Of a stretch of DNA of 64,000 nucleotides, positions 1-64,000 are shown piece after piece. Source of the stretch: Sulfobacillus thermosulfidooxidans DSM 9293 (GTDB lineage Bacteria > Bacillota > Sulfobacillia > Sulfobacillales > Sulfobacillaceae); NCBI RefSeq assembly GCF_900176145.1, contig NZ_FWWY01000001.1:2601444-2665443 (forward strand), given 5' to 3'. The position numbers were made by a program, and so were the translations under genes. Each line of letters opens with the position of its first letter. Position 1 is the first letter of the stretch. Under the pieces are notes generated by a model that searched no databases, had not been told where the DNA came from, and saw only the letters and a list, made by a program, of their open reading frames with translations.

Positions 1-659
1 GAGCGGGTATCATGGTGTTGGCGCCATAAGGCTTCAATGTCCTCATGGGCAGAAAAATACTGCTGTTGCATGAGGTGATGGTTAAACAAAAACCACGATG
101 ATCCCTCGAGATCCTTGGTATTCAACGGGTAATAGGCGTATATTCCATGCCTTGAGGGCTCAGATTGGTAGAGAACCACCCCTGTGATATGGCCGACGAG
201 GGGCGTAAAGAGATTGAGGGCCAGATGACGGCTACGCGCAAGCAGCGTATCACCCAAATGAGAAGCTAGGGTGACCCCGGGAATCCACGAATGGGATAAG
301 GAGGTGGACAAAAGGCGGCCCATGCTGGGAGACAAACATTTTAACCAGTGATCATAAAGATTCTTCAGGGGAGCATGAGGTAAGACCTCAATGAACAAGT
401 CATGGGGCGCATGCGGAAAAGTCGTGATTTTCTCAAGCAACAGAGCAGGCAGATGCGCCGAGGAAGGGAATACACATTCTTCTAACCCCTTTTGGATCGA
501 AAAGGGGTCCAATCTTTCCGTGCTAAATAATGTCATATGGGGTCCTAGAACAGGATCGAATTCTTTAGGCCTCAAGCCGGCTTTTGTGAGTGCCGCACAA
601 ACCTCTGCAATAGCTCGAGTGCTCTTCGCATCCCATAGCAGGGCGAGCGTGTACTTCAT
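1..659 (-). CDS. 2H phosphoesterase-like protein, C-terminus off window
   Basis: About 219 codons are visible and the reading frame is still open at the left edge. The start ATG at 659 is preceded by AAAGGA. The protein resembles the 2'-5' RNA ligase/2H phosphoesterase superfamily, which acts on 2',3'-cyclic or 2'-5' phosphodiesters using two HxT/S motifs. The first motif is clear (GPHMTLF). The second falls in WIPGVTLA, where the family normally has PHxTL, so the second catalytic histidine appears to be glycine. That makes it either a degenerate enzyme or a binding protein. A second, intact 2H protein lies at 52203-52706. The family call is from motifs only, and the substrate is unknown. Confidence 0.6.
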   Translation of the reverse strand, partial: MKYTLALLWDAKSTRAIAEVCAALTKAGLRPKEFDPVLGPHMTLFSTERLDPFSIQKGLEECVFPSSAHLPALLLEKITTFPHAPHDLFIEVLPHAPLKNLYDHWLKCLSPSMGRLLSTSLSHSWIPGVTLASHLGDTLLARSRHLALNLFTPLVGHITGVVLYQSEPSRHGIYAYYPLNTKDLEGSSWFLFNHHLMQQQYFSAHEDIEALWRQHHDTR

Positions 660-817
660 GAGTTTAGTCCTTTAAGGTTAACCGTGTTCACCGACCTTCC
701 AGGGTTTGTATCATGCAAAACTTAGGAACAGGTACGAATAAAAGTGTAAACCATTTAGGATGGGTCGGCACAACCAAAAAAAACGCCGTGCACAAGTGAA
801 AAGCATTGGGTGTCTTG

Positions 818-1474
818 TCATGGCATTTCTTCTTGCCAGCAAGGAATGTCGGAATAAGCGGGATCCATCTCTCCCTGTGCGCGTACAATGCGAGAGACCA
901 AGTGCTTGTGAACATAATGTTGGGCCCATTGCTGCAAGTGTGCTCTTTTAACCGAACTAGCCTGTTCCGAACGCTGACAGCGGTAATAATAGAGTTTCGA
1001 AACCAAAGGAGCCCACGATCCATCAAAAAGATTTTCGAGAGCCAGGCGCACCTGCTTGGCCAAGCTTGGGGCTTTTCCGCTTGTTGAGATGCCGATCACC
1101 AAATCGCCTCGCCGTAATTGGCTGACGGCATAAAAATCACACAATGACGGCACGTCGGCAACATGGAGCCAGGCATGGTGTTGATGAGCCCATTTTTGAA
1201 TCACCGCGATGTGGGGGCTCAGCCTATGGATATCGGTAACAAACACCAGTTTAGCACCCACAAAATCCTGTTCACAGACATCGCGGTGATAATAACTCAC
1301 ACGGCCTTCTCGAATATCACTCTCAACTGGGCTATCTGGATCGCGGGATCCATAGAGTTCCACGACGGCTCCCGTATCAAGAAGGCTTACAATACGTTCG
1401 TGTGCCAAGGCGCCTGTGCCAATGATCAGAACTTTTTGTCTTTCTAATTCAATGGCGATGGGCAATGCGCTCAT
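818..1474 (-). CDS. sirC: Precorrin-2 dehydrogenase / sirohydrochlorin ferrochelatase
   Basis: A 218-residue protein of the Met8/SirC/CysG N-terminal type. It has a Rossmann GTGALA motif at residues 19-24, and VADVPSLCDF near 105-114 matches the family's conserved aspartate segment. GISTSGKAPSLAKQVR (128-143) is the hallmark second-domain motif. The expected role is NAD-dependent oxidation of precorrin-2 to sirohydrochlorin, and possibly iron insertion to give siroheme. The start codon overlaps the stop of the upstream sulfite/nitrite reductase by 4 bp (ATGA at 1471-1474), so the two are translationally coupled. This fits its product being the cofactor of that enzyme. Whether it performs both steps or only dehydrogenation cannot be decided from sequence. 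Confidence 0.88.
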   Translation of the reverse strand: MSALPIAIELERQKVLIIGTGALAHERIVSLLDTGAVVELYGSRDPDSPVESDIREGRVSYYHRDVCEQDFVGAKLVFVTDIHRLSPHIAVIQKWAHQHHAWLHVADVPSLCDFYAVSQLRRGDLVIGISTSGKAPSLAKQVRLALENLFDGSWAPLVSKLYYYRCQRSEQASSVKRAHLQQWAQHYVHKHLVSRIVRAQGEMDPAYSDIPCWQEEMP

Positions 1475-3015
1475 GATGAGGCCTCCTGGGACACCACGGC
1501 ACCTGGGTGTCCGTCCGGATTCTCATGCATGAGGCGATCAGCAAAATGGGTCAATATCACCTCTTCTAACGTGCGGGTGAGCTGACTGAATGGAATTTGC
1601 CGGTAAAGACGTTCAGCAATCCGGGCCTTGGGACCAGACTGTCCTCCAATGAAGATATCAGCCCCTTCTTCCCACTGCTCTCCCACTTTCACTTTGACCC
1701 CGGTTAAGGCGATATCGGCCAATCCTTGCTGGGTGCAGGCATTCGTACACCCCGAAAAGGAAATGGTGACACTTTGGCGTAAGCGGATGTCAGATGACAA
1801 TGTCGACAAAATTTGGGAGAGGGGTTCTTTGGTATGGGTAATGGCTAAGGGACAATGGGGTTTGCCCGTGCAAGCCACGGCATTACGCTCGAGTAATGGG
1901 GGATCTGGAGAATATTTGGTCAACAGCGGATGTTGGGAGATGGCTGAGACATTTGTGATATTTAACAGCACAAGATCTTGACTGGGCAAGAGGTTCAAAT
2001 CCCCAGATCCTCCACGCAGGGCGAGGTTCCCCAGGGCTTCGAAATCGTCCGCTGTTATGCTGCCATAGGGGACGTGAAGGCCCATGTGAACTGCATGAGG
2101 TTCGGTAGAAGGGATAACTCCTAAGTGATCATGATGATCCAGTGCTCGCAGGTCCACGCCCGCTGGTTGCAAAGGATGCCTAAGGCGCTGTTCGATTTCC
2201 GCCCGCAGATTTTCTGCACCTTTTTCTAAAACCAAGGTGCGAAGACGGGACTTGGAACGGTTGGTTCGGAGTCCCTCGTCCCGGTAGATATCTAAGAGGA
2301 CGGTCGTTAAGGGCACGACGTCTTCCGGTGGGACGAAAACGTTAAGCGCCATGCCGATTCCTCGGTATTGGTGAGCCAAAGCCCCACCCACTAACACGTT
2401 AAACCCGGTGACGCCATGGGATGTGGCGGGAATAAAGCCGATATCATTGGCTTCCGCGTGAACACAATTGGCAGGACACCCTGTAATGGCGATATTGACC
2501 TTGCGGGGAAGATTGGAATAGCGTGGATGATATTCAAAGAGGCGCGACAATTCGCGAACCACGGGCCGTGTATCGAGCACTTCGTCTGCCAGTTGTCCCG
2601 CTAAGGCACACGTTAAGATATTGCGCCCGCTATCCATTCCGGTTTGCCAACTGGAAAGGCCGACGTCTGTGAGCGCTGAAAAAATGGCCGGAACATCTTC
2701 AAGGGCAATGTAACGTAGTTGAATGGATTGCCTCGTGGTTAAATCCATGTGTCCCTTTCCGTAACGTCGCGATAAATCGGCAATCCGCTGCCATTGGGGT
2801 GGCGAAAGACGGCCACCGGGAATACGAAGACGTAACATAAATAGCCCGGGGGTTGATTCGCGGTAAAATAACCCTAACCATTTGAGACGCACCAAGTCTT
2901 CAGGACTAATGGATGACACTCCGTCCTCAATCCACTTGGGAATATCCTCTAATACGGCTAATCCGTCTTTTTCGCGTTTAATGCGTTCAATATCTGCGGG
3001 AGTGACTTTTGCCAT
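1471..3015 (-). CDS. Siroheme-dependent sulfite/nitrite reductase
   Basis: A protein of about 514 residues carrying the full siroheme-[4Fe-4S] signature: a CX5C pair (ACTGKPHCPL, Cys about 382 and 388) and a CX3C pair (SGCTNACTQ, Cys about 423 and 427). DLTTRQSIQLR near residue 94 is also typical of ferredoxin-type sulfite and nitrite reductases. It performs the six-electron reduction of sulfite to sulfide or nitrite to ammonia in the cytoplasm, most likely for assimilation. In-frame starts GTG 3024, ATG 3021 and ATG 3015 all exist; I choose 3015 because AAAGG then sits at normal spacing. It is first in an operon with sirC. Choosing between sulfite and nitrite would need phylogeny or pathway context that is not in this window. 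Confidence 0.9.
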   Translation of the reverse strand: MAKVTPADIERIKREKDGLAVLEDIPKWIEDGVSSISPEDLVRLKWLGLFYRESTPGLFMLRLRIPGGRLSPPQWQRIADLSRRYGKGHMDLTTRQSIQLRYIALEDVPAIFSALTDVGLSSWQTGMDSGRNILTCALAGQLADEVLDTRPVVRELSRLFEYHPRYSNLPRKVNIAITGCPANCVHAEANDIGFIPATSHGVTGFNVLVGGALAHQYRGIGMALNVFVPPEDVVPLTTVLLDIYRDEGLRTNRSKSRLRTLVLEKGAENLRAEIEQRLRHPLQPAGVDLRALDHHDHLGVIPSTEPHAVHMGLHVPYGSITADDFEALGNLALRGGSGDLNLLPSQDLVLLNITNVSAISQHPLLTKYSPDPPLLERNAVACTGKPHCPLAITHTKEPLSQILSTLSSDIRLRQSVTISFSGCTNACTQQGLADIALTGVKVKVGEQWEEGADIFIGGQSGPKARIAERLYRQIPFSQLTRTLEEVILTHFADRLMHENPDGHPGAVVSQEASS

Positions 3016-3574
3016 GCACATCACCTTTCTTCAAGAACCGAAAGCATGAGAACACATGAGAGATTGCAGTATAAGAATTTAAAAACATTACTGACCTGCC
3101 ATCATAATCGAACAAGATCTTACATAGATACGGAAGTAATCTAACATTAATAATAAAATATATGAACAAAATTAACAAGGTTTATGAATGAATCCGCCCG
3201 CCATACACAAAGAGAGATGGTCGTACGAGAGGCCATGATCTTGGCAAGACGTTGACCAAGGCATTGACCAAGGCATTGACCAAGCAATTGAAAGATTTAT
3301 GCGATGAGGCACCGAAGGGCAAGGGCATCATTTCCTTTACTGTTTGAGGAGAAATGCCGTGACTGACCTATCGAGAACAGGCCTATCTTCTTACGGCTCC
3401 TATTCAGAGAAGCTCGGATACGGTGGCTGGATGATTTTAAGGTTCTTAACCGCATGATGCTGGGGCTAAAGGGGGGATGAAGAACGGTTACAACCGATTG
3501 GCTGACGGGGAAAGTCTCCAGCCCATTACGTTAGGGGGGACTTTTCTTGATTGTTTGGTTGATGACTTGATCAT
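3016..3574. other. Non-coding gap with a short tandem repeat
   Basis: No convincing gene. The part next to the reductase (about 3080-3180) is very AT-rich and probably contains its promoter. Around 3252-3287 there are three copies of a 12-bp unit (TTGACCAAGGCA, the last copy with two changes). The repeat sits in a short open frame ending near 3347 that reads as KALT repeats with no start or ribosome binding site. It may be a fragment of a dead gene. Confidence 0.5.
3252..3287. repeat. Three-copy 12-bp tandem repeat
   Basis: Consecutive copies of TTGACCAAGGCA. The first two are identical and the third differs at two positions. It lies in the gap between the reductase and the MMPL gene, with no associated gene. 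Confidence 0.7.
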
Positions 3575-5713
3575 TTAGGTCCCTGGCCACCAATTCCAGG
3601 ATCCTAATAGGCGCATAATTGACGGAACGAGGACTAAGCGCACGATGGTGGCATCAAGCAAAATGGCGATACCTAATCCAAGGCCGAGTTCCTGCATGAA
3701 TTCTAATCCAATCACACCAAAGGCAATGAACACGGTCACCATAATGAGCGCAGCTCCGGTAATAATGCGGCCGGTATCCGCGAGACCTTGGGCAATCGCT
3801 TCGGAGTCGGGATAGTGGTCATGATGATAATCCATAATGCGAGTTAATAAGAATACTTCGTAATCGGTCGAGAGCCCAAATAGAACGGAAAACAAGATAA
3901 GCGGCGTGGTCCAATCAATGGCTCCCGCCCCCCCGATTCCTGTAATCGGGCGGGTTAATCCCTCTTGGAAAACCAAGACGAGAAGACCAGAGGCTGCGGA
4001 AACCGATAACAAGTTCATGAGGACCGCTTTAATGGCCAAGGCTAGGGAGTGGAATAGTCGAAAGAGCAAGATCATGGTGGTGATCGCAATGAGCACGGCG
4101 ACAATGGGAAGCCAGTGCAAGATCAGCGCGATGACATCCACTGTATAGGCGACCCCGCCGCCAATGAGCACCGTGCCTGAAAACGGATAAGACAAAGACC
4201 TCAAGTGGCGCACTAAGGCTTGTGTGGCTTGCGATTCCCCACGGGAATTGGGAAATACGGTGAGTAAAAAGATGTGTCTAGACGGTGATAAGGCGTCATG
4301 GAAAATAGCGGGAGGGAGCGCCTTAAAGGCCGCTGCTGGCAAGTTAGGCAGCGGCGGCAGCACTTGATGAACGTCCGGTTGACGAAGAAGTTGTGCTCTG
4401 ATGGTCTGAATTTGCTTATAGGTCGAGGGCGTATAAACGCTCGAGGATTTTTTCAGAACCACCCATAAAGGACTGCCGACCCCGGGAAACGTGTGCTTAA
4501 GCCATAAATCATAGGTTTGCCGGGTTTGTGAAGATGCGGGTAAGGTGTCGACACCAGGATTCCAAAAATGCATAGTAGTGACCGGCCATGCCAGGAGTAA
4601 CAAAAGGGTCCCCGATGCCAAAAGACTCCATAGGGGTCGTTTCATCACGCGGGTTGCCCACGATTGCCACCAGTGGCTTGGCTTTTCTAACGCTTTTCGG
4701 TAAGGCCAGTCTAACCACGGATCTAAAACCACTAAAATGGCGGGTAATAGCGTGAGCGCCGCGATAACAGTGGCTAACACCGCAGCTAAGGAACCGAGGG
4801 CCATTGAACGCATTAAGGGTTGATGAACTAAGAGCACCACGGCAAAAGCCGCGGCGACAATACTGCCCGAGAACAAAACGGCCCGTCCGGCGGTGTTGGC
4901 GGCAAGATTGGCGGCATCAGGGGCTTTGTACTGTTGTCTTGCCAAGCGGTAACGGTGGACCATTAATAGCGCATAATCGATTCCGACCCCCAGGCCAATC
5001 ATGGCGGCAGCATCTTCGACTTCGGGTGCAATGGCGATTACGCGGGCCAGGAGGTCGATTCCGGCTAAGCCTACCGTAATTCCTCCAAATCCTATGGCGA
5101 GGGGGCCAATGGGCGCAATGACACTGCGAAAAATCCAGACCAGGGCAATGAGGGTTAACGGGAAACTCCAGATTTCGGCCGTTTTTAAATCTTTATCGAC
5201 TTGATCAGTAAATGAGCGTTCGAGAGGGACTAGACCCGTTAAGCCTCCTGTAAGGCCAGGGGGTGTTTTAGCGAGGAGCTGGCGGATGGGGACAACGGCC
5301 TTGGTATCGGCCAGGGAGTTGGTGGTCACATGATTAAAGAAGATGGTGCCATACATCACATGGCCATCGCTTGACATAATGAGTTGATGGACCGAAGGAA
5401 CCGAGGCGACCCCGGGAACCTTGCGCATGGCACGTAAAATCTGTGTCATCGCCTGGGTATACTCGGGCTGATTGACATGGTGAGGGGAATAGAACACGAC
5501 GGTTGCCGTGGAATTCGCCAAGGTACCAAAATTTTGTTGAACAATATCTTGGACATGCTGGGAAGGACTGCCTGGCACACCAAGACCGTCGGTCTTGAAC
5601 TGGTGGGTTAAATTTAACATAAACGGCAGGGAACCGATAAAAATCACGGTCCATAAAATGATCGTGTGCCAAGGATGGTTGACAATCCATGACGTGATCG
5701 TTTTTCTGTTCAC
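3575..5713 (-). CDS. MMPL/RND family membrane transporter
   Basis: A 712-residue polytopic membrane protein with the duplicated RND layout: an N-terminal helix (about 17-35), a large external loop, a bundle of helices, then a second loop and helix bundle. The hallmark acidic motifs are GLGVGIDYALLMVHRYR in the first half and FGLSTDYEVFLLTRI in the second; these contain the Asp-Tyr pairs used for proton coupling. MMPL proteins export lipids, hydrophobic drugs or other amphiphiles with the proton gradient. The start is GTG with GAGGG upstream. It is monocistronic with a good sigma-A promoter at 5829-5856. The substrate is unknown; no fatty-acid or polyketide genes are nearby to suggest one. Confidence 0.88.
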   Translation of the reverse strand: MNRKTITSWIVNHPWHTIILWTVIFIGSLPFMLNLTHQFKTDGLGVPGSPSQHVQDIVQQNFGTLANSTATVVFYSPHHVNQPEYTQAMTQILRAMRKVPGVASVPSVHQLIMSSDGHVMYGTIFFNHVTTNSLADTKAVVPIRQLLAKTPPGLTGGLTGLVPLERSFTDQVDKDLKTAEIWSFPLTLIALVWIFRSVIAPIGPLAIGFGGITVGLAGIDLLARVIAIAPEVEDAAAMIGLGVGIDYALLMVHRYRLARQQYKAPDAANLAANTAGRAVLFSGSIVAAAFAVVLLVHQPLMRSMALGSLAAVLATVIAALTLLPAILVVLDPWLDWPYRKALEKPSHWWQSWATRVMKRPLWSLLASGTLLLLLAWPVTTMHFWNPGVDTLPASSQTRQTYDLWLKHTFPGVGSPLWVVLKKSSSVYTPSTYKQIQTIRAQLLRQPDVHQVLPPLPNLPAAAFKALPPAIFHDALSPSRHIFLLTVFPNSRGESQATQALVRHLRSLSYPFSGTVLIGGGVAYTVDVIALILHWLPIVAVLIAITTMILLFRLFHSLALAIKAVLMNLLSVSAASGLLVLVFQEGLTRPITGIGGAGAIDWTTPLILFSVLFGLSTDYEVFLLTRIMDYHHDHYPDSEAIAQGLADTGRIITGAALIMVTVFIAFGVIGLEFMQELGLGLGIAILLDATIVRLVLVPSIMRLLGSWNWWPGT

Positions 5714-5828
5714 ACGAACCCTCTACCTGCGTCTCCGACATGATTCCTTAATAATGGTGTTGCGTCCATCGTGCGCTCTTTGTTACCGCACGAAGACAAC
5801 GTGTAATACGTGCGGACACATCGTTTTC

Positions 5829-5856
5829 AGTCTACTGCATATACCTGTTCTGTCAA
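5829..5856 (-). promoter_or_regulatory. Sigma-A type promoter for the MMPL gene
   Basis: On the minus strand, TTGACA is followed after 16 bases by TAGACT, about 115 bp upstream of the MMPL start. This is the best -35/-10 pair in the gap. Confidence 0.6.
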
Positions 5857-6277
5857 TTTTTTAATCTGTGTGTTGACGAATTTTATCGAGGGATCTCTCC
5901 TTAATGCGGGTCTTTTCGGACAGGCTAGTCTTCTCTTTTGCTGTACTGTGAAGATTCTAGAACACGACCAATGCGAAATATGAGGCGGTCACGGAATGAA
6001 GGTTCTTTAGCTTCGGACTCTAGATACTAGTTTAGGGCGTGCTAGGCGTTGAATGGATCATGGGCGGGTTCATGGAAGAGCATCCTAATCCCGGTCTCAT
6101 CTCAGGCCAACTACCTTCTCCGCTATGTCTTTACCCTATTTCTCCTCCTCCGGTATTTTGTTGTTTTAATAGCGAATAGGTACTTCTCCTTAAGGCAAAT
6201 CGTTTAAAATCATGAAGAACGATCTGGTTCCCTTGCTTGCCATGCGATTTTAAACTTGTTAAAGGGGGGTGCGGACC
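5857..6277. other. Non-coding gap between divergent genes
   Basis: A gap of roughly 420 bp beyond the MMPL promoter, up to the Nudix start. I see no open frame with a ribosome binding site and no stable RNA structure. Promoter elements for the Nudix gene must lie here, but no pair stands out. Confidence 0.4.
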
Positions 6278-6745
6278 ATGCCGATGTCACCCTATTACCA
6301 ACAGCTCCGTGAAAAAATCGGAACAGACCTCATATTTAATCCGGCTGTGGCTGCTGTGATTCACAACGCATTAGGTCATGTGTTATGTGTTAAATCCCAA
6401 AATGGGGAATGGGGACTTCCGGCCGGTGCGATCGAAATGGGTGAAACGCCTCGGCAAGCCGTGATTCGGGAAGTCGCGGAAGAAACCGGACTTCTGGTAG
6501 AACCCCGTCAAGTGTTGGCGGTTCTAGGCGGAGAAAAATTTCGCTGGACATATCCTGATGGCAATGCTGTGGAGTATTTCATCATCGTTTTTCGCGGCCA
6601 AGTCATGACGGGTACGTTACAGCCCATCGACGGCGAAGTCACAGCCTTCGAATATCGTACACCGGAAAGCCTTAGCACGCTTTCTTTGCCTTATCCTTTA
6701 GAGATCTTTGCTATCGACTATGACAGGGGACCCTATTTTGATTGA
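6278..6745 (+). CDS. Nudix hydrolase
   Basis: A 155-residue protein with a complete Nudix box (residues 50-72: GX5EX7REVxEExGL), which binds Mg2+ and hydrolyses nucleoside diphosphate-linked substrates. The preceding segment ending in WGLPAG matches the family strand before the box. I use ATG 6278 because AAAGGGGGG ends 7-8 bases before it; a GTG at 6269 directly abuts that site and is unlikely. The substrate cannot be inferred. The next gene, 128 bp downstream, encodes a HAD phosphatase, so the two could share a nucleotide or sugar-phosphate clean-up role. Confidence 0.88.
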   Translation: MPMSPYYQQLREKIGTDLIFNPAVAAVIHNALGHVLCVKSQNGEWGLPAGAIEMGETPRQAVIREVAEETGLLVEPRQVLAVLGGEKFRWTYPDGNAVEYFIIVFRGQVMTGTLQPIDGEVTAFEYRTPESLSTLSLPYPLEIFAIDYDRGPYFD

Positions 6746-6872
6746 CAACGCTCGGTCATGAAATCCGGAATGATATTCCCACATCTTCTAATTCATATCA
6801 GTGGCCTTAGAATTGTGGTCCTGAGAGTCTGTGACCGACTGGCATTGAGCTACAGCGAGGAAGGAGAAACTT

Positions 6873-7526
6873 ATGCCCAGATATTCGGTCGTGCTCTGTG
6901 ACTTGGACGGAACCCTGAGTGATCCGAAGGTAGGAATTACCCGTTCAGTGCAATATGCCTTGCGAAAAATGGCTCTCCCCTCGGTTCCCAAATGTGATGA
7001 ACTTACGTCTTTTATCGGACCTCCTCTTCATGAATCCTTTATTCGTTATGGATTGACGGAAGCTGAGGCGTGGCGCGCGGTGAGCTATTACCGGGAATAT
7101 TTTGCGGTACACGGACTTTATGAAAATGATTTGTATCCTCATGTGAAAGCCACATTGGAAAGACTGGCCCATGATGGCGTCGCTCTCTGGCTCGCCACAT
7201 CCAAGCCGACAGGATTTAGCGAACAAATTCTCGACTTTTTTGGCTTGCGGCCGTTGTTTACTGGGGTGGTGGGAAGTGAATTCGACGGGAGACGTTCGCG
7301 AAAAGTCGATGTGTTACAGCACATTATCGAACAAACTCCTGGGGTTAGCCGGGAGCTTTTTCTTATGGTCGGGGATCATGAACAGGACATTCTGGCGGCA
7401 TCGACGTGGCATATGGACAGTGTAGCCGTCGAATACGGATACGGCTCCCCTACTGCCCTTTATAAGGCTTGTCCGACATACCTGGTGAAACAGTTTGATG
7501 AAATTTATCCCATTGTGAAGGGTTAA
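6873..7526 (+). CDS. HAD-superfamily hydrolase, phosphoglycolate phosphatase-like
   Basis: A 217-residue HAD hydrolase. Motif I is CDLDGTLSD with nucleophile Asp10 and acid/base Asp12. Motif II is LATSKP near residue 110, and MVGDHEQDILAA near 170 is the metal-binding motif IV. The GPPLHESF cap-domain segment is characteristic of the PGP/5'-nucleotidase-like subgroup (HAD-IA). It should dephosphorylate a small phospho-metabolite in the cytoplasm. The start is supported by AAGGAG seven bases upstream. The exact substrate is unknown, and family members are often promiscuous. Confidence 0.85.
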   Translation: MPRYSVVLCDLDGTLSDPKVGITRSVQYALRKMALPSVPKCDELTSFIGPPLHESFIRYGLTEAEAWRAVSYYREYFAVHGLYENDLYPHVKATLERLAHDGVALWLATSKPTGFSEQILDFFGLRPLFTGVVGSEFDGRRSRKVDVLQHIIEQTPGVSRELFLMVGDHEQDILAASTWHMDSVAVEYGYGSPTALYKACPTYLVKQFDEIYPIVKG

Positions 7527-7704
7527 GGGGGAGCAGAAGAAAAAATTTTTCAAATAGCTGCCTTGATGTCTTGGGGGGCTTAAGACATGTCGTCCCTAAA
7601 GATGATCAGGGAGAGCTGATACGGTTTGCCGCGAAAGTGATAGTGTCCAAGACCGCTCAAGGGACGCCAAGCCCCTGAGGGGTTGTGTTGGTGGGCTCTG
7701 CCTC

Positions 7705-7733
7705 TTGATATATGACATAAGATTCATGATAAT
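7705..7733 (+). promoter_or_regulatory. Sigma-A type promoter for the DUF6671 gene
   Basis: TTGATA, a 17-base spacer and GATAAT lie about 65 bp upstream of the start codon at 7799. The rest of the 272-bp gap holds a small inverted repeat (CAAGCCCC/GGGGTTG near 7665) and no gene. Confidence 0.6.
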
Positions 7734-7798
7734 AATAGCATAATTTGACTAGGCTGCCTTCAAGGCGGCTTTGACCCAATGAACAAGGGAGAAGATCA

Positions 7799-8671
7799 AT
7801 GACGCCAGGATCAAAGCGGAATCATCCGTACCACGGGCAGAAGGTGGCTCTCGCTACGAAACATGAAAAAGAACATGTGGTAGGCCCGCCTCTACAGGAG
7901 ATCGTAGGTCTTGAGGTTTGTGTACCTCCTCATCTGGATACGGATGTATTGGGCACATTTAGCGGCGAAATTCCCCGAAACGGGACCCCAGCGGAAGTGG
8001 TGATACAAAAGGCCCGGATGGGAATGGATGCCTTAGGTCTTCCTTTAGGTCTAGCCAGTGAAGGAAGCTTTGGTCCCCACCCTCAATTGTTATTTGTTCC
8101 GGGACATCACGAACTTTTGGCCTTCGTCGATGATCGTCTCGGCATTGAAGTGACCGAACAAATTCTCAGTACGGAAACGAACTATGCGCATATAGAAGCC
8201 CATCATGTCGATGATGTAACAGACTTTCTTCAACGGGCACAATTTCCCTCACATGGATTAATTGTCCGCCCGAATTCGGGATTTTCCTCAGGCTTGCTGT
8301 TCAAGGGAATCATCAATCTTGAGGATCTGAAAAAAGCTATCGAACAATGTAGGTCGGCCTCCGAAGATGGCTTAGCCCATGTCGAAACCGATATGCGAGC
8401 TTTTATGAATCCTAGCCGGCAACGGGTACTCCATGAACTGGCCATCAAATTGGCTCATCGGCTGGCTTCTTTATGCCCTCACTGCAGAACACCGGGCTGG
8501 GGCAAAGTGGATGTCGTTCGCGGGTTGCCTTGTGCGTGGTGCGGTGAAGAAACCCTTTTGGTGCGAGGAGAAATTTTTGGGTGTGCATTGTGTGACTACC
8601 GCGAAACGCATCCGCGTTCAGACGGACTGGAAGTGGCGCCGCCTGATAACTGCCCCTGGTGTAATCCCTAA
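7799..8671 (+). CDS. DUF6671 family protein with C-terminal zinc-ribbon cysteines
   Basis: A 290-residue protein recognised as the DUF6671 type, whose function is unknown. The first ~230 residues form a mixed domain with several conserved-looking His/Asp segments (PGHHELLAFVDD, HIEAHHVDDV). The last 60 residues contain four CxxC-like pairs (CPHC, CAWC, CALC, CPWC), suggesting two zinc sites. The start ATG follows GGGAGAAGA and has its own promoter, so it is probably monocistronic. It may be a metal- or nucleic-acid-binding enzyme, but I would not assign a reaction. Confidence 0.75.
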   Translation: MTPGSKRNHPYHGQKVALATKHEKEHVVGPPLQEIVGLEVCVPPHLDTDVLGTFSGEIPRNGTPAEVVIQKARMGMDALGLPLGLASEGSFGPHPQLLFVPGHHELLAFVDDRLGIEVTEQILSTETNYAHIEAHHVDDVTDFLQRAQFPSHGLIVRPNSGFSSGLLFKGIINLEDLKKAIEQCRSASEDGLAHVETDMRAFMNPSRQRVLHELAIKLAHRLASLCPHCRTPGWGKVDVVRGLPCAWCGEETLLVRGEIFGCALCDYRETHPRSDGLEVAPPDNCPWCNP

Positions 8672-8773
8672 GAATGAGAGCTAACCGGTGGCTCTTCACC
8701 GATGACAAATAGGCGGTAGAGAGGTTTCGCGGGTCCTTTAACAAAGAATCGTGATGTCAGGAGGAAACGGTGC

Positions 8774-9721
8774 TTGAGAGAAGATGAGGTTTTAATCAAC
8801 CTGCATCAATTACGCGTATTTCGCACGGTGGCCCGGCATATGAGCTTTTCGCGCGCGGCAGAAGATATGATTTTAAGTCAACCGGCGGTGTCGATGCACA
8901 TCAAACATCTCGAAGAAACCATAGGAATGCCACTCTTTGAAAAAGTGGGACGGCAAATTTATCTGACCGACGCAGGCACACAGCTTCTGGAATATAGCCA
9001 GCGGGTGTTCAACGCCTTGCAAGAAACGCGAGAAGCGATGAGTGCACTGCAAGGCGGGAACGCCGGACGACTCCGGGTGGCCGCCGATACGACGGCTGGC
9101 GCCTATGTCGTGCCGGAATACCTGGGCATTTTTCGACAAAAGTTTCCCCGCGTGGATATCAGTCTTGATGTAACCAATCGCCGAACCGTTATCGAACGGC
9201 TCTTAGCCCGTGAAATTGATTTGGCCGTGATTGGCCAATTTCCTCGCGAAGAAGAATTGGAAGCGACTCCTTTTTTAATCAATGAACTGGTCGTGATTGC
9301 TTGGCCGGAGCACAAATTAGCGCACCGTCAAAAAATTCCTTTGAATGCGCTGGCCAAGGAATCGTTTTTGATGCGTGAGGAAGGTTCGGGAACCCGTGCC
9401 ACCACGGAGCAGTTTTTTGGGGAATCAGGCATCAGAGTGCGTATCGGTATGGAATTGGCTAGCAATAGTGCGATTAAACAAGCCGTGGCGCACGGTTTGG
9501 GAATAGCCGTCGTACCACGCCGTGCCATTGAACTAGAACTCCGTACGGGGCAGCTAGTAATTTTGGACGTTCAAGGGTTTCCCCGGGTGCGCTACTGGCA
9601 CGTCGTTCAACTTCGTGATCGATTTTTGGCACCACCAGCTGCTCATTTCAAGAATCTTCTTCTAAGCCATTCCCATCCTGCCTTAGGATCGATGCAGGCA
9701 GGAGGTCCTCACCAAGAATAA
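8774..9721 (+). CDS. LysR-family transcriptional regulator
   Basis: A 315-residue LTTR. The winged HTH covers residues about 8-67 (LHQLRVFRTVARHMSFSRAA, then SQPAVSMHIKHLE) and is followed by a substrate-binding domain from about 95. The sequence is closest in style to the CysB/CbbR branch. The start is TTG, which is the only in-frame option close to a strong AGGAGG (nine-base spacing); the GTG four bases earlier is in a different frame with an early stop. LTTRs usually act on a neighbouring divergent operon, but none exists here: the gene lies alone between DUF6671 and a 776-bp gap. The target and coinducer are therefore unknown. Confidence 0.88.
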   Translation: MREDEVLINLHQLRVFRTVARHMSFSRAAEDMILSQPAVSMHIKHLEETIGMPLFEKVGRQIYLTDAGTQLLEYSQRVFNALQETREAMSALQGGNAGRLRVAADTTAGAYVVPEYLGIFRQKFPRVDISLDVTNRRTVIERLLAREIDLAVIGQFPREEELEATPFLINELVVIAWPEHKLAHRQKIPLNALAKESFLMREEGSGTRATTEQFFGESGIRVRIGMELASNSAIKQAVAHGLGIAVVPRRAIELELRTGQLVILDVQGFPRVRYWHVVQLRDRFLAPPAAHFKNLLLSHSHPALGSMQAGGPHQE

Positions 9722-10497
9722 CGGGGAGAGTTTGATTTGAGGCTCCTCACGAACTCTTTTCTTGGTCGAGGATGGAGTTTTAAGAACAGAACCATCGTCC
9801 CTGGCGTGGAAACCGCCCTAAACGCGAGAAAATAATGGGCGGGCGAGGTCAATGCGGGATCAATATCCGCGGACAATGACTTTGAAAGAATCCATCATCC
9901 AAAACTTATAGGTGGTTTTGTGTTTCGGTATTAGTCAGCGCATAGTAATGCTGGTACGCTAACTATGCGACGACAAGACAGAACAGGATGCAAGATGAGG
10001 GCCAGCATCACATCTCAGGGAAGAAACAAAGATGCGTCATTTCTAAGGGCCATGATGAAATGCCTGTGGGGCCTATGCCATGGTCGTGGCGTGGCCGAGG
10101 TGAAAGAAATCCTTGATATCAGACACTTCTGGAACAGTGGGAAAACCGGACGATGGAGGGACTTCCTTGGGCCAGAAAACGGATATATCTGCGACAATCC
10201 CTGATGATTTGTCTTCCGCCCACGCTCGCAGTCCGCCTCTTTTTCCATCAGGAGAGAATTAAGCTAGGACACTATCTGTAGACCGAGGACTTTATGCCCG
10301 AGTTGCAGAATGCCGTCAATTGGGATGGGGAATGGAACCCGTGAGGCATGGACAGCCTTTGTTATGTTGAAGTTGACCGAGGTTCCATCTCATTACCGGA
10401 CGATGGTACCTAAACACTTTTGGATCACAAAACGAAATGCCCCACAAATGCATCAAGGCAGAGATAACAGAGAGGTAACACAACGGAGGTAACAACA
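9722..10497. other. Long non-coding gap
   Basis: A stretch of 776 bp with no supportable gene. A 79-codon open frame near 9965-10204 has no ribosome binding site and no recognisable composition. A CCGCCC/GGGCGG inverted repeat around 9810-9842 could be a weak transcription terminator for the LysR gene, but it lacks a T-tract. The remainder probably holds the promoter of the histidine phosphatase gene. Confidence 0.4.
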
Positions 10498-11139
10498 TTG
10501 TCGATGACAACCTTTTACTTTATTCGTCATGGCGAAACCGAGTGGAATAGTAATCAAAACCGTTATTGTGGACGCTCAGATATTGCGTTAGCCGAAACGG
10601 GGGTATTTCAGTCTCGAATATTAGCCAAAATGTTAGGGACCATCCCTTTTGATAAAGCTTTTTCCTCACCCTTACTACGGGCACGAAAGACGGCATTACC
10701 GATTACGGAACGATTAGGACTTCCTTTACATCTTGATGATCGGTTGAAAGAAATCGACTTTGGGGACTGGGAAGGATTAACGCAACAAGAGATCGAGTCG
10801 AATTATCCGCAGCAATGGCAATCATGGATTGAGGATCCCACTTTCAACAAAGCAGGAGGCAATGGGGAATCCGGCATTGACGCGGCTCAACGCATGAGAA
10901 GTTTTGTTGACGATATGGTAACCAGTCCTTTCGAGACCATTTTGGTGATATCGCATAATACCGTGATGCGTCTATTTATTGCAGCGTCTTTGGGGCTCTC
11001 TTTAGTGAGTTACCGCAATTTCGAAATCGAAAATGGAGACATATGGGTGTTAAACATTGATGACTCGGGCTTGATCAAATGGAAATCCGGTCTGCATATG
11101 ACCCATCTCATGATGCAAGGGATCGAACCTTTGATGTGA
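10498..11139 (+). CDS. Histidine phosphatase family protein (PGAM/alpha-ribazole phosphatase-like)
   Basis: A 213-residue protein with the RHGETEWN motif (His11 is the phosphorylated histidine), a second-half SPLLRARKTA motif carrying a phosphate-binding arginine, and SHNTVMRLF near residue 153 supplying the second catalytic histidine. Family members include broad-specificity phosphatases, cofactor-dependent phosphoglycerate mutases and alpha-ribazole phosphatases. The start is TTG with GGAGG eight bases upstream; an in-frame ATG two codons later is too far from it. No cobalamin genes are nearby, so a cobalamin role is not supported. Confidence 0.87.
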   Translation: MSMTTFYFIRHGETEWNSNQNRYCGRSDIALAETGVFQSRILAKMLGTIPFDKAFSSPLLRARKTALPITERLGLPLHLDDRLKEIDFGDWEGLTQQEIESNYPQQWQSWIEDPTFNKAGGNGESGIDAAQRMRSFVDDMVTSPFETILVISHNTVMRLFIAASLGLSLVSYRNFEIENGDIWVLNIDDSGLIKWKSGLHMTHLMMQGIEPLM

Positions 11140-11140
11140 A

Positions 11141-11307
11141 TCGTCTCCACTGTGGGTCTGATAGCCACAGGCACGATAGCGATAGGTCCGGCCCGCCACC
11201 TTATTGAGATGACCACAAAAGGATTCATCTGTCCTCTTTAAATAGGAGCAGGCAATCGTTTGTCTTATGAACGATTCAAAAGGGCGACTTTTCGCGTTTG
11301 TTAACAT
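11141..11307 (-). pseudogene. Decayed TnpB-type transposon protein fragment (zinc-finger region)
   Basis: On the minus strand an open stretch reads SRPFESFIRQTIACSY, then KRTDES.CGHLNKVAGRTY and YRACGYQTHSGDD. This resembles the four-cysteine zinc finger near the C-terminus of IS605-family TnpB proteins, with some cysteines lost. There is no start, no RuvC catalytic segment and no terminal hairpin, so only a relic remains. It abuts the 3' end of the histidine phosphatase gene. The remaining 300 bp to the next gene show nothing else. Confidence 0.4.
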
Positions 11308-11611
11308 CTCGCGATGAAGGCCATCACTATGTCTACTTGGAGTCGTTGGCGTAATGAGCGGATGTTTGTTTGTGTTATTAAGTCAACCATCAATTGTGAC
11401 ATCAAGCCATATTTATTAATAACAGATTAACAACATGCGCCGAACGGCGACTACTGTTTTTGGAATTGTGTCGCCCATAGCGTGATGATTTATCGACTCG
11501 ACCTGGTCGTGTATTTTTTTGCTCACAGGTATGAAACAGTCCATATATGCTATGCGCCAACATGTGTGTAAACCATGCAATCCAAATAAAGTCCGAAAAT
11601 ATTGATTGCCG

Positions 11612-12517
11612 TCAACGCGGTTTTCTGGGGTCTGTTCCCGGAATATTGGCCGGGACCCAATGGCCATCATCTTGTCGGACATAGCCATCATCATAATGTT
11701 GCTTCAGATCCCAAGCCGAGCCCAGGGATGAGATGACTTGGGCACCACGCCAACCTTCGCCTCGCCACAGCAGTTCCCGTTGGTCGGGATAGTAGATGAT
11801 ATCTTTGCTCCTCAGTTCACGGTCCGGCCAAATTTCCATATCGAGTACCATGATGCTTTCTCCAAGAGAGGCAACCAAGTGGCTAGTTAAATCCGGACCC
11901 GTTGGCTTCCCAATGAGAGTTCCCGGACCGACCTCCAACTCATGAGATCCCATTCTCAACACAGCGCGTCCAGACAACACCAAGTAATACTCATCCACCG
12001 CGGAATGGCTGTGCAGTCGAGCGGTGGCACTGCCTGGGGGAACGACCTCGACTCGCATGAATGCTCGGCCCACGCCTAATAGCGGCATGAAATAGTGCGC
12101 CGTCTCATTTTGCCCATACGTTGTTGTCAATTGTGCCTCCGCCTCACTTCGAGTATCTTCTCCGAACACATTGACTATCGGCGCACGCCAGCAATTGTGC
12201 TCGCTTGGTCCTTGACGGTGGTCAATGATGATGTCTGACCAAAAGGACGCTAATCGAATGACAAAATCTTCAGCAGCCGGTGTTAGTGGTGGTACAACGC
12301 AGAATACCGTCTCAGGACTATCTGGGCGAATACGGCCCGTCATATGGCCCATGGCTTCCCAAAACCAGCGCGCTAAGGGCACGCTTTGTTTCCCGTCTCC
12401 CGCTGGAATATCGCCGAGTGCATCCGGTAGAAAAAGTTGCCATGCCAGATCCCACCGAATGACTGTGTTTGGGGGTTCGGGAACGTCCATTACCAAGACG
12501 ATTTTTGTCTGTGTCAT
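11612..12517 (-). CDS. Cupin-domain protein with an unassigned N-terminal domain
   Basis: A 301-residue protein. The central portion (about 150-235) is a cupin beta-barrel: RLHSHSAVDEYYLVLSG gives the HxHx4E metal-ligand motif, followed by a second cupin motif ending in TSHLVAS. The first 130 residues do not match a family I recognise, and the last 60 are Trp/Gly/Asp-rich. Cupins may be dioxygenases, isomerases or ligand sensors. The gene is probably expressed alone; AGGAGT lies upstream of the ATG. The neighbouring minus-strand gene upstream (a CGNR regulator) is 270 bp away and could be co-transcribed, but no function links them. Confidence 0.7.
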   Translation of the reverse strand: MTQTKIVLVMDVPEPPNTVIRWDLAWQLFLPDALGDIPAGDGKQSVPLARWFWEAMGHMTGRIRPDSPETVFCVVPPLTPAAEDFVIRLASFWSDIIIDHRQGPSEHNCWRAPIVNVFGEDTRSEAEAQLTTTYGQNETAHYFMPLLGVGRAFMRVEVVPPGSATARLHSHSAVDEYYLVLSGRAVLRMGSHELEVGPGTLIGKPTGPDLTSHLVASLGESIMVLDMEIWPDRELRSKDIIYYPDQRELLWRGEGWRGAQVISSLGSAWDLKQHYDDGYVRQDDGHWVPANIPGTDPRKPR

Positions 12518-12787
12518 CGTCTCTACTCCTTCTTGTTATGATGAACACGACTTGGGCCTGATTAGATGTCGCTTCTGGGGTCTCGATTATGAGGTCTTAT
12601 TATCTAGTATTATTCAAAAATTTCTGGTTGTACAGAGGGCCTGGGCCATCTAAGCATTGATTTATGTCTTCGTATGATCCCTTACCTCGTGGTAAATCAA
12701 CGATGGGTGTTGTTCCAAGTCTACTCTCTTAAGGGGATGATTGGTGCTGAGCATACCATTTGCGGAGGATATACCATAGCACAATGG

Positions 12788-13390
12788 TTACCGTTTAGGG
12801 ACTGCGCCAGAACGGGTTTTGCTACCTTTGTTTTTAGCTCGATATCGGGCAACTTTTTGACGATTTCCGCAGGTTGCCATATTACACCAGCGACGGTGTC
12901 CGCCCCGGGATGTATCGACAAAGTACCGGATACATTGCTCGTCTTCACATTGGCGGATGCGTTCAGAGGGAACGCGTTGCAACGTTTCCGCCAGACTATG
13001 GCTAATACGCCAAAGTATATGCTGAGACGGGTCCACACCGTGGATCACTTCGTGAAATTGACCTTCGTTCCATATGACATGAGCCTTTAGGTTAAGATCT
13101 TCCAGCCACTGATTCCACCGCTTTAGGGCATCGCGTAAGGGTGTGTGATGGGTCAGCGCAGTGGCAATCAGGAGACAGATCTCACGAAGATCTCTTAAAG
13201 GCTGTAGCATTTGGCCAATAAATATTGGGTTGTCCACAGGATGAGAAGAGACAATATCTGGGAAATATTGCTTAATCCAATCTAATAAACCTTCAGGCGT
13301 CTTGAGGTCATCGACCTCGTGACCGTCATGAAGATATCGTGTGTTCACTAAAGCGGTCCATAAGGTCAAGGATTCGTCGGTATCCATCAT
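12788..13390 (-). CDS. CGNR zinc-finger / ABATE-domain regulator
   Basis: A protein of about 200 residues. The C-terminal 45 residues carry the CGNR zinc finger (CEDEQCIRYFVD, then RRWCNMATCGNRQKVARYR), a presumed DNA-binding module. The N-terminal part corresponds to the stress-associated ABATE ligand domain. I choose ATG 13390 because GGAGG sits seven bases upstream; ATG 13396 and a much earlier ATG 13450 are also in frame. Two identical 14-bp sequences lie just upstream of this start and may be its own operator. Family members are thought to be transcriptional regulators, often of adjacent transporters; an APC permease lies 366 bp away on the other strand. Confidence 0.8.
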   Translation of the reverse strand: MMDTDESLTLWTALVNTRYLHDGHEVDDLKTPEGLLDWIKQYFPDIVSSHPVDNPIFIGQMLQPLRDLREICLLIATALTHHTPLRDALKRWNQWLEDLNLKAHVIWNEGQFHEVIHGVDPSQHILWRISHSLAETLQRVPSERIRQCEDEQCIRYFVDTSRGGHRRWCNMATCGNRQKVARYRAKNKGSKTRSGAVPKR

Positions 13391-13410
13391 CGACATCCCT
13401 CCATTTGGAG

Positions 13411-13424
13411 TGTAACCGGTAAAT
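13411..13424. promoter_or_regulatory. Putative operator, copy 1
   Basis: TGTAACCGGTAAAT, containing a near-palindromic core (TAACCGGTAA). It lies 21 bp upstream of the CGNR start and is repeated exactly at 13458-13471, so it probably binds a regulator, perhaps the CGNR protein itself. Confidence 0.45.
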
Positions 13425-13457
13425 TTTCTATTTACAAGTGTTTCTTTCATTTGGTAA

Positions 13458-13471
13458 TGTAACCGGTAAAT
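13458..13471. promoter_or_regulatory. Putative operator, copy 2
   Basis: An exact second copy of TGTAACCGGTAAAT in the same orientation, 47 bp (start to start) from copy 1. That spacing is about four and a half helical turns. Confidence 0.45.
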
Positions 13472-13755
13472 AGTTATTAAAACGGTGTCTTGTTTTTCTC
13501 ATGAAGGAGAGTCAGAAAATTGATTGTGTTACAGATTTTCGGGTAAAACCATGGCGAATGTGAGGTGGCGATGTATCACACTGGGGAAGGACCAATTCAC
13601 TGAGGACTAACGAAAAGATATAGGCCGCAATTGAGAGGATAACGGGGGTTAAGGCACTGCGATTAAGGAACGAACTATCCATGCAATGGGCTAAGAACTG
13701 CTTGTTACTCATGGCAGGAGCCTAAGAACGCGGCTCTTAACGGGAGGGAGATATC
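13472..13755. other. Non-coding gap between CGNR and APC genes
   Basis: About 280 bp. A 66-codon minus-strand frame near 13512-13712 encodes a hydrophobic segment but has no ribosome binding site, so I do not call it a gene; it could be a remnant of a membrane protein. The APC gene has GGAGG before its start at the right end of this gap. Confidence 0.35.
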
Positions 13756-15012
13756 GTGTTAAAAAGAACACTGACGATCTGGGATGCGGTAGCGTTGACG
13801 ATTGGATCGGTTTTGGGTTCAGGCCTGCTCTTGTTGCCCGGTCTGACTTATCACGACGTTGGGTCGGGCGGTGCGCTTTTGGCGTGGTTGTTCATGGGGA
13901 TGATGGCGATTCCGTTCATTCTCATCTTTTCGAATCTAACTCAACGGCATCCCGATGCCAGCGGCATCGCGGGGTACATTGCTCAGGCATTCGGTTCCCG
14001 TTGGTCCAAGGGGGCGACGTACGTTTTGGCGGGTACATTTCCCGTAGGAATTCCGGCGTTGTCCTTAATTGGTGCCAATTACGTGGCGTATGCGCTAGGA
14101 CTTAACTCTTGGCAGACGATGGCGGTGGGATATGGGGTTGTGCTGTTGGCAGTCGGAACTAACTGGATGGGCGTCAAGGCGGGGACCAGGCTTCAAAATA
14201 TTACCGTCGCGTTGCTGAGTGCGTTGCTCACCGTCACGGTCTTTTTGGTATTGCCGCATTCCCGTCTGGCCCGTATCAGTTGGCATCTAGCATGGCATCC
14301 CTTGTGGCAAGCGATGGCTTTGGTGTTTTGGGCGTATTTGGGATGGGAAAACATGTCGTTTACGGCAGAAGAATTCCGCAATCCCCAGCGTGACTTCCGT
14401 TTCAGTTTATTCATCGGATTTGCCGTGATTTTATTGCTGTACTTGGGTATTACCTTTTCTGTGGTGACGATTTTACCCCAAACAGCTGCCGTTACCACAA
14501 AAGCCCCTATAGCAGGTATGTTTCATCAGATATTGGGAGGGATTGGTGGCGACCTGGTGGCTCTTTTAGCATTCCTGATTACGGTGATTAATGCCAACGC
14601 CTGGGTTTGGGGTGGATCACGCCTGTATTATAGTGGAGGGCGTGATCAGGTATTACCGCCCTTTTTAGGCCGTATCGACAATGCATCAGGCGCTCCGCGC
14701 CATGCCTTAGCCACCTTGTGGATTTTGTATACCCTTAATTACGTGGGGATGGCGCTATGGCATTATTCCATTACCACCTTAATTCTAAACTTTAGTCAGA
14801 ATTTCTTGGTCCTTTATTTATTAAGCATTTTCGCTTATTTCAAGCTTAATCGCTCGTGGCGATCCCGTTTATTGGCTGTGATGACCTTGATCGTGACCGG
14901 GATATTTATGGCCGTGTTTACATGGATGTTGCTCTATCCTGTTCTGTTGTTTGCTATCGCGTGGTTGCTTCCGCTACGACAGCACCAACACGCAGCAGAA
15001 TCGGTGCCATAA
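13756..15012 (+). CDS. APC-superfamily amino acid transporter (YjeH-like)
   Basis: A 418-residue membrane protein with about 12 predicted helices. The N-terminus (IWDAVALTIGSVLGSGLLLLPGL) carries the APC-family GSxxGSG-type motif of helix 1 that binds the amino-acid backbone. Overall it resembles the YjeH-type exporters of methionine and branched-chain amino acids; export rather than uptake is an inference from that similarity. The start is GTG with GGGAGGG upstream. A CGNR regulator is transcribed divergently and may control it. The C-terminus is short and polar. Confidence 0.85.
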   Translation: MLKRTLTIWDAVALTIGSVLGSGLLLLPGLTYHDVGSGGALLAWLFMGMMAIPFILIFSNLTQRHPDASGIAGYIAQAFGSRWSKGATYVLAGTFPVGIPALSLIGANYVAYALGLNSWQTMAVGYGVVLLAVGTNWMGVKAGTRLQNITVALLSALLTVTVFLVLPHSRLARISWHLAWHPLWQAMALVFWAYLGWENMSFTAEEFRNPQRDFRFSLFIGFAVILLLYLGITFSVVTILPQTAAVTTKAPIAGMFHQILGGIGGDLVALLAFLITVINANAWVWGGSRLYYSGGRDQVLPPFLGRIDNASGAPRHALATLWILYTLNYVGMALWHYSITTLILNFSQNFLVLYLLSIFAYFKLNRSWRSRLLAVMTLIVTGIFMAVFTWMLLYPVLLFAIAWLLPLRQHQHAAESVP

Positions 15013-15289
15013 GATCATGGGATGAAGATCATCGTCCAGCGAGGGGATCGACGTATTTTATGTGGGATCCAATCCACTACGGGCAATGTTATGTTCGCAC
15101 ACGGATTTCGGTTTTCCCCTTTCCTTGGAGAAATTAAAATAGGGCAGCATGGTCCATGGGTATGGCAGTTCAGCTTAAGTAAGGTTTATTCTTTAAAGAC
15201 CCTTAAGAGAACAAGACCCATTATGATCTTTCATGGCAGAATTATCGTTAGACAAAGAGAACCACGATACATGGCCGGACTTCTCCCTC

Positions 15290-16084
15290 TTAGTCAGAGT
15301 CCAGATCCTGAATAGGGGGCATGGAATTAGTGTGGCGAATCGCAAGGAGGTAGCGTTGCTGCATCCAATCCACTGCTTCGGCGGTTACGCGGACGAAAGG
15401 ATCACGATCTTGAGTGACCTGGGCTCGTTCTAAGGTCGCAAGATATTCTGCGCGAGACGTGGCTGGATAGGATGCTGGAGGATACCCCTCTCGGAGCAAT
15501 AGGCCGTTGACGAGAAGCCTCGACACGCGGCCATTCCCATCGATAAACGGATGAATGGCCGCCAGCTGAATATGTGCATGGGCAGCAAAGACAATCGGAT
15601 GCATCCCTGGGGGCCGATGTGCAAATTTTTGCACAAAATCTTCCATGGCCTTGGGGACACGCAGCGGGTTAGGGGGAACGTGTTGAGAGCCGCGAATAAA
15701 AACAGGAACGGTGCGGTAATGTCCTGCCTCTTCGGGTAGGATGCCAGCCATCGTCAGTCGGTGCAGATGGATCAAAAGCTCTTCTGTAAGTGGCTCCGCG
15801 GATCGGACCCATGCGTTTAAGGCTTCCCATGCCTTTGCCACATTGGTCACTTCTAAATGTTCGCGGAGAGTTTTTCCGCCGATGGTTATCCCGTGTTCTA
15901 ATACCACTTGGGTTTCGTGCAATGTCAAGGTATTACCTTCGAGGGCTGTGGTGTCGTGTGCAAAACGAATGAGAAAATCGTCTAACAAACTGCGCAGAGT
16001 AGCTTCTGGCAGAGGACGCGCCTGAGCAATTTGGTCTTGCTGCTGCGTCACACGTTGGAGTAATTGTTCCAGTGATTCGGGCAT
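15290..16084 (-). CDS. Fic-domain protein, class II (N-terminal inhibitory helix)
   Basis: A 264-residue protein with an intact Fic active site HPFIDGNGRVSR (residues 178-189) and, upstream, TTALEG at 45-50. The latter matches the (S/T)xxxE(G/N) autoinhibitory helix, which places it in class II, where the inhibitor is on the same chain N-terminal to Fic. Such enzymes AMPylate proteins from ATP, and the Glu49 finger must be relieved for activity. I use ATG 16084 because AGGAG precedes it by seven bases; ATG 16102 is also in frame. No separate antitoxin gene is adjacent. The target is unknown. Confidence 0.88.
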   Translation of the reverse strand: MPESLEQLLQRVTQQQDQIAQARPLPEATLRSLLDDFLIRFAHDTTALEGNTLTLHETQVVLEHGITIGGKTLREHLEVTNVAKAWEALNAWVRSAEPLTEELLIHLHRLTMAGILPEEAGHYRTVPVFIRGSQHVPPNPLRVPKAMEDFVQKFAHRPPGMHPIVFAAHAHIQLAAIHPFIDGNGRVSRLLVNGLLLREGYPPASYPATSRAEYLATLERAQVTQDRDPFVRVTAEAVDWMQQRYLLAIRHTNSMPPIQDLDSD

Positions 16085-16264
16085 GGCGATTCTCCTAGGC
16101 ATGATGTGATGTTGGAGGTCATCATTTGTTCATCAAGACGCTCTTTTCTAGCAGTATACCGTATTTAGAGGGTGGTCAGATCTGTTATCTTCCATATGAT
16201 GGAATATAGTTAGCTGGTAAGATGCACGAGGCGCACGAGATGTCTTGTCCAACGCAGGCTTGTT

Positions 16265-16283
16265 GGCAAACAACTTGTTTGCC
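16265..16283. repeat. Perfect inverted repeat (7-bp stem)
   Basis: GGCAAAC and GTTTGCC around a 5-base loop. It lies in the 430-bp gap between the Fic gene and the next gene and is followed 28 bp later by another inverted repeat. There is no T-tract, so it may be an operator or a weak terminator. Confidence 0.5.
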
Positions 16284-16310
16284 TGCAGCATGATGGAACT
16301 CCTCGTCCTT

Positions 16311-16331
16311 TCATGCCGAAGTTCGGCATGA
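16311..16331. repeat. Perfect inverted repeat (10-bp arms)
   Basis: TCATGCCGAA and TTCGGCATGA around a single G. Together with the repeat at 16265-16283 it is the only structure I see in the gap from 16085 to 16514. It could be an operator or a cruciform; no protein is identified as its binder. Confidence 0.55.
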
Positions 16332-16514
16332 GAGTTTGTTGAGTCGTATGCAAGACATGTTTCTCATTATTTTACGGGTAAGAAACGGACATGGCTACAA
16401 ATCATGGTCGAGTAGAATTTGAAATGACGCTTTTTCTGGAACTCACATCGTTTGGCGAACACTTTGCGGTGACATCCATATTATGGAATTGAAAACCAGC
16501 AAATTGGAAGGAGA

Positions 16515-16850
16515 ATGACGATGCGGGTTCCAAAACGATTGGACCAGGCATGTGGTCCTTGCCGGTATGGGCAAAAACCCACGCCGATACCTTCTCTTCC
16601 CCTGCCGACACCGATTCCCGAAATCGATGCGAAGGGTGACCATAATGTGCCGCCCGCTCCTTATACCGAGCCCTCGGAAATTTTCAACTTTCGAGGACGG
16701 GTGGCCACCGCGATTTTAGCGGGATGGGGCCGCGATAACGCAGGGCATATGGTACGCTTTGGGGGGCCAGGCACCGATGTCCGCTTTATGCAGGGTGAGT
16801 ATGTGACGGAGGATGGAGAAAAGCACTACGGGACTTTTATTCATCTTTGA
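16515..16850 (+). CDS. Small protein of unknown function
   Basis: A 111-residue protein that I do not recognise. Residues 21-36 are a proline-rich linker (PTPIPSLPLPTPIPE). The second half is a compact Gly/aromatic-rich segment ending KHYGTFIHL. There is no signal peptide or membrane helix. CGPC at residues 13-16 is a possible redox or metal pair. AAGGAG lies just upstream; ATG 16515 or ATG 16521 could be the start. The following gene begins 21 bp after the stop, so they probably form an operon of two unknown proteins. Confidence 0.55.
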   Translation: MTMRVPKRLDQACGPCRYGQKPTPIPSLPLPTPIPEIDAKGDHNVPPAPYTEPSEIFNFRGRVATAILAGWGRDNAGHMVRFGGPGTDVRFMQGEYVTEDGEKHYGTFIHL

Positions 16851-16871
16851 CTCGACCTCTATCCAAGCTCA

Positions 16872-17291
16872 GTGAGCTTTCCGAGCGTCAATGACCAATT
16901 GCACAGTTTTCATCAGCCCATTGCGTCTAACGGACTGTTTTGGACGACGCCCATCCCAGAGAACGCTTTGCGGATTAGCAAAGACGGGCAGGTAGCGGAG
17001 GTCGTGGTCTGTGATTATCCCGTGATTGACCAACCCAAATTTCCCGCACCTGGCCCCACGTATGAGGCCCGAGTGAGTGTACGCATTCGCTGGAAAGGTC
17101 TTGGACCGGAAATTGGCTGGTCTAATCCGCCGGAACAATATGAAATCGCTTTTCACCGGGCTACGGCATCCATTGTGTTTGAGGCGTCTGTGCCAGAATT
17201 AGGATTTTCGTTCATGAGCCGCGATTACGATAACTCGGAATCATTATTCGCTATGATCGGTAAAGAACGTAATGGCTGTTTCTTTGAATGA
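16872..17291 (+). CDS. Protein of unknown function
   Basis: A 139-residue protein with no recognisable family. The middle (ARVSVRIRWKGLGPEIGWSNPPEQYEIAF) is beta-strand-rich and aromatic, suggesting a small beta-sandwich or barrel. There is no signal peptide. The start is probably GTG at 16872, but no clear ribosome binding site precedes it; coupling to the upstream small gene, 21 bp away, is likely. A stem-loop at 17351-17386 follows the gene. Codon use looks like that of its neighbours. Confidence 0.5.
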   Translation: MSFPSVNDQLHSFHQPIASNGLFWTTPIPENALRISKDGQVAEVVVCDYPVIDQPKFPAPGPTYEARVSVRIRWKGLGPEIGWSNPPEQYEIAFHRATASIVFEASVPELGFSFMSRDYDNSESLFAMIGKERNGCFFE

Positions 17292-17350
17292 CCCCTCATT
17301 CTGTCTTTGTGGAGTTGCATGATAAGGAACGAAAAGACATTCCAATGAAC

Positions 17351-17386
17351 CCCCAGATTCTCTGGCACTTGTTAGGGAATCTGGGG
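17351..17386. terminator. Strong inverted repeat between convergent genes
   Basis: Perfect 10-bp arms CCCCAGATTC/GAATCTGGGG around a 16-base loop, lying between the 3' ends of a plus-strand and a minus-strand gene. The position suggests a bidirectional terminator, but neither side has a T-tract. Confidence 0.5.
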
Positions 17387-17443
17387 ATAATGTCGTAGGC
17401 CATTTTGTGGGAGTTTGAAGGGATATCGCTTATCTAATCCCAT

Positions 17444-18022
17444 CTATTCCGCTGCGGTTAACGTTTCTGGCTCTATGCGCCAATAGATTCCCTGACTTCG
17501 TGCTAAGAGTTGGTAGCCAATCAATTCTCGTCGTAACGTGGCATAATCGGGGTGATGACGTTTGATAATGGCATTCACCTCAGATTCCTTATAACGCTGA
17601 TTCCATTCAAACTGGTTGGCAAGCCATTTTAAAATGACGACACGTTTCTTCCGGCTTGCCGGAATCTCTTTGAGTTCTTCGCCATTTAAGAAATCACGCA
17701 AGACTTTGCGTTCCCACGCATCTTCGGGAATAGGGGCGGCCAATCCCGATAGGTGTTCTGGGGTGAGGAGATGGCTAAATTGCCGCAAATTCTCGGCACG
17801 CAACTGGTAGATGTGCGTATTGCCCTCGGCAGACATCTGAACTAAGTCCACGTCACGTAAACGGCTAAGATGATGGGATACGGTGGGGGGTTTTAAATTA
17901 AGAGCAGCCGCCAATTCTTCGACGCTCGCGTTGCGTGTGGCTAACACGCCCAAAATGCGTAAACGGCTCATGTCCGAGAGGACTTTGAGAAAAGTCAATA
18001 AGGCGTCCTGATCATTGTTCAT
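17444..18022 (-). CDS. ArsR-type HTH regulator fused to a DUF2087 domain
   Basis: A 192-residue protein. Residues about 8-85 are an ArsR winged helix (LKVLSDMSRLRILGVLA, then KPPTVSHHLSRLRDVDLV). The C-terminal ~75 residues (ASRKKRVVILKWLANQF through LLARSQGIYWR) match DUF2087, a small domain commonly attached to HTH regulators. No conserved metal-binding cysteine pair is seen, so this is not a classic arsenic or metal sensor. The start follows AAAGGAG. A perfect 12-bp palindrome lies inside its own promoter spacer (18078-18089), consistent with autorepression. Its other targets are unknown. Confidence 0.82.
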   Translation of the reverse strand: MNNDQDALLTFLKVLSDMSRLRILGVLATRNASVEELAAALNLKPPTVSHHLSRLRDVDLVQMSAEGNTHIYQLRAENLRQFSHLLTPEHLSGLAAPIPEDAWERKVLRDFLNGEELKEIPASRKKRVVILKWLANQFEWNQRYKESEVNAIIKRHHPDYATLRRELIGYQLLARSQGIYWRIEPETLTAAE

Positions 18023-18068
18023 CGGCTTTCTCCTTTGGCAATGCCGTATTCTTTTCCATGCACACCAT

Positions 18069-18098
18069 ATCATAACAATCTAATTAGATCAATGTAAA
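18069..18098 (-). promoter_or_regulatory. Promoter with embedded palindromic operator
   Basis: On the minus strand, TTTACA, an 18-base spacer and TATGAT form a promoter for the ArsR-DUF2087 gene. The spacer contains ATCTAATTAGAT, a perfect 12-bp palindrome at 18078-18089, and a further half-site (ATTAGAT) follows near 18099. A repressor bound here would block RNA polymerase. Confidence 0.6.
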
Positions 18099-18301
18099 AT
18101 TAGATAAATAGCAACATATCGGGAGGAGATATGTTAAGGGATAAGCCAGGACAGGAATTATCGTCTGAAATGGCAAGCATCCCAGGGTTATGACCAAGGG
18201 CTCGTAAGCTCGGCCTCTGCTGGCCGGAAACCTTAAAAAATGAGAGGATAGAGATGTGGCAATCACGTCCCAGATGAGGGAAATGAAAGGCAAGGCGAGT
18301 C

Positions 18302-19273
18302 ATGGAGGATAAGGATATTGAGGAAAAGGCTCAGCAGGGATGGACAGAGTTTCATGATAATCCTCAAGCACTGAGAACCTACTTCACACATCTTGCGGAG
18401 GCCTATCCGGACTCCGGCCGCGCAACATTTGAGTTGGCTAATGTGCTAGATTTTCTCTCGAGAGAACATGACGCTATCCCCTTATACCAGCAAGCGATCG
18501 GGCTCGGCTTAACCCCCGAATATGAGGCCTATGCGAAGGTGCAGTGGGCAAGTTCTCTACGCAATTTGGAGCGCTTCGATGAAGCGGTGGTCTTATTGCA
18601 GGAGGTCATGACCGCCTTTCTCCAGTTCCCTGCCTTTGCGGTGTTCATGGCCATAGCACAAGACAGTCAGGGAAAACCTCGAGAAGCGCTCCAGTTTGTT
18701 CTCGACTGGATCCTTAACCAGTGTCAGAGTTCCGATCTCGCCCGTTATCACCGAGCCCTCACACACTATGTGGAAAACATGGGACCCTCAGGCGAAACGC
18801 AAGCACCCACATATGATTTTCGCCCTGTGAGAGCTGAAGAAGATATTCCGTGGTCTTTATTACTGTTGGCAGACCCATCAATCTTACGCATTAAGAGGTA
18901 TTTAGGCAAAGGGCCATGTGTGGTCGCGCAAGGGCAAGAAGGGACCATCGGCGTCTATGTGTTAGCAAAAACCGACGCAAAGCGCGTGGAACTCATGAAT
19001 ATTGCGGTGCACAAAGATTGGCAAGGCCACGGAATCGGCAAGTCTCTTTTGGATCATGCCGTACAGTGGGCGCGTGAAGAGGGATACAAGTGGATGGAAG
19101 TGGGAACTGGCAATTCCAGTTTGGGCCCGTTGGCCTTCTATCAAAAGGCAGGCTTTCGCGTGATCGATGTTATCCCAAATTTTTTTGTCAATGATCATGA
19201 TCCGCCAATTATTGAAAACCACATTGTCTGTCAAGATATGATACGGTTAAGGAAGAACTTAGACGATGCGTGA
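18302..19273 (+). CDS. Tetratricopeptide-repeat domain fused to GNAT acetyltransferase
   Basis: A 323-residue protein in two parts. Residues 1-160 are helical TPR-like repeats (for example AHLAEAYPDSGRATFELANVL-type helices and RNLERFDEAVVLLQEV) resembling stand-alone bacterial TPR proteins. Residues about 175-310 are a GNAT fold: MNIAVHKDWQGHGIGKSLLDHA carries the acetyl-CoA pyrophosphate loop (QGHGIG), and GPLAFYQKAGFRV is the typical C-terminal motif. The TPR part probably recruits a protein substrate or partner for acetylation, which is an inference. The ATG at 18302 has only a weak upstream site. No neighbouring gene suggests the target. Confidence 0.8.
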   Translation: MEDKDIEEKAQQGWTEFHDNPQALRTYFTHLAEAYPDSGRATFELANVLDFLSREHDAIPLYQQAIGLGLTPEYEAYAKVQWASSLRNLERFDEAVVLLQEVMTAFLQFPAFAVFMAIAQDSQGKPREALQFVLDWILNQCQSSDLARYHRALTHYVENMGPSGETQAPTYDFRPVRAEEDIPWSLLLLADPSILRIKRYLGKGPCVVAQGQEGTIGVYVLAKTDAKRVELMNIAVHKDWQGHGIGKSLLDHAVQWAREEGYKWMEVGTGNSSLGPLAFYQKAGFRVIDVIPNFFVNDHDPPIIENHIVCQDMIRLRKNLDDA

Positions 19274-19474
19274 TGTTAGGGGGAAAGGTTCATCCTGAAC
19301 CAAATAGAGAAATTGTGCATGGGATCATAAAGTTTGCCGAATACGCTATGGTTGTGTCCGGATTCACGCATTGCCAAGGCATGAGAAAAATAGAGAGATC
19401 AATGACAAGTCACGGACATCACACTTGTCTTTGGTCAGTGGAAGAGTAGAAACAGCCCGTAAGGAGGAATTGTC

Positions 19475-20101
19475 TTGCCGTTAGTACCTATTGTGGTAGA
19501 ACAGACCAATCGTGGTGAACGGTCCTATGATATTTATTCGCGGTTGTTAAAAGAGCGTATTGTTTTTTTATCCGGCATGGTACAAGATGACATGGCCAAT
19601 TTGGTTGTGGCCCAATTACTCTTTCTCGAAAGTGATGATCCCGACAAAGATATTTATTTATACATAAATTCACCGGGAGGGTCTGTCACAGCAGGCATGG
19701 CCATATACGATACCATGCAGTACATTAAGCCCGATGTGGCCACCTTGTGTGTGGGACTGGCGGCGAGTATGGCCTCGGTCTTGTTAGCGGGGGGTGCGCC
19801 CGGCAAACGCTTTGCATTACCTAATGCGCGAATTATGATTCATGAGCCGTCGGTTCAGCAATTAGGCGGGAAAGTGACCGATGTGGACATTTCGGTGCGC
19901 GAATTGATAGCTACTCGGGAACAATTGGCCAAAGTATTGGCGCAACACACGGGACAATCTATGGCCACATTGCTCCATGATTTGCAAAGGGATTATTGGA
20001 TGACCGCTGAAGAGGCTAAGCACTATGGCCTTATTGATGATATTACTGTTCCCAGGCGGATCGCGGGTGCTGACGAGACAAAAGGAGACGCCCCACAATA
20101 A
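19475..20101 (+). CDS. clpP: ATP-dependent Clp protease proteolytic subunit (ClpP family)
   Basis: A 208-residue ClpP with all catalytic residues: Ser98 (GLAASMAS), His123 (MIHEPS) and Asp173 (QRDYWM). [17 protein letters not shown] is typical of the family. The start is TTG, with AAGGAGG seven bases upstream. The handle segment ([18 protein letters not shown]) differs from the usual QPLGGAQGQATDIEI form, so this may be a second ClpP rather than the main housekeeping one. No clpX or tig is adjacent; an M1 aminopeptidase follows 157 bp downstream, giving a plausible peptide-degradation pair. Confidence 0.92.
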
Positions 20102-20258
20102 ATCTGACGACTATTGTATTCGGTGTGGTTTTGCCAAACCGGATATGGTTACCTGGATGAAGCGTGCGACCTTAGCCCTGAGATTTTTATTATTATGGGG
20201 AATACCGTAATGCTTGAGGATATTTCAAAATGGGCAGGATTTGACCAGGAGGGATTTC

Positions 20259-22820
20259 ATGACAGAAAATGCACAGAAATACCGGCTGCCCCGGACCGTT
20301 ATTCCGCACCGGTATCAGATCGAGATAACACCCGACTTAGCCGCTGAAACGTTCAAGGGGCTATTACGGGTCGATGTCGAGATATCCCATAACACGGATC
20401 ACATTATCATGAATGCCGTCAATTTGACGCTATCAGATGTCGTGATGACAGCGAGTACAGGCGAGAGTTATCCAGGTACGGTGATCTATGAAAGGGAATA
20501 TGAACGGGTACGTCTTGAGTTTGCTGGCGAGTTGACACCGGGACTCTGGACATTGGCTTTAGCCTTTGATGGCCAGTTAGGTCACGATCTTCGCGGATTT
20601 TATGTGACTACCGTAAAGCAAAAGAATGGGGAGACGCTGGTCATTGCCTCGACACAGTGTGAAGCGACAGATGCCCGCCGGATTTTTCCCTGTTGGGATG
20701 AACCCGATTTTAAGGCGACATTTGCCATCACGTTGGTGGTTGATGCGGATCTTACGGCGTTATCGAACGCCCAGGAAGTCAGTAGTATTGTCGATGAGGC
20801 GGGGAAACGGCATGTGCAGTTTGCGGAAACCATTCCGATGTCGACCTACTTAGTGGCATTAATCGTGGGTCCCTTTGAATTAACCGAACCCGAGGCTGGC
20901 CACCGAATTCCCGTACGAGTGGCGGCACGTCCAGGGTTTTCCGCTCTCACGGGTTATGCGCACACTTCTGCCGTTAACGCGCTCAATTTCTTTGAGCACT
21001 ATTTCGACATTCCCTATCCCGGGGACAAACTCGATCATGTGGCCATCCCGGATTTTGCCGCGGGCGCGATGGAAAACTTAGGGTGTATTACATACCGGGA
21101 AGAGGCCTTGTTAATTGATCCCGTACAATCCTCTCCGATGGAAAAAATGGAAGTCGTGAGCACCATCGCTCATGAAACAGCGCATATGTGGTTTGGAGAC
21201 ATGGTGACCATGCGCTGGTGGAATGGCCTATGGCTGAATGAAGCGTTTGCCACCTTCATGCAATTATTAGCAACGGATAGTTTGCATCCCGAATGGGATG
21301 TGTGGACCAATTTTGGCGTGCACCGGGCCTATGCGTTCAAGATTGACGGTTTGGCATCGACTCGTCCCGTTGAATATCCGGTCGTTTCTCCAGCGGATGC
21401 CCAAGGTATGTTTGATGTTTTAACGTACGAAAAAGGGGCGTCTGTTCTTCGCATGATGGAGCAATATTTGAGCCCTGAAGTGTTTCGTCAAGGTGTCAAA
21501 GCCTATCTCAACCGCTACCGCTATGGGAATACGGAAACTCAAGATTTATGGAATAGTCTTGAAGTCGTATCTGGTCAACCCATCCGCGAAGTCATGGAAT
21601 CATGGGTCTTTCAAGGCGGATATCCCTTGGTGCGGGCCACATGGAATCACGGGCGCCATGAACTTGTCCTGACTCAAAAACCATTTCGGTATGACGGGGA
21701 AGGGACAGGAACATGGAAGGTTCCCATCGTATTAGGAATCCATACTCGCACCACGGATCTCTCCCAGTCTTTGTTATTAGGCCCTGAGTCCGTAAGTGTG
21801 GCTGTTGACGAGGATATGGAGTGGCTTATGGTCAACCGCGGGGGATGGGGATTTTATCGTGTAGCCTATGATGAGGTGTTGTGGCAACGCCTGATGGCGG
21901 CATTGCCAGAAATGACGGCTTTAGAGCGGATATCATTAGCCGATGACATTTGGGCTGAGGTGTTGGCGGATGAAGTGCCATTAGCGCAAGCGGTACAATT
22001 GTGGCACTCCCTGGGGGATGAAACGGAACCCGACGTGTGGAACTTGATCTTTAGCCATATGATGTTGTTGGACCGGATTGCCGATGATAAGGGCCGTCAG
22101 TTGTTGGCTCAATTGGTGAATGAGGTGGCAGCTCCCTTATTCCAGCGTCTGGGTTGGACGCCTCGTGACGATGAGGACGTCAAAACGGGACGCCTGAGGG
22201 CTCAAATGGTGCGAATGCTCGGGACATTAGGAGCCAATGAAGCGGTGAGGTCCGAAGCCAAAGCGCGATTAACGGCCCACTATCAGGGTCAAACATCATT
22301 ATCCCCGGACTTGATTTCTGCCGTCGTTGATGTTGTTGCCCACAACGGAGGAGAACACGAATGGGAAGAAATGTACCGCCATTTCCAAGAAGCCCACACT
22401 CCGCAAGATGCTGAACGCTATCTTATGGCATTAGGGAAGTTTCCAGATCCGGTATTAATGACCCACACCTTTTCACTCTGTCTGTCAAAAGAAGTGCGCA
22501 TCCAAGACGGCTTGTATGCCATCGGCCAAGGATTACAAAATCGCCAGGTCGCGGACACGACATGGACGTTGCTCGAGAATGAGTGGGATGCCGTTACCGC
22601 CAAGTTTCCCTCTTATATGATGCATCCTGTCGTCTACGCCTTGCCCACCATCATTGATGATTCGTTGGCCGAACGCACCATTCAGTGGTTTAAAGCTCAT
22701 CCCTTACCGGAAATGGCCCGGCAATTAGAGCAAACTATGGAGTTGCAGCGGGTGCACCGCCATTTTGCGCACCGGGTGAAAGGACAGCTGGCGAATATTT
22801 TACGCTCATCACGAGCTTAA
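20259..22820 (+). CDS. M1 family zinc aminopeptidase
   Basis: An 853-residue aminopeptidase of the PepN/puromycin-sensitive type. It has the substrate-recognition GAMEN motif near residue 272, the zinc site HETAH at about 305-309, and the third ligand Glu exactly 18 residues later (NEAF). The C-terminal half is an ERAP1-like helical domain. It removes N-terminal residues from peptides in the cytoplasm; there is no signal peptide. The chosen ATG has AGGAGG at good spacing, while an upstream in-frame ATG at 20214 does not. It sits downstream of clpP and could trim the peptides that ClpP releases. Confidence 0.93.
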   Translation: MTENAQKYRLPRTVIPHRYQIEITPDLAAETFKGLLRVDVEISHNTDHIIMNAVNLTLSDVVMTASTGESYPGTVIYEREYERVRLEFAGELTPGLWTLALAFDGQLGHDLRGFYVTTVKQKNGETLVIASTQCEATDARRIFPCWDEPDFKATFAITLVVDADLTALSNAQEVSSIVDEAGKRHVQFAETIPMSTYLVALIVGPFELTEPEAGHRIPVRVAARPGFSALTGYAHTSAVNALNFFEHYFDIPYPGDKLDHVAIPDFAAGAMENLGCITYREEALLIDPVQSSPMEKMEVVSTIAHETAHMWFGDMVTMRWWNGLWLNEAFATFMQLLATDSLHPEWDVWTNFGVHRAYAFKIDGLASTRPVEYPVVSPADAQGMFDVLTYEKGASVLRMMEQYLSPEVFRQGVKAYLNRYRYGNTETQDLWNSLEVVSGQPIREVMESWVFQGGYPLVRATWNHGRHELVLTQKPFRYDGEGTGTWKVPIVLGIHTRTTDLSQSLLLGPESVSVAVDEDMEWLMVNRGGWGFYRVAYDEVLWQRLMAALPEMTALERISLADDIWAEVLADEVPLAQAVQLWHSLGDETEPDVWNLIFSHMMLLDRIADDKGRQLLAQLVNEVAAPLFQRLGWTPRDDEDVKTGRLRAQMVRMLGTLGANEAVRSEAKARLTAHYQGQTSLSPDLISAVVDVVAHNGGEHEWEEMYRHFQEAHTPQDAERYLMALGKFPDPVLMTHTFSLCLSKEVRIQDGLYAIGQGLQNRQVADTTWTLLENEWDAVTAKFPSYMMHPVVYALPTIIDDSLAERTIQWFKAHPLPEMARQLEQTMELQRVHRHFAHRVKGQLANILRSSRA

Positions 22821-23233
22821 TATTGCGGGACAACGGATCAATGCTCAAGGGCACGATTGGAGCTAAGGTGCAAGATGCGCCACGCCGAGAGACTTGATAG
22901 AGAAGAGTGGAGGGCCGCGTGATAACGATCTGGACGACCGGATTTCGGCTTAAGCTTTAGAATATGGACAGGATCAAAAGATCAAATGGCAAGGGGATCC
23001 CATGATTAAGGCGCTACGTCCTTTTATCGTGGGGTCTTTTCATGTCCTTGAGATGCCGTCTGTCTTCTTAAGTTTTCGTTTCCCGAAACGCTTGCCGTTA
23101 TCTTGTCTAAAAAGGATTGGACGAAATGTCTTTTTCTTGTCCGATTGGCCACGTTTTAAGAGGAGTTTTGACTTGAGGTGAAGAAAACCATAACAGGAAT
23201 ATCAAGATAGCGAAAGATAAAGGGGAGGACAGA
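22821..23233. other. Non-coding gap
   Basis: About 410 bp between the aminopeptidase and the S41-like gene. I see a small palindrome (CGTTTC-CC-GAAACG near 23086) and no gene or recognisable RNA element. A promoter for the downstream gene is expected here. Confidence 0.4.
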
Positions 23234-24808
23234 ATGAAAGAACTGACGCGCTCAATGATGACGGAGGATCTCGACGAGTTGGTCCGTCTCTTGGCCGAGA
23301 CCCATCCCGATCCTTTTCGTCACTTTGGCGGTCCTGTGTCTTTTTATGATGCGGCCCATCGCCTTTTGGATTCACTACCCAGCACGTTGTCTTCAACGCA
23401 GTTTTGGCGGTTGCTTAGTCCTTTTGTGGCACGACTTGGTGACGGGCATACCGCGATTTATTGTAAACAGCCGCCAGATGCCAGACGCTGGCCAGCCAAC
23501 TTTGGCATAGTGGGTGAGGGACTCTATGTGGAATCGGTTCGTCAAAGCGAGTGGTTACCACTCCTCGGGGCACAACTGACGGGAATTGATGGGGTGCCGT
23601 GGTCCCTATTATTGGACCGCCAACGTCAGTTGCAGGGGTCAGACAATTTTATCGACACTCTTCGCCGGTTGACCAAGACCCTCTCCTCGCGCCCTTTATT
23701 AGCCGCTCTTTTGGATTATGACCAGGAACCAAGTACGATACAGGTCGAACTCAAGCCCGCTTATCACCAAGCCCCCGCAATTTACGAATGGTTATGGAAT
23801 GCCTATGATCATCCCCTTATGGCGCCTGCTAGTGCGGTTCACTGTCCTGAGATAGGGTCTGGCGGTATGAGTTGGGGATTTGTTAATGATGATCACGATA
23901 TTACCTGCCTGCGCATTGGCGAATTAATGGATTACCGGGAAGCGTTTGAAGATTGGTATATGTCTGGCTTTTGGCGTCCCATTCAAGAGGCGTGGGCCCA
24001 GCATTTCCCTCATGAGCCTTTTCAAAAAGAGGCGGTTCCACAACTTTTGGCACGTATCCCTTCGGCTTGTGAGACGCTCGACACGTTGTTTCAAGCAGCC
24101 CAGGCGTATAACACGTCGTGGTTAATTGTCGATTTACGCTTTGCGACGGGCGGGCACTCCTTATTGGAAAGCATTTTACGCTATGCATTATATGGGTCCC
24201 GTGCACTTTGGAACGATGAGAGTGGCTACCAAGTTCCCCGTTATTCTCCGTTATATCTGAAAAATTATCACGCATTGCCAGAAGGAGCGTCATTAAAATT
24301 GGGCGGCTATGATTTCCGTGATAAACGGGCCTGGCAGAACCGGCAGCATCAACGGCTTAACCCCATTACACGTAAACAGGCAGAAAAAGAGTGGGAACAG
24401 GAGATAGAGGGTATTCCCACATTAGCCAAATGGGTTCAAGCCCAAAGCACTCAAAAAAAGCGTTGGAGTCCTCAGGTTCTGATGGTGACAAGCGCCCATA
24501 CGTATAGTGCAGGATTTGATGTCGCAGCGATGTTGTGGCGCCATGGCGCCCGACATTTTGGTGTGGCGCCTGCACAAGCCGGCAACTGTTTTATTGATGT
24601 ATTGCATTTTGAGCTTCCCCATTCGCAGTGCCGGGGAACCATTTCCTATAAAGAAAGCTGGCTATTTCCGGAGAATCCTGAGATAGGGACGGTTTTGAGT
24701 CCAAAATTTCCTCTAACCTATGAAACCTTAAGCGGTTACGGGTTTGATCCGCACGCGGGGATACGGCTGGCACTGGAATATATTCAAGGGCACCGGGAAA
24801 CGTTCTAA
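23234..24808 (+). CDS. Peptidase S41-like protein without signal peptide
   Basis: A 524-residue protein with the layout of tail-specific protease relatives. The N-terminal helical region has VARLGDGHTAIY, the typical S41 GDGH segment. The C-terminal core domain contains VDLRFATGGHSL and MVTSAHTYSAGFDVAAML, where the Ser of YSAG is in the position of the catalytic serine. No PDZ domain is evident. It lacks an export signal, so it may act in the cytoplasm. A catalytic lysine is not obvious, so activity is uncertain. The start ATG follows GGGGAGGA. Confidence 0.72.
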   Translation: MKELTRSMMTEDLDELVRLLAETHPDPFRHFGGPVSFYDAAHRLLDSLPSTLSSTQFWRLLSPFVARLGDGHTAIYCKQPPDARRWPANFGIVGEGLYVESVRQSEWLPLLGAQLTGIDGVPWSLLLDRQRQLQGSDNFIDTLRRLTKTLSSRPLLAALLDYDQEPSTIQVELKPAYHQAPAIYEWLWNAYDHPLMAPASAVHCPEIGSGGMSWGFVNDDHDITCLRIGELMDYREAFEDWYMSGFWRPIQEAWAQHFPHEPFQKEAVPQLLARIPSACETLDTLFQAAQAYNTSWLIVDLRFATGGHSLLESILRYALYGSRALWNDESGYQVPRYSPLYLKNYHALPEGASLKLGGYDFRDKRAWQNRQHQRLNPITRKQAEKEWEQEIEGIPTLAKWVQAQSTQKKRWSPQVLMVTSAHTYSAGFDVAAMLWRHGARHFGVAPAQAGNCFIDVLHFELPHSQCRGTISYKESWLFPENPEIGTVLSPKFPLTYETLSGYGFDPHAGIRLALEYIQGHRETF

Positions 24809-24887
24809 GTTTTCCCCCGCTCAAAAATCTGGACAGATGGTGATGACGACGGCTTAACGAGCGTGAAATTTTGTTAGGAGGTGTCAG

Positions 24888-25454
24888 ATGTTTTCTTATC
24901 CTATTAATGAGGATGTGTCGTTACGGTTGTTAGAGGTGCGCGATGCCGAGCCCCTCTATGCTGTTTTACGCGAATCCGAAAGTTATTTAAGGCGATGGTT
25001 GCCGTTTTTGGATAATGTTCACTCCGTTCAAGATATTATCCAGTTTATTGAGTCAGGGCTTGCCCGTTATGCTCACAACAACGGCGGCGAAATAGGCATT
25101 TGGTACCGTCAACAATTTGCGGGTGTGGTGGGGATCCATTTCATTAATTGGACGAACCGGACAACAAGTCTCGGGTATTGGCTAGGAGAAAAATTTCAAG
25201 GACACGGTATCATGACTCAAGCTTGTGGTGCCCTCATTCGGATTTTGTTTGAGGAATATGATTTGCACCGCGTGGAAATTCAGGCGGCCGTGGACAATAT
25301 GAAAAGCCGGGCGATTCCGGAACGACTCGGATTTCGGCAAGAAGGGGTGTTACGCCAAACTGAATGGCTATATGATCATTATGTCGATCACGTGGTTTAT
25401 GGCCTCTTAAAAGACGATTGGCTCACAACGAACACTTCTCCCGTCACGCCCTAA
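24888..25454 (+). CDS. RimJ/RimL-type GNAT acetyltransferase
   Basis: A 188-residue GNAT of the ribosomal-protein acetyltransferase branch. LGYWLGEKFQGHGIMTQACGALIR contains the acetyl-CoA loop, and YDLHRVEIQAAVDNMKSRAIPERLGF is the following strand-helix motif. Members acetylate N-terminal amines of ribosomal proteins or small molecules. AGGAGG is eight bases upstream of the ATG. It stands alone, 80 bp after the S41-like gene. Confidence 0.85.
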   Translation: MFSYPINEDVSLRLLEVRDAEPLYAVLRESESYLRRWLPFLDNVHSVQDIIQFIESGLARYAHNNGGEIGIWYRQQFAGVVGIHFINWTNRTTSLGYWLGEKFQGHGIMTQACGALIRILFEEYDLHRVEIQAAVDNMKSRAIPERLGFRQEGVLRQTEWLYDHYVDHVVYGLLKDDWLTTNTSPVTP

Positions 25455-26768
25455 CGAAAGCCAATCTTCCCACTTGTCCGGATAGGATCGCTATCATCTC
25501 GCATTGGCAGGACGGATTCAATTTCTTCGTCACTCTAAGACACATCGAGGATTGTTATGGTGCAACATGAGATTTCGCCAGAGACTTTAGCTAAATTGTT
25601 ACAGATTGCAAAAACTCTCATTGCTCGCCGGGATTTGGATGGCGTCTTGCACGATATCCTCCAAAGCAGTCTTGAGTTGATTCCGGGGGCAGATTTTGCT
25701 TGTGTATTTTTATATGATGCTGAGGACAATGTGCTCAAACCGGTCGGCGGCGTCGGCTTCGATATGAAGGTGATGAAACAGGTCCGGCTCCGTCCTGGGG
25801 AATCATTGACCGGCAAAGCTTTTGTGGGGCGTCAACCCATTTTGTTGCGGACGCCCAAGGAAATCAAGGAAGCCCAGGATAATTTAAGCCCTGAACATGA
25901 CAATCTCGTTCGCGAGGCGGTAAGACGCCCTACGAATCCGGTTCGTAGCTCCATTGCCGTCCCTCTCATTGTCGGACAGGAAACGGTGGGAGTTTTAGTC
26001 ATCGATAATTATGATACAGACCGCGATTTCAATGAAACCGATTTGGCTGTGGCAAAAGCCTTGGCCGATCATTCCGCGGTGGCCGTAGCCAATGCCAAGG
26101 AGCACGCCCGCAGGCTCGCTGTGTCGCGTGATCTACAAAAGACATTGCACCTGCAAAAACAATTATTGGCCAATCTGGTCAGTGAAGAAAACAGTTTAGC
26201 GGGTTTAGCCCGAACCTTATGGCGTCAAATTCATAGCTCGGTTACGGTTTACGACATGAGCCACCAGGTTTTGGCTCGGGTTGGTGAACAGGGCGATATC
26301 ATTCATTCCTATCCCATCGTGGCAGGCCGACAGGTTCTGGGACAACTTGTCATCGGGGGAAAGACTGTCGACCCCATTGAGCGCGCCGCTATTGACCAGG
26401 CTCGGGTCCTTTTCGCTATTGAGCTTTTAAGGCGGCAAGCGGTGGAACAAGAACGTTTGCATAGTCAATCCGATCTTTTTCACCGTCTCTTAGAAGGTAA
26501 TCAGTTTGCGGTTAATGCGCTCATCAAGTCATATCATTTTTCTCATCCAATGTGGCAAATGGTGTTACTAGCGCGTGGAGACAAAGCGCTTTATCAGACA
26601 CGCTGTTGAGGCCTTTGACGGAATGGCTCATGAGCTACCATGTGCCCTATACTCTCATGCAAAACACTTTGGTTGCTATCTTAACCGAAGATATTAGTGA
26701 ACAATGGTGGAATACGCTTGAACACAATGCCCGCGCATGCCCCTTCTTAGGCGATAGCCAAGAGGGGG

Positions 26769-27218
26769 TCAAGCGGGCGGCGGCCTCTTGGCCGCCTTGC
26801 GGGGTTTTTCTTGCGTCCCTTGGGCTTCGACGTAACGTTTCACCGTCTCCAGCGAGGCTTCACCGACGCTCCCGACATAATATGCGCGATGCCAGAAGTA
26901 TGGCTTCCAATAGAATTTCGCCAAATGATCGGCAAATCGATTGCGCATCCGCCGCGCACTGGCGGACTTAAGATTGTTAATCAAGGTAGACAGGTTCAGC
27001 GCAGGATGGATACCCACCAGCAAATGGACATGATCTGCTTCCCCCCCGAACTCAATCAGGGTACAGCGCCAGTCGTTCAGGATTTCTGCGAACGCCTCTC
27101 GCAAGGCCGCGAGGAGTTCTGACGTTAATGTCTTCCTTCGATATTTGGTCACGAAGACGATATGTAGCCGAAGAGAGTACACTGCATGTGAGGCAGACAT
27201 CATTTCTGTGTCATTCAT
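26769..27218 (-). CDS. tnpA: IS200-type Y1 HUH transposase
   Basis: A 149-residue single-strand DNA transposase. The HUH motif is ADHVHLLV (His63 and His65) and the catalytic tyrosine is Tyr129 in TVKRYVEAQ. Length and motifs are normal for TnpA of IS200/IS605. It cuts and rejoins the element as single-stranded DNA using the terminal hairpins. Its C-terminal codons overlap the left-end hairpin. The start region is divergent from tnpB with only 51 bp between the two starts, so the promoters overlap. Confidence 0.95.
   Translation of the reverse strand: MNDTEMMSASHAVYSLRLHIVFVTKYRRKTLTSELLAALREAFAEILNDWRCTLIEFGGEADHVHLLVGIHPALNLSTLINNLKSASARRMRNRFADHLAKFYWKPYFWHRAYYVGSVGEASLETVKRYVEAQGTQEKPRKAAKRPPPA
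26779..26796. repeat. Left-end hairpin of the IS200/IS605 element
   Basis: Perfect 7-bp stem GGCGGCC/GGCCGCC with a TCTT loop, 14 bp inside the inferred left end. It is the likely TnpA recognition hairpin. It also precedes a short T-run on the plus strand and could terminate transcription of the interrupted regulator. Confidence 0.6.
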
Positions 27219-27269
27219 AGTAGCTTAATGATATAATAGACGTCCGAATCAACGCAAGGAGGTGAGGGC

Positions 27270-28727
27270 ATGCTGAACGGGTATAAGTTTCGCCTGTATC
27301 CGAGTCCAGAGCAGGAGCCGATCTTGCTCCAGTGGATCGGGTGTCAACGCCTCATCTACAACGCCAAAGTGCAAGAAGATCGCTATTTTCGCCGATTTCA
27401 GCGGCGGATGGTCGGGACTGTGGGCGAAGACATTCCTGTCGACCAACAGTACAGCCGCTTCATTACGGCAAAGACCGCATTCCTCCGCCAAGTGCCCTCC
27501 CCAGTGTTGCGCAATGGCGCGGTGCGCTGGCGACAAGCCTATCAACGGTTTTTTCAGAAACTGAGTGGTCGCCCAAAGATGAAGCGGAAATCCGGGCGAC
27601 AAAGTGTCTGGCTGACCTCGGAGTTGTTCGAATTTCGTCCGATAGTCGATGACACCCCCGGCGCGGTGTGCGGGTATCACCTGCATGTCGGTACCGACAA
27701 ATTTCCCGTCGGGATCATCCCGTATGTGGCCCATCGGCCGCACGCTGTGCCGGCTTCGATATATCTTGCCATCGAAGGGGGGCAGTGGTGGCTCTCGTTT
27801 GCGGCGGAGGATCTGACCGTCACGATTCCCGGCAAGGAGGGAGACGCGGCAACCGAACGCATCGCCGAGGATTTACGGCACCTCTCTGCTGACCAACTCG
27901 CCGAGCGCACGCTCGGCGGAGATCGCGGGATTGCCAAGCCCCTCATGACCTCCGACGGTCACGTGTTTGATCTCCTACCGGTGCAGCAAACCCGAATCCA
28001 GAAAGCGCGGCGGCAGCACCGACGCTGGCAACGACGGGCTGCCCGCAGAAAAAAAGGATCGCAAAATCAGAAGAAAGCCTACCGAAAAGTGGCTCACTAC
28101 CCCCAGTACGAAAAGAACGTCCGACACGAGTATGCGCATCAGACCAGTCACGCGCTTGTGGTCCACGCAGCCTACGACCTGTACGTCTTTGAGAATCTGC
28201 CTATCCAGCAGATGACCAAACGGCCCAAAGCAAAAAAAGACGCCCAAGGCCATTTTCTGCCCAACGGGCGGGCCGCGAAAGCGGGCCTGAACCGGGCTAT
28301 TCTCGCCTCGGCATGGGGCCAGGTGGTCATGTTCACGCGCTATAAAGCACGGCGCCGAGGCAAACTCGTCATCACGGTTCCGCCCCAACACAGTTCGCAG
28401 GAATGTGCTGAGTGTACATTCACTGCCCCGGACAATCGGCCTTCACAGGCTGCGTTTGTCTGTCAACGCTGCGGACACAGGGACAATGCGGACCACAATG
28501 CCGCCCGCGTGATCAAAAAACGCGGGATTCAGAAACTCCTGTCCGGAGAACCGCTTACGACATCGCGTAAAACGACGCGGATTTTTCGGACACTAGGGCC
28601 GGAACGGTCCGAAGTCACGCCTGGGGAGACTCACATAAGACGTGCTCCGTCAAAGACGGACATGCACAGGTCGCAGAACCAGGAACTTCGCGGAGTGATC
28701 CGGGAAACCCCCACCTCAACCCGATAG
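27270..28727 (+). CDS. tnpB: RNA-guided nuclease TnpB of IS605 family
   Basis: A 485-residue TnpB. RuvC catalytic residues are all present: Asp218 (GGDRG), Glu308 (YVFENLP) and Asp408 (NADHNAA). The zinc finger is CAEC (379/382) and CQRC (398/401). The last ~65 residues after the zinc finger are Arg/Thr-rich and probably overlap the guide-RNA scaffold. TnpB uses an omega RNA from the element's right end to cut the empty donor or target site, promoting retention of the element. GGAGGTGAG precedes the ATG. Nothing suggests inactivation. Confidence 0.93.
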   Translation: MLNGYKFRLYPSPEQEPILLQWIGCQRLIYNAKVQEDRYFRRFQRRMVGTVGEDIPVDQQYSRFITAKTAFLRQVPSPVLRNGAVRWRQAYQRFFQKLSGRPKMKRKSGRQSVWLTSELFEFRPIVDDTPGAVCGYHLHVGTDKFPVGIIPYVAHRPHAVPASIYLAIEGGQWWLSFAAEDLTVTIPGKEGDAATERIAEDLRHLSADQLAERTLGGDRGIAKPLMTSDGHVFDLLPVQQTRIQKARRQHRRWQRRAARRKKGSQNQKKAYRKVAHYPQYEKNVRHEYAHQTSHALVVHAAYDLYVFENLPIQQMTKRPKAKKDAQGHFLPNGRAAKAGLNRAILASAWGQVVMFTRYKARRRGKLVITVPPQHSSQECAECTFTAPDNRPSQAAFVCQRCGHRDNADHNAARVIKKRGIQKLLSGEPLTTSRKTTRIFRTLGPERSEVTPGETHIRRAPSKTDMHRSQNQELRGVIRETPTSTR

Positions 28728-28772
28728 GGTTAGGTGGCGGGAGAGTTCATGCATATGCGGCTTTCCCTAGAG
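28600..28772 (+). ncRNA. Candidate omega RNA (TnpB guide scaffold)
   Basis: By analogy with other IS605 elements, the 3' part of tnpB and the right end should be transcribed as the guide RNA. The right-end hairpin at 28711-28737 is the clearest structure. The guide would begin directly after the element, in regulator sequence starting near 28773 (GATGGGTGAGCATTC). The 5' limit given here is arbitrary. Confidence 0.4.
28711..28737. repeat. Right-end hairpin of the IS200/IS605 element
   Basis: CCACCTCAACCC pairs with GGGTTAGGTGG around a GATA loop, with one bulged C. It lies about 35 bp inside the inferred right end and overlaps the last codons of tnpB. Confidence 0.65.
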
Positions 28773-29208
28773 GATGGGTGAGCATTCGGGGCGAAACCTA
28801 TCAGCATCCTCGGGACATGCCAAAAGCTCTGCGGATGTTGTTAAGTGTCTGGCGTTATTTGCAGCATTTCCCCACGGTCGTTCCCCCAGATAGTGACTCG
28901 GTCGACGCGCGCAACTTTCCGGAAATAAAAATTTTGGATGCGCTACCCCAACAGGTGCAAGATGAGTTTGTGACCAAGGTTTTGGGGCCGATCGAAGACG
29001 ATGCGATGTTGATCACGACATTAAATACCTGGATCTTTTCCCATCGCTCGTTTTCGGTGGCCAGTCAACGACTCAAAATGCACCCGAATACCATCCGCTA
29101 CCGCATTGAAAAAATTGCGGCATTAACCGGGACCGATGTGAATGATGACCGGGAAATGATGTTAATCCGCCTTGCCTGTATGTTTCTTGCATTGCGTCAA
29201 GACATCTC

Positions 29209-29775
29209 TTAGGAATTTGTGGGGAAGGGGTTCTCTTTATGTCGTCGTTCCATGAGCCAGCAGTCATGTTGTATGCCCTCATGATATTCGTGATTGAGGA
29301 GATATTTGACTTTACGAAATCCGCATTTTTCATAGACATGAATGGCACGCAAATTATCAGCTCGAGGATCCATAACAAGACAATCCACCTCTTGATGCGC
29401 TTCGAGCCACTGGCACACCGTTTGTATCAATCCCGTGCCGATTCCTTGATTCCATAACGTGACCTCACCGATAAACTGGTCCATGCCGATGATGTGCTCG
29501 AATAAGGAATATCCATAGGTTTCATATTCTTCTACCGATAAGGGGTAGATTTGCATATAGCCGATGGGGAGACCCTGCCAGAGAACAAGTTCTCGGTATA
29601 TCGGGCGAGAACTCGGGGTCAAATACTTTTCTTGGATCATCTCGCGGGTAAAGCGTTTATCACGTCCCTCATAGAATTCTAAGACGCAGTCATCTGTCAA
29701 CCAGCGGTAAAGGTAATGGATATCCTCAGGATCTAAAGGACGAAGGATGAAATCGCCTTGGTGGATGTGCATCAT
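29209..29775 (-). CDS. GNAT acetyltransferase resembling aminoglycoside 6'-N-acetyltransferases
   Basis: A 188-residue protein. IGMDQFIGEVTLWNQGIGT and VMDPRADNLRAIHVYEKCGF match the pattern of AAC(6')-type enzymes and of siderophore acetyltransferases. The acetyl-CoA loop is NQGIGT. A role in aminoglycoside resistance is possible but not shown by sequence alone. ATG 29775 or 29772 follows AAGGAG. It is convergent with the broken regulator; the two stop codons overlap by 4 bp. Confidence 0.78.
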   Translation of the reverse strand: MMHIHQGDFILRPLDPEDIHYLYRWLTDDCVLEFYEGRDKRFTREMIQEKYLTPSSRPIYRELVLWQGLPIGYMQIYPLSVEEYETYGYSLFEHIIGMDQFIGEVTLWNQGIGTGLIQTVCQWLEAHQEVDCLVMDPRADNLRAIHVYEKCGFRKVKYLLNHEYHEGIQHDCWLMERRHKENPFPTNS

Positions 29776-29950
29776 TATCTCCTTGAAAGACGTGTAGGGA
29801 TTAGGGATACACTCTATAGTCTTCAGTGTAGAATGGCGATAAATAAATGGCAACGGGGTTGATTATAGGAAAAAGCCATAGGTGTTCCATTCTATTTGAT
29901 AGACGCCCTCACTGTGTCATGCCACCCCTTCCACTTTATTCCGTATGGAT

Positions 29951-30943
29951 TTAGGATAACAAGCGCGCAGGTTGGGGATTTGAAGAGGGCACAGGACTTT
30001 TTCCCATGTTTTGAGGAACGGGATTGAGACCAAGAAACACCACATACCATCCTTTATTGGTATAGGCTTCGATAAATGTCCATTGAATATAGCCTTCCGC
30101 CCATTTTTGACCGTCTCGGAATACAATAGTCGACAAGGGTTGCCCCACTAAAATGGTGCCAGGACCTTGTTCGAGTTCATAACCATGGGGAAGTTGGACT
30201 TGGGGTGCACCGTTTTCCCCAGGAGAATAGGCGTGAAAAACGGTGTAAGCGACGGGTCCGTGGGTAGACGCGGAATACGTCGGAGCCAAAAAGTTCGTGC
30301 CCACACTCACAATATGGATAGCATGGGGATTCGTTTGTTGGAAGCCTTTGACGCCCATGGTCTCGGTAAATAACGTGGGGATATAGAGATTCTGAAATCC
30401 GGGATTTTGGTCTGCAATACTCCCGTGTAGTTCTTGATCGATGGTGTTGAGATTCGAGGACTGAAAAATTGTTCCCGCGCCTTTTAGCACATCCCGAGAT
30501 ACGAGGTCAAACCGACTGGGATAGGCAAGATTGTTCACGGTATCCACCATCAGTAACATCGGATTGTTGGGGGTCGTGGTTCCCTGGTAATACCACGGCA
30601 CCTGGTGGATAGACACTCCAAATATCTCAGGAATTAATTGCTTCACAGGAAGGTGGGCTCGTCCCGGATATTGAGGAGAAAAGTCCGGAAGATTTATGGA
30701 TAAGCCATCGGCAACATAAGCCGGTAACAAGCGCCGTACGGTTTGTGGCAAGACTTCGGTAGCAGGACGCGTAGGCGAAAGCACGACGTCTTGGGAAATG
30801 CCGCCGGGAAACTTGTTGTTATTAGCGGGATGTTTGGCGAGCAATACCGATGGGGGGGACACGTTACTTTGTTCTACTCCACATCCTGCAATCACCCCCA
30901 AAAGATTGGCTGCCATTATGCTGGCTATCCACTTGGCTTTCAT
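29951..30943 (-). CDS. Lipoprotein of unknown function
   Basis: A 330-residue exported protein with a lipoprotein signal peptide: positive N-terminus, hydrophobic core and lipobox GVIAGC with Cys21 as the anchor. The mature part has no family that I recognise. It is rich in Pro, Asn and aromatic residues and probably beta-rich. It should be tethered to the outer face of the cytoplasmic membrane. It is followed (minus-strand order) by a gap and preceded by lapA 209 bp away, so it may be separately transcribed. It could be a substrate-binding or envelope-stress protein. Confidence 0.65.
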   Translation of the reverse strand: MKAKWIASIMAANLLGVIAGCGVEQSNVSPPSVLLAKHPANNNKFPGGISQDVVLSPTRPATEVLPQTVRRLLPAYVADGLSINLPDFSPQYPGRAHLPVKQLIPEIFGVSIHQVPWYYQGTTTPNNPMLLMVDTVNNLAYPSRFDLVSRDVLKGAGTIFQSSNLNTIDQELHGSIADQNPGFQNLYIPTLFTETMGVKGFQQTNPHAIHIVSVGTNFLAPTYSASTHGPVAYTVFHAYSPGENGAPQVQLPHGYELEQGPGTILVGQPLSTIVFRDGQKWAEGYIQWTFIEAYTNKGWYVVFLGLNPVPQNMGKSPVPSSNPQPARLLS

Positions 30944-31152
30944 CTCGATGGCGCTCCCTTTACCGGTATGACCGGACCTTTAGATGGTACCGTGGCTAAT
31001 GCCAGTGTGCCACGCCACCCCTCATTGTATCACGCACTCTATGGTGACTTTGGACTCATTTGTAGGCTGAGTCTCGTCAGGGGCGCAGAAGGCGTGAAAA
31101 GGCGCTTTGAGATGCCAGGAAGACATCATCGTTTCGTGATTAGCTTTTATTT

Positions 31153-31497
31153 CTATTGTGGAGTGGAATCTGTGGGGGCAGTGGGGGAATCGTCTGGCAT
31201 GCCTTCTATCGAGGACGGAGGCAATACCGAGGAGGACTCATCGCCTAACGTAGGAGCAAGATGTTTAGAACGATTCGTGGACTTGTAGCGGTCCCATAAC
31301 ATGCCACCGGCACCAATGCTGGCGCCCAGCAATAAACTTAACAATACGACCAACGCTAAAGAAATGTGCGGGAGTTGCCAGAAAAAGACATGTAATGAGA
31401 CAGGATGTTGATTTTGGAGCGCTAAAATTGCAATAAGCACGGCACCGAACAGCCACACTATAACCTTTCGGAGACCACGACTTTCAGGATTCACCAC
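31153..31497 (-). CDS. LapA/DUF1049-domain membrane protein
   Basis: A 114-residue protein with two membrane helices (about residues 10-28 and 46-67) and the LapA signature between them (LQNQHPVSLHVFFWQLPHISLALVV, in two pieces). The cytoplasmic tail is polar and Ser/Pro/Thr-rich. LapA/YciS-type proteins are associated with envelope assembly, but their role in Gram-positive bacteria is unclear. The start is GTG after GGAGGGAA. Confidence 0.8.
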   Translation of the reverse strand: MVNPESRGLRKVIVWLFGAVLIAILALQNQHPVSLHVFFWQLPHISLALVVLLSLLLGASIGAGGMLWDRYKSTNRSKHLAPTLGDESSSVLPPSSIEGMPDDSPTAPTDSTPQ

Positions 31498-31559
31498 GAT
31501 TCCCTCCGCTCCGACATAGAGAAAAATATGTCTTTATGAAATATTTTACCACAAATAGA

Positions 31560-31594
31560 CACCGGGCCGATTCGTGATGACCTCTCGCCCGGTG
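31560..31594 (-). terminator. Stem-loop downstream of doxX
   Basis: Perfect 8-bp arms CACCGGGC/GCCCGGTG around a 19-base loop, 20 bp after the DoxX stop codon. On the minus strand it is followed by TCTATTTGTG, a weak U-rich tail, so termination is likely but not certain. Confidence 0.5.
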
Positions 31595-31613
31595 CGGATA
31601 TGCGGTTAAAATC

Positions 31614-32006
31614 TTATGAGAATAGGTGAATCGCGTAAGAACCGGGACCAATAAGGGTCACCGCCAGAATGACAACAATAAGAATCAGCGGATATTCGAA
31701 CCCATTTTGTGTGACCCAATACCCGTTTTTCCGGTGTACCGTGATGATAGCCACCAACATGGTGACAATTAACAGCGTCGCGGCAATAGGCAATAGACTG
31801 CCCGTGGCCAATAAGAGTCCCCCAATCAGTTCAGCCAATCCTGCTAACAAGGCCATAAGCTTACCCGGTTTGAGTCCGAGCGATTCCATCCACTGGCCCG
31901 TACCGGTTAAGCCGTAACCACCGAACCAGCCAAATAATTTTTGACTGCCATGACCTGCATAGGTCAGGCCGATAACAATCCGCACAAGAGCTAACGCGAT
32001 ATTCAT
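31614..32006 (-). CDS. DoxX family membrane protein
   Basis: A 130-residue protein with four hydrophobic helices and the DoxX features: GLTYAGHGSQKLFGWFGG at the end of helix 1, and GLAELIGGLLLATG. DoxX-like proteins are linked to quinone or thiosulfate oxidation in some archaea and to redox stress in bacteria; the role here is unknown. It is divergent from an HxlR regulator, a very common pairing, so control by that regulator is likely. A consensus-like promoter is at 32063-32091. Confidence 0.87.
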   Translation of the reverse strand: MNIALALVRIVIGLTYAGHGSQKLFGWFGGYGLTGTGQWMESLGLKPGKLMALLAGLAELIGGLLLATGSLLPIAATLLIVTMLVAIITVHRKNGYWVTQNGFEYPLILIVVILAVTLIGPGSYAIHLFS

Positions 32007-32062
32007 CCATCCACCTCCTTAATGTTATTAACTAACGTAAAATAAGTGTCTTTACAAAGGTA

Positions 32063-32091
32063 ATGATAGTAAGTCGCTTATCTATTGTCAA
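32063..32091 (-). promoter_or_regulatory. Promoter of the DoxX gene
   Basis: Minus-strand TTGACA, a 17-base spacer and TATCAT, close to consensus, in the 124-bp region between the divergent doxX-like and hxlR-like genes. The -35 lies close to the HxlR gene's own promoter region, so one bound regulator could affect both. Confidence 0.65.
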
Positions 32092-32130
32092 TAGCTATGG
32101 TAAAATAAGAGACAGAAAGAAGGGATCAAG

Positions 32131-32499
32131 ATGGATGATCTGAAAATATGCCCCAAATTTGAAGCAGCTTTCGCCTTGTTGGGGCAAAGATGGACAGGCT
32201 TGATTATTCGTGCTCTTCTTTCGGGACAACGCCGGTTTTCGGACATTACCCAAATGATTCCCCATTTAAGCGACCGGATGTTAGCGGAACGACTTAAAGC
32301 CCTCGAAGCGGAAGGTATCGTAAAGCGTATCGTCTATCCAGAAACGCCCGTGCGCGTGGAATATGAGCTGACCGATAAAGGCCGTGAACTAGAACCCGTG
32401 ATGGATCAAGTCCAGAAATGGGCGGACAAATGGTATCACTATTTGAGTCCTGAATTGTCCCTCTCTCGTCAGAATTCAAATTCCTTGGGGGATTCTTAG
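32131..32499 (+). CDS. HxlR-family winged-helix regulator
   Basis: A 122-residue protein with the HxlR features: a Cys near the N-terminus (KICPKFEAAFALLGQRW, Cys7), a winged HTH (RFSDITQMIPHLSDRMLAERLKALE) and a C-terminal dimer helix. In many members the N-terminal Cys senses electrophiles or oxidants. Its divergent neighbour DoxX is the likely target. AGAAAGAAGGGA precedes the ATG. Confidence 0.88.
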   Translation: MDDLKICPKFEAAFALLGQRWTGLIIRALLSGQRRFSDITQMIPHLSDRMLAERLKALEAEGIVKRIVYPETPVRVEYELTDKGRELEPVMDQVQKWADKWYHYLSPELSLSRQNSNSLGDS

Positions 32500-32706
32500 G
32501 TTTTTGACCAGAGCTTGGCGTATCTAAGGGCTTGAGGAAACCTTTCTGTTCAGAACTCCTCTATAAATCTTGTAATGATTGGGTGCCCATGAGACCTTCT
32601 CGTTTGAGCGTGACCTATGCCTTTTTTGTTTACCGCTGACTCAGATGTCACGAAATAATTTGTCGTTGACCGAGGGAACAGATGGCGAGCGTGGGGAGGA
32701 TAGGAT

Positions 32707-33216
32707 GTGTGGACCATTCGGTTGGTCGAAAAAACGGATGCAGCCAAAGTTATGAATTTGCAAAAAGCTTTGGACCGCGAGACACGGTTTATGCTAATGG
32801 AGCCCGGAGAGTTGTCAGACAGTGTGGTGGAATGGGAAAAACGTATTTTGCCGTTCATTGACCAGCCACACAATGTCTTTTGGGTTGTCGAAAATGCCGA
32901 AGGCACATTAGTGGGCTTTCTCCGGGCTCGGGGCCAGACTCCGCGCCGGCTCGCTCATTCGGCTTTGATTGTCATTGGGATTTTACAGGAGTATTGGGGA
33001 CAGGGAATAGGCACCCAGTTGTTCGAAAAAGTCGAAGCTTGGGCCAAAGAGCGTGGGCTTCACCGCTTAGAGTTAGAAGTCATGGTCTCAAACCGTCGAG
33101 CTATCGCCTTATATCATAAAATGGGTTTTGTCGTTGAAGGATTACGTCGTCATGCGATTCGTTATGCGGATGGGCAATTTGTGGATGAATATATGATGGC
33201 CAAATTAATCCATTGA
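32707..33216 (+). CDS. GNAT N-acetyltransferase
   Basis: A 169-residue GNAT. ALIVIGILQEYWGQGIGTQLFEKVEAW holds the acetyl-CoA loop (WGQGIGT), and LELEVMVSNRRAIALYHKMGFVVEG is the conserved C-terminal half. The start is GTG with GGGGAGGA upstream. It resembles the L-amino-acid or ribosomal-protein acetyltransferase branches; the substrate is unknown. Confidence 0.84.
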   Translation: MWTIRLVEKTDAAKVMNLQKALDRETRFMLMEPGELSDSVVEWEKRILPFIDQPHNVFWVVENAEGTLVGFLRARGQTPRRLAHSALIVIGILQEYWGQGIGTQLFEKVEAWAKERGLHRLELEVMVSNRRAIALYHKMGFVVEGLRRHAIRYADGQFVDEYMMAKLIH

Positions 33217-33387
33217 GTGTGGACCAAAGATTTTTGACGCAAGTCTTCATGTAGAAGTTTTGCCTGATCAGTCTTTCCAATTGTTCTTATGGCTCTATTA
33301 AGAAGTGACTAAATCGCGTTAGATTGAAGAGAAGACGTCATGACCGCTGGTTGCAGACGACCAAATCGGAACGTGGGAGGGCTGTCG

Positions 33388-34305
33388 ATGTGGTTTGGTC
33401 CCCAGGATCTGGAAGCACAGCTTGATGATGAGATCTTAAGGCGGCATTTGGCTAAGCGACTTACTGTTCCCTTGGCTGGTGAACCTGTGCGCATTGTCCA
33501 GTCCGATGACAAAGGGCATCTGATTTTAATGGCAGCAAGCTGGCAGGATCTGAGTCTCTCCTTGGTTAAAGTTCTTTACGAACGGCCAGAGAATAAGATG
33601 AGAGGGAACGGGACACCGGTCTTAAACGGTTCCGTCAGCATTTACCGCCATGATGGGGAAGTTATGGCGGTGGCGGATGGTGCCACCTTTACCGGATTAC
33701 GCACCGCAGCCATCGCGGCGCTCGCAACCGAGTGGCTGAGTATGTCTAAAACGTGTCACTGTATTATTGGCGCAGGTTTTGAAGCCTATTATCACGCCAA
33801 GGCTCTCGCTCGGCTGAAGGGCGTCAAGACGATGCGTTTGTGGAACCGGACACCTAAAGCAGCCTATGCGCTCCAAGAGAAGCTTTGTGCCCTTCCGCAA
33901 TTTTCTCATCTGTCTGTGAGGGTCCACGAGGTGATTGAGGAGGCACTGGCCGATGCGGACGTGATTACCACAGTCACATCCTCTCCGGAACCCTTATTTA
34001 ACGCCCAGATGATTAAAAAGACTGTGCTCATTAATGCCATGGGTGCGTATTTGCCCCATACCCGGGAATTGTCTAGTGATATTGTGGCCAAGGCGACCTT
34101 ATATGCCGATTTTCTCCCGGCGTGTCTCCAAGAAGCGGGGGATTATCTCATTCCAGCGGCAGAGGGTCTTCTCGATCTGACACGCGTTCGGCCTTTGGCG
34201 AGTGCAGCGCATGATGGACCAATGCCTGGGATTACGGTTATGAAAAGTGTTGGCTCCGCAGTCTTTGATTTATCCTGTGCCGAATGTTTAGTGATGTCAA
34301 AATAA
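33388..34305 (+). CDS. Ornithine cyclodeaminase / mu-crystallin family protein
   Basis: A 305-residue protein. The NAD(P)-binding region is CHCIIGAGFEAYYHAKALA (GxGxxA type) and the family substrate segment includes FTGLRTAAIAALAT. Family members include ornithine cyclodeaminase, alanine dehydrogenase, delta1-pyrroline-2-carboxylate reductase and opine-type enzymes. The start ATG 33388 follows GGAGGG; an in-frame upstream ATG (33340) lacks a site. It is 31 bp upstream of a DAO-family oxidoreductase gene, so the pair probably oxidises a cyclic or N-substituted amino acid and reduces the imine, for example in proline or hydroxyproline metabolism. This is an inference. Confidence 0.83.
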   Translation: MWFGPQDLEAQLDDEILRRHLAKRLTVPLAGEPVRIVQSDDKGHLILMAASWQDLSLSLVKVLYERPENKMRGNGTPVLNGSVSIYRHDGEVMAVADGATFTGLRTAAIAALATEWLSMSKTCHCIIGAGFEAYYHAKALARLKGVKTMRLWNRTPKAAYALQEKLCALPQFSHLSVRVHEVIEEALADADVITTVTSSPEPLFNAQMIKKTVLINAMGAYLPHTRELSSDIVAKATLYADFLPACLQEAGDYLIPAAEGLLDLTRVRPLASAAHDGPMPGITVMKSVGSAVFDLSCAECLVMSK

Positions 34306-34336
34306 TGATGGGAAATGCAGGAAAAGAGGAGACGCG

Positions 34337-35485
34337 ATGGCGGATACAGCTGACGTGATTATCATTGGCGCGGGGCTCATTGGCTTATCTATTGCATATC
34401 ATGTAGCCAGCAAAGGGATTTCACATGTGGTGGTGATTGAGAAGGAATCTTTATGGGGCCACGGCTCGTCAGGACGCAGTGCCGGTGGGGTACGTCTCGA
34501 ATTTTCTCATCCCAGCGCTGTAAAATTTTCGCAGTATGGCCTCGAAATGTTTCGCCATTTTGATGACCTGTTCGGGATTTCAGCGTCTTTCAATCCATGT
34601 GGTTATCTGTTTTTGACTCGAGATCCTGGCCAGTGGAAGGTTATGCAGGATTTATCCTTAATGCAGCAATCCTTAGGCGTTCCCGTAAAATGTCTAGCAC
34701 CGCAAGAGGTCTTTTACCGCTTTCCTTATGTGAAAATTCCAGACCTCGTGGGAGCAACGTTTTGCCCAGAGGATGGCGTTGCCGATCCCGGCGCGGTTCT
34801 TTATGGGTTTGCTAAACGGGCTAGGGATCTCGGCGTTACCATTCGGCTCGGCGAACAAGTTACCGGGATTATGGCGCACCATGATCAGATCATGGGCGTT
34901 ACAACGACCAAAGGAGTCATTACCGGCCCCGTGGTTGTCAATGCTGCAGGTCCTTACGCCAGCACGATAGGACAGATGGCCGGAGTGGAGATTCCCGTGC
35001 GTCCATACCGCCGCAGTATTTATATCACGACACCTTTTATGGACCTTCCTCCAATGATGCCGATGACTTTGGACTTGGAGACGACCTCTTATCTTCGCCG
35101 GGAAGGGGATAGCGTTTTGTTGGGGATGTCGGATCCCGATGAACCGAGTAGTTATCACACCGAAACGGATCATCAGGTATTGGAAAAACTGATTGACACC
35201 TTATTGCGCTGGGTCCCCGCATTGAACCATGCGGCCATTTTGCGCGGTTGGGCGGGATTATATGAAGTTTCTCCCGATGATTCGGCCATTATCGGTGAAG
35301 TGCCGGGTTTGTCTGGATTTTATTGTGCCAACGGTTTTAGCGGCCATGGCTTTATGCATTCTCCGGCTGCCGGTCGAGTGATAGCTGAATTGATTGCGGG
35401 GGAAGAGCCGTTTGTCGATATCCGTCCGTTTCTTCTCGCCCGATTTACGGAGAACCAGCCCACTTGGGAAACGTTTGTGATTTAG
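34337..35485 (+). CDS. FAD-dependent oxidoreductase (DAO family)
   Basis: A 382-residue flavoprotein with an N-terminal FAD motif (VIIIGAGLIGLSIAYHVAS) and a GSSGRSAGGVRLEF segment typical of sarcosine oxidase-beta/glycine oxidase/D-amino-acid dehydrogenase relatives. The C-terminal GFSGHGFMHSPAAGR is the second FAD-contact motif. It oxidises an amine or amino acid to the imine with FAD. The ATG has GAGGAG upstream. It forms a two-gene operon with the ornithine cyclodeaminase-like gene. Confidence 0.87.
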   Translation: MADTADVIIIGAGLIGLSIAYHVASKGISHVVVIEKESLWGHGSSGRSAGGVRLEFSHPSAVKFSQYGLEMFRHFDDLFGISASFNPCGYLFLTRDPGQWKVMQDLSLMQQSLGVPVKCLAPQEVFYRFPYVKIPDLVGATFCPEDGVADPGAVLYGFAKRARDLGVTIRLGEQVTGIMAHHDQIMGVTTTKGVITGPVVVNAAGPYASTIGQMAGVEIPVRPYRRSIYITTPFMDLPPMMPMTLDLETTSYLRREGDSVLLGMSDPDEPSSYHTETDHQVLEKLIDTLLRWVPALNHAAILRGWAGLYEVSPDDSAIIGEVPGLSGFYCANGFSGHGFMHSPAAGRVIAELIAGEEPFVDIRPFLLARFTENQPTWETFVI

Positions 35486-35779
35486 TGGAAATTTCCGGGT
35501 GATCAGGCAAGGCGATTGTTTGTATAGGACGGCAAGCATGATAAGAGATGATTTTAGATCGTAGCATAAACACACAAAGGGATCTTGTCGATCATCCCGT
35601 CTTCCAAATGCTGTAACTTCCGTGCCAGTGAGAGTGAGAGCCGCTAAAAGTGTGATGGGATAGGTTTTTTCACTCGCCGGATTTAATCGTTAAGAGGGTT
35701 GCAGGTTTTGGGATTTCCACTGTTCGATAAGATGATGGCCAAGAGTGTTGTGTTGGTGGCCGAAGAACAAGCGGGTCGT

Positions 35780-36462
35780 GTTACTTGCGCTGTCGGCTAA
35801 CTCCAAGAGCCCAGCGGTGCTCGAAATGCTCAAGGAAGAAAAAACGGTTGGCCAGATTGCTGCCGAATACGGCATTCATCCCTGCCCTTGGCATCGCGGG
35901 AAGCGCCGGAGGTTCGAGCATTTTCCGCCGTTGTTTACTGAGTCTCAAGCGCTCTAACAACATGCCCCAGCCCACCAACAACAGTTGACGGCACTTTAGG
36001 CGAAAATCGGCAAACTGTCCCCCATGTTGAGTGGCACAAAAAAGCGTTGGACAACGTGTTGACGGAACGGCTTTGGCGGAGTATGCAATATGAAGACGTG
36101 GATCTACCTGCACGATGACCGTTCACCGCGGGAAGCACGGTCCGGCCTGAGCCGATATTTTACAGTGTATAACTATCCCTGACTTCACCAGGCATTGGGA
36201 TATACGCTACCCGCCGCCTGGTATTGGCCCTCCCGTCACCGGACCCGGATTGACGGGAAGAGAACCATCGGAGATGTTTCCCATGGATTCGGGTGAGACC
36301 CCATAGGCAGCCGTTTGGGTTGAGCCTCCCGTTTGCCGGCGGGCCCACAAGCGGCCCACGCCAAACGGGGGGATAATGTCCTCAATGAAGACCAAAAGAA
36401 AGGAGGCCCGTCTCAACACTTTGGGGCTCAAAAATCTGTCTTAACAAAGGGGTTCCACCTTA
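35780..36462 (+). pseudogene. Decayed IS3-family insertion sequence (copy 1)
   Basis: A relic of orfA reads SPAVLEMLKEEKTVGQIAAEYGIHP then REHFPPLFTESQAL-like sequence and LYAKIGKLSP with frameshifts. The frame then jumps to an orfB C-terminus (DNVLTERLWRSMQYEDV) near 36050-36110, so most of the DDE catalytic domain is deleted. A right-end sequence TGTCTTAACAAAGGGG at 36437 resembles the end of the second copy near 38721. The 290 bp upstream of the relic (35486-35780) show no gene. Confidence 0.7.
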
Positions 36463-36880
36463 ATTTGATCCGGTGGTAACCGCTTTACAGTGTGGGTTCG
36501 ATCAACACGACTTTCAGCGAATATCTACCCCTTCGGTCCCGAGGTTCGTCACACTCAATCAATATCTAAATATGCTGTGCCGCGAAATACATACGGAAAT
36601 CGTAGTGTCCCATAATCCGAGTGGGGCCCATCACCTTTCTCCACTCGAGATGACCGTAACCAAGCCAACGACAACGGCTTTTCATCAGCGGATGATTAAA
36701 ATCTGTCGAAATTAAGAATAGATACATTTTTTCATCCTTGTACATACCAGATGATAAAAATATGCTAGTGAGAAATAAAAGGACTACGATGGCTTCGACG
36801 GATGGAGTTCCCTGAAATCATGAATCTGGCTTTCTGATTAAACGGACATTTTTAGGCTATTGGATTCGCATGGACAAGTT
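36463..36880. other. Non-coding stretch between IS3 relic and nuclease gene
   Basis: An 80-codon open frame (36473-36715) has no ribosome binding site and no recognisable composition. The right part is clearly AT-rich. It holds the promoter region of the nuclease gene. Confidence 0.4.
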
Positions 36881-36882
36881 TC

Positions 36883-36891
36883 TGCTATAAT
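36883..36891 (+). promoter_or_regulatory. Extended -10 promoter of the nuclease gene
   Basis: TGCTATAAT is a consensus extended -10 element, 53 bp before the GTG start of the HNH gene. There is no good -35, which the extended form does not need. Confidence 0.55.
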
Positions 36892-36943
36892 AATTGTAGT
36901 TTTCTAATATTTCCCATAAAGAATATTCGATAGGAGACAATTT

Positions 36944-37936
36944 GTGAATATCTTTATTCATCATGTAGGAAAAGACGGCGCTAATCGTGATTTTCCTAAG
37001 AGCATTGAAAATCAAGTTCCCTCGCAAAAGACAAAACTATATAAATCAACTTTTCGTAATGGCCTAAAGAATATAGGAGACGAAACTAACATATGGGGCG
37101 TCCCAGCAGGAGCTAAGCCAATTTTTGACCAATTAAATGAGGGGGATTGGATATTCCTCATTGGCTCGTTGAATAAAATTCCCGACACACAAACATGGGA
37201 AAGTAAAATCCGATTTGCTTTCCAAATTGTTGATTACACCATCGGTATAGAAGAGCAGGCGTTTGATCTTAGCAAGAGCATTTGGGGCGAGCCAAGATTT
37301 CCCCTCGTTGTGGTTGGGCAAGTCTTTCCGATCGACCTTCAATATAGTCGGTTATTACGTTATATAGGCTACAAACCGAATTTTTTTCCATCAGGACTCT
37401 TTTTTAGGGTTAACGAGAGCCGTATGGCTATGACACCTGAGGAGTTAATGGAAGAAATATTGAGTGAATCGTGTGTAATGGACAAGGATGATCTAGTATC
37501 TCAAAGAACAACTAAATTCGTATTACGAGCCATTAGAGCTGCATCTTTTAGAAACCGTGTTTTAAATGTTTTAGGCAAACAATGTGCAGCGTGTAATTTC
37601 AGCACCCTTAGGGAACCATCGCTTTCTAGTGGAATCGAGGTCGCACATATCGTTCCCGTTGAATATGGCGGTCAAGATACCATTGAAAATGGGATTCCTC
37701 TGTGTCGACTCCATCATTGGGCATTCGATAACGGATTAATCACGTTTCGCGTAGACCACGAACGTTTAAAGACTGTTGTTCATCCGACTCGAGGTATGTA
37801 TTTAGGCCAACGAGATTGGGCGTTACAGCAATTTGAAGCATCTACTATTTCTTTGCCAGGAGATAAGCAGTATCTTAAAATTCTTGAACGTAATTTGAAT
37901 GAGCACAATTCAATTTATAGATGGGACCTAAGTTAA
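36944..37936 (+). CDS. EVE-like/HNH endonuclease, candidate modification-dependent restriction enzyme
   Basis: A 330-residue protein. The N-terminal ~155 residues resemble EVE/PUA-type modified-base readers: IWGVPAGAKPIFDQLNEGDWIFLIGS near 50-75 has the typical WGVP, GD and aromatic pattern. Residues about 200-270 are an HNH nuclease: zinc-type pair CAAC (214/217), EVAHIVP with His235, ENGIPLCRLHH with Asn249 and His258. Known EVE-HNH proteins cut DNA with modified cytosines (type IV restriction). The start is GTG after AGGAG. The gene is more AT-rich than its neighbours and lies between two IS3 relics, consistent with transfer. No methyltransferase is nearby, as expected for type IV. Confidence 0.75.
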   Translation: MNIFIHHVGKDGANRDFPKSIENQVPSQKTKLYKSTFRNGLKNIGDETNIWGVPAGAKPIFDQLNEGDWIFLIGSLNKIPDTQTWESKIRFAFQIVDYTIGIEEQAFDLSKSIWGEPRFPLVVVGQVFPIDLQYSRLLRYIGYKPNFFPSGLFFRVNESRMAMTPEELMEEILSESCVMDKDDLVSQRTTKFVLRAIRAASFRNRVLNVLGKQCAACNFSTLREPSLSSGIEVAHIVPVEYGGQDTIENGIPLCRLHHWAFDNGLITFRVDHERLKTVVHPTRGMYLGQRDWALQQFEASTISLPGDKQYLKILERNLNEHNSIYRWDLS

Positions 37937-38062
37937 AGACATTGTTTAAGGTTCCTAAGGTAGACACTAGACGGTTCGGAGCCCGCGGTGCCTCGTGGAG
38001 TCGAAAGGTGTATATATGTATATATAAAGTTTTCCATGAAAAGGGTTATAGAAAGCTCGTCG

Positions 38063-38293
38063 TTATGTGAACTTTTCAGAGTTAACAATCTGAACTTTTC
38101 GACATGGCGCATGCGCTATGATACCCTCGAAATCCATAGCATCGCTTGCATCGAGAACCATCCGATCGATTAGAATCACTATCTCATCCAATCTGCGGTA
38201 ATAAGGATCGCCCGCTTTTGGCCAACCATGCTCCATGTCATAGTTTCCGAGGATATCCGAATCGAGGATGCCCTTAACGAACCATGTTTCCAT
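38063..38293 (-). CDS. Doubtful small ORF, possibly a truncated gene
   Basis: A 76-residue frame (METWFVKGILDSDILGNYD at the start) with protein-like composition but no ribosome binding site. Its 5' end meets the second IS3 relic, so it could be what is left of a gene cut by that insertion. I do not recognise it. Confidence 0.25.
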   Translation of the reverse strand: METWFVKGILDSDILGNYDMEHGWPKAGDPYYRRLDEIVILIDRMVLDASDAMDFEGIIAHAPCRKVQIVNSEKFT

Positions 38294-38329
38294 GTCTTTT
38301 CGCCAGTGCCACGTTTGTCAATGATTATA

Positions 38330-38749
38330 TAGCTAATAACATGCTGAGATTGTTGACGCTTTTAATTCCCCATGGCAATATCTTTATCGAGCGACTGTGG
38401 CGATTCCGTGAAGTACGAGGAAGTCTAATTAAACGATTATGCCTCTCCGCAAGAAGAGCGCCAAGGCTTGAATCGCTACGTTCACTTTTACAGCCTTCAG
38501 TGTCTACATCAAGCGTTAGGGTATCGCACGCCTGCCGAACGTACTATCCGGGTTTTCCACCGTTAACACGGCGGAAGTGCCGTTTGAGCAATTTGGCACA
38601 GCCGGATGGGCTGAGCTCAGGACAAGTGCCCAGCTCCTACGTATGCTGACGCTTTCACTGACTGTTCCATCAAAATACACCAAAAAAGGGGGAACAATCT
38701 CACACTTAAGGGCCAAAAATTTTGTCTGGACAATGGGGTCCACCTTACA
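38330..38749 (+). pseudogene. Decayed IS3-family insertion sequence (copy 2)
   Basis: The C-terminus of orfB can be read across frameshifts: NIFIERLWR near 38377-38403, an EARQGLNRY-like stretch, and HQALGYRTPAE near 38508-38540. It is followed by a right end TTTGTCTGGACAATGGGG at 38721, matching copy 1. The N-terminal half and orfA are gone. With copy 1 it brackets the nuclease gene. Confidence 0.7.
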
Positions 38750-38789
38750 GTGTTAGAGCGTATCTCAACCGTCTTGATTCAAACCACGA

Positions 38790-38833
38790 AAGGAGGAAGC
38801 GGCGCTCCCCTCGGTCTAAACCGAGGTTCCGCG
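38790..38833 (+). mobile_element. Orphan right end of an IS200/IS605-type element
   Basis: One frame reads TKGGSGAPLGLNRGSA followed by a stop, the usual tail of TnpB genes. It coincides with a perfect hairpin CCTCGGT-CTAA-ACCGAGG at 38809-38826, ending TTCCGCG. This is the typical 3' scaffold of such elements. No tnpA or remaining tnpB is present; the upstream sequence is the IS3 right end. Confidence 0.5.
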
Positions 38834-38847
38834 TAACTCTACACCTT

Positions 38848-39387
38848 ATGCGAAAAGTGCTTGTGATAGGATCACCAGGGGCTGGCAAATCAACCCTTGC
38901 CCAGCAGTTGGGCGTTATCACAGGACTTCCTGTCATTCATTTGGACCGCTTATATTTTCGACCCAACTGGGTGGAGCCGTCTCTTGAGGAATGGATCTCA
39001 ATCCAAGAAGACCTTGTCCAGCGTGATGCATGGATTATCGATGGCAATTATGGAAAGACACTGGATATCCGTCTTCAGGTGGCCGACACGGTAATCTTTC
39101 TTGATTTTTCTCGTTACGTTTGTTTATGGCGGGTCTTAAAGCGCATCAAACAGCATTATGGTCATACTCGAGACGATATGGCTGAGGGGTGCGAGGAACG
39201 GTTTGATGGTGAATTTTTGCGCTATATCTGGCAATTTCCCCATGATCAGCGGCCCCGAATCCTCGACCAGTTGCGAGAAAGACAGCAGCGGGGGACCCAC
39301 ATCATCCACCTTCGGAGGTCATCAGACATTTCGCGTTTATTGCAAAGCCTCACTACATCTTTAGGAACAGGCAAACATCGCTTTTAA
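38848..39387 (+). CDS. FlaR-like P-loop kinase (adenylate-kinase fold)
   Basis: A 179-residue P-loop protein. MRKVLVIGSPGAGKSTLAQQL is the Walker A region, and the layout (HLDRLYFRPNW, then DAWIIDGNYGKTLDIRL) matches the 'DNA topology modulation' FlaR family, whose reaction is not well established. I start at ATG 38848, the position typical of the family; an earlier in-frame start at 38722 would include transposon-end sequence. There is no ribosome binding site, and the upstream 90 bp are an IS605-type right end, so its native promoter has probably been replaced. Confidence 0.75.
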   Translation: MRKVLVIGSPGAGKSTLAQQLGVITGLPVIHLDRLYFRPNWVEPSLEEWISIQEDLVQRDAWIIDGNYGKTLDIRLQVADTVIFLDFSRYVCLWRVLKRIKQHYGHTRDDMAEGCEERFDGEFLRYIWQFPHDQRPRILDQLRERQQRGTHIIHLRRSSDISRLLQSLTTSLGTGKHRF

Positions 39388-39595
39388 TCGGTGACAGGGG
39401 TGATGGTCCATCACGCCGCTCTCAAGAGCGAAGCTTGACAAAGCTTCTGGTTGACTTGCCCCAGTGCTTTGGGCACTCCATTGGGATCGTCACGACATCA
39501 CGGGTTACGCGTCCTCGTCCCATGCCCTGTCGCTCACCTTTTTGCTGAGCACGATATTAGGGTGGCGGCATTGTTAGGGCGGAAGAGGGTGCTTG

Positions 39596-39790
39596 AAAGT
39601 CGCTTTTTGCTACCGGAGTTCTCGTGATGTATCTCTTTGGGATTGTTTTGGCCTCACGTGTTAGTCGCCATGAGTATGACCGGCCCTGATCGATGATCTT
39701 TCTTTTGTTTCGGCGAGGGCGCGCTCGGCCTACTGGATGCCCAGCGAAGTCTTTCCTACCGAAATCCGGACAATGGATTCACCGGATAGA
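39596..39790 (+). pseudogene. MFS transporter relic
   Basis: Pieces of a major facilitator protein appear in shifting frames: FATGVLVMYLFGIVLASR near 39608, and AYWMPSEVFPTEIRT near 39728-39772. The latter matches the PSExFPTxxR motif of sugar/acid-type MFS proteins. No intact frame remains. The rest of the gap from 39388 to 39950 contains no gene. Confidence 0.45.
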
Positions 39791-39950
39791 TGGGTGGCGC
39801 GACATTAATGGCTCTTGATCAATGATAGGGCAATGAGGGTTTGAGCATTAGCTTACCTCGTTACCCTATCACTTGAGCGGGCTCAAAATCTCTAAAATAC
39901 AGCATAAGACGGCTTGGATTCCCATTATTTGTTCGGAAACAGCACGCCCA

Positions 39951-40394
39951 TTACCCACGATCTGGCTCGTCAAAAAGATAAAGATAGGCCCCGTATCCTT
40001 CTTTTTCCATATCGGCTTTGGGTATGAAACGTAGGGCGGCAGAATTGATGCAGTAGCGTAAGCCGCCCTTTTCCGGTGACCCATCATTAAAAACGTGTCC
40101 TAAATGTGAATTGGCCGTGTGACTGCGTACCTCGGTGCGAATCATGCCGTGACTGAAATCTTTCTTTTCCTCAATTTCTTGCGGATTGAGAGGCCGGGTA
40201 AAACTAGGCCAACCACATCCGCTATCAAATTTGTCTCGGGATGAAAATAGCGGAACTCCTGAAATGATATCCACATAAATTCCCTCTTCATGATTGTCCC
40301 AATAGGCATTGTGAAATGGGGGCTCCGTCGCTGCATGTTGGGTGACTTCAAATTGCAAGGGGGTTAATTGATAACGCAATGACTCTTTATCCAT
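39951..40394 (-). CDS. msrB: Peptide-methionine (R)-S-oxide reductase
   Basis: A 147-residue MsrB. Catalytic Cys115 lies in [11 protein letters not shown] and a probable resolving Cys60 in SGCGWPSF. The two zinc-binding CxxC pairs found in many MsrB are absent. It reduces methionine-R-sulfoxide in proteins with thioredoxin. The start ATG 40394 follows GGGAGTGTGAG; longer in-frame starts extend into sequence unlike the family. No msrA is adjacent. Confidence 0.93.
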
Positions 40395-40720
40395 ATTCTC
40401 ACACTCCCTTCCCGGATTCGGACCTCCAAAAAGCTCTCTCGCTGCTTTTAGTATAGCGGTTTGATGACAGAACACACGATCTGACGGACAGTTGTATGGG
40501 CATGTTCGAACATGATTCATGGCAAATCTTCTGTCTTCTTGACAGAGAAAAACGCGCACGAATGACTGCGTGCCTAATGCCTGATAGGTAAAGAAAGGGC
40601 GAGTTACCAAGCAAGCAGCATAAATCGGCCAGAGATTGGAAAAGATTCATGTATCGAACACTGACGACCATTCAAGGGGTAGGAGGTTGAGGCACTATCG
40701 ACCCCACGCATGTTAAAGCG
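40395..40720. other. Divergent intergenic region msrB/gerA
   Basis: About 325 bp with no gene. A strong GGAGG at 40682-40686 lies upstream of the gerA reading frame but has no canonical start codon at the right distance (see the finding on gerA). Promoters for both genes must be here; none is close to consensus. Confidence 0.4.
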
Positions 40721-42283
40721 GTGCAACATATCCAACAAGCCGCGGACCGCCTGCTCGCGGAGATTAATGCCTGGAATCCTCTCAAGCCAGATGGCATTGG
40801 CAAAGATATTACTGCAGTGGAAAAATATTTACAAACGCAATTACTGAAGAGTCCTGACTTCATATCCCGGATTATCCAAACGGCGCGGGGAGAACGGGTT
40901 TTGATCGCATATATTGATGGTCTGGTGGATACCACCATGGTCGATCAAGATATTATTGCTCCCTTATTGAAAACTAAGGTACCCGCATCATCGTGGAATC
41001 AACAGTCTTTGCATACGGGACATGTGAGCCAGGAATCGCGGTGGGACAAAATTTGGCCCAAGTTATTATCTGGTAATACGATCCTGGTTCCTGAAGGATC
41101 TGCCTATGCATGGATTATTGATACGGTCAAATATATGCAGCGCTCTATTGGACGACCGGAAACGGAAGCGTCCATTCGCGGGCCGCAAGAAGCTTTTAAT
41201 GAAGTGGTCCTAACACAAATGAATCAGATTCGTCGCCGCCTGCGAGATAGCCGGCTGAGCTTTCAAGCGATTCAATTGGGACATCTCGATCATCATCAGG
41301 TCATTGTCGCGGCCTTACGGGGTGTCGTGAATCCTGGGTTATTGGAAACGGTCTTGTACCGCTTAAGGCGCATCCGCATTGATGCTGTGCCTAATGCTAC
41401 CCAAATTGGCAGTCTCATCCGGGACCATCCTTACAGTATTTTTCCGACCTTGCGCTATAGCGAACACGTGGATTTTGTGGTCTGGGCTCTAGAACAAGGC
41501 AAAGTGGCGGTATTAGTCGACGGCGATCCGTTTGTGATGATTCTTCCGGCGACGATGTGGGATTTTTATAAAACGCCGATGGATTACAATTCGTCATGGT
41601 ATGATGCGTCGTTTGTGCGTTTTATTCGTATGGCAGGGTTTTTTGTCACCCTATATTTTCCCAGCCTCTATATTGTGTTCACAACGACAAATCAAAACTT
41701 GGTACCCTACCAGCTCTTGACCACCATCATGGGCAGTCATATTGGATTGCCTTTTCCCCCCATTTTAGAAGCCGTGGTTATGATTTTTGTGATAGAGATT
41801 ATCCGGGAGGCAGCGCTTCGCTTACCTAAAGCGCTATCCACCGTGCTTGGAACGATGGGCGCGATTGTGGTGGGCACTGCGATTGTGAAGGCAGGATTTG
41901 TGAGTAATCAAATTATCGTCATTATGACCATTACGGCGCTCAGCTTTTACTCGGTGCCCAGCTATGAATTAGTCGGAACATGGCGCCTTGTCAATTTTCT
42001 CTTGTTAGCGGCTTCCCAGCTTTGGGGATTATTTGGCGTGCTATGGGTATCATTGGCATTAATTGTGGAGCTAGACAGTATGGTATCATTTGGCGTACCC
42101 TACCTGTCGCCTGGAATTCCCATCAACTGGCGTGATCTTAAAGATAGCATTGTACGCTTACCTCTTGCTCTTTGGAAACGGCGATTAACCGCGGTGCGTC
42201 CTCTGCGTTTTGTCTGGCGCTATCCGCTGCAGGGCAAAAGTATGCAACCTCGGCTCAAACGCCATCAAGTCAAAGCGCGATGA
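40721..42283 (+). CDS. gerAA: Spore germination protein, GerA/GerAA family
   Basis: A 520-residue GerA-type subunit of a germinant receptor. The N-terminal half is soluble (residues ~1-280, with the typical EASIRGPQEAFNE motif), and the C-terminal half has about five membrane helices (YFPSLYIVFTTTNQN onward). Receptors of this family sit in the inner spore membrane and respond to nutrients. GTG 40721 is the first canonical in-frame start but has no close ribosome binding site. It is the first gene of an operon with gerC- and gerB-type genes. The gene symbol is by family, not by orthology to a specific receptor. Confidence 0.9.
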   Translation: MQHIQQAADRLLAEINAWNPLKPDGIGKDITAVEKYLQTQLLKSPDFISRIIQTARGERVLIAYIDGLVDTTMVDQDIIAPLLKTKVPASSWNQQSLHTGHVSQESRWDKIWPKLLSGNTILVPEGSAYAWIIDTVKYMQRSIGRPETEASIRGPQEAFNEVVLTQMNQIRRRLRDSRLSFQAIQLGHLDHHQVIVAALRGVVNPGLLETVLYRLRRIRIDAVPNATQIGSLIRDHPYSIFPTLRYSEHVDFVVWALEQGKVAVLVDGDPFVMILPATMWDFYKTPMDYNSSWYDASFVRFIRMAGFFVTLYFPSLYIVFTTTNQNLVPYQLLTTIMGSHIGLPFPPILEAVVMIFVIEIIREAALRLPKALSTVLGTMGAIVVGTAIVKAGFVSNQIIVIMTITALSFYSVPSYELVGTWRLVNFLLLAASQLWGLFGVLWVSLALIVELDSMVSFGVPYLSPGIPINWRDLKDSIVRLPLALWKRRLTAVRPLRFVWRYPLQGKSMQPRLKRHQVKAR

Positions 42284-43347
42284 AAATCCGGTTGTGGTGG
42301 AAAGTTTTGGTGATGGGAATGGGGATGATGTTGTTGCCTGGATGTGGCACGGTGGCCGGCATTAGTCAAACCGGCATTGTCTTAGCCCTCGCGGTAGATC
42401 CCGGTCCTGCTGGGCAATATACCTGGAGCTTTATGTTTCCTAATCCCACAATTACGCCAAGTAGTGAGTCCAGTATTAAACCGTCTGAGGAATTTTATGT
42501 GCTGCAAGCTAAGGCCCCCAGTTTAATGCAAGCGGTCGAGGATGTCAGTGCCTTAACTGACCGTTATGTCTATTTGGGCGATGTCCAATTTGTGGCTGTA
42601 AACGTGGAGTTTTCCGCATCTGATGTGGTGCATTTGATGCATCTTCTGATTAATACCGGGGAATTTCCGCCCCGGGCCTGGGTTACGATGGCGTCGCCCT
42701 CGGCCAAGGCAGTCCTTAAAACCTCGCCTCCGGAAGAAGTTGTGCCCACGGTGTTCCTATCGAATTATTTTAGTTGCCATGTTTGCCATCCCGTGCAGCT
42801 TGAAACCCGCGTGTGGCAGGTATGGGACGATCTATTAGTCCCTAGCCATACTGCTGTGATTCCCTTGAGTGTGGTTCATGGCAGAACCCTGAGGATCAGT
42901 CGCTCGGTATGGTTAACCCCATGTCAGATCATCAAGTGTAGCCAGAGCCAGACGATTGATTGGGCCATGGCCATGGGAAAATATGAAAAAGGTGCGTTGA
43001 TGCTACCTAGTGGCAAGGAAAACGGGTTTGCCGAAAGCCTTCGCTTATCCTCGAGTCGTCAGCTTACCCGTGTGCACCGTCAAGTCATGGCAAAGTGGAA
43101 TCTCACCCTGAATGGACATTGGGAGGCCATGGGACGAAGTGGGCGGGAACAACGGTTAAATCAGGAAGCTGAACGGTTAGTGCTGCACCATATTTTGCAG
43201 CTGTACCAGTGGGCACAAAAGCATCATGCCGATCCCTTTGGCGTGATAAATCAAGAGGTGTGGACGTCTCAAGCCACGTCGTCTCAGATCCCCCCCTTGG
43301 AGGTGACGGTTCATTGCCGCATCACGCCTACCGCGCGCACCGGGTAA
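42280..43347 (+). CDS. gerAC: Spore germination lipoprotein, GerC/GerAC family
   Basis: A 355-residue lipoprotein with signal peptide and lipobox LLPGC (Cys22). It starts at ATG within the stop of the gerA-type gene (ATGA overlap), so translation is coupled. The body matches GerAC: an N-terminal AGISQTGIVLALAVDP segment and a C-terminal domain with alternating helices and strands. GerAC-type proteins are needed for receptor assembly on the outer face of the inner spore membrane. It contains a CHVCHP segment near residue 167 that is not typical and could bind metal. Confidence 0.87.
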   Translation: MKIRLWWKVLVMGMGMMLLPGCGTVAGISQTGIVLALAVDPGPAGQYTWSFMFPNPTITPSSESSIKPSEEFYVLQAKAPSLMQAVEDVSALTDRYVYLGDVQFVAVNVEFSASDVVHLMHLLINTGEFPPRAWVTMASPSAKAVLKTSPPEEVVPTVFLSNYFSCHVCHPVQLETRVWQVWDDLLVPSHTAVIPLSVVHGRTLRISRSVWLTPCQIIKCSQSQTIDWAMAMGKYEKGALMLPSGKENGFAESLRLSSSRQLTRVHRQVMAKWNLTLNGHWEAMGRSGREQRLNQEAERLVLHHILQLYQWAQKHHADPFGVINQEVWTSQATSSQIPPLEVTVHCRITPTARTG

Positions 43348-43370
43348 AATTGCGCAGTGGTCTCGAACCC

Positions 43371-44492
43371 ATGGGGACTTTTGAGTATGCCACCGTTTTG
43401 ATTGCCAGCTATGTCGCCGGAGGGGTTTACGTTTGGCCACGGAGTCTTTGCCTTATCGCTGGTTCTAATGGGATATTAGCTTTGGTCCTCACGGGCTTAT
43501 GGGGACTCTTCATTTTGGGAGGTGTGGCCTATTGGGCTTCTGTGACGCCTGGGAAAACCGCCTATCAAAAACTCGAACGGACCAGCGGGAGATTTTGGGG
43601 TGTCTTGATTGCCGGGATTGCTGGAATATTAACCATGACCTATATTGCCGCCATTGGGGCTTTGTATATTACGGTTTTGACCACGGTGGTGATTCCTGGG
43701 CACCGTGCCTGGGCATTAGGTGTCATTTTAATGGGGTATATTTTTTGGTTGGGCACACGCCCCCCCATTTCCGTGATTCGGTTGTTTACCTTAACGATTC
43801 CTGGCTTGACTCTGTTAACCCTGATTACAGTGGGATTAGGTTTCGAAAATGTGCAATTCCCTAATGCCCTACGCCCGCATGTCCCGATTCAATGGGGCAA
43901 TGTCTATGATGCCACGGTCTCGGGTACTTATTTTTGGGTTCCGATCCTACCGTTGGCGACAGCCGTGGGTTTGGTGCGGGACCGATTTCCCGCTAAGGTG
44001 ATGCCGACCACGTTATGGACCGTGGTGATTCAAATTTTTCTTTTAGTCCTGTTATATAGTCTGGCCGTGATGACCCTTGGCCCTGAGGGTGTAGCCCATG
44101 CGACCTGGCCAATCGTCTTTGTGTTTGAGAATATTGATCTGTCCAATTTTTTTATCACAGAGATTGGACTGGGTGTTGCAATTATTTGGACCGTGAGTTT
44201 TATTGGTTTTATTGCTTGGCATGTTTGGCATCAGTCTCTCCTGATTGAACATGTATGGAAAAAAAGACCCGGTGGTCTCAATCCATGGGTGATTGCGCTT
44301 GTCATTGCGGCTGCCGCCATTTTGGTCATGCGACTGAGTTTGAATCCCGAAACCTTAGAGGCTTTTTTATTAAATACTCTAGCACCGATTAATTTTTGGT
44401 TTAGTACAATTTGGGTTAGTATCGCCGTTATTCTTACCCTGTGGAAGCGCCGGCCATCTCATCATGGCACGGCTTCAGATTCAGATGTTTAG
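43371..44492 (+). CDS. gerAB: Spore germination protein, GerB/GerAB family (APC-like)
   Basis: A 373-residue integral membrane protein with about ten helices, of the amino-acid-permease-like GerAB family, the likely germinant-binding subunit. The start ATG 43371 lies 23 bp after gerC; a TTG seven codons earlier is also possible, and neither has a clear ribosome binding site. The order A-C-B in this operon is one of several known for ger genes. There are no other sporulation genes around. Confidence 0.85.
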   Translation: MGTFEYATVLIASYVAGGVYVWPRSLCLIAGSNGILALVLTGLWGLFILGGVAYWASVTPGKTAYQKLERTSGRFWGVLIAGIAGILTMTYIAAIGALYITVLTTVVIPGHRAWALGVILMGYIFWLGTRPPISVIRLFTLTIPGLTLLTLITVGLGFENVQFPNALRPHVPIQWGNVYDATVSGTYFWVPILPLATAVGLVRDRFPAKVMPTTLWTVVIQIFLLVLLYSLAVMTLGPEGVAHATWPIVFVFENIDLSNFFITEIGLGVAIIWTVSFIGFIAWHVWHQSLLIEHVWKKRPGGLNPWVIALVIAAAAILVMRLSLNPETLEAFLLNTLAPINFWFSTIWVSIAVILTLWKRRPSHHGTASDSDV

Positions 44493-44710
44493 AAGAAAAA
44501 TGATGGCGACTAGCTGGATCTATTTCAATCTCTTTTGAGAGCAAAACGTGGAATTCTTGTGCTTTTGAGCCATTCTTCCTGTGCACAGAAAAGATTTATG
44601 ATAGGCTGATTACAGCTAAGATGGAAATTTGTGACAGCCGCTTGATGGAATAAACATCTCTGGCCCGTAACGGCGTCTGTGGGAATAGGAAGAGAGCGAG
44701 GGGGACCCTA

Positions 44711-45487
44711 ATGCGTATCGAAACCCCACAGGGTGCTATTATGGTGGATGTGTATGGCCAAAGCGATCAGGTCTTGCTGCTATTGCACGGCTTGGGGAGT
44801 GCCCGTACTACATTTGCCGGGATTGTGCCCTTTATGCCAAAATGGCAGCTTATTATGCCGGATTTGCTGGGTTTTGGGGAAAGTGCGAAGCCCCCTGCAT
44901 TTTCTTACTCCTTGTTGGATTACGCAAAGAACTTGGTCGAATTGATGGAGCAGATGGATCTCTCCCGGGTGTCAGTCGTGGGACATAGCATGGGTGGCGA
45001 TATCGCCTTGGCCTTAGCAGTCGTGGCACCTGAACGCATCGATCGACTCATTATTGCTGAAGCGAATTTGCTGCCGAGTCGCGGTTTAAAACGTTCCTCG
45101 ATTTCGGCTCGGGCTGATGGTTTACCAGAACCCGAATATATCCAGCATTTTCACGAATTTTTCCAGGATCTTTTCGGTCAAGATACTGCGTCGCAATCCT
45201 TGCGTCATTATGTTCAGACCTTACGGCAGGCCTCGCCGATGGCCATGTACCGGGCATCGCAAGCATTACTCGACTTAAAGGAATTTGACGTTGAAAAGAC
45301 ATTTATTCAACAAGCGATAGGTACCCTGATTGGCGAACGTAGCCGGGGATCAAGACAAGTCCAACAGGCGTTATCGTCACCGGTTCCCATTCGTCTGATT
45401 GCCAATGCAGGCCACGATATGTTCGTGGAAAATCCTAAGGGCTGTGCGTTAGCCATTCAGTCGCTGATGGCAATCGCAAGACGGTGA
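44711..45487 (+). CDS. Alpha/beta-fold hydrolase
   Basis: A 258-residue hydrolase with nucleophile elbow GHSMGG (Ser near 95), oxyanion segment LLHGLGSARTTF, and catalytic His in AGHDMFVENP near the C-terminus. It resembles esterases and haloperoxidase-like enzymes; the substrate is unknown. AGCGAGGGGGA lies upstream of the ATG. It is monocistronic. Confidence 0.88.
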   Translation: MRIETPQGAIMVDVYGQSDQVLLLLHGLGSARTTFAGIVPFMPKWQLIMPDLLGFGESAKPPAFSYSLLDYAKNLVELMEQMDLSRVSVVGHSMGGDIALALAVVAPERIDRLIIAEANLLPSRGLKRSSISARADGLPEPEYIQHFHEFFQDLFGQDTASQSLRHYVQTLRQASPMAMYRASQALLDLKEFDVEKTFIQQAIGTLIGERSRGSRQVQQALSSPVPIRLIANAGHDMFVENPKGCALAIQSLMAIARR

Positions 45488-45995
45488 TGGAAAATCGACT
45501 TGACACCGAATACCCGAATCAAAGGAATGACAAAAAGTGAATACAAAGCCTTGTGTGACGTGTGCAGAAGTTCTCGAAAAACCTTTACCACGTTGCTTGT
45601 ACTCCATTCGTCTAGAGGACAATGGCGCGTTGGGTGCGGTAATCGGACAAAATCCCTGCTGGATGAACAAATAGGACAACGGCAAGATGTCTATCATGAC
45701 TCCCATGACTTTCTTCACAATCCCGCCTGGAACGGTAAGTGACCGTACTGTCTCCCACAAAGAACAAAGCTTGATGCTTGAGAAATGATCCAAAGCCGAT
45801 GTCATCCATAACGAGATCGGACGAGAGATCTTCCAAGGCGACGAGAGCATTATTTCCATTTTATCAGGCGTTGTGATCAGCCCCGGTCCACTCAGGCGTC
45901 AAAAACCTGGCATCAAAAAAAGGAGAGTAGATAATGCTGTCGAATTTAGTCACCTATGAGCAAGATGCTTCAAATAGATGATAAGGAGATAGCCT
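45488..45995. other. Non-coding gap
   Basis: About 510 bp. Minus-strand open frames of 74 and 136 codons (45449-45859) overlap each other in different frames and have no ribosome binding sites. They may be remains of an old transposase gene, but no motif is clear. The promoter of the small lipoprotein gene lies at the right end. Confidence 0.35.
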
Positions 45996-46286
45996 ATGGT
46001 GCGATTCAAGTGGTTGGGGGGCGGAATGATGGTGTTGTCCCTAATCTTGAGTGGATGTGGTTCCGCCTTCAGTAGCCAGGCGCACCCCGCCACACAAGCC
46101 CCTAAAGTACCTTCTGCCCAGGCATCTGGAGAACAGCATGCGGTACATATTGTGGTACAAAAGACACAAGGTCATTTAACCGTGCGGCTTTCGACATCTC
46201 ATGCAGTGCCCGCAACAGAATCCGAAAAATTACAGAGTGCGGTGAATCAACTAAATCAGTTGCTTGAGCAGTTACAAAATCCTTAA
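45996..46286 (+). CDS. Small lipoprotein
   Basis: A 96-residue precursor with lipobox LILSGC (Cys21). The mature part is Gln/Ser/Ala-rich with a C-terminal helix (SEKLQSAVNQLNQLLEQLQ) that could form a coiled coil. The ATG is preceded by AAGGAGATA. It is 15 bp upstream of another exported protein gene, so they are likely an operon. The function is unknown. Confidence 0.75.
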   Translation: MVRFKWLGGGMMVLSLILSGCGSAFSSQAHPATQAPKVPSAQASGEQHAVHIVVQKTQGHLTVRLSTSHAVPATESEKLQSAVNQLNQLLEQLQNP

Positions 46287-46301
46287 GTTGGGGTGAGATT
46301 T

Positions 46302-47084
46302 ATGAAAATAACTCCTTTAGCCGCGGCCTTGGCGGTATCGCTCATCGCCACCGTACCGGCGATGGCTGCGGGTCATAGTTCGAGAAATAGTCCGACTCAC
46401 ACGTCTTATGGTGCGCCTTCCCAAACGGCGACGACAATGTCTAGCCATAGCAATATGCCGTCATCAAGCCCATCCGGAGTACCCGGAAGCCAGGGTTCAT
46501 CGACGCCGTCTAATGATTCCTCACGGTCTTCGCCGCCGTCCTCGCATGGACAAGGGTCGCCACCTTCGTCAAATCGACCAAGTCAAGCGTCCTCTCTACC
46601 GAGTCAAGCGACATCGCTGCCGAGTCAGGCTCAACAACATGCTGCTATGTCGTCCCCACAGCGAGGACCATCTCAAGCCGTGCTAGCCGATGTTAAAGAA
46701 ATGCGAACGCTACAAGATAAAATTCAAAGCGCACGCCAAAATTACGTGGCAGCCATTGGGGCGTATGTTAAGGTGTTGTCAGGAGATTTAGCGGGAGGAA
46801 AAACGTCCATTCAGACGGCCTTAACCCAACTCCAAAGCATTAACACGACCCTCGCCCAAACGGTCAAAAGCGAGAAAACGGCCCAAAGTGCGTCGGCATC
46901 TGTCGGTTCTCACTCAAGCTCTCAGACCCTCTCCCAAGTGATCGCCTTGTTTCAAGCCGAATTGACGGCCTTGACGCAAGCGACAACACAAGTCCAGTCG
47001 TTAACGGCAAGTTTGAGCGCCGGAACGTCATCAACTAGTCCCAGTGCCGCCATGAGTCCCAGCCCAGCAACCAGTCCCTCATAG
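46302..47084 (+). CDS. Secreted Ser/Pro/Gln-rich protein
   Basis: A 260-residue exported protein with a signal peptide cleaved probably after AMA near residue 22. Residues 23-125 are low-complexity Ser/Pro/Gly with short repeats (SSLPSQATSLPSQA). Residues about 127-190 form a helical, coiled-coil-like segment (VKEMRTLQDKIQSARQNYVAA), and the tail is Ser/Thr-rich (SPSAAMSPSPATSPS). It has no enzyme motif; a surface or spore-coat/spacer role is possible. A terminator follows at 47108-47141. Confidence 0.7.
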   Translation: MKITPLAAALAVSLIATVPAMAAGHSSRNSPTHTSYGAPSQTATTMSSHSNMPSSSPSGVPGSQGSSTPSNDSSRSSPPSSHGQGSPPSSNRPSQASSLPSQATSLPSQAQQHAAMSSPQRGPSQAVLADVKEMRTLQDKIQSARQNYVAAIGAYVKVLSGDLAGGKTSIQTALTQLQSINTTLAQTVKSEKTAQSASASVGSHSSSQTLSQVIALFQAELTALTQATTQVQSLTASLSAGTSSTSPSAAMSPSPATSPS

Positions 47085-47107
47085 AATCCGGTCGAAAACA
47101 TCTGAGA

Positions 47108-47141
47108 ACAAGACGTTTCCTACATTTAGGGAGCGTCTTGT
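47108..47141 (+). terminator. Intrinsic terminator after the secreted-protein operon
   Basis: ACAAGACG/CGTCTTGT arms around an 18-base loop with an inner CCT/AGG pairing, followed by GTTTGTC. It ends the two-gene lipoprotein/secreted-protein unit. Confidence 0.6.
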
Positions 47142-47375
47142 GTTTGTCATCTCCTGTTGAAACTGATGACGAACATTCTCTTATCGGTTAGTAATGGTTG
47201 TTCAACGGGTAGGGGCTCGTCACGTTCGGGATGAAAGCCATGGAGAAAGTATTTTCATAGGGTATTGAGGTTGAAATGAGGTTAAAATCCCGACATCTTG
47301 TCGTGGCCAAGCATCAATTGACAAATTTCTCCATAAGGCTGCGGTACAATTTGAAAATAAGGAGGAAGAAAATCT

Positions 47376-47573
47376 GTGACAGCAACTGAATGCCAGCAAA
47401 TTTTGCGGCGAATTGCAGCTCTTCGACAACAATTATTGGACGTCGCATCAGATTCTGACATGTTGACGGACCCGCAAGTGCTTGCGTGTTCACAAGCCTT
47501 AGACCGGGTGATTGAGGAATGGTATATGAAGTCGTCTTATGACTGTGAAAGACAGATACGCTTATCATCATAA
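47376..47573 (+). CDS. Spo0E-like sporulation phosphatase
   Basis: A 65-residue helical hairpin protein of the Spo0E/YisI/YnzD family, which dephosphorylates Spo0A~P and delays sporulation. The signature is present: ILRRIAALRQQL in helix 1 and CSQALDRVIEEWY (the SQxLD motif, Asp being catalytic) in helix 2. The start is GTG with AAGGAGG upstream. It stands alone, as is usual. Together with the ger genes it supports a spore-forming host. Confidence 0.87.
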   Translation: MTATECQQILRRIAALRQQLLDVASDSDMLTDPQVLACSQALDRVIEEWYMKSSYDCERQIRLSS

Positions 47574-47853
47574 ACTAGACGCGGTGATTCTCACCAAGAA
47601 ATAAACCGTGTCGATGAGGCGGGATGAGACGTACAAGAATTTTCGTGAATATTATTGGAAATGTTCTATTCTCATAGAAACTTGGACGAAATGGCGTGGG
47701 ATGTAGGGCGGTTGTTCGAATCCTTACTAAGATTTGTCAATGAGTGCGAGGAGCAGACTATGCCATAGGAGTTTGATGTCAACAGCGAAGCAAACTGAGC
47801 CTTGGGGTTTTAGTGCAATGACGCTTGAGACGGCAAGATATTGCTCCGTATGG

Positions 47854-48600
47854 TTAGTCTTTATTTTCTTTGAACAATTCTTCAAGAATGCGCTCGCGAT
47901 GCGTTAAAAACTCTTTGGTGACGATGAAATGATCCGTGTCTTCGTAGCGAATCGGAGCAAGGGGAGCTTGATCAAAATTGAAGATCGTGGCATGAGGATA
48001 GCCTAATAGGATGGGAGAATGCGTGGCAATAATGAACTGCGATCGTCCTGAGTGTTCATGATCCCAAAGAATTCGCAATAGGGCCAGTTGTCTTGCCGGT
48101 GATAAAGCGGCTTCCGGTTCGTCGAGCAGATATAGAGCCCGTTTACGCCCTTGAAAGCGGTGGGTAAACAGGGATAGAAATGATTCGCCGTGGGATTGGT
48201 GATGAAGGGATTTGCCGCCATAGGCTTCATAGACATTGCTGCTCCTGTCCTCTTCGGCTATGGTATCAATATAGGAAGAAAAATTGAAAAAACTTTCGGC
48301 GCGCAAAAAGAACCCGTTGGTAACTTTGGGCAACCATGACAGGCGGATGTATTGATGTAAGGACGATTCGGTGTTGGCGGTCGAAAAATTATGATTACGG
48401 TTTCCTCCTTCGGGATTAAATCCAGCGCCCTGAGCAATAGCCTCAAGAAGCGTCGATTTGCCCGAGCCATTTTCGCCGACGAAGAATGTCACAGCGGTTC
48501 GAAAAGAGATAACGGATCAACCTTGAAACGCCAAAAGATTAAACGGATAGGTATCCGCCTCTTGCGGCCAGTTCTGAAATTGTACTTCTCGTAAAAACAT
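47854..48600 (-). pseudogene. AAA ATPase gene with an in-frame TGA
   Basis: The reading frame from ATG 48600 (ribosome site GGCGGAG) encodes MFLREVQFQNWPQEADTYPF then AFQG, meets TGA at 48517-48519, and continues in the same frame into TFFVGENGSGKSTLLEAIA (Walker A), LYLLDEPEAALSP (Walker B) and ATHSPILLG (switch His). The 212-residue downstream part could be restarted at GTG 48492, but that would start just before Walker A and lose the first strand. Homologues of this AAA family of about 245 residues begin with the segment before the TGA. Most simply it is a recent nonsense mutation of CGA, GGA or TGG. No toxin or nuclease partner is adjacent. Confidence 0.75.
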
Positions 48601-48795
48601 GCATGCTCCGCCTTTCATCGGGACTGTGGGCTTGGCTCTTAGTCGAGAAAAAAGCATCATGGATTACAATATTAAATCTGGCATAAGGCATGAGAGGGTT
48701 TTTGTCAACAAAACCTTCACAAGAATGTTGTTACCTGGATGTTTTATTCTATGGCGAGACCAAGGTGTTTTTTTGAAATAGGTGGGATGCTTTGA

Positions 48796-49329
48796 GTGCC
48801 GATGAGTCTTGACGAAGTATTAACCCATGACATCGATACCCTTCACTTATTATATCAATGGGAGGTAGCGGAACCCGAGCAAGAACAGTACACGTGTCGG
48901 CCCGTTCGCCCAGTCGCTGATTGCTCAACCTTTTTGCGCATGCTGCGTCAACGATTAGAAAACCGTTCTCTTAGAATATTTGTGGCGAGGGATTGGCCAA
49001 CGGGAAACATGCTAGGAAAAATTGTGGTATTTGATTATAATCCCCGGAACAAAAGTGCCGAATTTGGGTACTACCTTCCCCCGGAACATCGGGGAAAGGG
49101 CCTTGGACAAAACATGGTGGCGACTTTTTTGTCATACATGTTTTCTGACCCTGTGTGGTCGTTAAACAAACTCTATGCAACCACGGCTTCGGGTAATCAA
49201 CCTTCTGTGCGTTTATTGCAACACTTGGGCTTCCATTTGGATGGTGTGATGCGAGAACATTATTGGTTTCCATCGGGTTTTCAAGATCAATGGCACTTCT
49301 TGTTACTTAAACGGGAATGGAGAATATGA
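48796..49329 (+). CDS. RimJ/RimL-type GNAT acetyltransferase
   Basis: A 177-residue GNAT with the acetyl-CoA loop EHRGKGLGQN, then YATTASGNQPSVRLLQHLGFHLDG as the second conserved block. Its stop overlaps the start of a second acetyltransferase by 4 bp (ATGA at 49326-49329), so the two are coupled. The start is GTG or the ATG two codons later. The substrate is unknown. Confidence 0.83.
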   Translation: MPMSLDEVLTHDIDTLHLLYQWEVAEPEQEQYTCRPVRPVADCSTFLRMLRQRLENRSLRIFVARDWPTGNMLGKIVVFDYNPRNKSAEFGYYLPPEHRGKGLGQNMVATFLSYMFSDPVWSLNKLYATTASGNQPSVRLLQHLGFHLDGVMREHYWFPSGFQDQWHFLLLKREWRI

Positions 49330-49976
49330 AATTTTCTACTAAACAGTCGTGGGTGACCATGTCAGAAACCAAAAAGTTTGGAGTGGGTGCATTTCGTCTA
49401 CATAGCTTCCGTTTCGAGAAGGATAACAAGACAGTTTTTCCCTGCACGATTGCGAGCCATCAAGGACCGGGAAAGCGCTGCGATGTCATAACGGCATTTA
49501 TTAGATCGTTGTGGCTCAATGAAACGGAGGAACAAATCTTGGAATATCAGGAATATGCTCATGTTTTTCCCGATCCTCACACATATCAGGCGATGTGCTG
49601 GCTACACGAAAATATTTTCCAGCAAGATGCGTCATTTATTAAACAGGTATTATCGTCACGACCGTTTTTGATTCTGATTGCCGTCGATTACGATAACGTG
49701 GTGGGCTACAAAATTGGCTATCAAGATCGCCCACGCCGTTTTTATAGTTGGTTTGGAGGGGTTGATCCGACTTATCGTGGTCGGGGAATCGCTTCGGAAT
49801 TGATGCGTCGCCAACATCTGTGGTGTCGACAGAACGGTTATCAAACGGTGCGCACATATACCAAAAATAAATGGCGTGACATGTTAATTCTCAATTTGCG
49901 GCATGGTTTTGATGTGATTGGTACATATACCGATAGTCAAGGCGAGCCTAAAATCATTCTTGAGAAACGACTCTAG
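49326..49976 (+). CDS. GNAT acetyltransferase with N-terminal extension
   Basis: A 216-residue protein. The first ~110 residues do not match GNAT and could bind a substrate. The rest is GNAT: YKIGYQDRPRRFYSWFGGVDP, YRGRGIASELMRRQH (acetyl-CoA loop) and LNLRHGFDVIGTYTD. The start ATG 49326 overlaps the upstream stop; ATG 49317 is in frame but less likely. It may act with its neighbour on the same molecule. Confidence 0.78.
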   Translation: MKFSTKQSWVTMSETKKFGVGAFRLHSFRFEKDNKTVFPCTIASHQGPGKRCDVITAFIRSLWLNETEEQILEYQEYAHVFPDPHTYQAMCWLHENIFQQDASFIKQVLSSRPFLILIAVDYDNVVGYKIGYQDRPRRFYSWFGGVDPTYRGRGIASELMRRQHLWCRQNGYQTVRTYTKNKWRDMLILNLRHGFDVIGTYTDSQGEPKIILEKRL

Positions 49977-50196
49977 CAATATTTATTGGCTCTGTTCTCG
50001 TAGGGCTAATTGCTTCGTGTTTAGGGCGTAATCCATAGTGCTTTCTTGCCGCTCTTGATATGACGAAAGTCACCTCTCTTCAGGACTTTTGATTCTCGGC
50101 TGTCGCTTCTTTTTATGGCATTCTAACTTTAGGGTCTTGAAGATGAACATCGTCTTCCCGATGGCAGTGAATCTGAGATAGAGGTGACTCCTTAAC

Positions 50197-51096
50197 GTGA
50201 CGCCTGTGGTCGTGCTTGAGCATGTTCAGAAAACTTTTGGTTCTCACCTTGCCGTTTCTGATCTGTCATTAACCATTGATCGAGGTGAGTCCATCGCTAT
50301 CCTGGGGCCTAATGGGGCCGGTAAAACCACGACCATTGGAATGATGTTAGGCTTGCAAAAGCCGTCATCCGGACGCGTTTGGCTTTTAGGGGGCAACCCT
50401 TCTGATCCAAAGCGGCATATCGATATTGGCGTGGTGCTACAAAATGTCAGTGTTCCGGATCGTCTGACTGTAAAGGAATGCTTGAACCTTTTTCGCCAAT
50501 TTTATCCTCACCCACGGCCTTTGGAAGACCTGCTAGCCATGGCGGGACTAGAAGATGATGCCCGAAAAATGGCTCAATCATTATCGGGAGGGAAAGTGCG
50601 ACGTCTTCAGTTTGCCCTCGCCATGACAGGAAATCCAGATGTGCTATTTTTAGACGAACCGACCGTTGGCATGGATGTGGGATCCAAACGGAAATTTTGG
50701 GACGCTTTGCAGACATACGTCAAGGAAGGCAAAACCTTGATTTTGACGACGCATGATCTCCATGAAGCCGATGCCATGACCAACCGGGTTGTGGTCATGA
50801 ATCATGGTGCGGTCATTGCCGATGGAACACCCGAAGCCATCAAAAAGGAATTTGCCGGGCGTCAAGTGAGTTTTGTTCCTGGCAATGGGATCGATCTCAC
50901 ACCCATCACACAGTGGCCGGAAGTCGTTGATGTGCACGTGGCGGGCCGAAGAACCGTGGTGGTTACCAAGGATTCCGATACCACCTTGAGACGGCTGATT
51001 GAGGGGCACTGGGATATTCGGGACATCATGGTTGGCGGTGGAGGACTCGAAGAAGCCTTTGTCCGCTTAACTCAACTGAAGGGGGATTCGATATGA
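50197..51096 (+). CDS. ABC transporter ATP-binding protein
   Basis: A 299-residue ATPase of the drug/antibiotic exporter (DrrA-like) branch: Walker A GPNGAGKTT (about 38-46), signature SLSGGKVRR, Walker B VLFLDEPTVGMD and a C-terminal ~90-residue extension. The start is GTG. It overlaps its permease gene by 4 bp. It exports an unidentified substrate, or provides a lipid or antibiotic defence. Confidence 0.92.
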   Translation: MTPVVVLEHVQKTFGSHLAVSDLSLTIDRGESIAILGPNGAGKTTTIGMMLGLQKPSSGRVWLLGGNPSDPKRHIDIGVVLQNVSVPDRLTVKECLNLFRQFYPHPRPLEDLLAMAGLEDDARKMAQSLSGGKVRRLQFALAMTGNPDVLFLDEPTVGMDVGSKRKFWDALQTYVKEGKTLILTTHDLHEADAMTNRVVVMNHGAVIADGTPEAIKKEFAGRQVSFVPGNGIDLTPITQWPEVVDVHVAGRRTVVVTKDSDTTLRRLIEGHWDIRDIMVGGGGLEEAFVRLTQLKGDSI

Positions 51097-51836
51097 AACC
51101 CTTATTAGCGCAATGGAAAGCCGAAATCTTAAGGACAGTGCGCGATCGCCGGTTTTTTATGCTAACCCTCCTTATGCCCATCGGCTTTTATCTCATTTTC
51201 ATTAGTGAAGAAAAAGGCACTTTGGCGATTGCGGGAACCACATGGAATGCGTATTTCATGGTATCCATGGCAACCTTCGGGGTAGTGGGATCTTCTGTTA
51301 ATACCTTAGGGGTTCGTTTAGCCGCTGAACGCAAAAGCGGTTGGGTCAGGTGGCTGAGAACCACACCGTTATCGCCCGTGGCCTATGCGCTAGCTAAAAT
51401 TTTTACGCAATTGACGATATCTTTGGGGATTGTGGTTGCGATTTTTCTGGTTGCACATTTCGACCAAAAAGTGAGTTTACCATTGGTCAGGTGGCTGGAA
51501 ATTGCTGCGTGGTTATGGATTGGTTCGATTCCTTTTGCGGCGTTAGGAGTTCTCATAGGCTTAGCCGGTAATGCTGCTCAAGTCTTGGGAACGTTAGTGT
51601 ATTTAAGTCTCAGCCTTCTAGGTGGTCTATGGACTCCGGTTCAAGCTCTTCCTAAAAGCATGCAAGAGCTTGCGCGTTATATGCCGACGTATCGTTTTGC
51701 ACATCCTGCCTGGGATATGCTAAGCGGACGACCGCTCCATCTCTCAGATATCGGGATTTTGATCTTATACACGCTGTTTTTTGTATTGACAGCTGCGATC
51801 ATCCAAAAGCAATTAGACGTGCGGACAGAGGCATAA
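51093..51836 (+). CDS. ABC-2 type transporter permease
   Basis: A 247-residue permease with six predicted membrane helices, coupled to the ATPase by an ATGA overlap. GLAGNAAQVLGTLVYLSLSLLGGLWTPVQ is the typical ABC-2 helix 5 region. It forms a two-gene exporter with the preceding gene. No dedicated regulator is adjacent. Confidence 0.9.
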   Translation: MKPLLAQWKAEILRTVRDRRFFMLTLLMPIGFYLIFISEEKGTLAIAGTTWNAYFMVSMATFGVVGSSVNTLGVRLAAERKSGWVRWLRTTPLSPVAYALAKIFTQLTISLGIVVAIFLVAHFDQKVSLPLVRWLEIAAWLWIGSIPFAALGVLIGLAGNAAQVLGTLVYLSLSLLGGLWTPVQALPKSMQELARYMPTYRFAHPAWDMLSGRPLHLSDIGILILYTLFFVLTAAIIQKQLDVRTEA

Positions 51837-52202
51837 CGCATTGGGCAGACAGGTCCCTGACGTGTTACGGAATTTGGAAGAGGCGCTATTGAGACCGCGA
51901 AGCCTGATCCACATCGTTATTCGAACGGATTTAAGACATTGGGAACCTTTCCCAAGTGTCCTGCCTTCCGGAAGTTAGCCGGAAATGTATGAAACGGCAT
52001 AACCTTAAGAAGCAGGAGAACGTGGCAAAGTGCGGTATGCCATTTGCAATAGAATTACCGAATCTGTTTGTGTTTGATAACAACGTCGTTTCTCATGAGC
52101 TGATTTTATCGATTTTTCTAAGGCTATAGACACTCTCCTCGGCTGCTAGCTCTGGTGATCGTGTCTGCCACTTCTGATAATGCTCTTTGTGGTTTAGCAT
52201 GA
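51837..52202. other. Non-coding gap with small inverted repeats
   Basis: About 366 bp after the ABC permease. Inverted repeats TTGGGAA-CCT-TTCCCAA (51939-51955) and TTCCGG/CCGGAA (51967-51985) may terminate the ABC operon. No gene is seen. Confidence 0.45.
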
Positions 52203-52706
52203 ATGGGGCACTCAGTGGTGTTTGCGATCGAGGTGTATTTTAATAAAGAGCCCGAACAAAGTATTCGGGATTTGTGGATTTCCATTGAGGAAATGCATCC
52301 CTTGACCTCTCTCAATGCTATCGAGGGCGCTAGGCCTCATATTTCTCTGGCGGTGTGCGATGTAAAAACGCCACACAACGTAAAGCAGGTTCTCCTTCGC
52401 CAACGCAATCTGGCTCCCTTTCCGATTCGGTTTGACGCGGTGGGATGCTTTCCCACGACAGGCACTTTATTTTTATCACCGGTGATGAGTACGCCACTAT
52501 GGCTGATTCACGAGGACATTGCTTGGACTTTAAGTCAGAGTGGAATCGAGCTGTTACCCTATTATCGTCCTCAGCAGTGGACGTCTCATTGTTCGCTGGG
52601 TCTCAACTTATATGGCACGAATATGACGACAGCGTTCGAACGAATCGCCCAAATATTTGTATCGCTATCGGGGAAAGTTACTGAAATAGGCATAATTGAA
52701 GCATAA
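52203..52706 (+). CDS. 2H phosphoesterase-like protein
   Basis: A 167-residue member of the 2'-5' RNA ligase/2H superfamily with both motifs intact: RPHISLAV near residue 49 and SHCSLGL near 139, the catalytic histidines. Such enzymes open 2',3'-cyclic phosphates or act on RNA or ADP-ribose phosphodiesters. Compare the relative at the left edge, which lacks the second histidine. No nearby gene indicates the substrate. Confidence 0.72.
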   Translation: MGHSVVFAIEVYFNKEPEQSIRDLWISIEEMHPLTSLNAIEGARPHISLAVCDVKTPHNVKQVLLRQRNLAPFPIRFDAVGCFPTTGTLFLSPVMSTPLWLIHEDIAWTLSQSGIELLPYYRPQQWTSHCSLGLNLYGTNMTTAFERIAQIFVSLSGKVTEIGIIEA

Positions 52707-53100
52707 AGAACAACGACACGTTAAAAGTTTGGAAATCCTTCGTGAGAAATTATAAGGCTTTATCTTGATAGACAGTGAAGGTTTATTACTTGCCACCGAA
52801 TCATCGAAGAAGACCACCCATAGCGCCGCCAGAATATTGTCATTCGATAGCTCCCCGGATATCCCCCTTGACGTAGGACTGCTAGGGCGTGAACTAGATG
52901 AGAAGAAAGCTGTAACCCGTGAACGGGGTAGTATCATGCTGCCCTTGTTAGCAGCCATTTCAGGAATAAATTGCTGAGAACGTAGGGATTTTGTCATTGT
53001 TCGATCATCTTTCTGCAATAACGTAAAGATAGTGGCCATCAGTGATGACGAGTTGTCAGAGGCCGAATGATGAACAAACTCATTTGCATAGGAGGGAAAG
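52707..53100. other. Gap with one doubtful small ORF
   Basis: A 70-codon plus-strand frame (52765-52977) starts with a TTG and lacks a good ribosome site; its product (ILSFDSSPDIPLDVGLLGRE in part) is not recognised. A longer minus-strand frame overlaps it and the next gene, and is judged a shadow. An AGGAGGG lies just before the downstream PepSY gene. Confidence 0.3.
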
Positions 53101-54048
53101 ATGATGAAACAAATCTGGGTGGGAGTCATAGCCGCAACGGGTGTTCTCTCTCTTTCTTTGGCGAGCCCCCCCAAAATTGTACCGAGCGTAGCCTTGACTT
53201 CCCATGGGTCTTCGACGTTCACGGCGACATCCTACCGAATGTCACAGCTTCAAGCTGAAAAAGCCGCGATGGCTCGCGTAGGAGGGGGGAAAATTATCCA
53301 TATTTCGAATGATACCTATCTTGGGCAAAGTGTGTACGATATTCATGTGCTATTCCACCATATTGTTTATGATGTGAAAATAGTTCAAATGACCGGTCAA
53401 GTGATCGAAATAAAGCGGGCGTCAGAACAACCCGGAATCGTTTCGTCCACCCCGCTTACAAAGAGTTCGTCATCAGGGGCGGTTTCCGCAGCATCTTCAG
53501 GCATCTCCATGAGTCAAGCCGAACGCTTAGCTCTGAAGGCCGTAGGCGGCGGTGTAGTGGTCCACATTTCTCCCGATCATTTCCATAACGCCCTGGTATT
53601 TGATATCCATGTTAAAAACTTCAATCAAATGTGGGATGTCAAGATTAACCCATTCACAGGTAGGGTGATTGAGAAGCGTCTTGCCACAGAAAATACGGTG
53701 GGTGAGACACACTCCGGTTCGTCCCGTTCCCAAGATCAGACACCTCAAACGTCCAAGTCTCAAGACACAATTGAATCGGAATCGAAATCGGTTCCCAGCG
53801 TGCCATCAGCAAGCGGAACCATTTCTTACGGGATAAAACTGAGGACTGTGCCCTCAGCTTACCAAAGTTATGTCACGGAGGCCTTGCACCAGGAAAACGG
53901 CACATTAAAATGGGTTAAATTCATCCACAAGGATAATGGCGACATCCAAGTCAATATCAAGATTCGCCGACATCCAGGCGGAAACATCAAAGTTAAAGAT
54001 GTGTTCAATTCCTCTGGCCAATTAATTCGACAAACAGTTGAGCATTAA
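53101..54048 (+). CDS. Exported protein with two PepSY domains
   Basis: A 315-residue protein with a signal peptide (hydrophobic core in residues ~7-21). Two PepSY repeats begin near residues 45 and 140 (SQLQAEKAAMARVGGGKIIH and SQAERLALKAVGGGVVVH). A Ser/Gln/Thr-rich linker (about 200-235) and a basic C-terminal domain of unknown type follow. PepSY domains often regulate proteases or sense peptides outside the cell. Another PepSY protein and a two-component system follow directly, suggesting a sensing unit. Confidence 0.78.
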   Translation: MMKQIWVGVIAATGVLSLSLASPPKIVPSVALTSHGSSTFTATSYRMSQLQAEKAAMARVGGGKIIHISNDTYLGQSVYDIHVLFHHIVYDVKIVQMTGQVIEIKRASEQPGIVSSTPLTKSSSSGAVSAASSGISMSQAERLALKAVGGGVVVHISPDHFHNALVFDIHVKNFNQMWDVKINPFTGRVIEKRLATENTVGETHSGSSRSQDQTPQTSKSQDTIESESKSVPSVPSASGTISYGIKLRTVPSAYQSYVTEALHQENGTLKWVKFIHKDNGDIQVNIKIRRHPGGNIKVKDVFNSSGQLIRQTVEH

Positions 54049-54145
54049 ATGTCCAAATTCGTTTTACGTTAAACGAAAATGGAGGGAGAACCCTGTGGTT
54101 TTTTCTTCTCGATGATGTGGGATGATAACGAGGGATGCGGTATTA

Positions 54146-54688
54146 ATGAGGCAAAGATCATGGTCGATAGCGGCATATACACTGGCGCTTTTAGGAGTAT
54201 TGATGTTGCCCGGATTGGTTGCTCTTCATCAGATTCCTCAAGAAACTCCCTTAGCGCCAATCACGTTTGAGAAATCTTTGGAATCGGTACGGTCTTTATA
54301 TCCTCATAGTCAAATTTTAACGGGTGTTCCAGATGTTTTGAATCATCAGCTCACCTATCGCTACCGTATCCGAACGCCAGGAGGACACTTGCGGCATGTC
54401 TATATTGCTACGGCAACCGGAAGAATTCTGGCTAATCAACCGTTAACCAATCCGTCATCGGCATCGTCCACAGCACAATATCCCACATCGCTTAAAGCCA
54501 AAGCTATTCAAATAGCGAGCCAAGCGGTCGGCGGAGGACAAGTCGCGACCGTGAGGACTATGAGCGAAGATCATGGAAAGACCTATATTGTGGAATTAAT
54601 GTTAACCAATGGCCAATACGCTAAAATTCATGTGAACCCTCAGTTGTCCGAGATTTTGTCTGTACAGTTGGATACTGGAGATCATTAA
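54146..54688 (+). CDS. Membrane-anchored PepSY protein
   Basis: A protein of about 180 residues with an N-terminal membrane segment (SIAAYTLALLGVLMLPGLVAL) and a PepSY-like pair of halves; the second (KAKAIQIASQAVGGGQVATV) is clear. The ATG at 54122 is also in frame; I prefer 54146 because GAGGG lies before it, though spacing is long. The response regulator gene starts 16 bp downstream, so it is probably co-transcribed and may feed information to the sensor kinase. Confidence 0.7.
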   Translation: MRQRSWSIAAYTLALLGVLMLPGLVALHQIPQETPLAPITFEKSLESVRSLYPHSQILTGVPDVLNHQLTYRYRIRTPGGHLRHVYIATATGRILANQPLTNPSSASSTAQYPTSLKAKAIQIASQAVGGGQVATVRTMSEDHGKTYIVELMLTNGQYAKIHVNPQLSEILSVQLDTGDH

Positions 54689-54703
54689 CCAGTGGAGGAA
54701 GAG

Positions 54704-55375
54704 ATGCGGGTTTTGATCGTTGAAGACCATCGTGAGCTAGCCCGTTGGCTTCAAAACGAATTGAATCATGTTGGCTGGCAAAGTGACGTGGCCTATTCGG
54801 TAGAGAGTGCATCGACCATGGCACGTCACGGCTTTTATGACGTCATCCTCTTGGATATCATGCTTCCGGACGGCGATGGAATGACCTTGTGCCGCCAACT
54901 TCGTCATATCACGAAAGCCGCCATGATTATGGTCACCGCTCGAGATGATCTTCATGACCGGGTTCATGCATTAGATGATGGTGCGGATGATTATGTCACA
55001 AAACCTTTTGCGATTGAGGAACTTTTAGCAAGAATTCGGGCTGTTCTTCGACGAACACACGGGGACCCCGGGCCAGTGTTGGAATTTTACGATTTGCGTT
55101 TATGGCCAGAAGAACGTACCGTGTCACAAAATGGGGTGCTTTTGAGTCTAAGCCGACGCGAATTCGACTTGCTCCTCGTGTTTATGCAAAATCCCAACCG
55201 TGTACTATCCCGCGATCAATTATTGGAAAAAGCATGGGGCTATGATTTTTATGGCGAATCGAATGTGGTTGATGTCACCGTCAGACGACTTCGCGATCAT
55301 CTTAGCCCAGAGGGGCATGTTATGATCACCACCGTCCGGGGCGTAGGATACATGCTGCGGGGGAGTCATGACTAA
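54704..55375 (+). CDS. OmpR-family response regulator
   Basis: A 223-residue regulator. The receiver has Asp51 (LLDIMLPDGDG) and Lys in VTKPF. The winged HTH of the OmpR/PhoB class occupies the C-terminal ~95 residues (LSRREFDLLLVF, then VTVRRLRDHL). ATG 54704 follows GGAGGAAGAG; an in-frame GTG at 54692 is less likely. It overlaps the kinase gene by 8 bp. Probable targets are the PepSY genes upstream or the operon itself. Confidence 0.92.
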   Translation: MRVLIVEDHRELARWLQNELNHVGWQSDVAYSVESASTMARHGFYDVILLDIMLPDGDGMTLCRQLRHITKAAMIMVTARDDLHDRVHALDDGADDYVTKPFAIEELLARIRAVLRRTHGDPGPVLEFYDLRLWPEERTVSQNGVLLSLSRREFDLLLVFMQNPNRVLSRDQLLEKAWGYDFYGESNVVDVTVRRLRDHLSPEGHVMITTVRGVGYMLRGSHD

Positions 55376-56762
55376 GCGATTTCGGCGCCCTACATGGCGA
55401 ATATCGTGGGCGCTTATGATCGGCATTGGGGCGGCGGTCATTTTGGCGGGGCTCAGTTCAGGATGGTTTGTTTATTCTTTGGCCAAAAGCACTTTGATAC
55501 GAGAAGGTATTCAGGAAATTGTTACCACCTCCAAAACCTCTGCGCTGAAGTTAATGGAAGAAAATCATCAACATCCCACGCGGGTTCCCGTTGAAGATTT
55601 GAATGATTTAGCCAGTGGTCATCTCTATTTCCTGTTATTAACCCCCCGTGGACGCTTCGTCGGATCCAGTGGCCCCATGCCGCCCGCTGTGCCCCAGCAA
55701 GGCTGGGTAAATGCTGGGGCATCGGGATGGTTTAACTTTGACGGAACTCCCTATGTGTTTGCCGATGCACCTTTGATATTAGATGGGCGTCACCGTGATC
55801 TCATTGTGGTCGATGGTCTTGCGCGAACGGCCTCGTTACTTTCTACGCTCCGCAAGGCTCTGGTTTTTGGAGAACTTCTTTTAGTTATTAGTAGCATATT
55901 AGCTGTCATTATCATTGTGCGCCGCGTCACGGACCCTCTTAGGTCTTTGGAGGAGGCAACCGAGACGGTGACCTTAAATCGCAAGACGGGTCAACATGTT
56001 GTTATTTCGTCGAACTTAACGGAGGTAGTCTCTTTGACGGAGTCATTCAACGGCATGCTTGATCGACTTCTCAAGGCCCAAGAACGCGAGCGACAATTTA
56101 TCAGTAATGCTGCTCATTCTTTTCGAACCCCTATTCACATTATTCGTGGGTACATTCACACTTTAACACAATGGGCTCATCACGATCCTCAAAGCCGATC
56201 CGAGGCGCTAAAAGCGCTGGCCCGGGAGTCTCAGGCTATGGAAACCTTGGTGGATCGTCTTCTGCAGTTATCGCGGATGGAGCAAGATGATCCGCCTCCC
56301 TTGCATCCACTGGAAGTGCTGCCTTATCTCCAAAAAATTCTGCCAAATCTACGGGACACGTGCCTGCACCATCCATTAACGCTCGATCTGACCACGCAAG
56401 AGATACCGGATATTTTATCGGAACCCGATCTCCTCGAAGCCGTTTTGCGCATATTGGTCGAAAATGCCGACACTTATGCCGATGATAATACGGCGGTAAC
56501 GTTGTTCGTGATCCCATTAATGGCAACTCGCCGCGTGCGCATTGGTGTTTTAAATCAAGGCCCTGAGATTTCTGAAGATACTCTTGCGCACCTCTTTGAT
56601 CGTTTTTACCGGGCTGGACAACCTGCCTCGAGCCAACATTTTGGACTAGGACTCGCAATTGCTCATAATATTGTCATGCGAATCAAAGGGCAGTGGGTAA
56701 TCGAAAGTGCCCTCCACCGCACGATCTTTGCTATTGACTTACCTATGTTCTTAAGCGAATAA
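55368..56762 (+). CDS. Sensor histidine kinase with HAMP domain
   Basis: A 464-residue kinase: membrane helix ~15-37, a ~125-residue outside domain, helix ~165-187, HAMP (RRVTDPLRSLEEATETV), H-box FISNAAHSFRTPIHII with His near 250, N-box VENADTYADDNT, and a G2 box FGLGLAIAHNIV. The usual G1 glycine pair is weak (NQGPEI). It phosphorylates the adjacent response regulator. Neighbouring PepSY proteins may interact with its outside domain. Confidence 0.9.
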   Translation: MTKRFRRPTWRISWALMIGIGAAVILAGLSSGWFVYSLAKSTLIREGIQEIVTTSKTSALKLMEENHQHPTRVPVEDLNDLASGHLYFLLLTPRGRFVGSSGPMPPAVPQQGWVNAGASGWFNFDGTPYVFADAPLILDGRHRDLIVVDGLARTASLLSTLRKALVFGELLLVISSILAVIIIVRRVTDPLRSLEEATETVTLNRKTGQHVVISSNLTEVVSLTESFNGMLDRLLKAQERERQFISNAAHSFRTPIHIIRGYIHTLTQWAHHDPQSRSEALKALARESQAMETLVDRLLQLSRMEQDDPPPLHPLEVLPYLQKILPNLRDTCLHHPLTLDLTTQEIPDILSEPDLLEAVLRILVENADTYADDNTAVTLFVIPLMATRRVRIGVLNQGPEISEDTLAHLFDRFYRAGQPASSQHFGLGLAIAHNIVMRIKGQWVIESALHRTIFAIDLPMFLSE

Positions 56763-57066
56763 GGCAAGGATAAAGGTTCAAAGGAAAAGAACCACCACTA
56801 ATTTTTCATTGCTTCTATGAACACCCGTTGTGACGTTCGAAGTGCAGGGGATAACAAGACAGATGTTGCACCATATCAGCGAATAAAACTCGGGATATTA
56901 AAGATTGGTGAAGATATTTGGGAAGGACAAATCAATCATTTGACTCGACGGTTTACTAGAGTATGAAGGTATCCGACCCTGTCGATAATGACAAAGTCTC
57001 ACGCTTCAATAAATGTGTCGTCGTTATTTCCGTAAAAAATGAAAAGTGCGACATATCTCCGGGTAT
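56763..57066. other. Non-coding gap
   Basis: About 300 bp between the kinase gene and the tRNA-Leu promoter. There is no gene or clear terminator. A TTGACT/TATGAA pair near 56940-56970 could be a promoter, but nothing follows it except the tRNA. Confidence 0.35.
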
Positions 57067-57095
57067 TTGTCTCTGGAGAAAGTCTGTGATAAAAT
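57067..57095 (+). promoter_or_regulatory. Promoter of tRNA-Leu(GAG)
   Basis: TTGTCT, a 17-base spacer and TAAAAT, with the -10 ending 27 bp before the mature tRNA. Confidence 0.6.
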
Positions 57096-57122
57096 AAAAA
57101 AGCAGTTGACCTCGCGATATGT

Positions 57123-57207
57123 GTCGGGATGGCGGAACTGGCAGACGCTTACGTTTGAGGGGCGTATGGAGCAATCCGTGGGGGTTCGAGTCCCCCTCCC
57201 GACACCA
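57123..57207 (+). tRNA. tRNA-Leu, anticodon GAG
   Basis: A complete class II tRNA of 85 nt including encoded CCA. Acceptor stem GTCGGGA/TCCCGAC, D-arm GCGGAACTGGCAGACGC, anticodon stem TACGT/GCGTA with loop TTGAGGG (anticodon GAG, reading CUC), a variable arm and T-arm GGGGGTTCGAGTCCCCC. No intron. Confidence 0.93.
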
Positions 57208-57403
57208 CAATTCAACTCTCTTCATTATGTAATGAGTCCAACCACATGATATCCCATAGTGACTTTTAGTAGCCATTGCATCTCTCGCCCATTCCTTGAA
57301 ATTTTGATTTTTTTGATGGGTCCGGAGAGGGCACTGCATAGTTTTAAGAATACTCCTGTCATAAACATCATGTCTTCTATCTTTATAACTGGACGGATAA
57401 AAT

Positions 57404-58045
57404 TCATTGAGCAACGGAAAACACAGCGATATTCATCATGGTGGGTTGTCCCGTTTGAGATGAAAGGACATCAATTAGGGCTGTATGCCATCCTTCCCCA
57501 ATTGGAGCAAGCGCTTTACCAGATACAGTCCCTCCGGGTGGAATTCGTAACACAGGATTAAGTGAAGACGTTGTAGTGGGCGGCGTTGGCCATAACGAGG
57601 GCGTTAGGAGATCAAGTTGCTGAGTCGTAAGTCCACCCCACTCAATAATAGAACCTGTCGAGGTATTCACAGAAGTGGGTAGCATATCAAACTGTCCGGT
57701 AGGATTTGTATATTCAGGATTCGCTGTGTGATTTTGGACGGTGACAGCATTCAGCAAAGGTATCGCTACAGGTGTCAAGGTCGGATTGTGCATCATCACG
57801 GTAATCAAGACATCCTCTAAATGCAATGATGGCCAAGTCTCGACGATACGAGAATGTGTCACGGTCACTTGCAACTGCTTGAGAGCTTGGTCATCTAAAG
57901 TGCCCAGTGTTCCTTGAGCCAAATTTTGAGGAGTCGGAGGAGTAACATGGCGCCGAGCCCAGGCAATAAATGCGGCAATGACAGCCCCGGCAACCAATAA
58001 AAAGATCCAGCCATGGCGTTCATCCATCGATTTTCTGATGAACAT
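57404..58045 (-). CDS. Membrane-anchored protein of unknown function
   Basis: A 213-residue protein with one N-terminal membrane helix (GWIFLLVAGAVIAAFIAWA, about residues 12-30) and an external domain of about 170 residues, beta-rich and reminiscent of DUF4352-like immunoglobulin folds (LEDVLITVMMHNPTLTPVAIP). No catalytic motif is seen. The start ATG lacks a strong ribosome site; an ATG six codons later is also possible. It lies between two tRNA-Leu genes. Confidence 0.6.
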   Translation of the reverse strand: MFIRKSMDERHGWIFLLVAGAVIAAFIAWARRHVTPPTPQNLAQGTLGTLDDQALKQLQVTVTHSRIVETWPSLHLEDVLITVMMHNPTLTPVAIPLLNAVTVQNHTANPEYTNPTGQFDMLPTSVNTSTGSIIEWGGLTTQQLDLLTPSLWPTPPTTTSSLNPVLRIPPGGTVSGKALAPIGEGWHTALIDVLSSQTGQPTMMNIAVFSVAQ

Positions 58046-58504
58046 GGTGGGGATGTGTTGGCCATGTTTGTCTATCCTTTCGAGAATAGGTGAATGATGA
58101 CTATCCCTGGACCATAAAAAGTTGAAAAATTGCTTCCTGCTTATGCTGCTTTCTATGGGCAGTCCTAATTCATTGAACCGTATTTCATTACGATAGATTT
58201 CGATGGAATTTTATAAAATCCTTTCAACTTGGACCTTCAAAGAAGAAAAGGAAAAAGGGAAGAAAAATTAGATATCACTAGGGTGTGTCAAGAAAATTAA
58301 AGAAACCTGTTCTTGGTAAAGCCGAACATTGAAGAGAGGTTTTGCATTGAGTTTAGTCGTAACGGGCATATTGAATCGTTGTCAATATGACAGAGCAAGA
58401 GCAAATTTTAATAAGACGTTGATTTTAAAAAAATACCGACATCATTCTGTGCCGGATTATAGGGTTTTTAACTTGTCGTACGATTGTGTGTTCAAACATA
58501 ATTG
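58046..58504. other. Non-coding gap
   Basis: About 460 bp with a purine-rich stretch near 58235-58270 and no supportable gene. A 65-codon frame at 58329-58526 runs into the tRNA and is rejected. Confidence 0.35.
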
Positions 58505-58591
58505 TGGTGCCGAAGGTGGGATTTGAACCCACACGAGCTATTGCTCACGGCGCCCTGAACACCGCGTGTCTGCCGATTCCACCACTTCGGC
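58505..58591 (-). tRNA. tRNA-Leu, anticodon CAG
   Basis: An 87-nt class II tRNA with encoded CCA: acceptor GCCGAAG/CTTCGGC, anticodon stem CGGTG/CGCCG with loop TTCAGGG (anticodon CAG, reading CUG), long variable arm GAGCAATAGCTC and T-arm GTGGGTTCAAATCCCAC. It has a different anticodon and is on the opposite strand from the tRNA-Leu 1.3 kb to the left. Confidence 0.93.
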
Positions 58592-58619
58592 AACGTCCTC
58601 ACTCTGACGTGCAAAAATT

Positions 58620-58648
58620 AGTGTATCATCTTCGTCTAAGTTGTGCAA
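58620..58648 (-). promoter_or_regulatory. Promoter of tRNA-Leu(CAG)
   Basis: Minus-strand TTGCAC, a 17-base spacer and TACACT, ending 28 bp before the tRNA. It sits in the 100-bp space shared with the start of the ccm operon. Confidence 0.55.
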
Positions 58649-58691
58649 CATGAGGATTAAATACATGTTGTGAAATGGGTGACGGAACCAG

Positions 58692-59102
58692 TTGGCCACA
58701 TCGAAAAAGCGTAAATTACAGGTAGGTAGTGCGGTGATTGCTTTATCACTCGGATATCTTCTTGTCCAAGGAGCCCATAATTTCTCCAATTACTTCCTCA
58801 CCGTCAAACAATATGAAGATCATATTCGCCGCTTCTCCGAGCAAACAGTGCGCGTGCAAGGCACGTTGCAATCGACCAGTGTGAGTTACAATCCCAAAAC
58901 CAGTACTTTGCGATTTGATTTGGTATCAAATGGCGCCAAATTGCCCATCCTATACCAAGGTCCGATGCCAACCGAACAATTCAAAAATGCGAGTGCCATT
59001 GTTAAAGGACATATGGAACCGGACGGCATCTTTAAGGCCCAAAAATTAGAAATTCAATGCCCCGATCATTACTCGGCTGCACCCACAGCGAGAAACCCGT
59101 AA
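58692..59102 (+). CDS. ccmE: Cytochrome c maturation heme chaperone CcmE, Cys-type
   Basis: A 136-residue CcmE: N-terminal membrane helix (VIALSLGYLLVQGAH) and an OB-fold domain (VRVQGTLQSTSV, LPILYQGPMPTEQF, IVKGHMEPDGIFKAQKL). The heme-attachment motif is CPDHY (Cys123, Tyr127), the CxxxY variant found in archaea and some bacteria in place of HxxxY. The start is TTG, the first usable codon after an in-frame stop. It leads the ccm operon; ccmF follows 20 bp later. It carries heme on the outside of the membrane to the CcmF lyase. Confidence 0.85.
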   Translation: MATSKKRKLQVGSAVIALSLGYLLVQGAHNFSNYFLTVKQYEDHIRRFSEQTVRVQGTLQSTSVSYNPKTSTLRFDLVSNGAKLPILYQGPMPTEQFKNASAIVKGHMEPDGIFKAQKLEIQCPDHYSAAPTARNP

Positions 59103-59122
59103 AGGGAAGGTGACCTTGATCC

Positions 59123-61153
59123 GTGACGATGCCCGAATTGGGACGGTACGCGTTATTCTTAGCTGGCGGGAGTTCAATCTATATCCTGGTTATCGGCTCG
59201 TGGAACAGGCGGATTGGTAGTGCCCGGTTAACGGAAAGTATGCGGGGAGCGGTGCTCGCTTTGGCTTTGGCTCTCACCACCGCAGTACTCACTTTAGAAT
59301 ATTTGCTGGTAACGGGGAATTACACCATTCAAGCGGTCTATAATCATTCCGACCGTGCTTTGCCGCTGCTTTATAAAATAGGAGCATTGTGGGGAGGCAA
59401 TTCTGGGTCGGTCTTGTTTTGGGCATGGATTTTGTCCTTATATACAGCCGTCGTGGCAGTGCGGGTGCGGTGGCAAGAGCCATTGACCTCCCTGTCGATT
59501 TTGTATTTATCGGGCCTGTTGCTGTTTTTTACGGGAATGTCTAATCTCGTCGTCAATCCATTTCGGATTCTTGGTGGCCACCCTAGGGATGGTGCTGGAC
59601 TAGATCCCTTATTACAAAATGTGGTGATGAGTATTCATCCCCCTACGATGTATGTGGGATTGATTGGAATGGCTGTGCCCGCCGCGGTCATGATGGCGGC
59701 TTTATGGACGCGAACTCCCATGGAACAGTGGATAGGGATGGTCAGACGATGGACATTGTTCGCTTGGATGTTCTTATCGGCAGCTATTGTTCTCGGAGGC
59801 ATGTGGGCCTATATGGAACTCGGGTGGGGAGGCTACTGGGAATGGGATCCTGTAGAAAATGCCTCCTTGATGCCATGGCTTTTGGCCACAGCCTTTTTGC
59901 ATTCGCTGCAAGCCCAGGAAAAACGGGGAATTCTTCGGGCATGGACAGCAGTATTGGCGGTGGGAAGTTTTCTTTTGACCCTCGTGGGAACCTATATTAC
60001 CCGGAGTGGCATTTTGAAGAATTCGGTCCATTCATTTACGGGGACTGGGGTCGGTCCCTATTTCTTAGCCTTGTTAATCCTGATTGGATTGGCAACCCTC
60101 TTCATTCTTTGGTCACGGCAAGAGGAGCTTCAACAAGGATCCGTAGAGGATTCTTCGGATCTGACCTGGTCTAAAGAAATCATATATCGATTAGTCAACG
60201 TCCTTTTTAGCGCCATTGCCGTCATTGTCCTTTTCGGCACATTTTATCCGGTTCTGTCCCAAGCATTGACGGGAACCACAATTATTCTCACTCAAGAATA
60301 TTTTAACCGGCTCACGGTGCCTCTTTTCTTAATACTAGCCGTTCTTTTAGGGGTAGCCCCCGCCACAGGTTGGAGGCGGACGCAACTTGTACGGTTTTGG
60401 CATCAAATGCGAAAACCGGTGGCTGTTGCGCTGGTGTTGGGGATTCTAGCCTATCTCAGTGGATTTCATGCCATGATGGCTTGGCTGGCCATGATGGTTG
60501 TGGGATTCGCTTCCACATCGATGATTCAAGAATTTGTTAGAGCGGCCAAGAACCGGCAAAAAGCGCAACATCTGGGATGGCACCGTTCTTTGGCACAAGC
60601 TATTAGCCATAATCGCCGACGCTACGGGGGATATTTAGCCCATATGGCTTTTTTGCTGATCATTTTTGGGGTGGCTGGATCCCACACCCATAATATCAAA
60701 GTCACGACCACTTTAAAGCCCCATCAACACCTGGTTCTCGGAGGGTATGACATTGCATACCAAGGGATGTCTCTCGCGACGGGACCAGGGTATCAGATGG
60801 TGCAGGCCAATTTATTGGTTCATTATCATGCTCGACAATTTCGCGAGCAGCCTGCGCTGGCTTTTTTTCCAGGATCGGCTGAGCCGGTGGCGAAGGTCGC
60901 CATTCATGGGGGATGGATGAAGGATTTATATTGTGTGTTTGAAGGAAGTCCTGGACACCAGGCAGCGATTTTGCACATCTTCATTAATCCATTTGTACGC
61001 TTTATCTGGACGGGAATGTACATCCTTATCGGCGCCACGTTGTTGTCTTTAGGAGGTCGAACCACTAAAGAGCGCAATATATCCCGGTCCCTTGTCGATG
61101 TTGCGGGGATTCGGGGGACGTCTTTGAGTGTGAAAGGACGGGATCCGTTTTAA
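59123..61153 (+). CDS. ccmF: Cytochrome c heme lyase subunit CcmF
   Basis: A 676-residue polytopic protein with the tryptophan-rich WWD domain (WGGYWEWDPVENASLMPW at about 234-251) and conserved outer histidines, and the CcmF-type N-terminus WGGNSGSVLFWAW. It ligates heme from CcmE to apocytochrome. The start is GTG (or ATG two codons later). The last base of its stop overlaps the next small gene (TAATG). Confidence 0.94.
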   Translation: MTMPELGRYALFLAGGSSIYILVIGSWNRRIGSARLTESMRGAVLALALALTTAVLTLEYLLVTGNYTIQAVYNHSDRALPLLYKIGALWGGNSGSVLFWAWILSLYTAVVAVRVRWQEPLTSLSILYLSGLLLFFTGMSNLVVNPFRILGGHPRDGAGLDPLLQNVVMSIHPPTMYVGLIGMAVPAAVMMAALWTRTPMEQWIGMVRRWTLFAWMFLSAAIVLGGMWAYMELGWGGYWEWDPVENASLMPWLLATAFLHSLQAQEKRGILRAWTAVLAVGSFLLTLVGTYITRSGILKNSVHSFTGTGVGPYFLALLILIGLATLFILWSRQEELQQGSVEDSSDLTWSKEIIYRLVNVLFSAIAVIVLFGTFYPVLSQALTGTTIILTQEYFNRLTVPLFLILAVLLGVAPATGWRRTQLVRFWHQMRKPVAVALVLGILAYLSGFHAMMAWLAMMVVGFASTSMIQEFVRAAKNRQKAQHLGWHRSLAQAISHNRRRYGGYLAHMAFLLIIFGVAGSHTHNIKVTTTLKPHQHLVLGGYDIAYQGMSLATGPGYQMVQANLLVHYHARQFREQPALAFFPGSAEPVAKVAIHGGWMKDLYCVFEGSPGHQAAILHIFINPFVRFIWTGMYILIGATLLSLGGRTTKERNISRSLVDVAGIRGTSLSVKGRDPF

Positions 61154-61350
61154 TGGTTACATTGTTAGGAGTCATGCTAACTATTGCCGTATTAACTCTC
61201 TTGGTTGTCCCTGCGTTAAGGCAGGAATCCTCAGACACGGCCTTCATAGAAAAAGTGCCAGCAAGCTATTGCCTAAAGTGTGGACAAAAACGCGGCGTAT
61301 TTTACAGATCGTGCTCTCATGGCGGAAAGGACAGCACACGAAGATCATGA
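61153..61350 (+). CDS. Small membrane protein with zinc-ribbon-like cysteines (ccm operon)
   Basis: A 65-residue protein: one membrane helix (about 3-21) then a short outer or inner tail with CLKCGQKRGVFYRSCSHGG. This has a CxxC and a third Cys, possibly a metal or redox site. Its ATG overlaps the ccmF stop and its stop overlaps the next gene (ATGA), so it is coupled at both ends and likely real. It sits where ccmG/ccmH/ccmI genes usually lie. It is too short for any of those; it could be a reduced CcmH or CcmI counterpart, but that is speculation. Confidence 0.6.
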   Translation: MVTLLGVMLTIAVLTLLVVPALRQESSDTAFIEKVPASYCLKCGQKRGVFYRSCSHGGKDSTRRS

Positions 61351-62168
61351 AAAAATTTGGATGGGTGCTGATGGCAGGCATGATAGCAGTGGGAACTCCC
61401 GCCGGGGTTTTGGCTAAGAGCTTGCCCGAACCGGTGGTGATGGAAATGGTCATGATGTTGCCCATTCAGCATCACTTAGCGATTTACGAACAATGGGTGT
61501 TTTCACATCCGCCCCACGGGGTGATACTGGGCATTTTGCCAGATGCAACGCATTTACGTGCCATAGGGGGCCATATTGACTCAAAAGATGCTCATGACGT
61601 TATCATCACAGCCCCAGTGAACTCGTGTGCTGTTCGGTATCAAGTGCCTTGGAATGAGCATTCGGGTGCTTACACGCTTCCGAGTTATGAGAGCACTGGT
61701 GTGGTGGTCCTGTTAGTTCCACCGTCCTTAGCCATGCCGGCGGTATTAAATCCGTCGTTGGCATTTAACGGGCAAGGGCGTATTCCTCTTCCTAAGATGA
61801 TGGCTGCGAGTCCTGTCTTTAATGAGTATGTCACCTCCCATCTTATGGCGGGATCGGCGTTGCCCTTAATTGTGGAACAGGCTAACAACCTCGTATCCCC
61901 TTCGTCAACTCGCTTTGCCGGGCATCTTTATCCCGGCATAGGTCAAGGCTTTCAAATCGCTATGGTTTTGTTGTCAGCCACCGCGATCCTTATGGCCTTT
62001 TCTTGGCGCAAGCTCTTTGGACTGAGCAGTAATTCCTGGTCACATGACATGTTGGCTAAAAATGCGAGCTTTCATCAAGGTTTAGTGGATGACTTCACTT
62101 TACAACAGGACATTACGCACATACCAACTCACAAAGGCTCACATCAGGAAGGACCGGACAAGGTATGA
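61347..62168 (+). CDS. Unknown exported membrane protein of the ccm operon
   Basis: A 273-residue protein with a signal peptide (VLMAGMIAVGTPAGVLA), an external domain of about 180 residues containing a single Cys (VNSCAVRY), one membrane helix near residues 210-230 (GFQIAMVLLSATAILMAF) and a cytoplasmic tail of about 45 residues. It matches no ccm family that I know. ATGA overlaps join it to both neighbours (61347-61350 and 62165-62168). Operon position suggests a role in heme delivery or apocytochrome handling. Confidence 0.7.
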   Translation: MKKFGWVLMAGMIAVGTPAGVLAKSLPEPVVMEMVMMLPIQHHLAIYEQWVFSHPPHGVILGILPDATHLRAIGGHIDSKDAHDVIITAPVNSCAVRYQVPWNEHSGAYTLPSYESTGVVVLLVPPSLAMPAVLNPSLAFNGQGRIPLPKMMAASPVFNEYVTSHLMAGSALPLIVEQANNLVSPSSTRFAGHLYPGIGQGFQIAMVLLSATAILMAFSWRKLFGLSSNSWSHDMLAKNASFHQGLVDDFTLQQDITHIPTHKGSHQEGPDKV

Positions 62169-62905
62169 CACAAGCGCCAGGATGGGTTATACAAGCCGAG
62201 CATGTAGGAAGAATGATGGCTGGTAAAGCCGTTCTTCAAGATGTCTCTTTTAGTTTGGCAAGAGGCAAATGTTTGGGGATCATGGGACCTAATGGGGCAG
62301 GGAAAACGACGTTGTTAAATGTTTTAAGTGGACTATGGCCTCTGTCGTGGGGAACTTTGAGGCGTTTTGGTTCAGACGTTGGGAAATCATATCAGAGTGA
62401 TCCGCGAATTGGATATTTAGGACATCACTCAATGCTTTATCCTGATCTAACCGCCCGCGAAAATTTGCTGTTCCAAGCACGGTTGTGGGGATTATCTCAT
62501 CCCACAAAGCAGGTGGATGACGTGTTGGAACAGGTGAGGTTATCGTGGTTTGCCCATGAAATGGTGCGGACCTATTCCCGCGGAATGAAACAGCGTCTTC
62601 AGATGGCGCGCCTGTTGTTAATTCAACCGGAGCTACTGTTATTGGATGAACCGTATACGGGACTCGACTTGGCTGGTCGGACTCTGTTTGAAAGAATTCT
62701 TACCCAGCGCAAAAGAGACGGTGCGGCCATCATCTTGATTTCGCATCAAATGGATGATGTCCTCCCATTGGCAGACGCCATAGTCATTTTAGCGCGTGGT
62801 CAATTTGTGTGGTGGTCTTCTGTCCATTCTCAGTCACAAAACGATCCCCATTTCTTCAACACCTATGCAAAGTGGGTCTCAGACGAGGTGCATCGATATC
62901 CGTAA
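62165..62905 (+). CDS. ccmA: Heme exporter ATP-binding protein CcmA
   Basis: A 246-residue ABC ATPase: Walker A GPNGAGKTT near residue 42, signature YSRGMKQRLQMAR, Walker B LLLLDEPYTGLD and switch His in ISHQMDD. With CcmB and CcmC it releases holo-CcmE. It overlaps the previous gene by 4 bp and probably ccmB by about 40 bp. Confidence 0.88.
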   Translation: MTQAPGWVIQAEHVGRMMAGKAVLQDVSFSLARGKCLGIMGPNGAGKTTLLNVLSGLWPLSWGTLRRFGSDVGKSYQSDPRIGYLGHHSMLYPDLTARENLLFQARLWGLSHPTKQVDDVLEQVRLSWFAHEMVRTYSRGMKQRLQMARLLLIQPELLLLDEPYTGLDLAGRTLFERILTQRKRDGAAIILISHQMDDVLPLADAIVILARGQFVWWSSVHSQSQNDPHFFNTYAKWVSDEVHRYP

Positions 62906-63575
62906 ATTTTTTGCTATTGTGCACAAAGATTTGTTATTCGAGTGGCGCACAAAGGATTGGTGGCTGGGGATGGTCACCTTTGTCCTGATGGTGCTTTTGG
63001 TGTTTGCGTTTGCGTTGGATTCCTTGAACCAGGTATTTCGGCAGATATTTCCGGGTATGTTATGGATAACATTCCTGTTTGCGGGAATATTAGGGATCAA
63101 CAAGGCCTTTCAGCGGGAAGAAGCGGAAGACACCTTAACGGGTTTGTTTTTAGCGCCAGGAGATCGATTGGCTGTGTATGCAGCTAAAATGACGGTGGCA
63201 TTCCTCTTCATGTTGGTTACTGAGCTCGTCAGTGTTCCGGCCTTTTTTATCCTATTTAATTTTAATTTTAATGCAGGTTTCGCGGTGCATGTGGGAGGCT
63301 TTCTCGTCACATTGGTACTCGGAGCGTTAGGTTTGGTGGAGATTTCCACATTATTGGCGGCGATCAGTATTCACGTGAAAAATGGTGACATACTGTTAAG
63401 CTTGTTCGTCATACCCTTGGAAATTCCTGTCTTAATAATGGCGGTTCAAGCCACCGCCGGGGTGCTGATGCCAAGCCCACCTCACGTGAGTTTGTGGATT
63501 CACGGACTCATAGCCTATGATCTCATTTTTCTGGCCGTAGGACTTATGCTCTCGGATTACCTGTGGGAGGTGTGA
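62865..63575 (+). CDS. ccmB: Heme exporter permease CcmB
   Basis: A CcmB protein of up to 236 residues with six membrane helices. The conserved start region KDLLFEWRTKDWWLGM and the central ILGINKAFQREEAEDTL are typical of CcmB. The start is uncertain: ATG 62865 lies inside ccmA, while GTG 62919 would give a protein of usual length; neither has a clear ribosome binding site. Confidence 0.85.
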   Translation: MQSGSQTRCIDIRKFFAIVHKDLLFEWRTKDWWLGMVTFVLMVLLVFAFALDSLNQVFRQIFPGMLWITFLFAGILGINKAFQREEAEDTLTGLFLAPGDRLAVYAAKMTVAFLFMLVTELVSVPAFFILFNFNFNAGFAVHVGGFLVTLVLGALGLVEISTLLAAISIHVKNGDILLSLFVIPLEIPVLIMAVQATAGVLMPSPPHVSLWIHGLIAYDLIFLAVGLMLSDYLWEV

Positions 63576-63576
63576 G

Positions 63577-64000
63577 ATGGTGCCATTACGAAAACAGCTG
63601 GTGACAAAGTACGCCGTTATCCTGGTCCTGCCTCTGTTTGTCGCAGCGCTCTATGCCGATTTGATTTGGAGCCCAGATGACCGAGTGCTTGGAGCGAGCC
63701 AGCGAATTTTCTATTTCCATATGGGTGCGGCGGTGGTAGCGGCGCTAGCTTTTACCCTCACCTTTGGCGCCAGTCTCGGATATCTCTTGATTAAAGATCT
63801 TCGTTGGGATCATATGGCGGCGGCTTCCGCCGAAATCGGAACCGTTTTCACGGCCATGGTTTTGTTCAGCGGTATTTTGTGGGGAAAAGCGGCCTGGGGC
63901 GTATGGTGGACATGGGATCCTAGACTCACTTCGACCCTTATCCTCTGGGTGCTGTTTGCGGGCTATTTATTGTTGCGGGAATGGTCAGAGGATCTGGGTA
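63577..64000 (+). CDS. ccmC: Heme export protein CcmC, C-terminus off window
   Basis: The first 141 residues of CcmC, with the WWD motif (WGVWWTWDPRLTS at about 108-120) and outer-loop histidines (FYFHMG). GGGAGG precedes the ATG, one base after ccmB's stop. It continues past the right edge. It attaches heme to CcmE. Confidence 0.9.
   Translation, partial: MVPLRKQLVTKYAVILVLPLFVAALYADLIWSPDDRVLGASQRIFYFHMGAAVVAALAFTLTFGASLGYLLIKDLRWDHMAAASAEIGTVFTAMVLFSGILWGKAAWGVWWTWDPRLTSTLILWVLFAGYLLLREWSEDLG

What the first reader, a model, noticed from the sequence alone, without database searches (positions are those of the whole stretch)
35486..38850. Island with an EVE-like/HNH nuclease between two IS3 relics
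The gene at 36944-37936 encodes an N-terminal domain with EVE/PUA-like features and a C-terminal HNH nuclease. This is the architecture of modification-dependent (type IV) restriction enzymes. It is AT-richer than its surroundings, has its own extended -10 promoter, and is bracketed by two decayed IS3-family copies with matching right ends (36437 and 38721). There is no partner methylase. It is the best defence-system candidate in the window. The fold assignment of the N-terminus is inferred from short motifs only.
Basis: partly seen in the sequence, partly recalled or inferred. Interest (0 to 1): 0.6.

Follow-up and report, generated by a model that had tools for sequence, protein, structure and literature searches.

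The report
Modified-DNA-sensing nuclease on acquired island
A bacterial genome carries a foreign 3.4-kb insert with one intact gene for an enzyme that most likely recognises chemically modified DNA with one domain and cuts it with another, a probable anti-virus defence of a kind already predicted but hardly characterised.

Summary
Window 36944-37936 is an intact 330-aa gene. The C-terminus is a complete HNH nuclease. The N-terminus, invisible to Pfam for this protein, is a PUA-superfamily EVE/YTH reader domain. A profile built without the window protein detects it (32.6 bits; best of 200 shuffles 6.7). [quoted passage not shown] Z 15.8 over 161 residues), then EVE and YTH domains.
The island is real. 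A congeneric genome has the same two flanking genes about 100 bp apart where the window has 3.36 kb. Both flanks of the gene are decayed IS3-family copies with matching right ends. The gene is AT-rich and has no DNA match in 30 relatives.
Best reading: a single-chain type IV (modification-dependent) restriction endonuclease, working like VcaM4I (EVE-HNH) but with a McrB-type EVE/YTH reader. YTH-HNH enzymes are named in print as uncharacterised candidates. The recognised base is unknown: the nearest relative reads 6mA, but the host has adenine-type methylases and no 5mC methylase. New member of a known kind, moderate interest. Side finding: in Firmicutes (pro)phages the same reader, on another HNH, follows a MazG-like gene.

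The parts
35486..38845 (.). Island: 3.36 kb present here where a congeneric genome (G390) has about 100 bp between the same two genes (FAD oxidoreductase, ending 35485; P-loop/AAA_18 kinase-like gene, starting about 38849)
35793..36043 (+). Left IS3-family relic: orfA (HTH_Tnp_1) remnant
   Evidence: 83-84% identical to intact IS copies on own contig C2 and in G324
36044..36462 (+). Left IS3-family relic, continued: orfB (rve) tail and right end, joined to orfA by an internal deletion of about 660 bp
   Evidence: 75-84% identical to intact copies
36463..38375 (.). Unique AT-rich segment (41% GC) between the relics; single copy in the genome, no DNA match in 30 relatives
36883..36891 (+). Extended -10 motif TGCTATAAT (promoter not proven; no good -35)
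36932..36936 (+). Ribosome-binding site AGGAG
   Evidence: sequence
36944..37936 (+). Gene for the EVE/YTH-HNH endonuclease, 330 aa, GTG start
   Evidence: single copy in genome
36944..37438 (+). Reader domain, residues 1-165: EVE/YTH (PUA superfamily), closest to the T. gammatolerans McrB N-terminal domain
37094..37096 (+). W51, invariant in 18 aligned sequences, in register with a Trp of the T. gammatolerans McrB domain; likely wall of the base pocket (inferred)
37283..37285 (+). W114, invariant in 18 aligned sequences, in register with a second Trp of the McrB domain; likely wall of the base pocket (inferred)
37493..37573 (+). Predicted helical linker, residues 184-210 (VcaM4I has a linker helix at this place)
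   Evidence: PMC7897488
37574..37813 (+). HNH nuclease core, residues 211-290; H235, N249, H258 (catalytic by motif) and C214, C217, C254, H257 (likely zinc ligands), all invariant in the 12-row alignment A2
38376..38748 (+). Right IS3-family relic: orfB tail and right end only

Best explanation
The gene encodes a single-chain, modification-dependent (type IV) restriction endonuclease. Its N-terminal EVE/YTH domain flips a modified base out of incoming DNA into a pocket walled by W51 and W114; its C-terminal HNH domain, dimerised and held off by the linker helix until then, cuts the DNA nearby. It needs no partner methylase because its own chromosome lacks the mark (or the mark in the context) that it reads. 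It arrived by horizontal transfer as part of a 3.4-kb insert. Shown here: the two domains, the catalytic residues, the fold (by prediction and homology), the absence of an adjacent methylase, the empty site. Inferred: base flipping, dimerisation and autoinhibition, modification dependence, defence role, and which base is read.
For: N-terminal domain homologous to EVE/YTH readers: independent profile 32.6 bits, shuffles at most 6.7; profile match to T. gammatolerans McrB domain 6p0f E 3e-4 over 133 positions and to EVE protein PH1033; structure match Foldseek E 3e-7, Z 15.8, then PH1033, MJECL36 and YTH domains (model pLDDT 75.5, pTM 0.72). Sub-threshold Pfam EVE hits in haloarchaeal homologues at the same place. 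The McrB domain reads 6mA in DNA (PMC7680126, PMC7641849); VcaM4I shows the EVE-linker-HNH design at work (PMC7897488). The HNH domain is related (32% over 164-305, E 3e-11) to a protein of virus HHPV4, whose endonuclease HHPV4I is proven modification-dependent (PMC10101028), and to the phosphorothioate-dependent nucleases, weakly to TagI/McrA. Homologues fuse the same HNH to other readers: SRA-like and the DpnI wH domain. Genome has no C5 cytosine methylase and no PF02384 N6 methylase.
Against: No activity data. The window protein itself does not reach any Pfam reader family. Its reader has a ~15-residue insertion and lacks a third aromatic that is conserved in the phage branch. The host has at least three adenine-type (DPPY/DPPF) methylases, which a context-free 6mA reader would not tolerate. 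Three of the phage relatives carry a C5 methylase gene nearby, which a context-free 5mC reader might not tolerate.
Confidence: 0.8

Rival explanations
1. Sub-case: the reader domain senses N6-methyladenine specifically (a YTH-HNH enzyme), in a sequence context that the host's own methylases do not make.
For: Closest solved relative by sequence and fold is the 6mA-reading domain of T. gammatolerans McrB (PMC7680126); YTH domains dominate the next structural hits; haloarchaeal homologues L059 and L066 carry the DpnI-type 6mA reader beside it.
Against: EVE domains that read 5mC/5hmC share the fold, and the literature says these YTH-like domains cannot clearly be told from EVE by sequence (PMC7641849); the host has several adenine-type methylases; a companion 6mA reader in L059/L066 could as well mean that the EVE/YTH domain reads something else.
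Confidence: 0.3
2. Sub-case: the reader domain senses 5-methyl- or 5-hydroxymethylcytosine, as VcaM4I does.
For: Same architecture as VcaM4I; no C5 cytosine methylase in the host genome, so 5mC would mark foreign DNA; VcaM4I pocket is formed by P24, W82 and Y130 (PMC7897488) and the window has W51-G-V-P54 and W114.
Against: Nearest relative is a 6mA reader; VcaM4I itself did not appear among the structural or sequence matches shown; three phage relatives have a C5 methylase nearby.
Confidence: 0.35
3. An HNH nuclease with another job (phage packaging helper, homing or selfish endonuclease) left by a decayed phage or mobile element, with the EVE/YTH domain as a general DNA-binding module.
For: Phage homologues with the same reader sit beside terminase genes; the island is a mobile-element graveyard.
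Against: No phage gene in the window island; haloarchaeal homologues lie on chromosomes and plasmids near helicase, TIR and restriction-type genes; the HNH subtype here differs from that of the phage branch.
Confidence: 0.12
4. A decayed gene without function.
For: Both neighbours in the island are wrecked IS copies; no promoter beyond a -10 motif.
Against: 330 codons open, ribosome-binding site, all catalytic and metal-binding residues and both invariant Trp kept.
Confidence: 0.08

Closest known systems
VcaM4I / TspA15I / CmeDI (EVE-HNH modification-dependent endonucleases)
   Same: N-terminal PUA-superfamily reader, helical linker, C-terminal HNH, about 310-330 aa, no partner methylase
T. 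gammatolerans McrB N-terminal domain (6p0f, 6p0g), YTH domain reading 6mA in DNA
   Same: Same fold, sequence similarity over most of the domain, two tryptophans in register
   Different: There it is fused to a GTPase motor and works with McrC; here it is fused to an HNH nuclease in one chain
HHPV4I (SRA-wH-HNH, cuts G6mATC)
   Same: Related HNH domain
   Different: Readers differ (SRA variant and DpnI-type wH there; EVE/YTH here)
Phosphorothioate-dependent SBD-HNH nucleases (NF045808)
   Same: HNH domain and preceding helix align (E 3e-18)
   Different: N-terminal part does not match; 65.8 bits against a cut-off of 180
PHROG 14240 (unknown function)
   Same: Haloarchaeal homologue matches it over its whole length, phage homologues over the reader domain
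   Different: The window protein's best matched stretch is the HNH part

Membership tests
Type IV EVE-HNH restriction endonuclease (VcaM4I group) | N-terminal PUA-superfamily reader domain | tested here: met
Type IV EVE-HNH restriction endonuclease (VcaM4I group) | C-terminal HNH with catalytic residues | tested here: met
   H235, N249, H258 present
Type IV EVE-HNH restriction endonuclease (VcaM4I group) | Helical linker between the domains | tested here: inconclusive
   helix 184-210 predicted, but pLDDT is low before residue 190
Type IV EVE-HNH restriction endonuclease (VcaM4I group) | No accompanying DNA methylase gene | tested here: met
   none in the island
Type IV EVE-HNH restriction endonuclease (VcaM4I group) | Reader belongs to EVE rather than YTH | tested here: inconclusive
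   nearest is McrB-type YTH, then EVE proteins; Pfam EVE not reached by this protein, sub-threshold in homologues
Type IV EVE-HNH restriction endonuclease (VcaM4I group) | Cleavage depends on modified bases | not testable with these tools
   needs enzyme assays
YTH 6mA reader | Three-residue aromatic cage | tested here: inconclusive
   two Trp (W51, W114) in register with the McrB domain; third wall not identified; alignment with human YTHDF2 failed
McrBC | AAA+ GTPase motor domain and McrC partner | tested here: not met
   no such domain in the protein or island
Phosphorothioate-dependent SBD-HNH nuclease (NF045808) | Family score over the curated cut-off | tested here: not met
   65.8 bits against 180, only residues 188-310 match
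IS3 family (relics) | orfA HTH_Tnp_1, orfB rve transposase, shared terminal sequence | tested here: met

The most novel reading that the evidence does not exclude
The protein is a YTH-HNH restriction enzyme that reads N6-methyladenine in a context spared by the host's own adenine methylases: a one-chain counterpart of the archaeal McrB reader, and one of the first defined enzymes of a kind so far only named in the literature as a future target.
Probability: 0.3. Interest if true: 0.55.

Novelty: new member of a known kind. Interest (0 to 1): 0.38.

Why it matters
YTH-HNH fusions are listed in print as candidates for 6mA-dependent restriction still to be characterised (PMC11037411). This protein and its haloarchaeal and phage relatives give a defined family with two invariant tryptophans to test, and could tell what separates 5mC from 6mA reading within one fold. 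Single-chain modification-dependent cutters are also useful for mapping modified bases.

Tried and rejected
Direct Pfam, PADLOC and NCBIfam scans of the protein: nothing for the N-terminus. Homologue search in viral contigs with the window protein alone: none; with L058: none. First structure prediction of the whole protein with 12 sequences gave a poor N-terminus (mean pLDDT 56.6) and was not used for it. Profile comparison with a human YTHDF2 YTH domain (sequence recalled, then verified identical to PDB 4wqn) gave no meaningful alignment, so the cage residues could not be mapped by that route. VcaM4I itself was not seen in the structure matches shown; that does not exclude it. Considered and set aside: a composite transposon of the two IS3 relics, since the left relic has no recognisable left end and the right relic lacks its whole 5' part, so outer ends and target duplications could not be tested; the reader domain being a winged helix as in HHPV4I, since the fold is a PUA-type one. 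The 5 Firmicutes-phylum HNH hits match only the HNH part and were not used as family members.
Full report
Observation. The gene at 36944-37936 is an intact 330-codon frame with a GTG start and an AGGAG ribosome-binding site. It is single-copy in its genome. It is AT-rich: 40.3% GC against 48.7% for the window, GC3 34% against about 50% for the neighbours. The extended -10 TGCTATAAT is there, at 36883, but without a convincing -35, and the region's promoter-like sites are not clearly more numerous than in shuffles.

Island. A search of 30 relatives with 5 kb around the gene gives an empty site: in G390, of the same genus, the upstream FAD oxidoreductase gene (82% identical) and the downstream P-loop gene (76%) lie about 100 bp apart, where the window has 3.36 kb. 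No relative has a DNA match to the endonuclease segment, and the protein search finds no homologue in the six same-genus or same-family genomes among those drawn. Both sides of the gene are wrecked IS3-family elements. The left one keeps orfA (35793-36043) fused to the orfB tail and right end (36044-36462), with about 660 bp missing compared with an intact copy on the same genome's second contig, whose two frames match HTH_Tnp_1 and rve. The right one keeps only the orfB tail and right end (38376-38748). Their right ends agree at 75% over 72 bp and 14/16 at the terminus. Since neither copy has both ends, whether they moved the gene as a composite transposon cannot be tested.

HNH domain. HNH_2 at residues 217-268 (E 2e-11). 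H235, N249 and H258 and the pairs C214/C217 and C254/H257 are present and invariant in the alignment with haloarchaeal homologues. By sequence this HNH is nearest to those of modification- or phosphorothioate-dependent enzymes: NF045808 (E 3e-18 over 188-310, but far under the cut-off), TagI and McrA weakly, and a protein of the archaeal virus HHPV4 (32% over 164-305); that virus encodes HHPV4I, an endonuclease shown to cut G6mATC (PMC10101028).

Reader domain. No library recognises the N-terminus of this protein alone. Full-length homologues were found in haloarchaea (20-28% identity in the alignments), and through a profile of their N-termini in Firmicutes-type genomes and viral contigs. Tested with the window left out of the profile and 200 shuffles as controls, the window N-terminus scores 32.6 bits, in two collinear halves, against at most 6.7 for shuffles. 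The family profile, run against all PDB sequences, finds first the N-terminal domain of T. gammatolerans McrB (E 3e-4, aligned over 133 positions); an earlier, smaller profile put the EVE protein PH1033 first (E 1e-3) and the McrB domain second. A structure predicted from the 18-row alignment (pLDDT 75.5, pTM 0.72) matches the same McrB domain best (Foldseek E 3e-7, TM 0.63-0.66; Z 15.8 over 161 residues), then PH1033, MJECL36 and many YTH domains at Z 8.7-11. In the haloarchaeal homologues Pfam EVE appears below threshold at the same place. Five residues are invariant in all 18 sequences: W51, G52, D68, W114, F153. W51 and W114 align with two Trp of the McrB domain. In YTH domains aromatic residues form the base cage, and the cage is reported to be kept in McrB-N and MJECL36 (PMC8868631); that W51 and W114 are these residues is inference.

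How it likely works. By analogy with VcaM4I (PMC7897488), whose EVE domain flips 5mC/5hmC into a hydrophobic pocket, whose linker helix inhibits the HNH dimer, and whose HNH domain then cuts: the present protein has the same order (reader 1-165, predicted helix 184-210, HNH 211-290). Modification dependence and defence are inferred from family, not shown.

Which base. The nearest relative reads 6mA (PMC7680126), and PMC11037411 names YTH-HNH fusions as candidates still to be characterised; a full-text search of the held library found no other paper using that name. On the other side, the host has no C5 cytosine methylase and no PF02384 methylase but at least three PF01555 methylases with DPPY/DPPF motifs, among them a type III Mod-like protein and a BREX-like PglXI next to BrxC, so its own DNA probably carries 6mA. 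A reader of any 6mA would then be suicidal; a reader of 5mC/5hmC would not. The evidence is split, and I give roughly equal weight to the two.

Relation to known kinds. The protein works like the EVE-HNH enzymes and meets their main architectural criteria; EVE versus YTH cannot be decided by these tools, as the literature also says for this group (PMC7641849, which lists fusions of the McrB-type domain to GTPases and PD(D/E)XK nucleases). It is not McrBC (no GTPase) and not a phosphorothioate enzyme of NF045808 (score far below cut-off). Novelty: new member of a known kind.

Relatives worth following. In L138, L139, L141, L143, L144 and L151 (genomes of the same phylum and viral contigs) the same reader, fused to a different HNH subtype, directly follows a MazG-like gene with about 9-54 bp between them. 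Near three of the viral relatives (L143, L144, L149) is a C5 methylase gene. In haloarchaea, L066 and L059 add a DpnI-type wH domain in front of the EVE/YTH domain, and L059 an SRA-like stretch as well: several readers on one HNH nuclease.

Noticed in passing
L138, L139, L141, L143, L144, L151: A MazG-like gene (PF12643, E about 1e-22) lies about 9-54 bp upstream of the EVE/YTH-HNH gene in six loci from the same phylum and viral contigs; absent from the window and from the haloarchaeal loci. A two-gene unit not described in the papers read.
   Followed up: partly
L143:5608-6693, L144:1326-2351, L149:1410-2222: C5 cytosine methylase genes near the virus-borne EVE/YTH-HNH genes, and terminase genes beside several of them.
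   Followed up: partly
L059:6762-8480, L066:7122-8417: Haloarchaeal homologues with a DpnI-type winged helix (PF17726, E about 1e-13) before the EVE/YTH domain and HNH; L059 also has an SRA-like N-terminus by eye: several modification readers on one nuclease.
   Followed up: partly
L058:7489-7818 (-): Apparently decayed second copy of the reader domain on the opposite strand just upstream of the intact gene (profile E 4e-7).
   Followed up: no
G000:C1 about 2581000-2585000, 290258-291205, 803552-804253: Host methylases: BREX-like BrxC with PglXI-type methylase about 17-20 kb before the window, a type III Mod-like protein, and a stand-alone DPPF methylase; no C5 methylase found in the genome.
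   Followed up: partly
window 35608-35685: Short stretch repeated in several related genomes (G395, G402, G352, G392, G400), at contig ends in some; not part of the IS3 copy aligned here; identity unknown.
   Followed up: no
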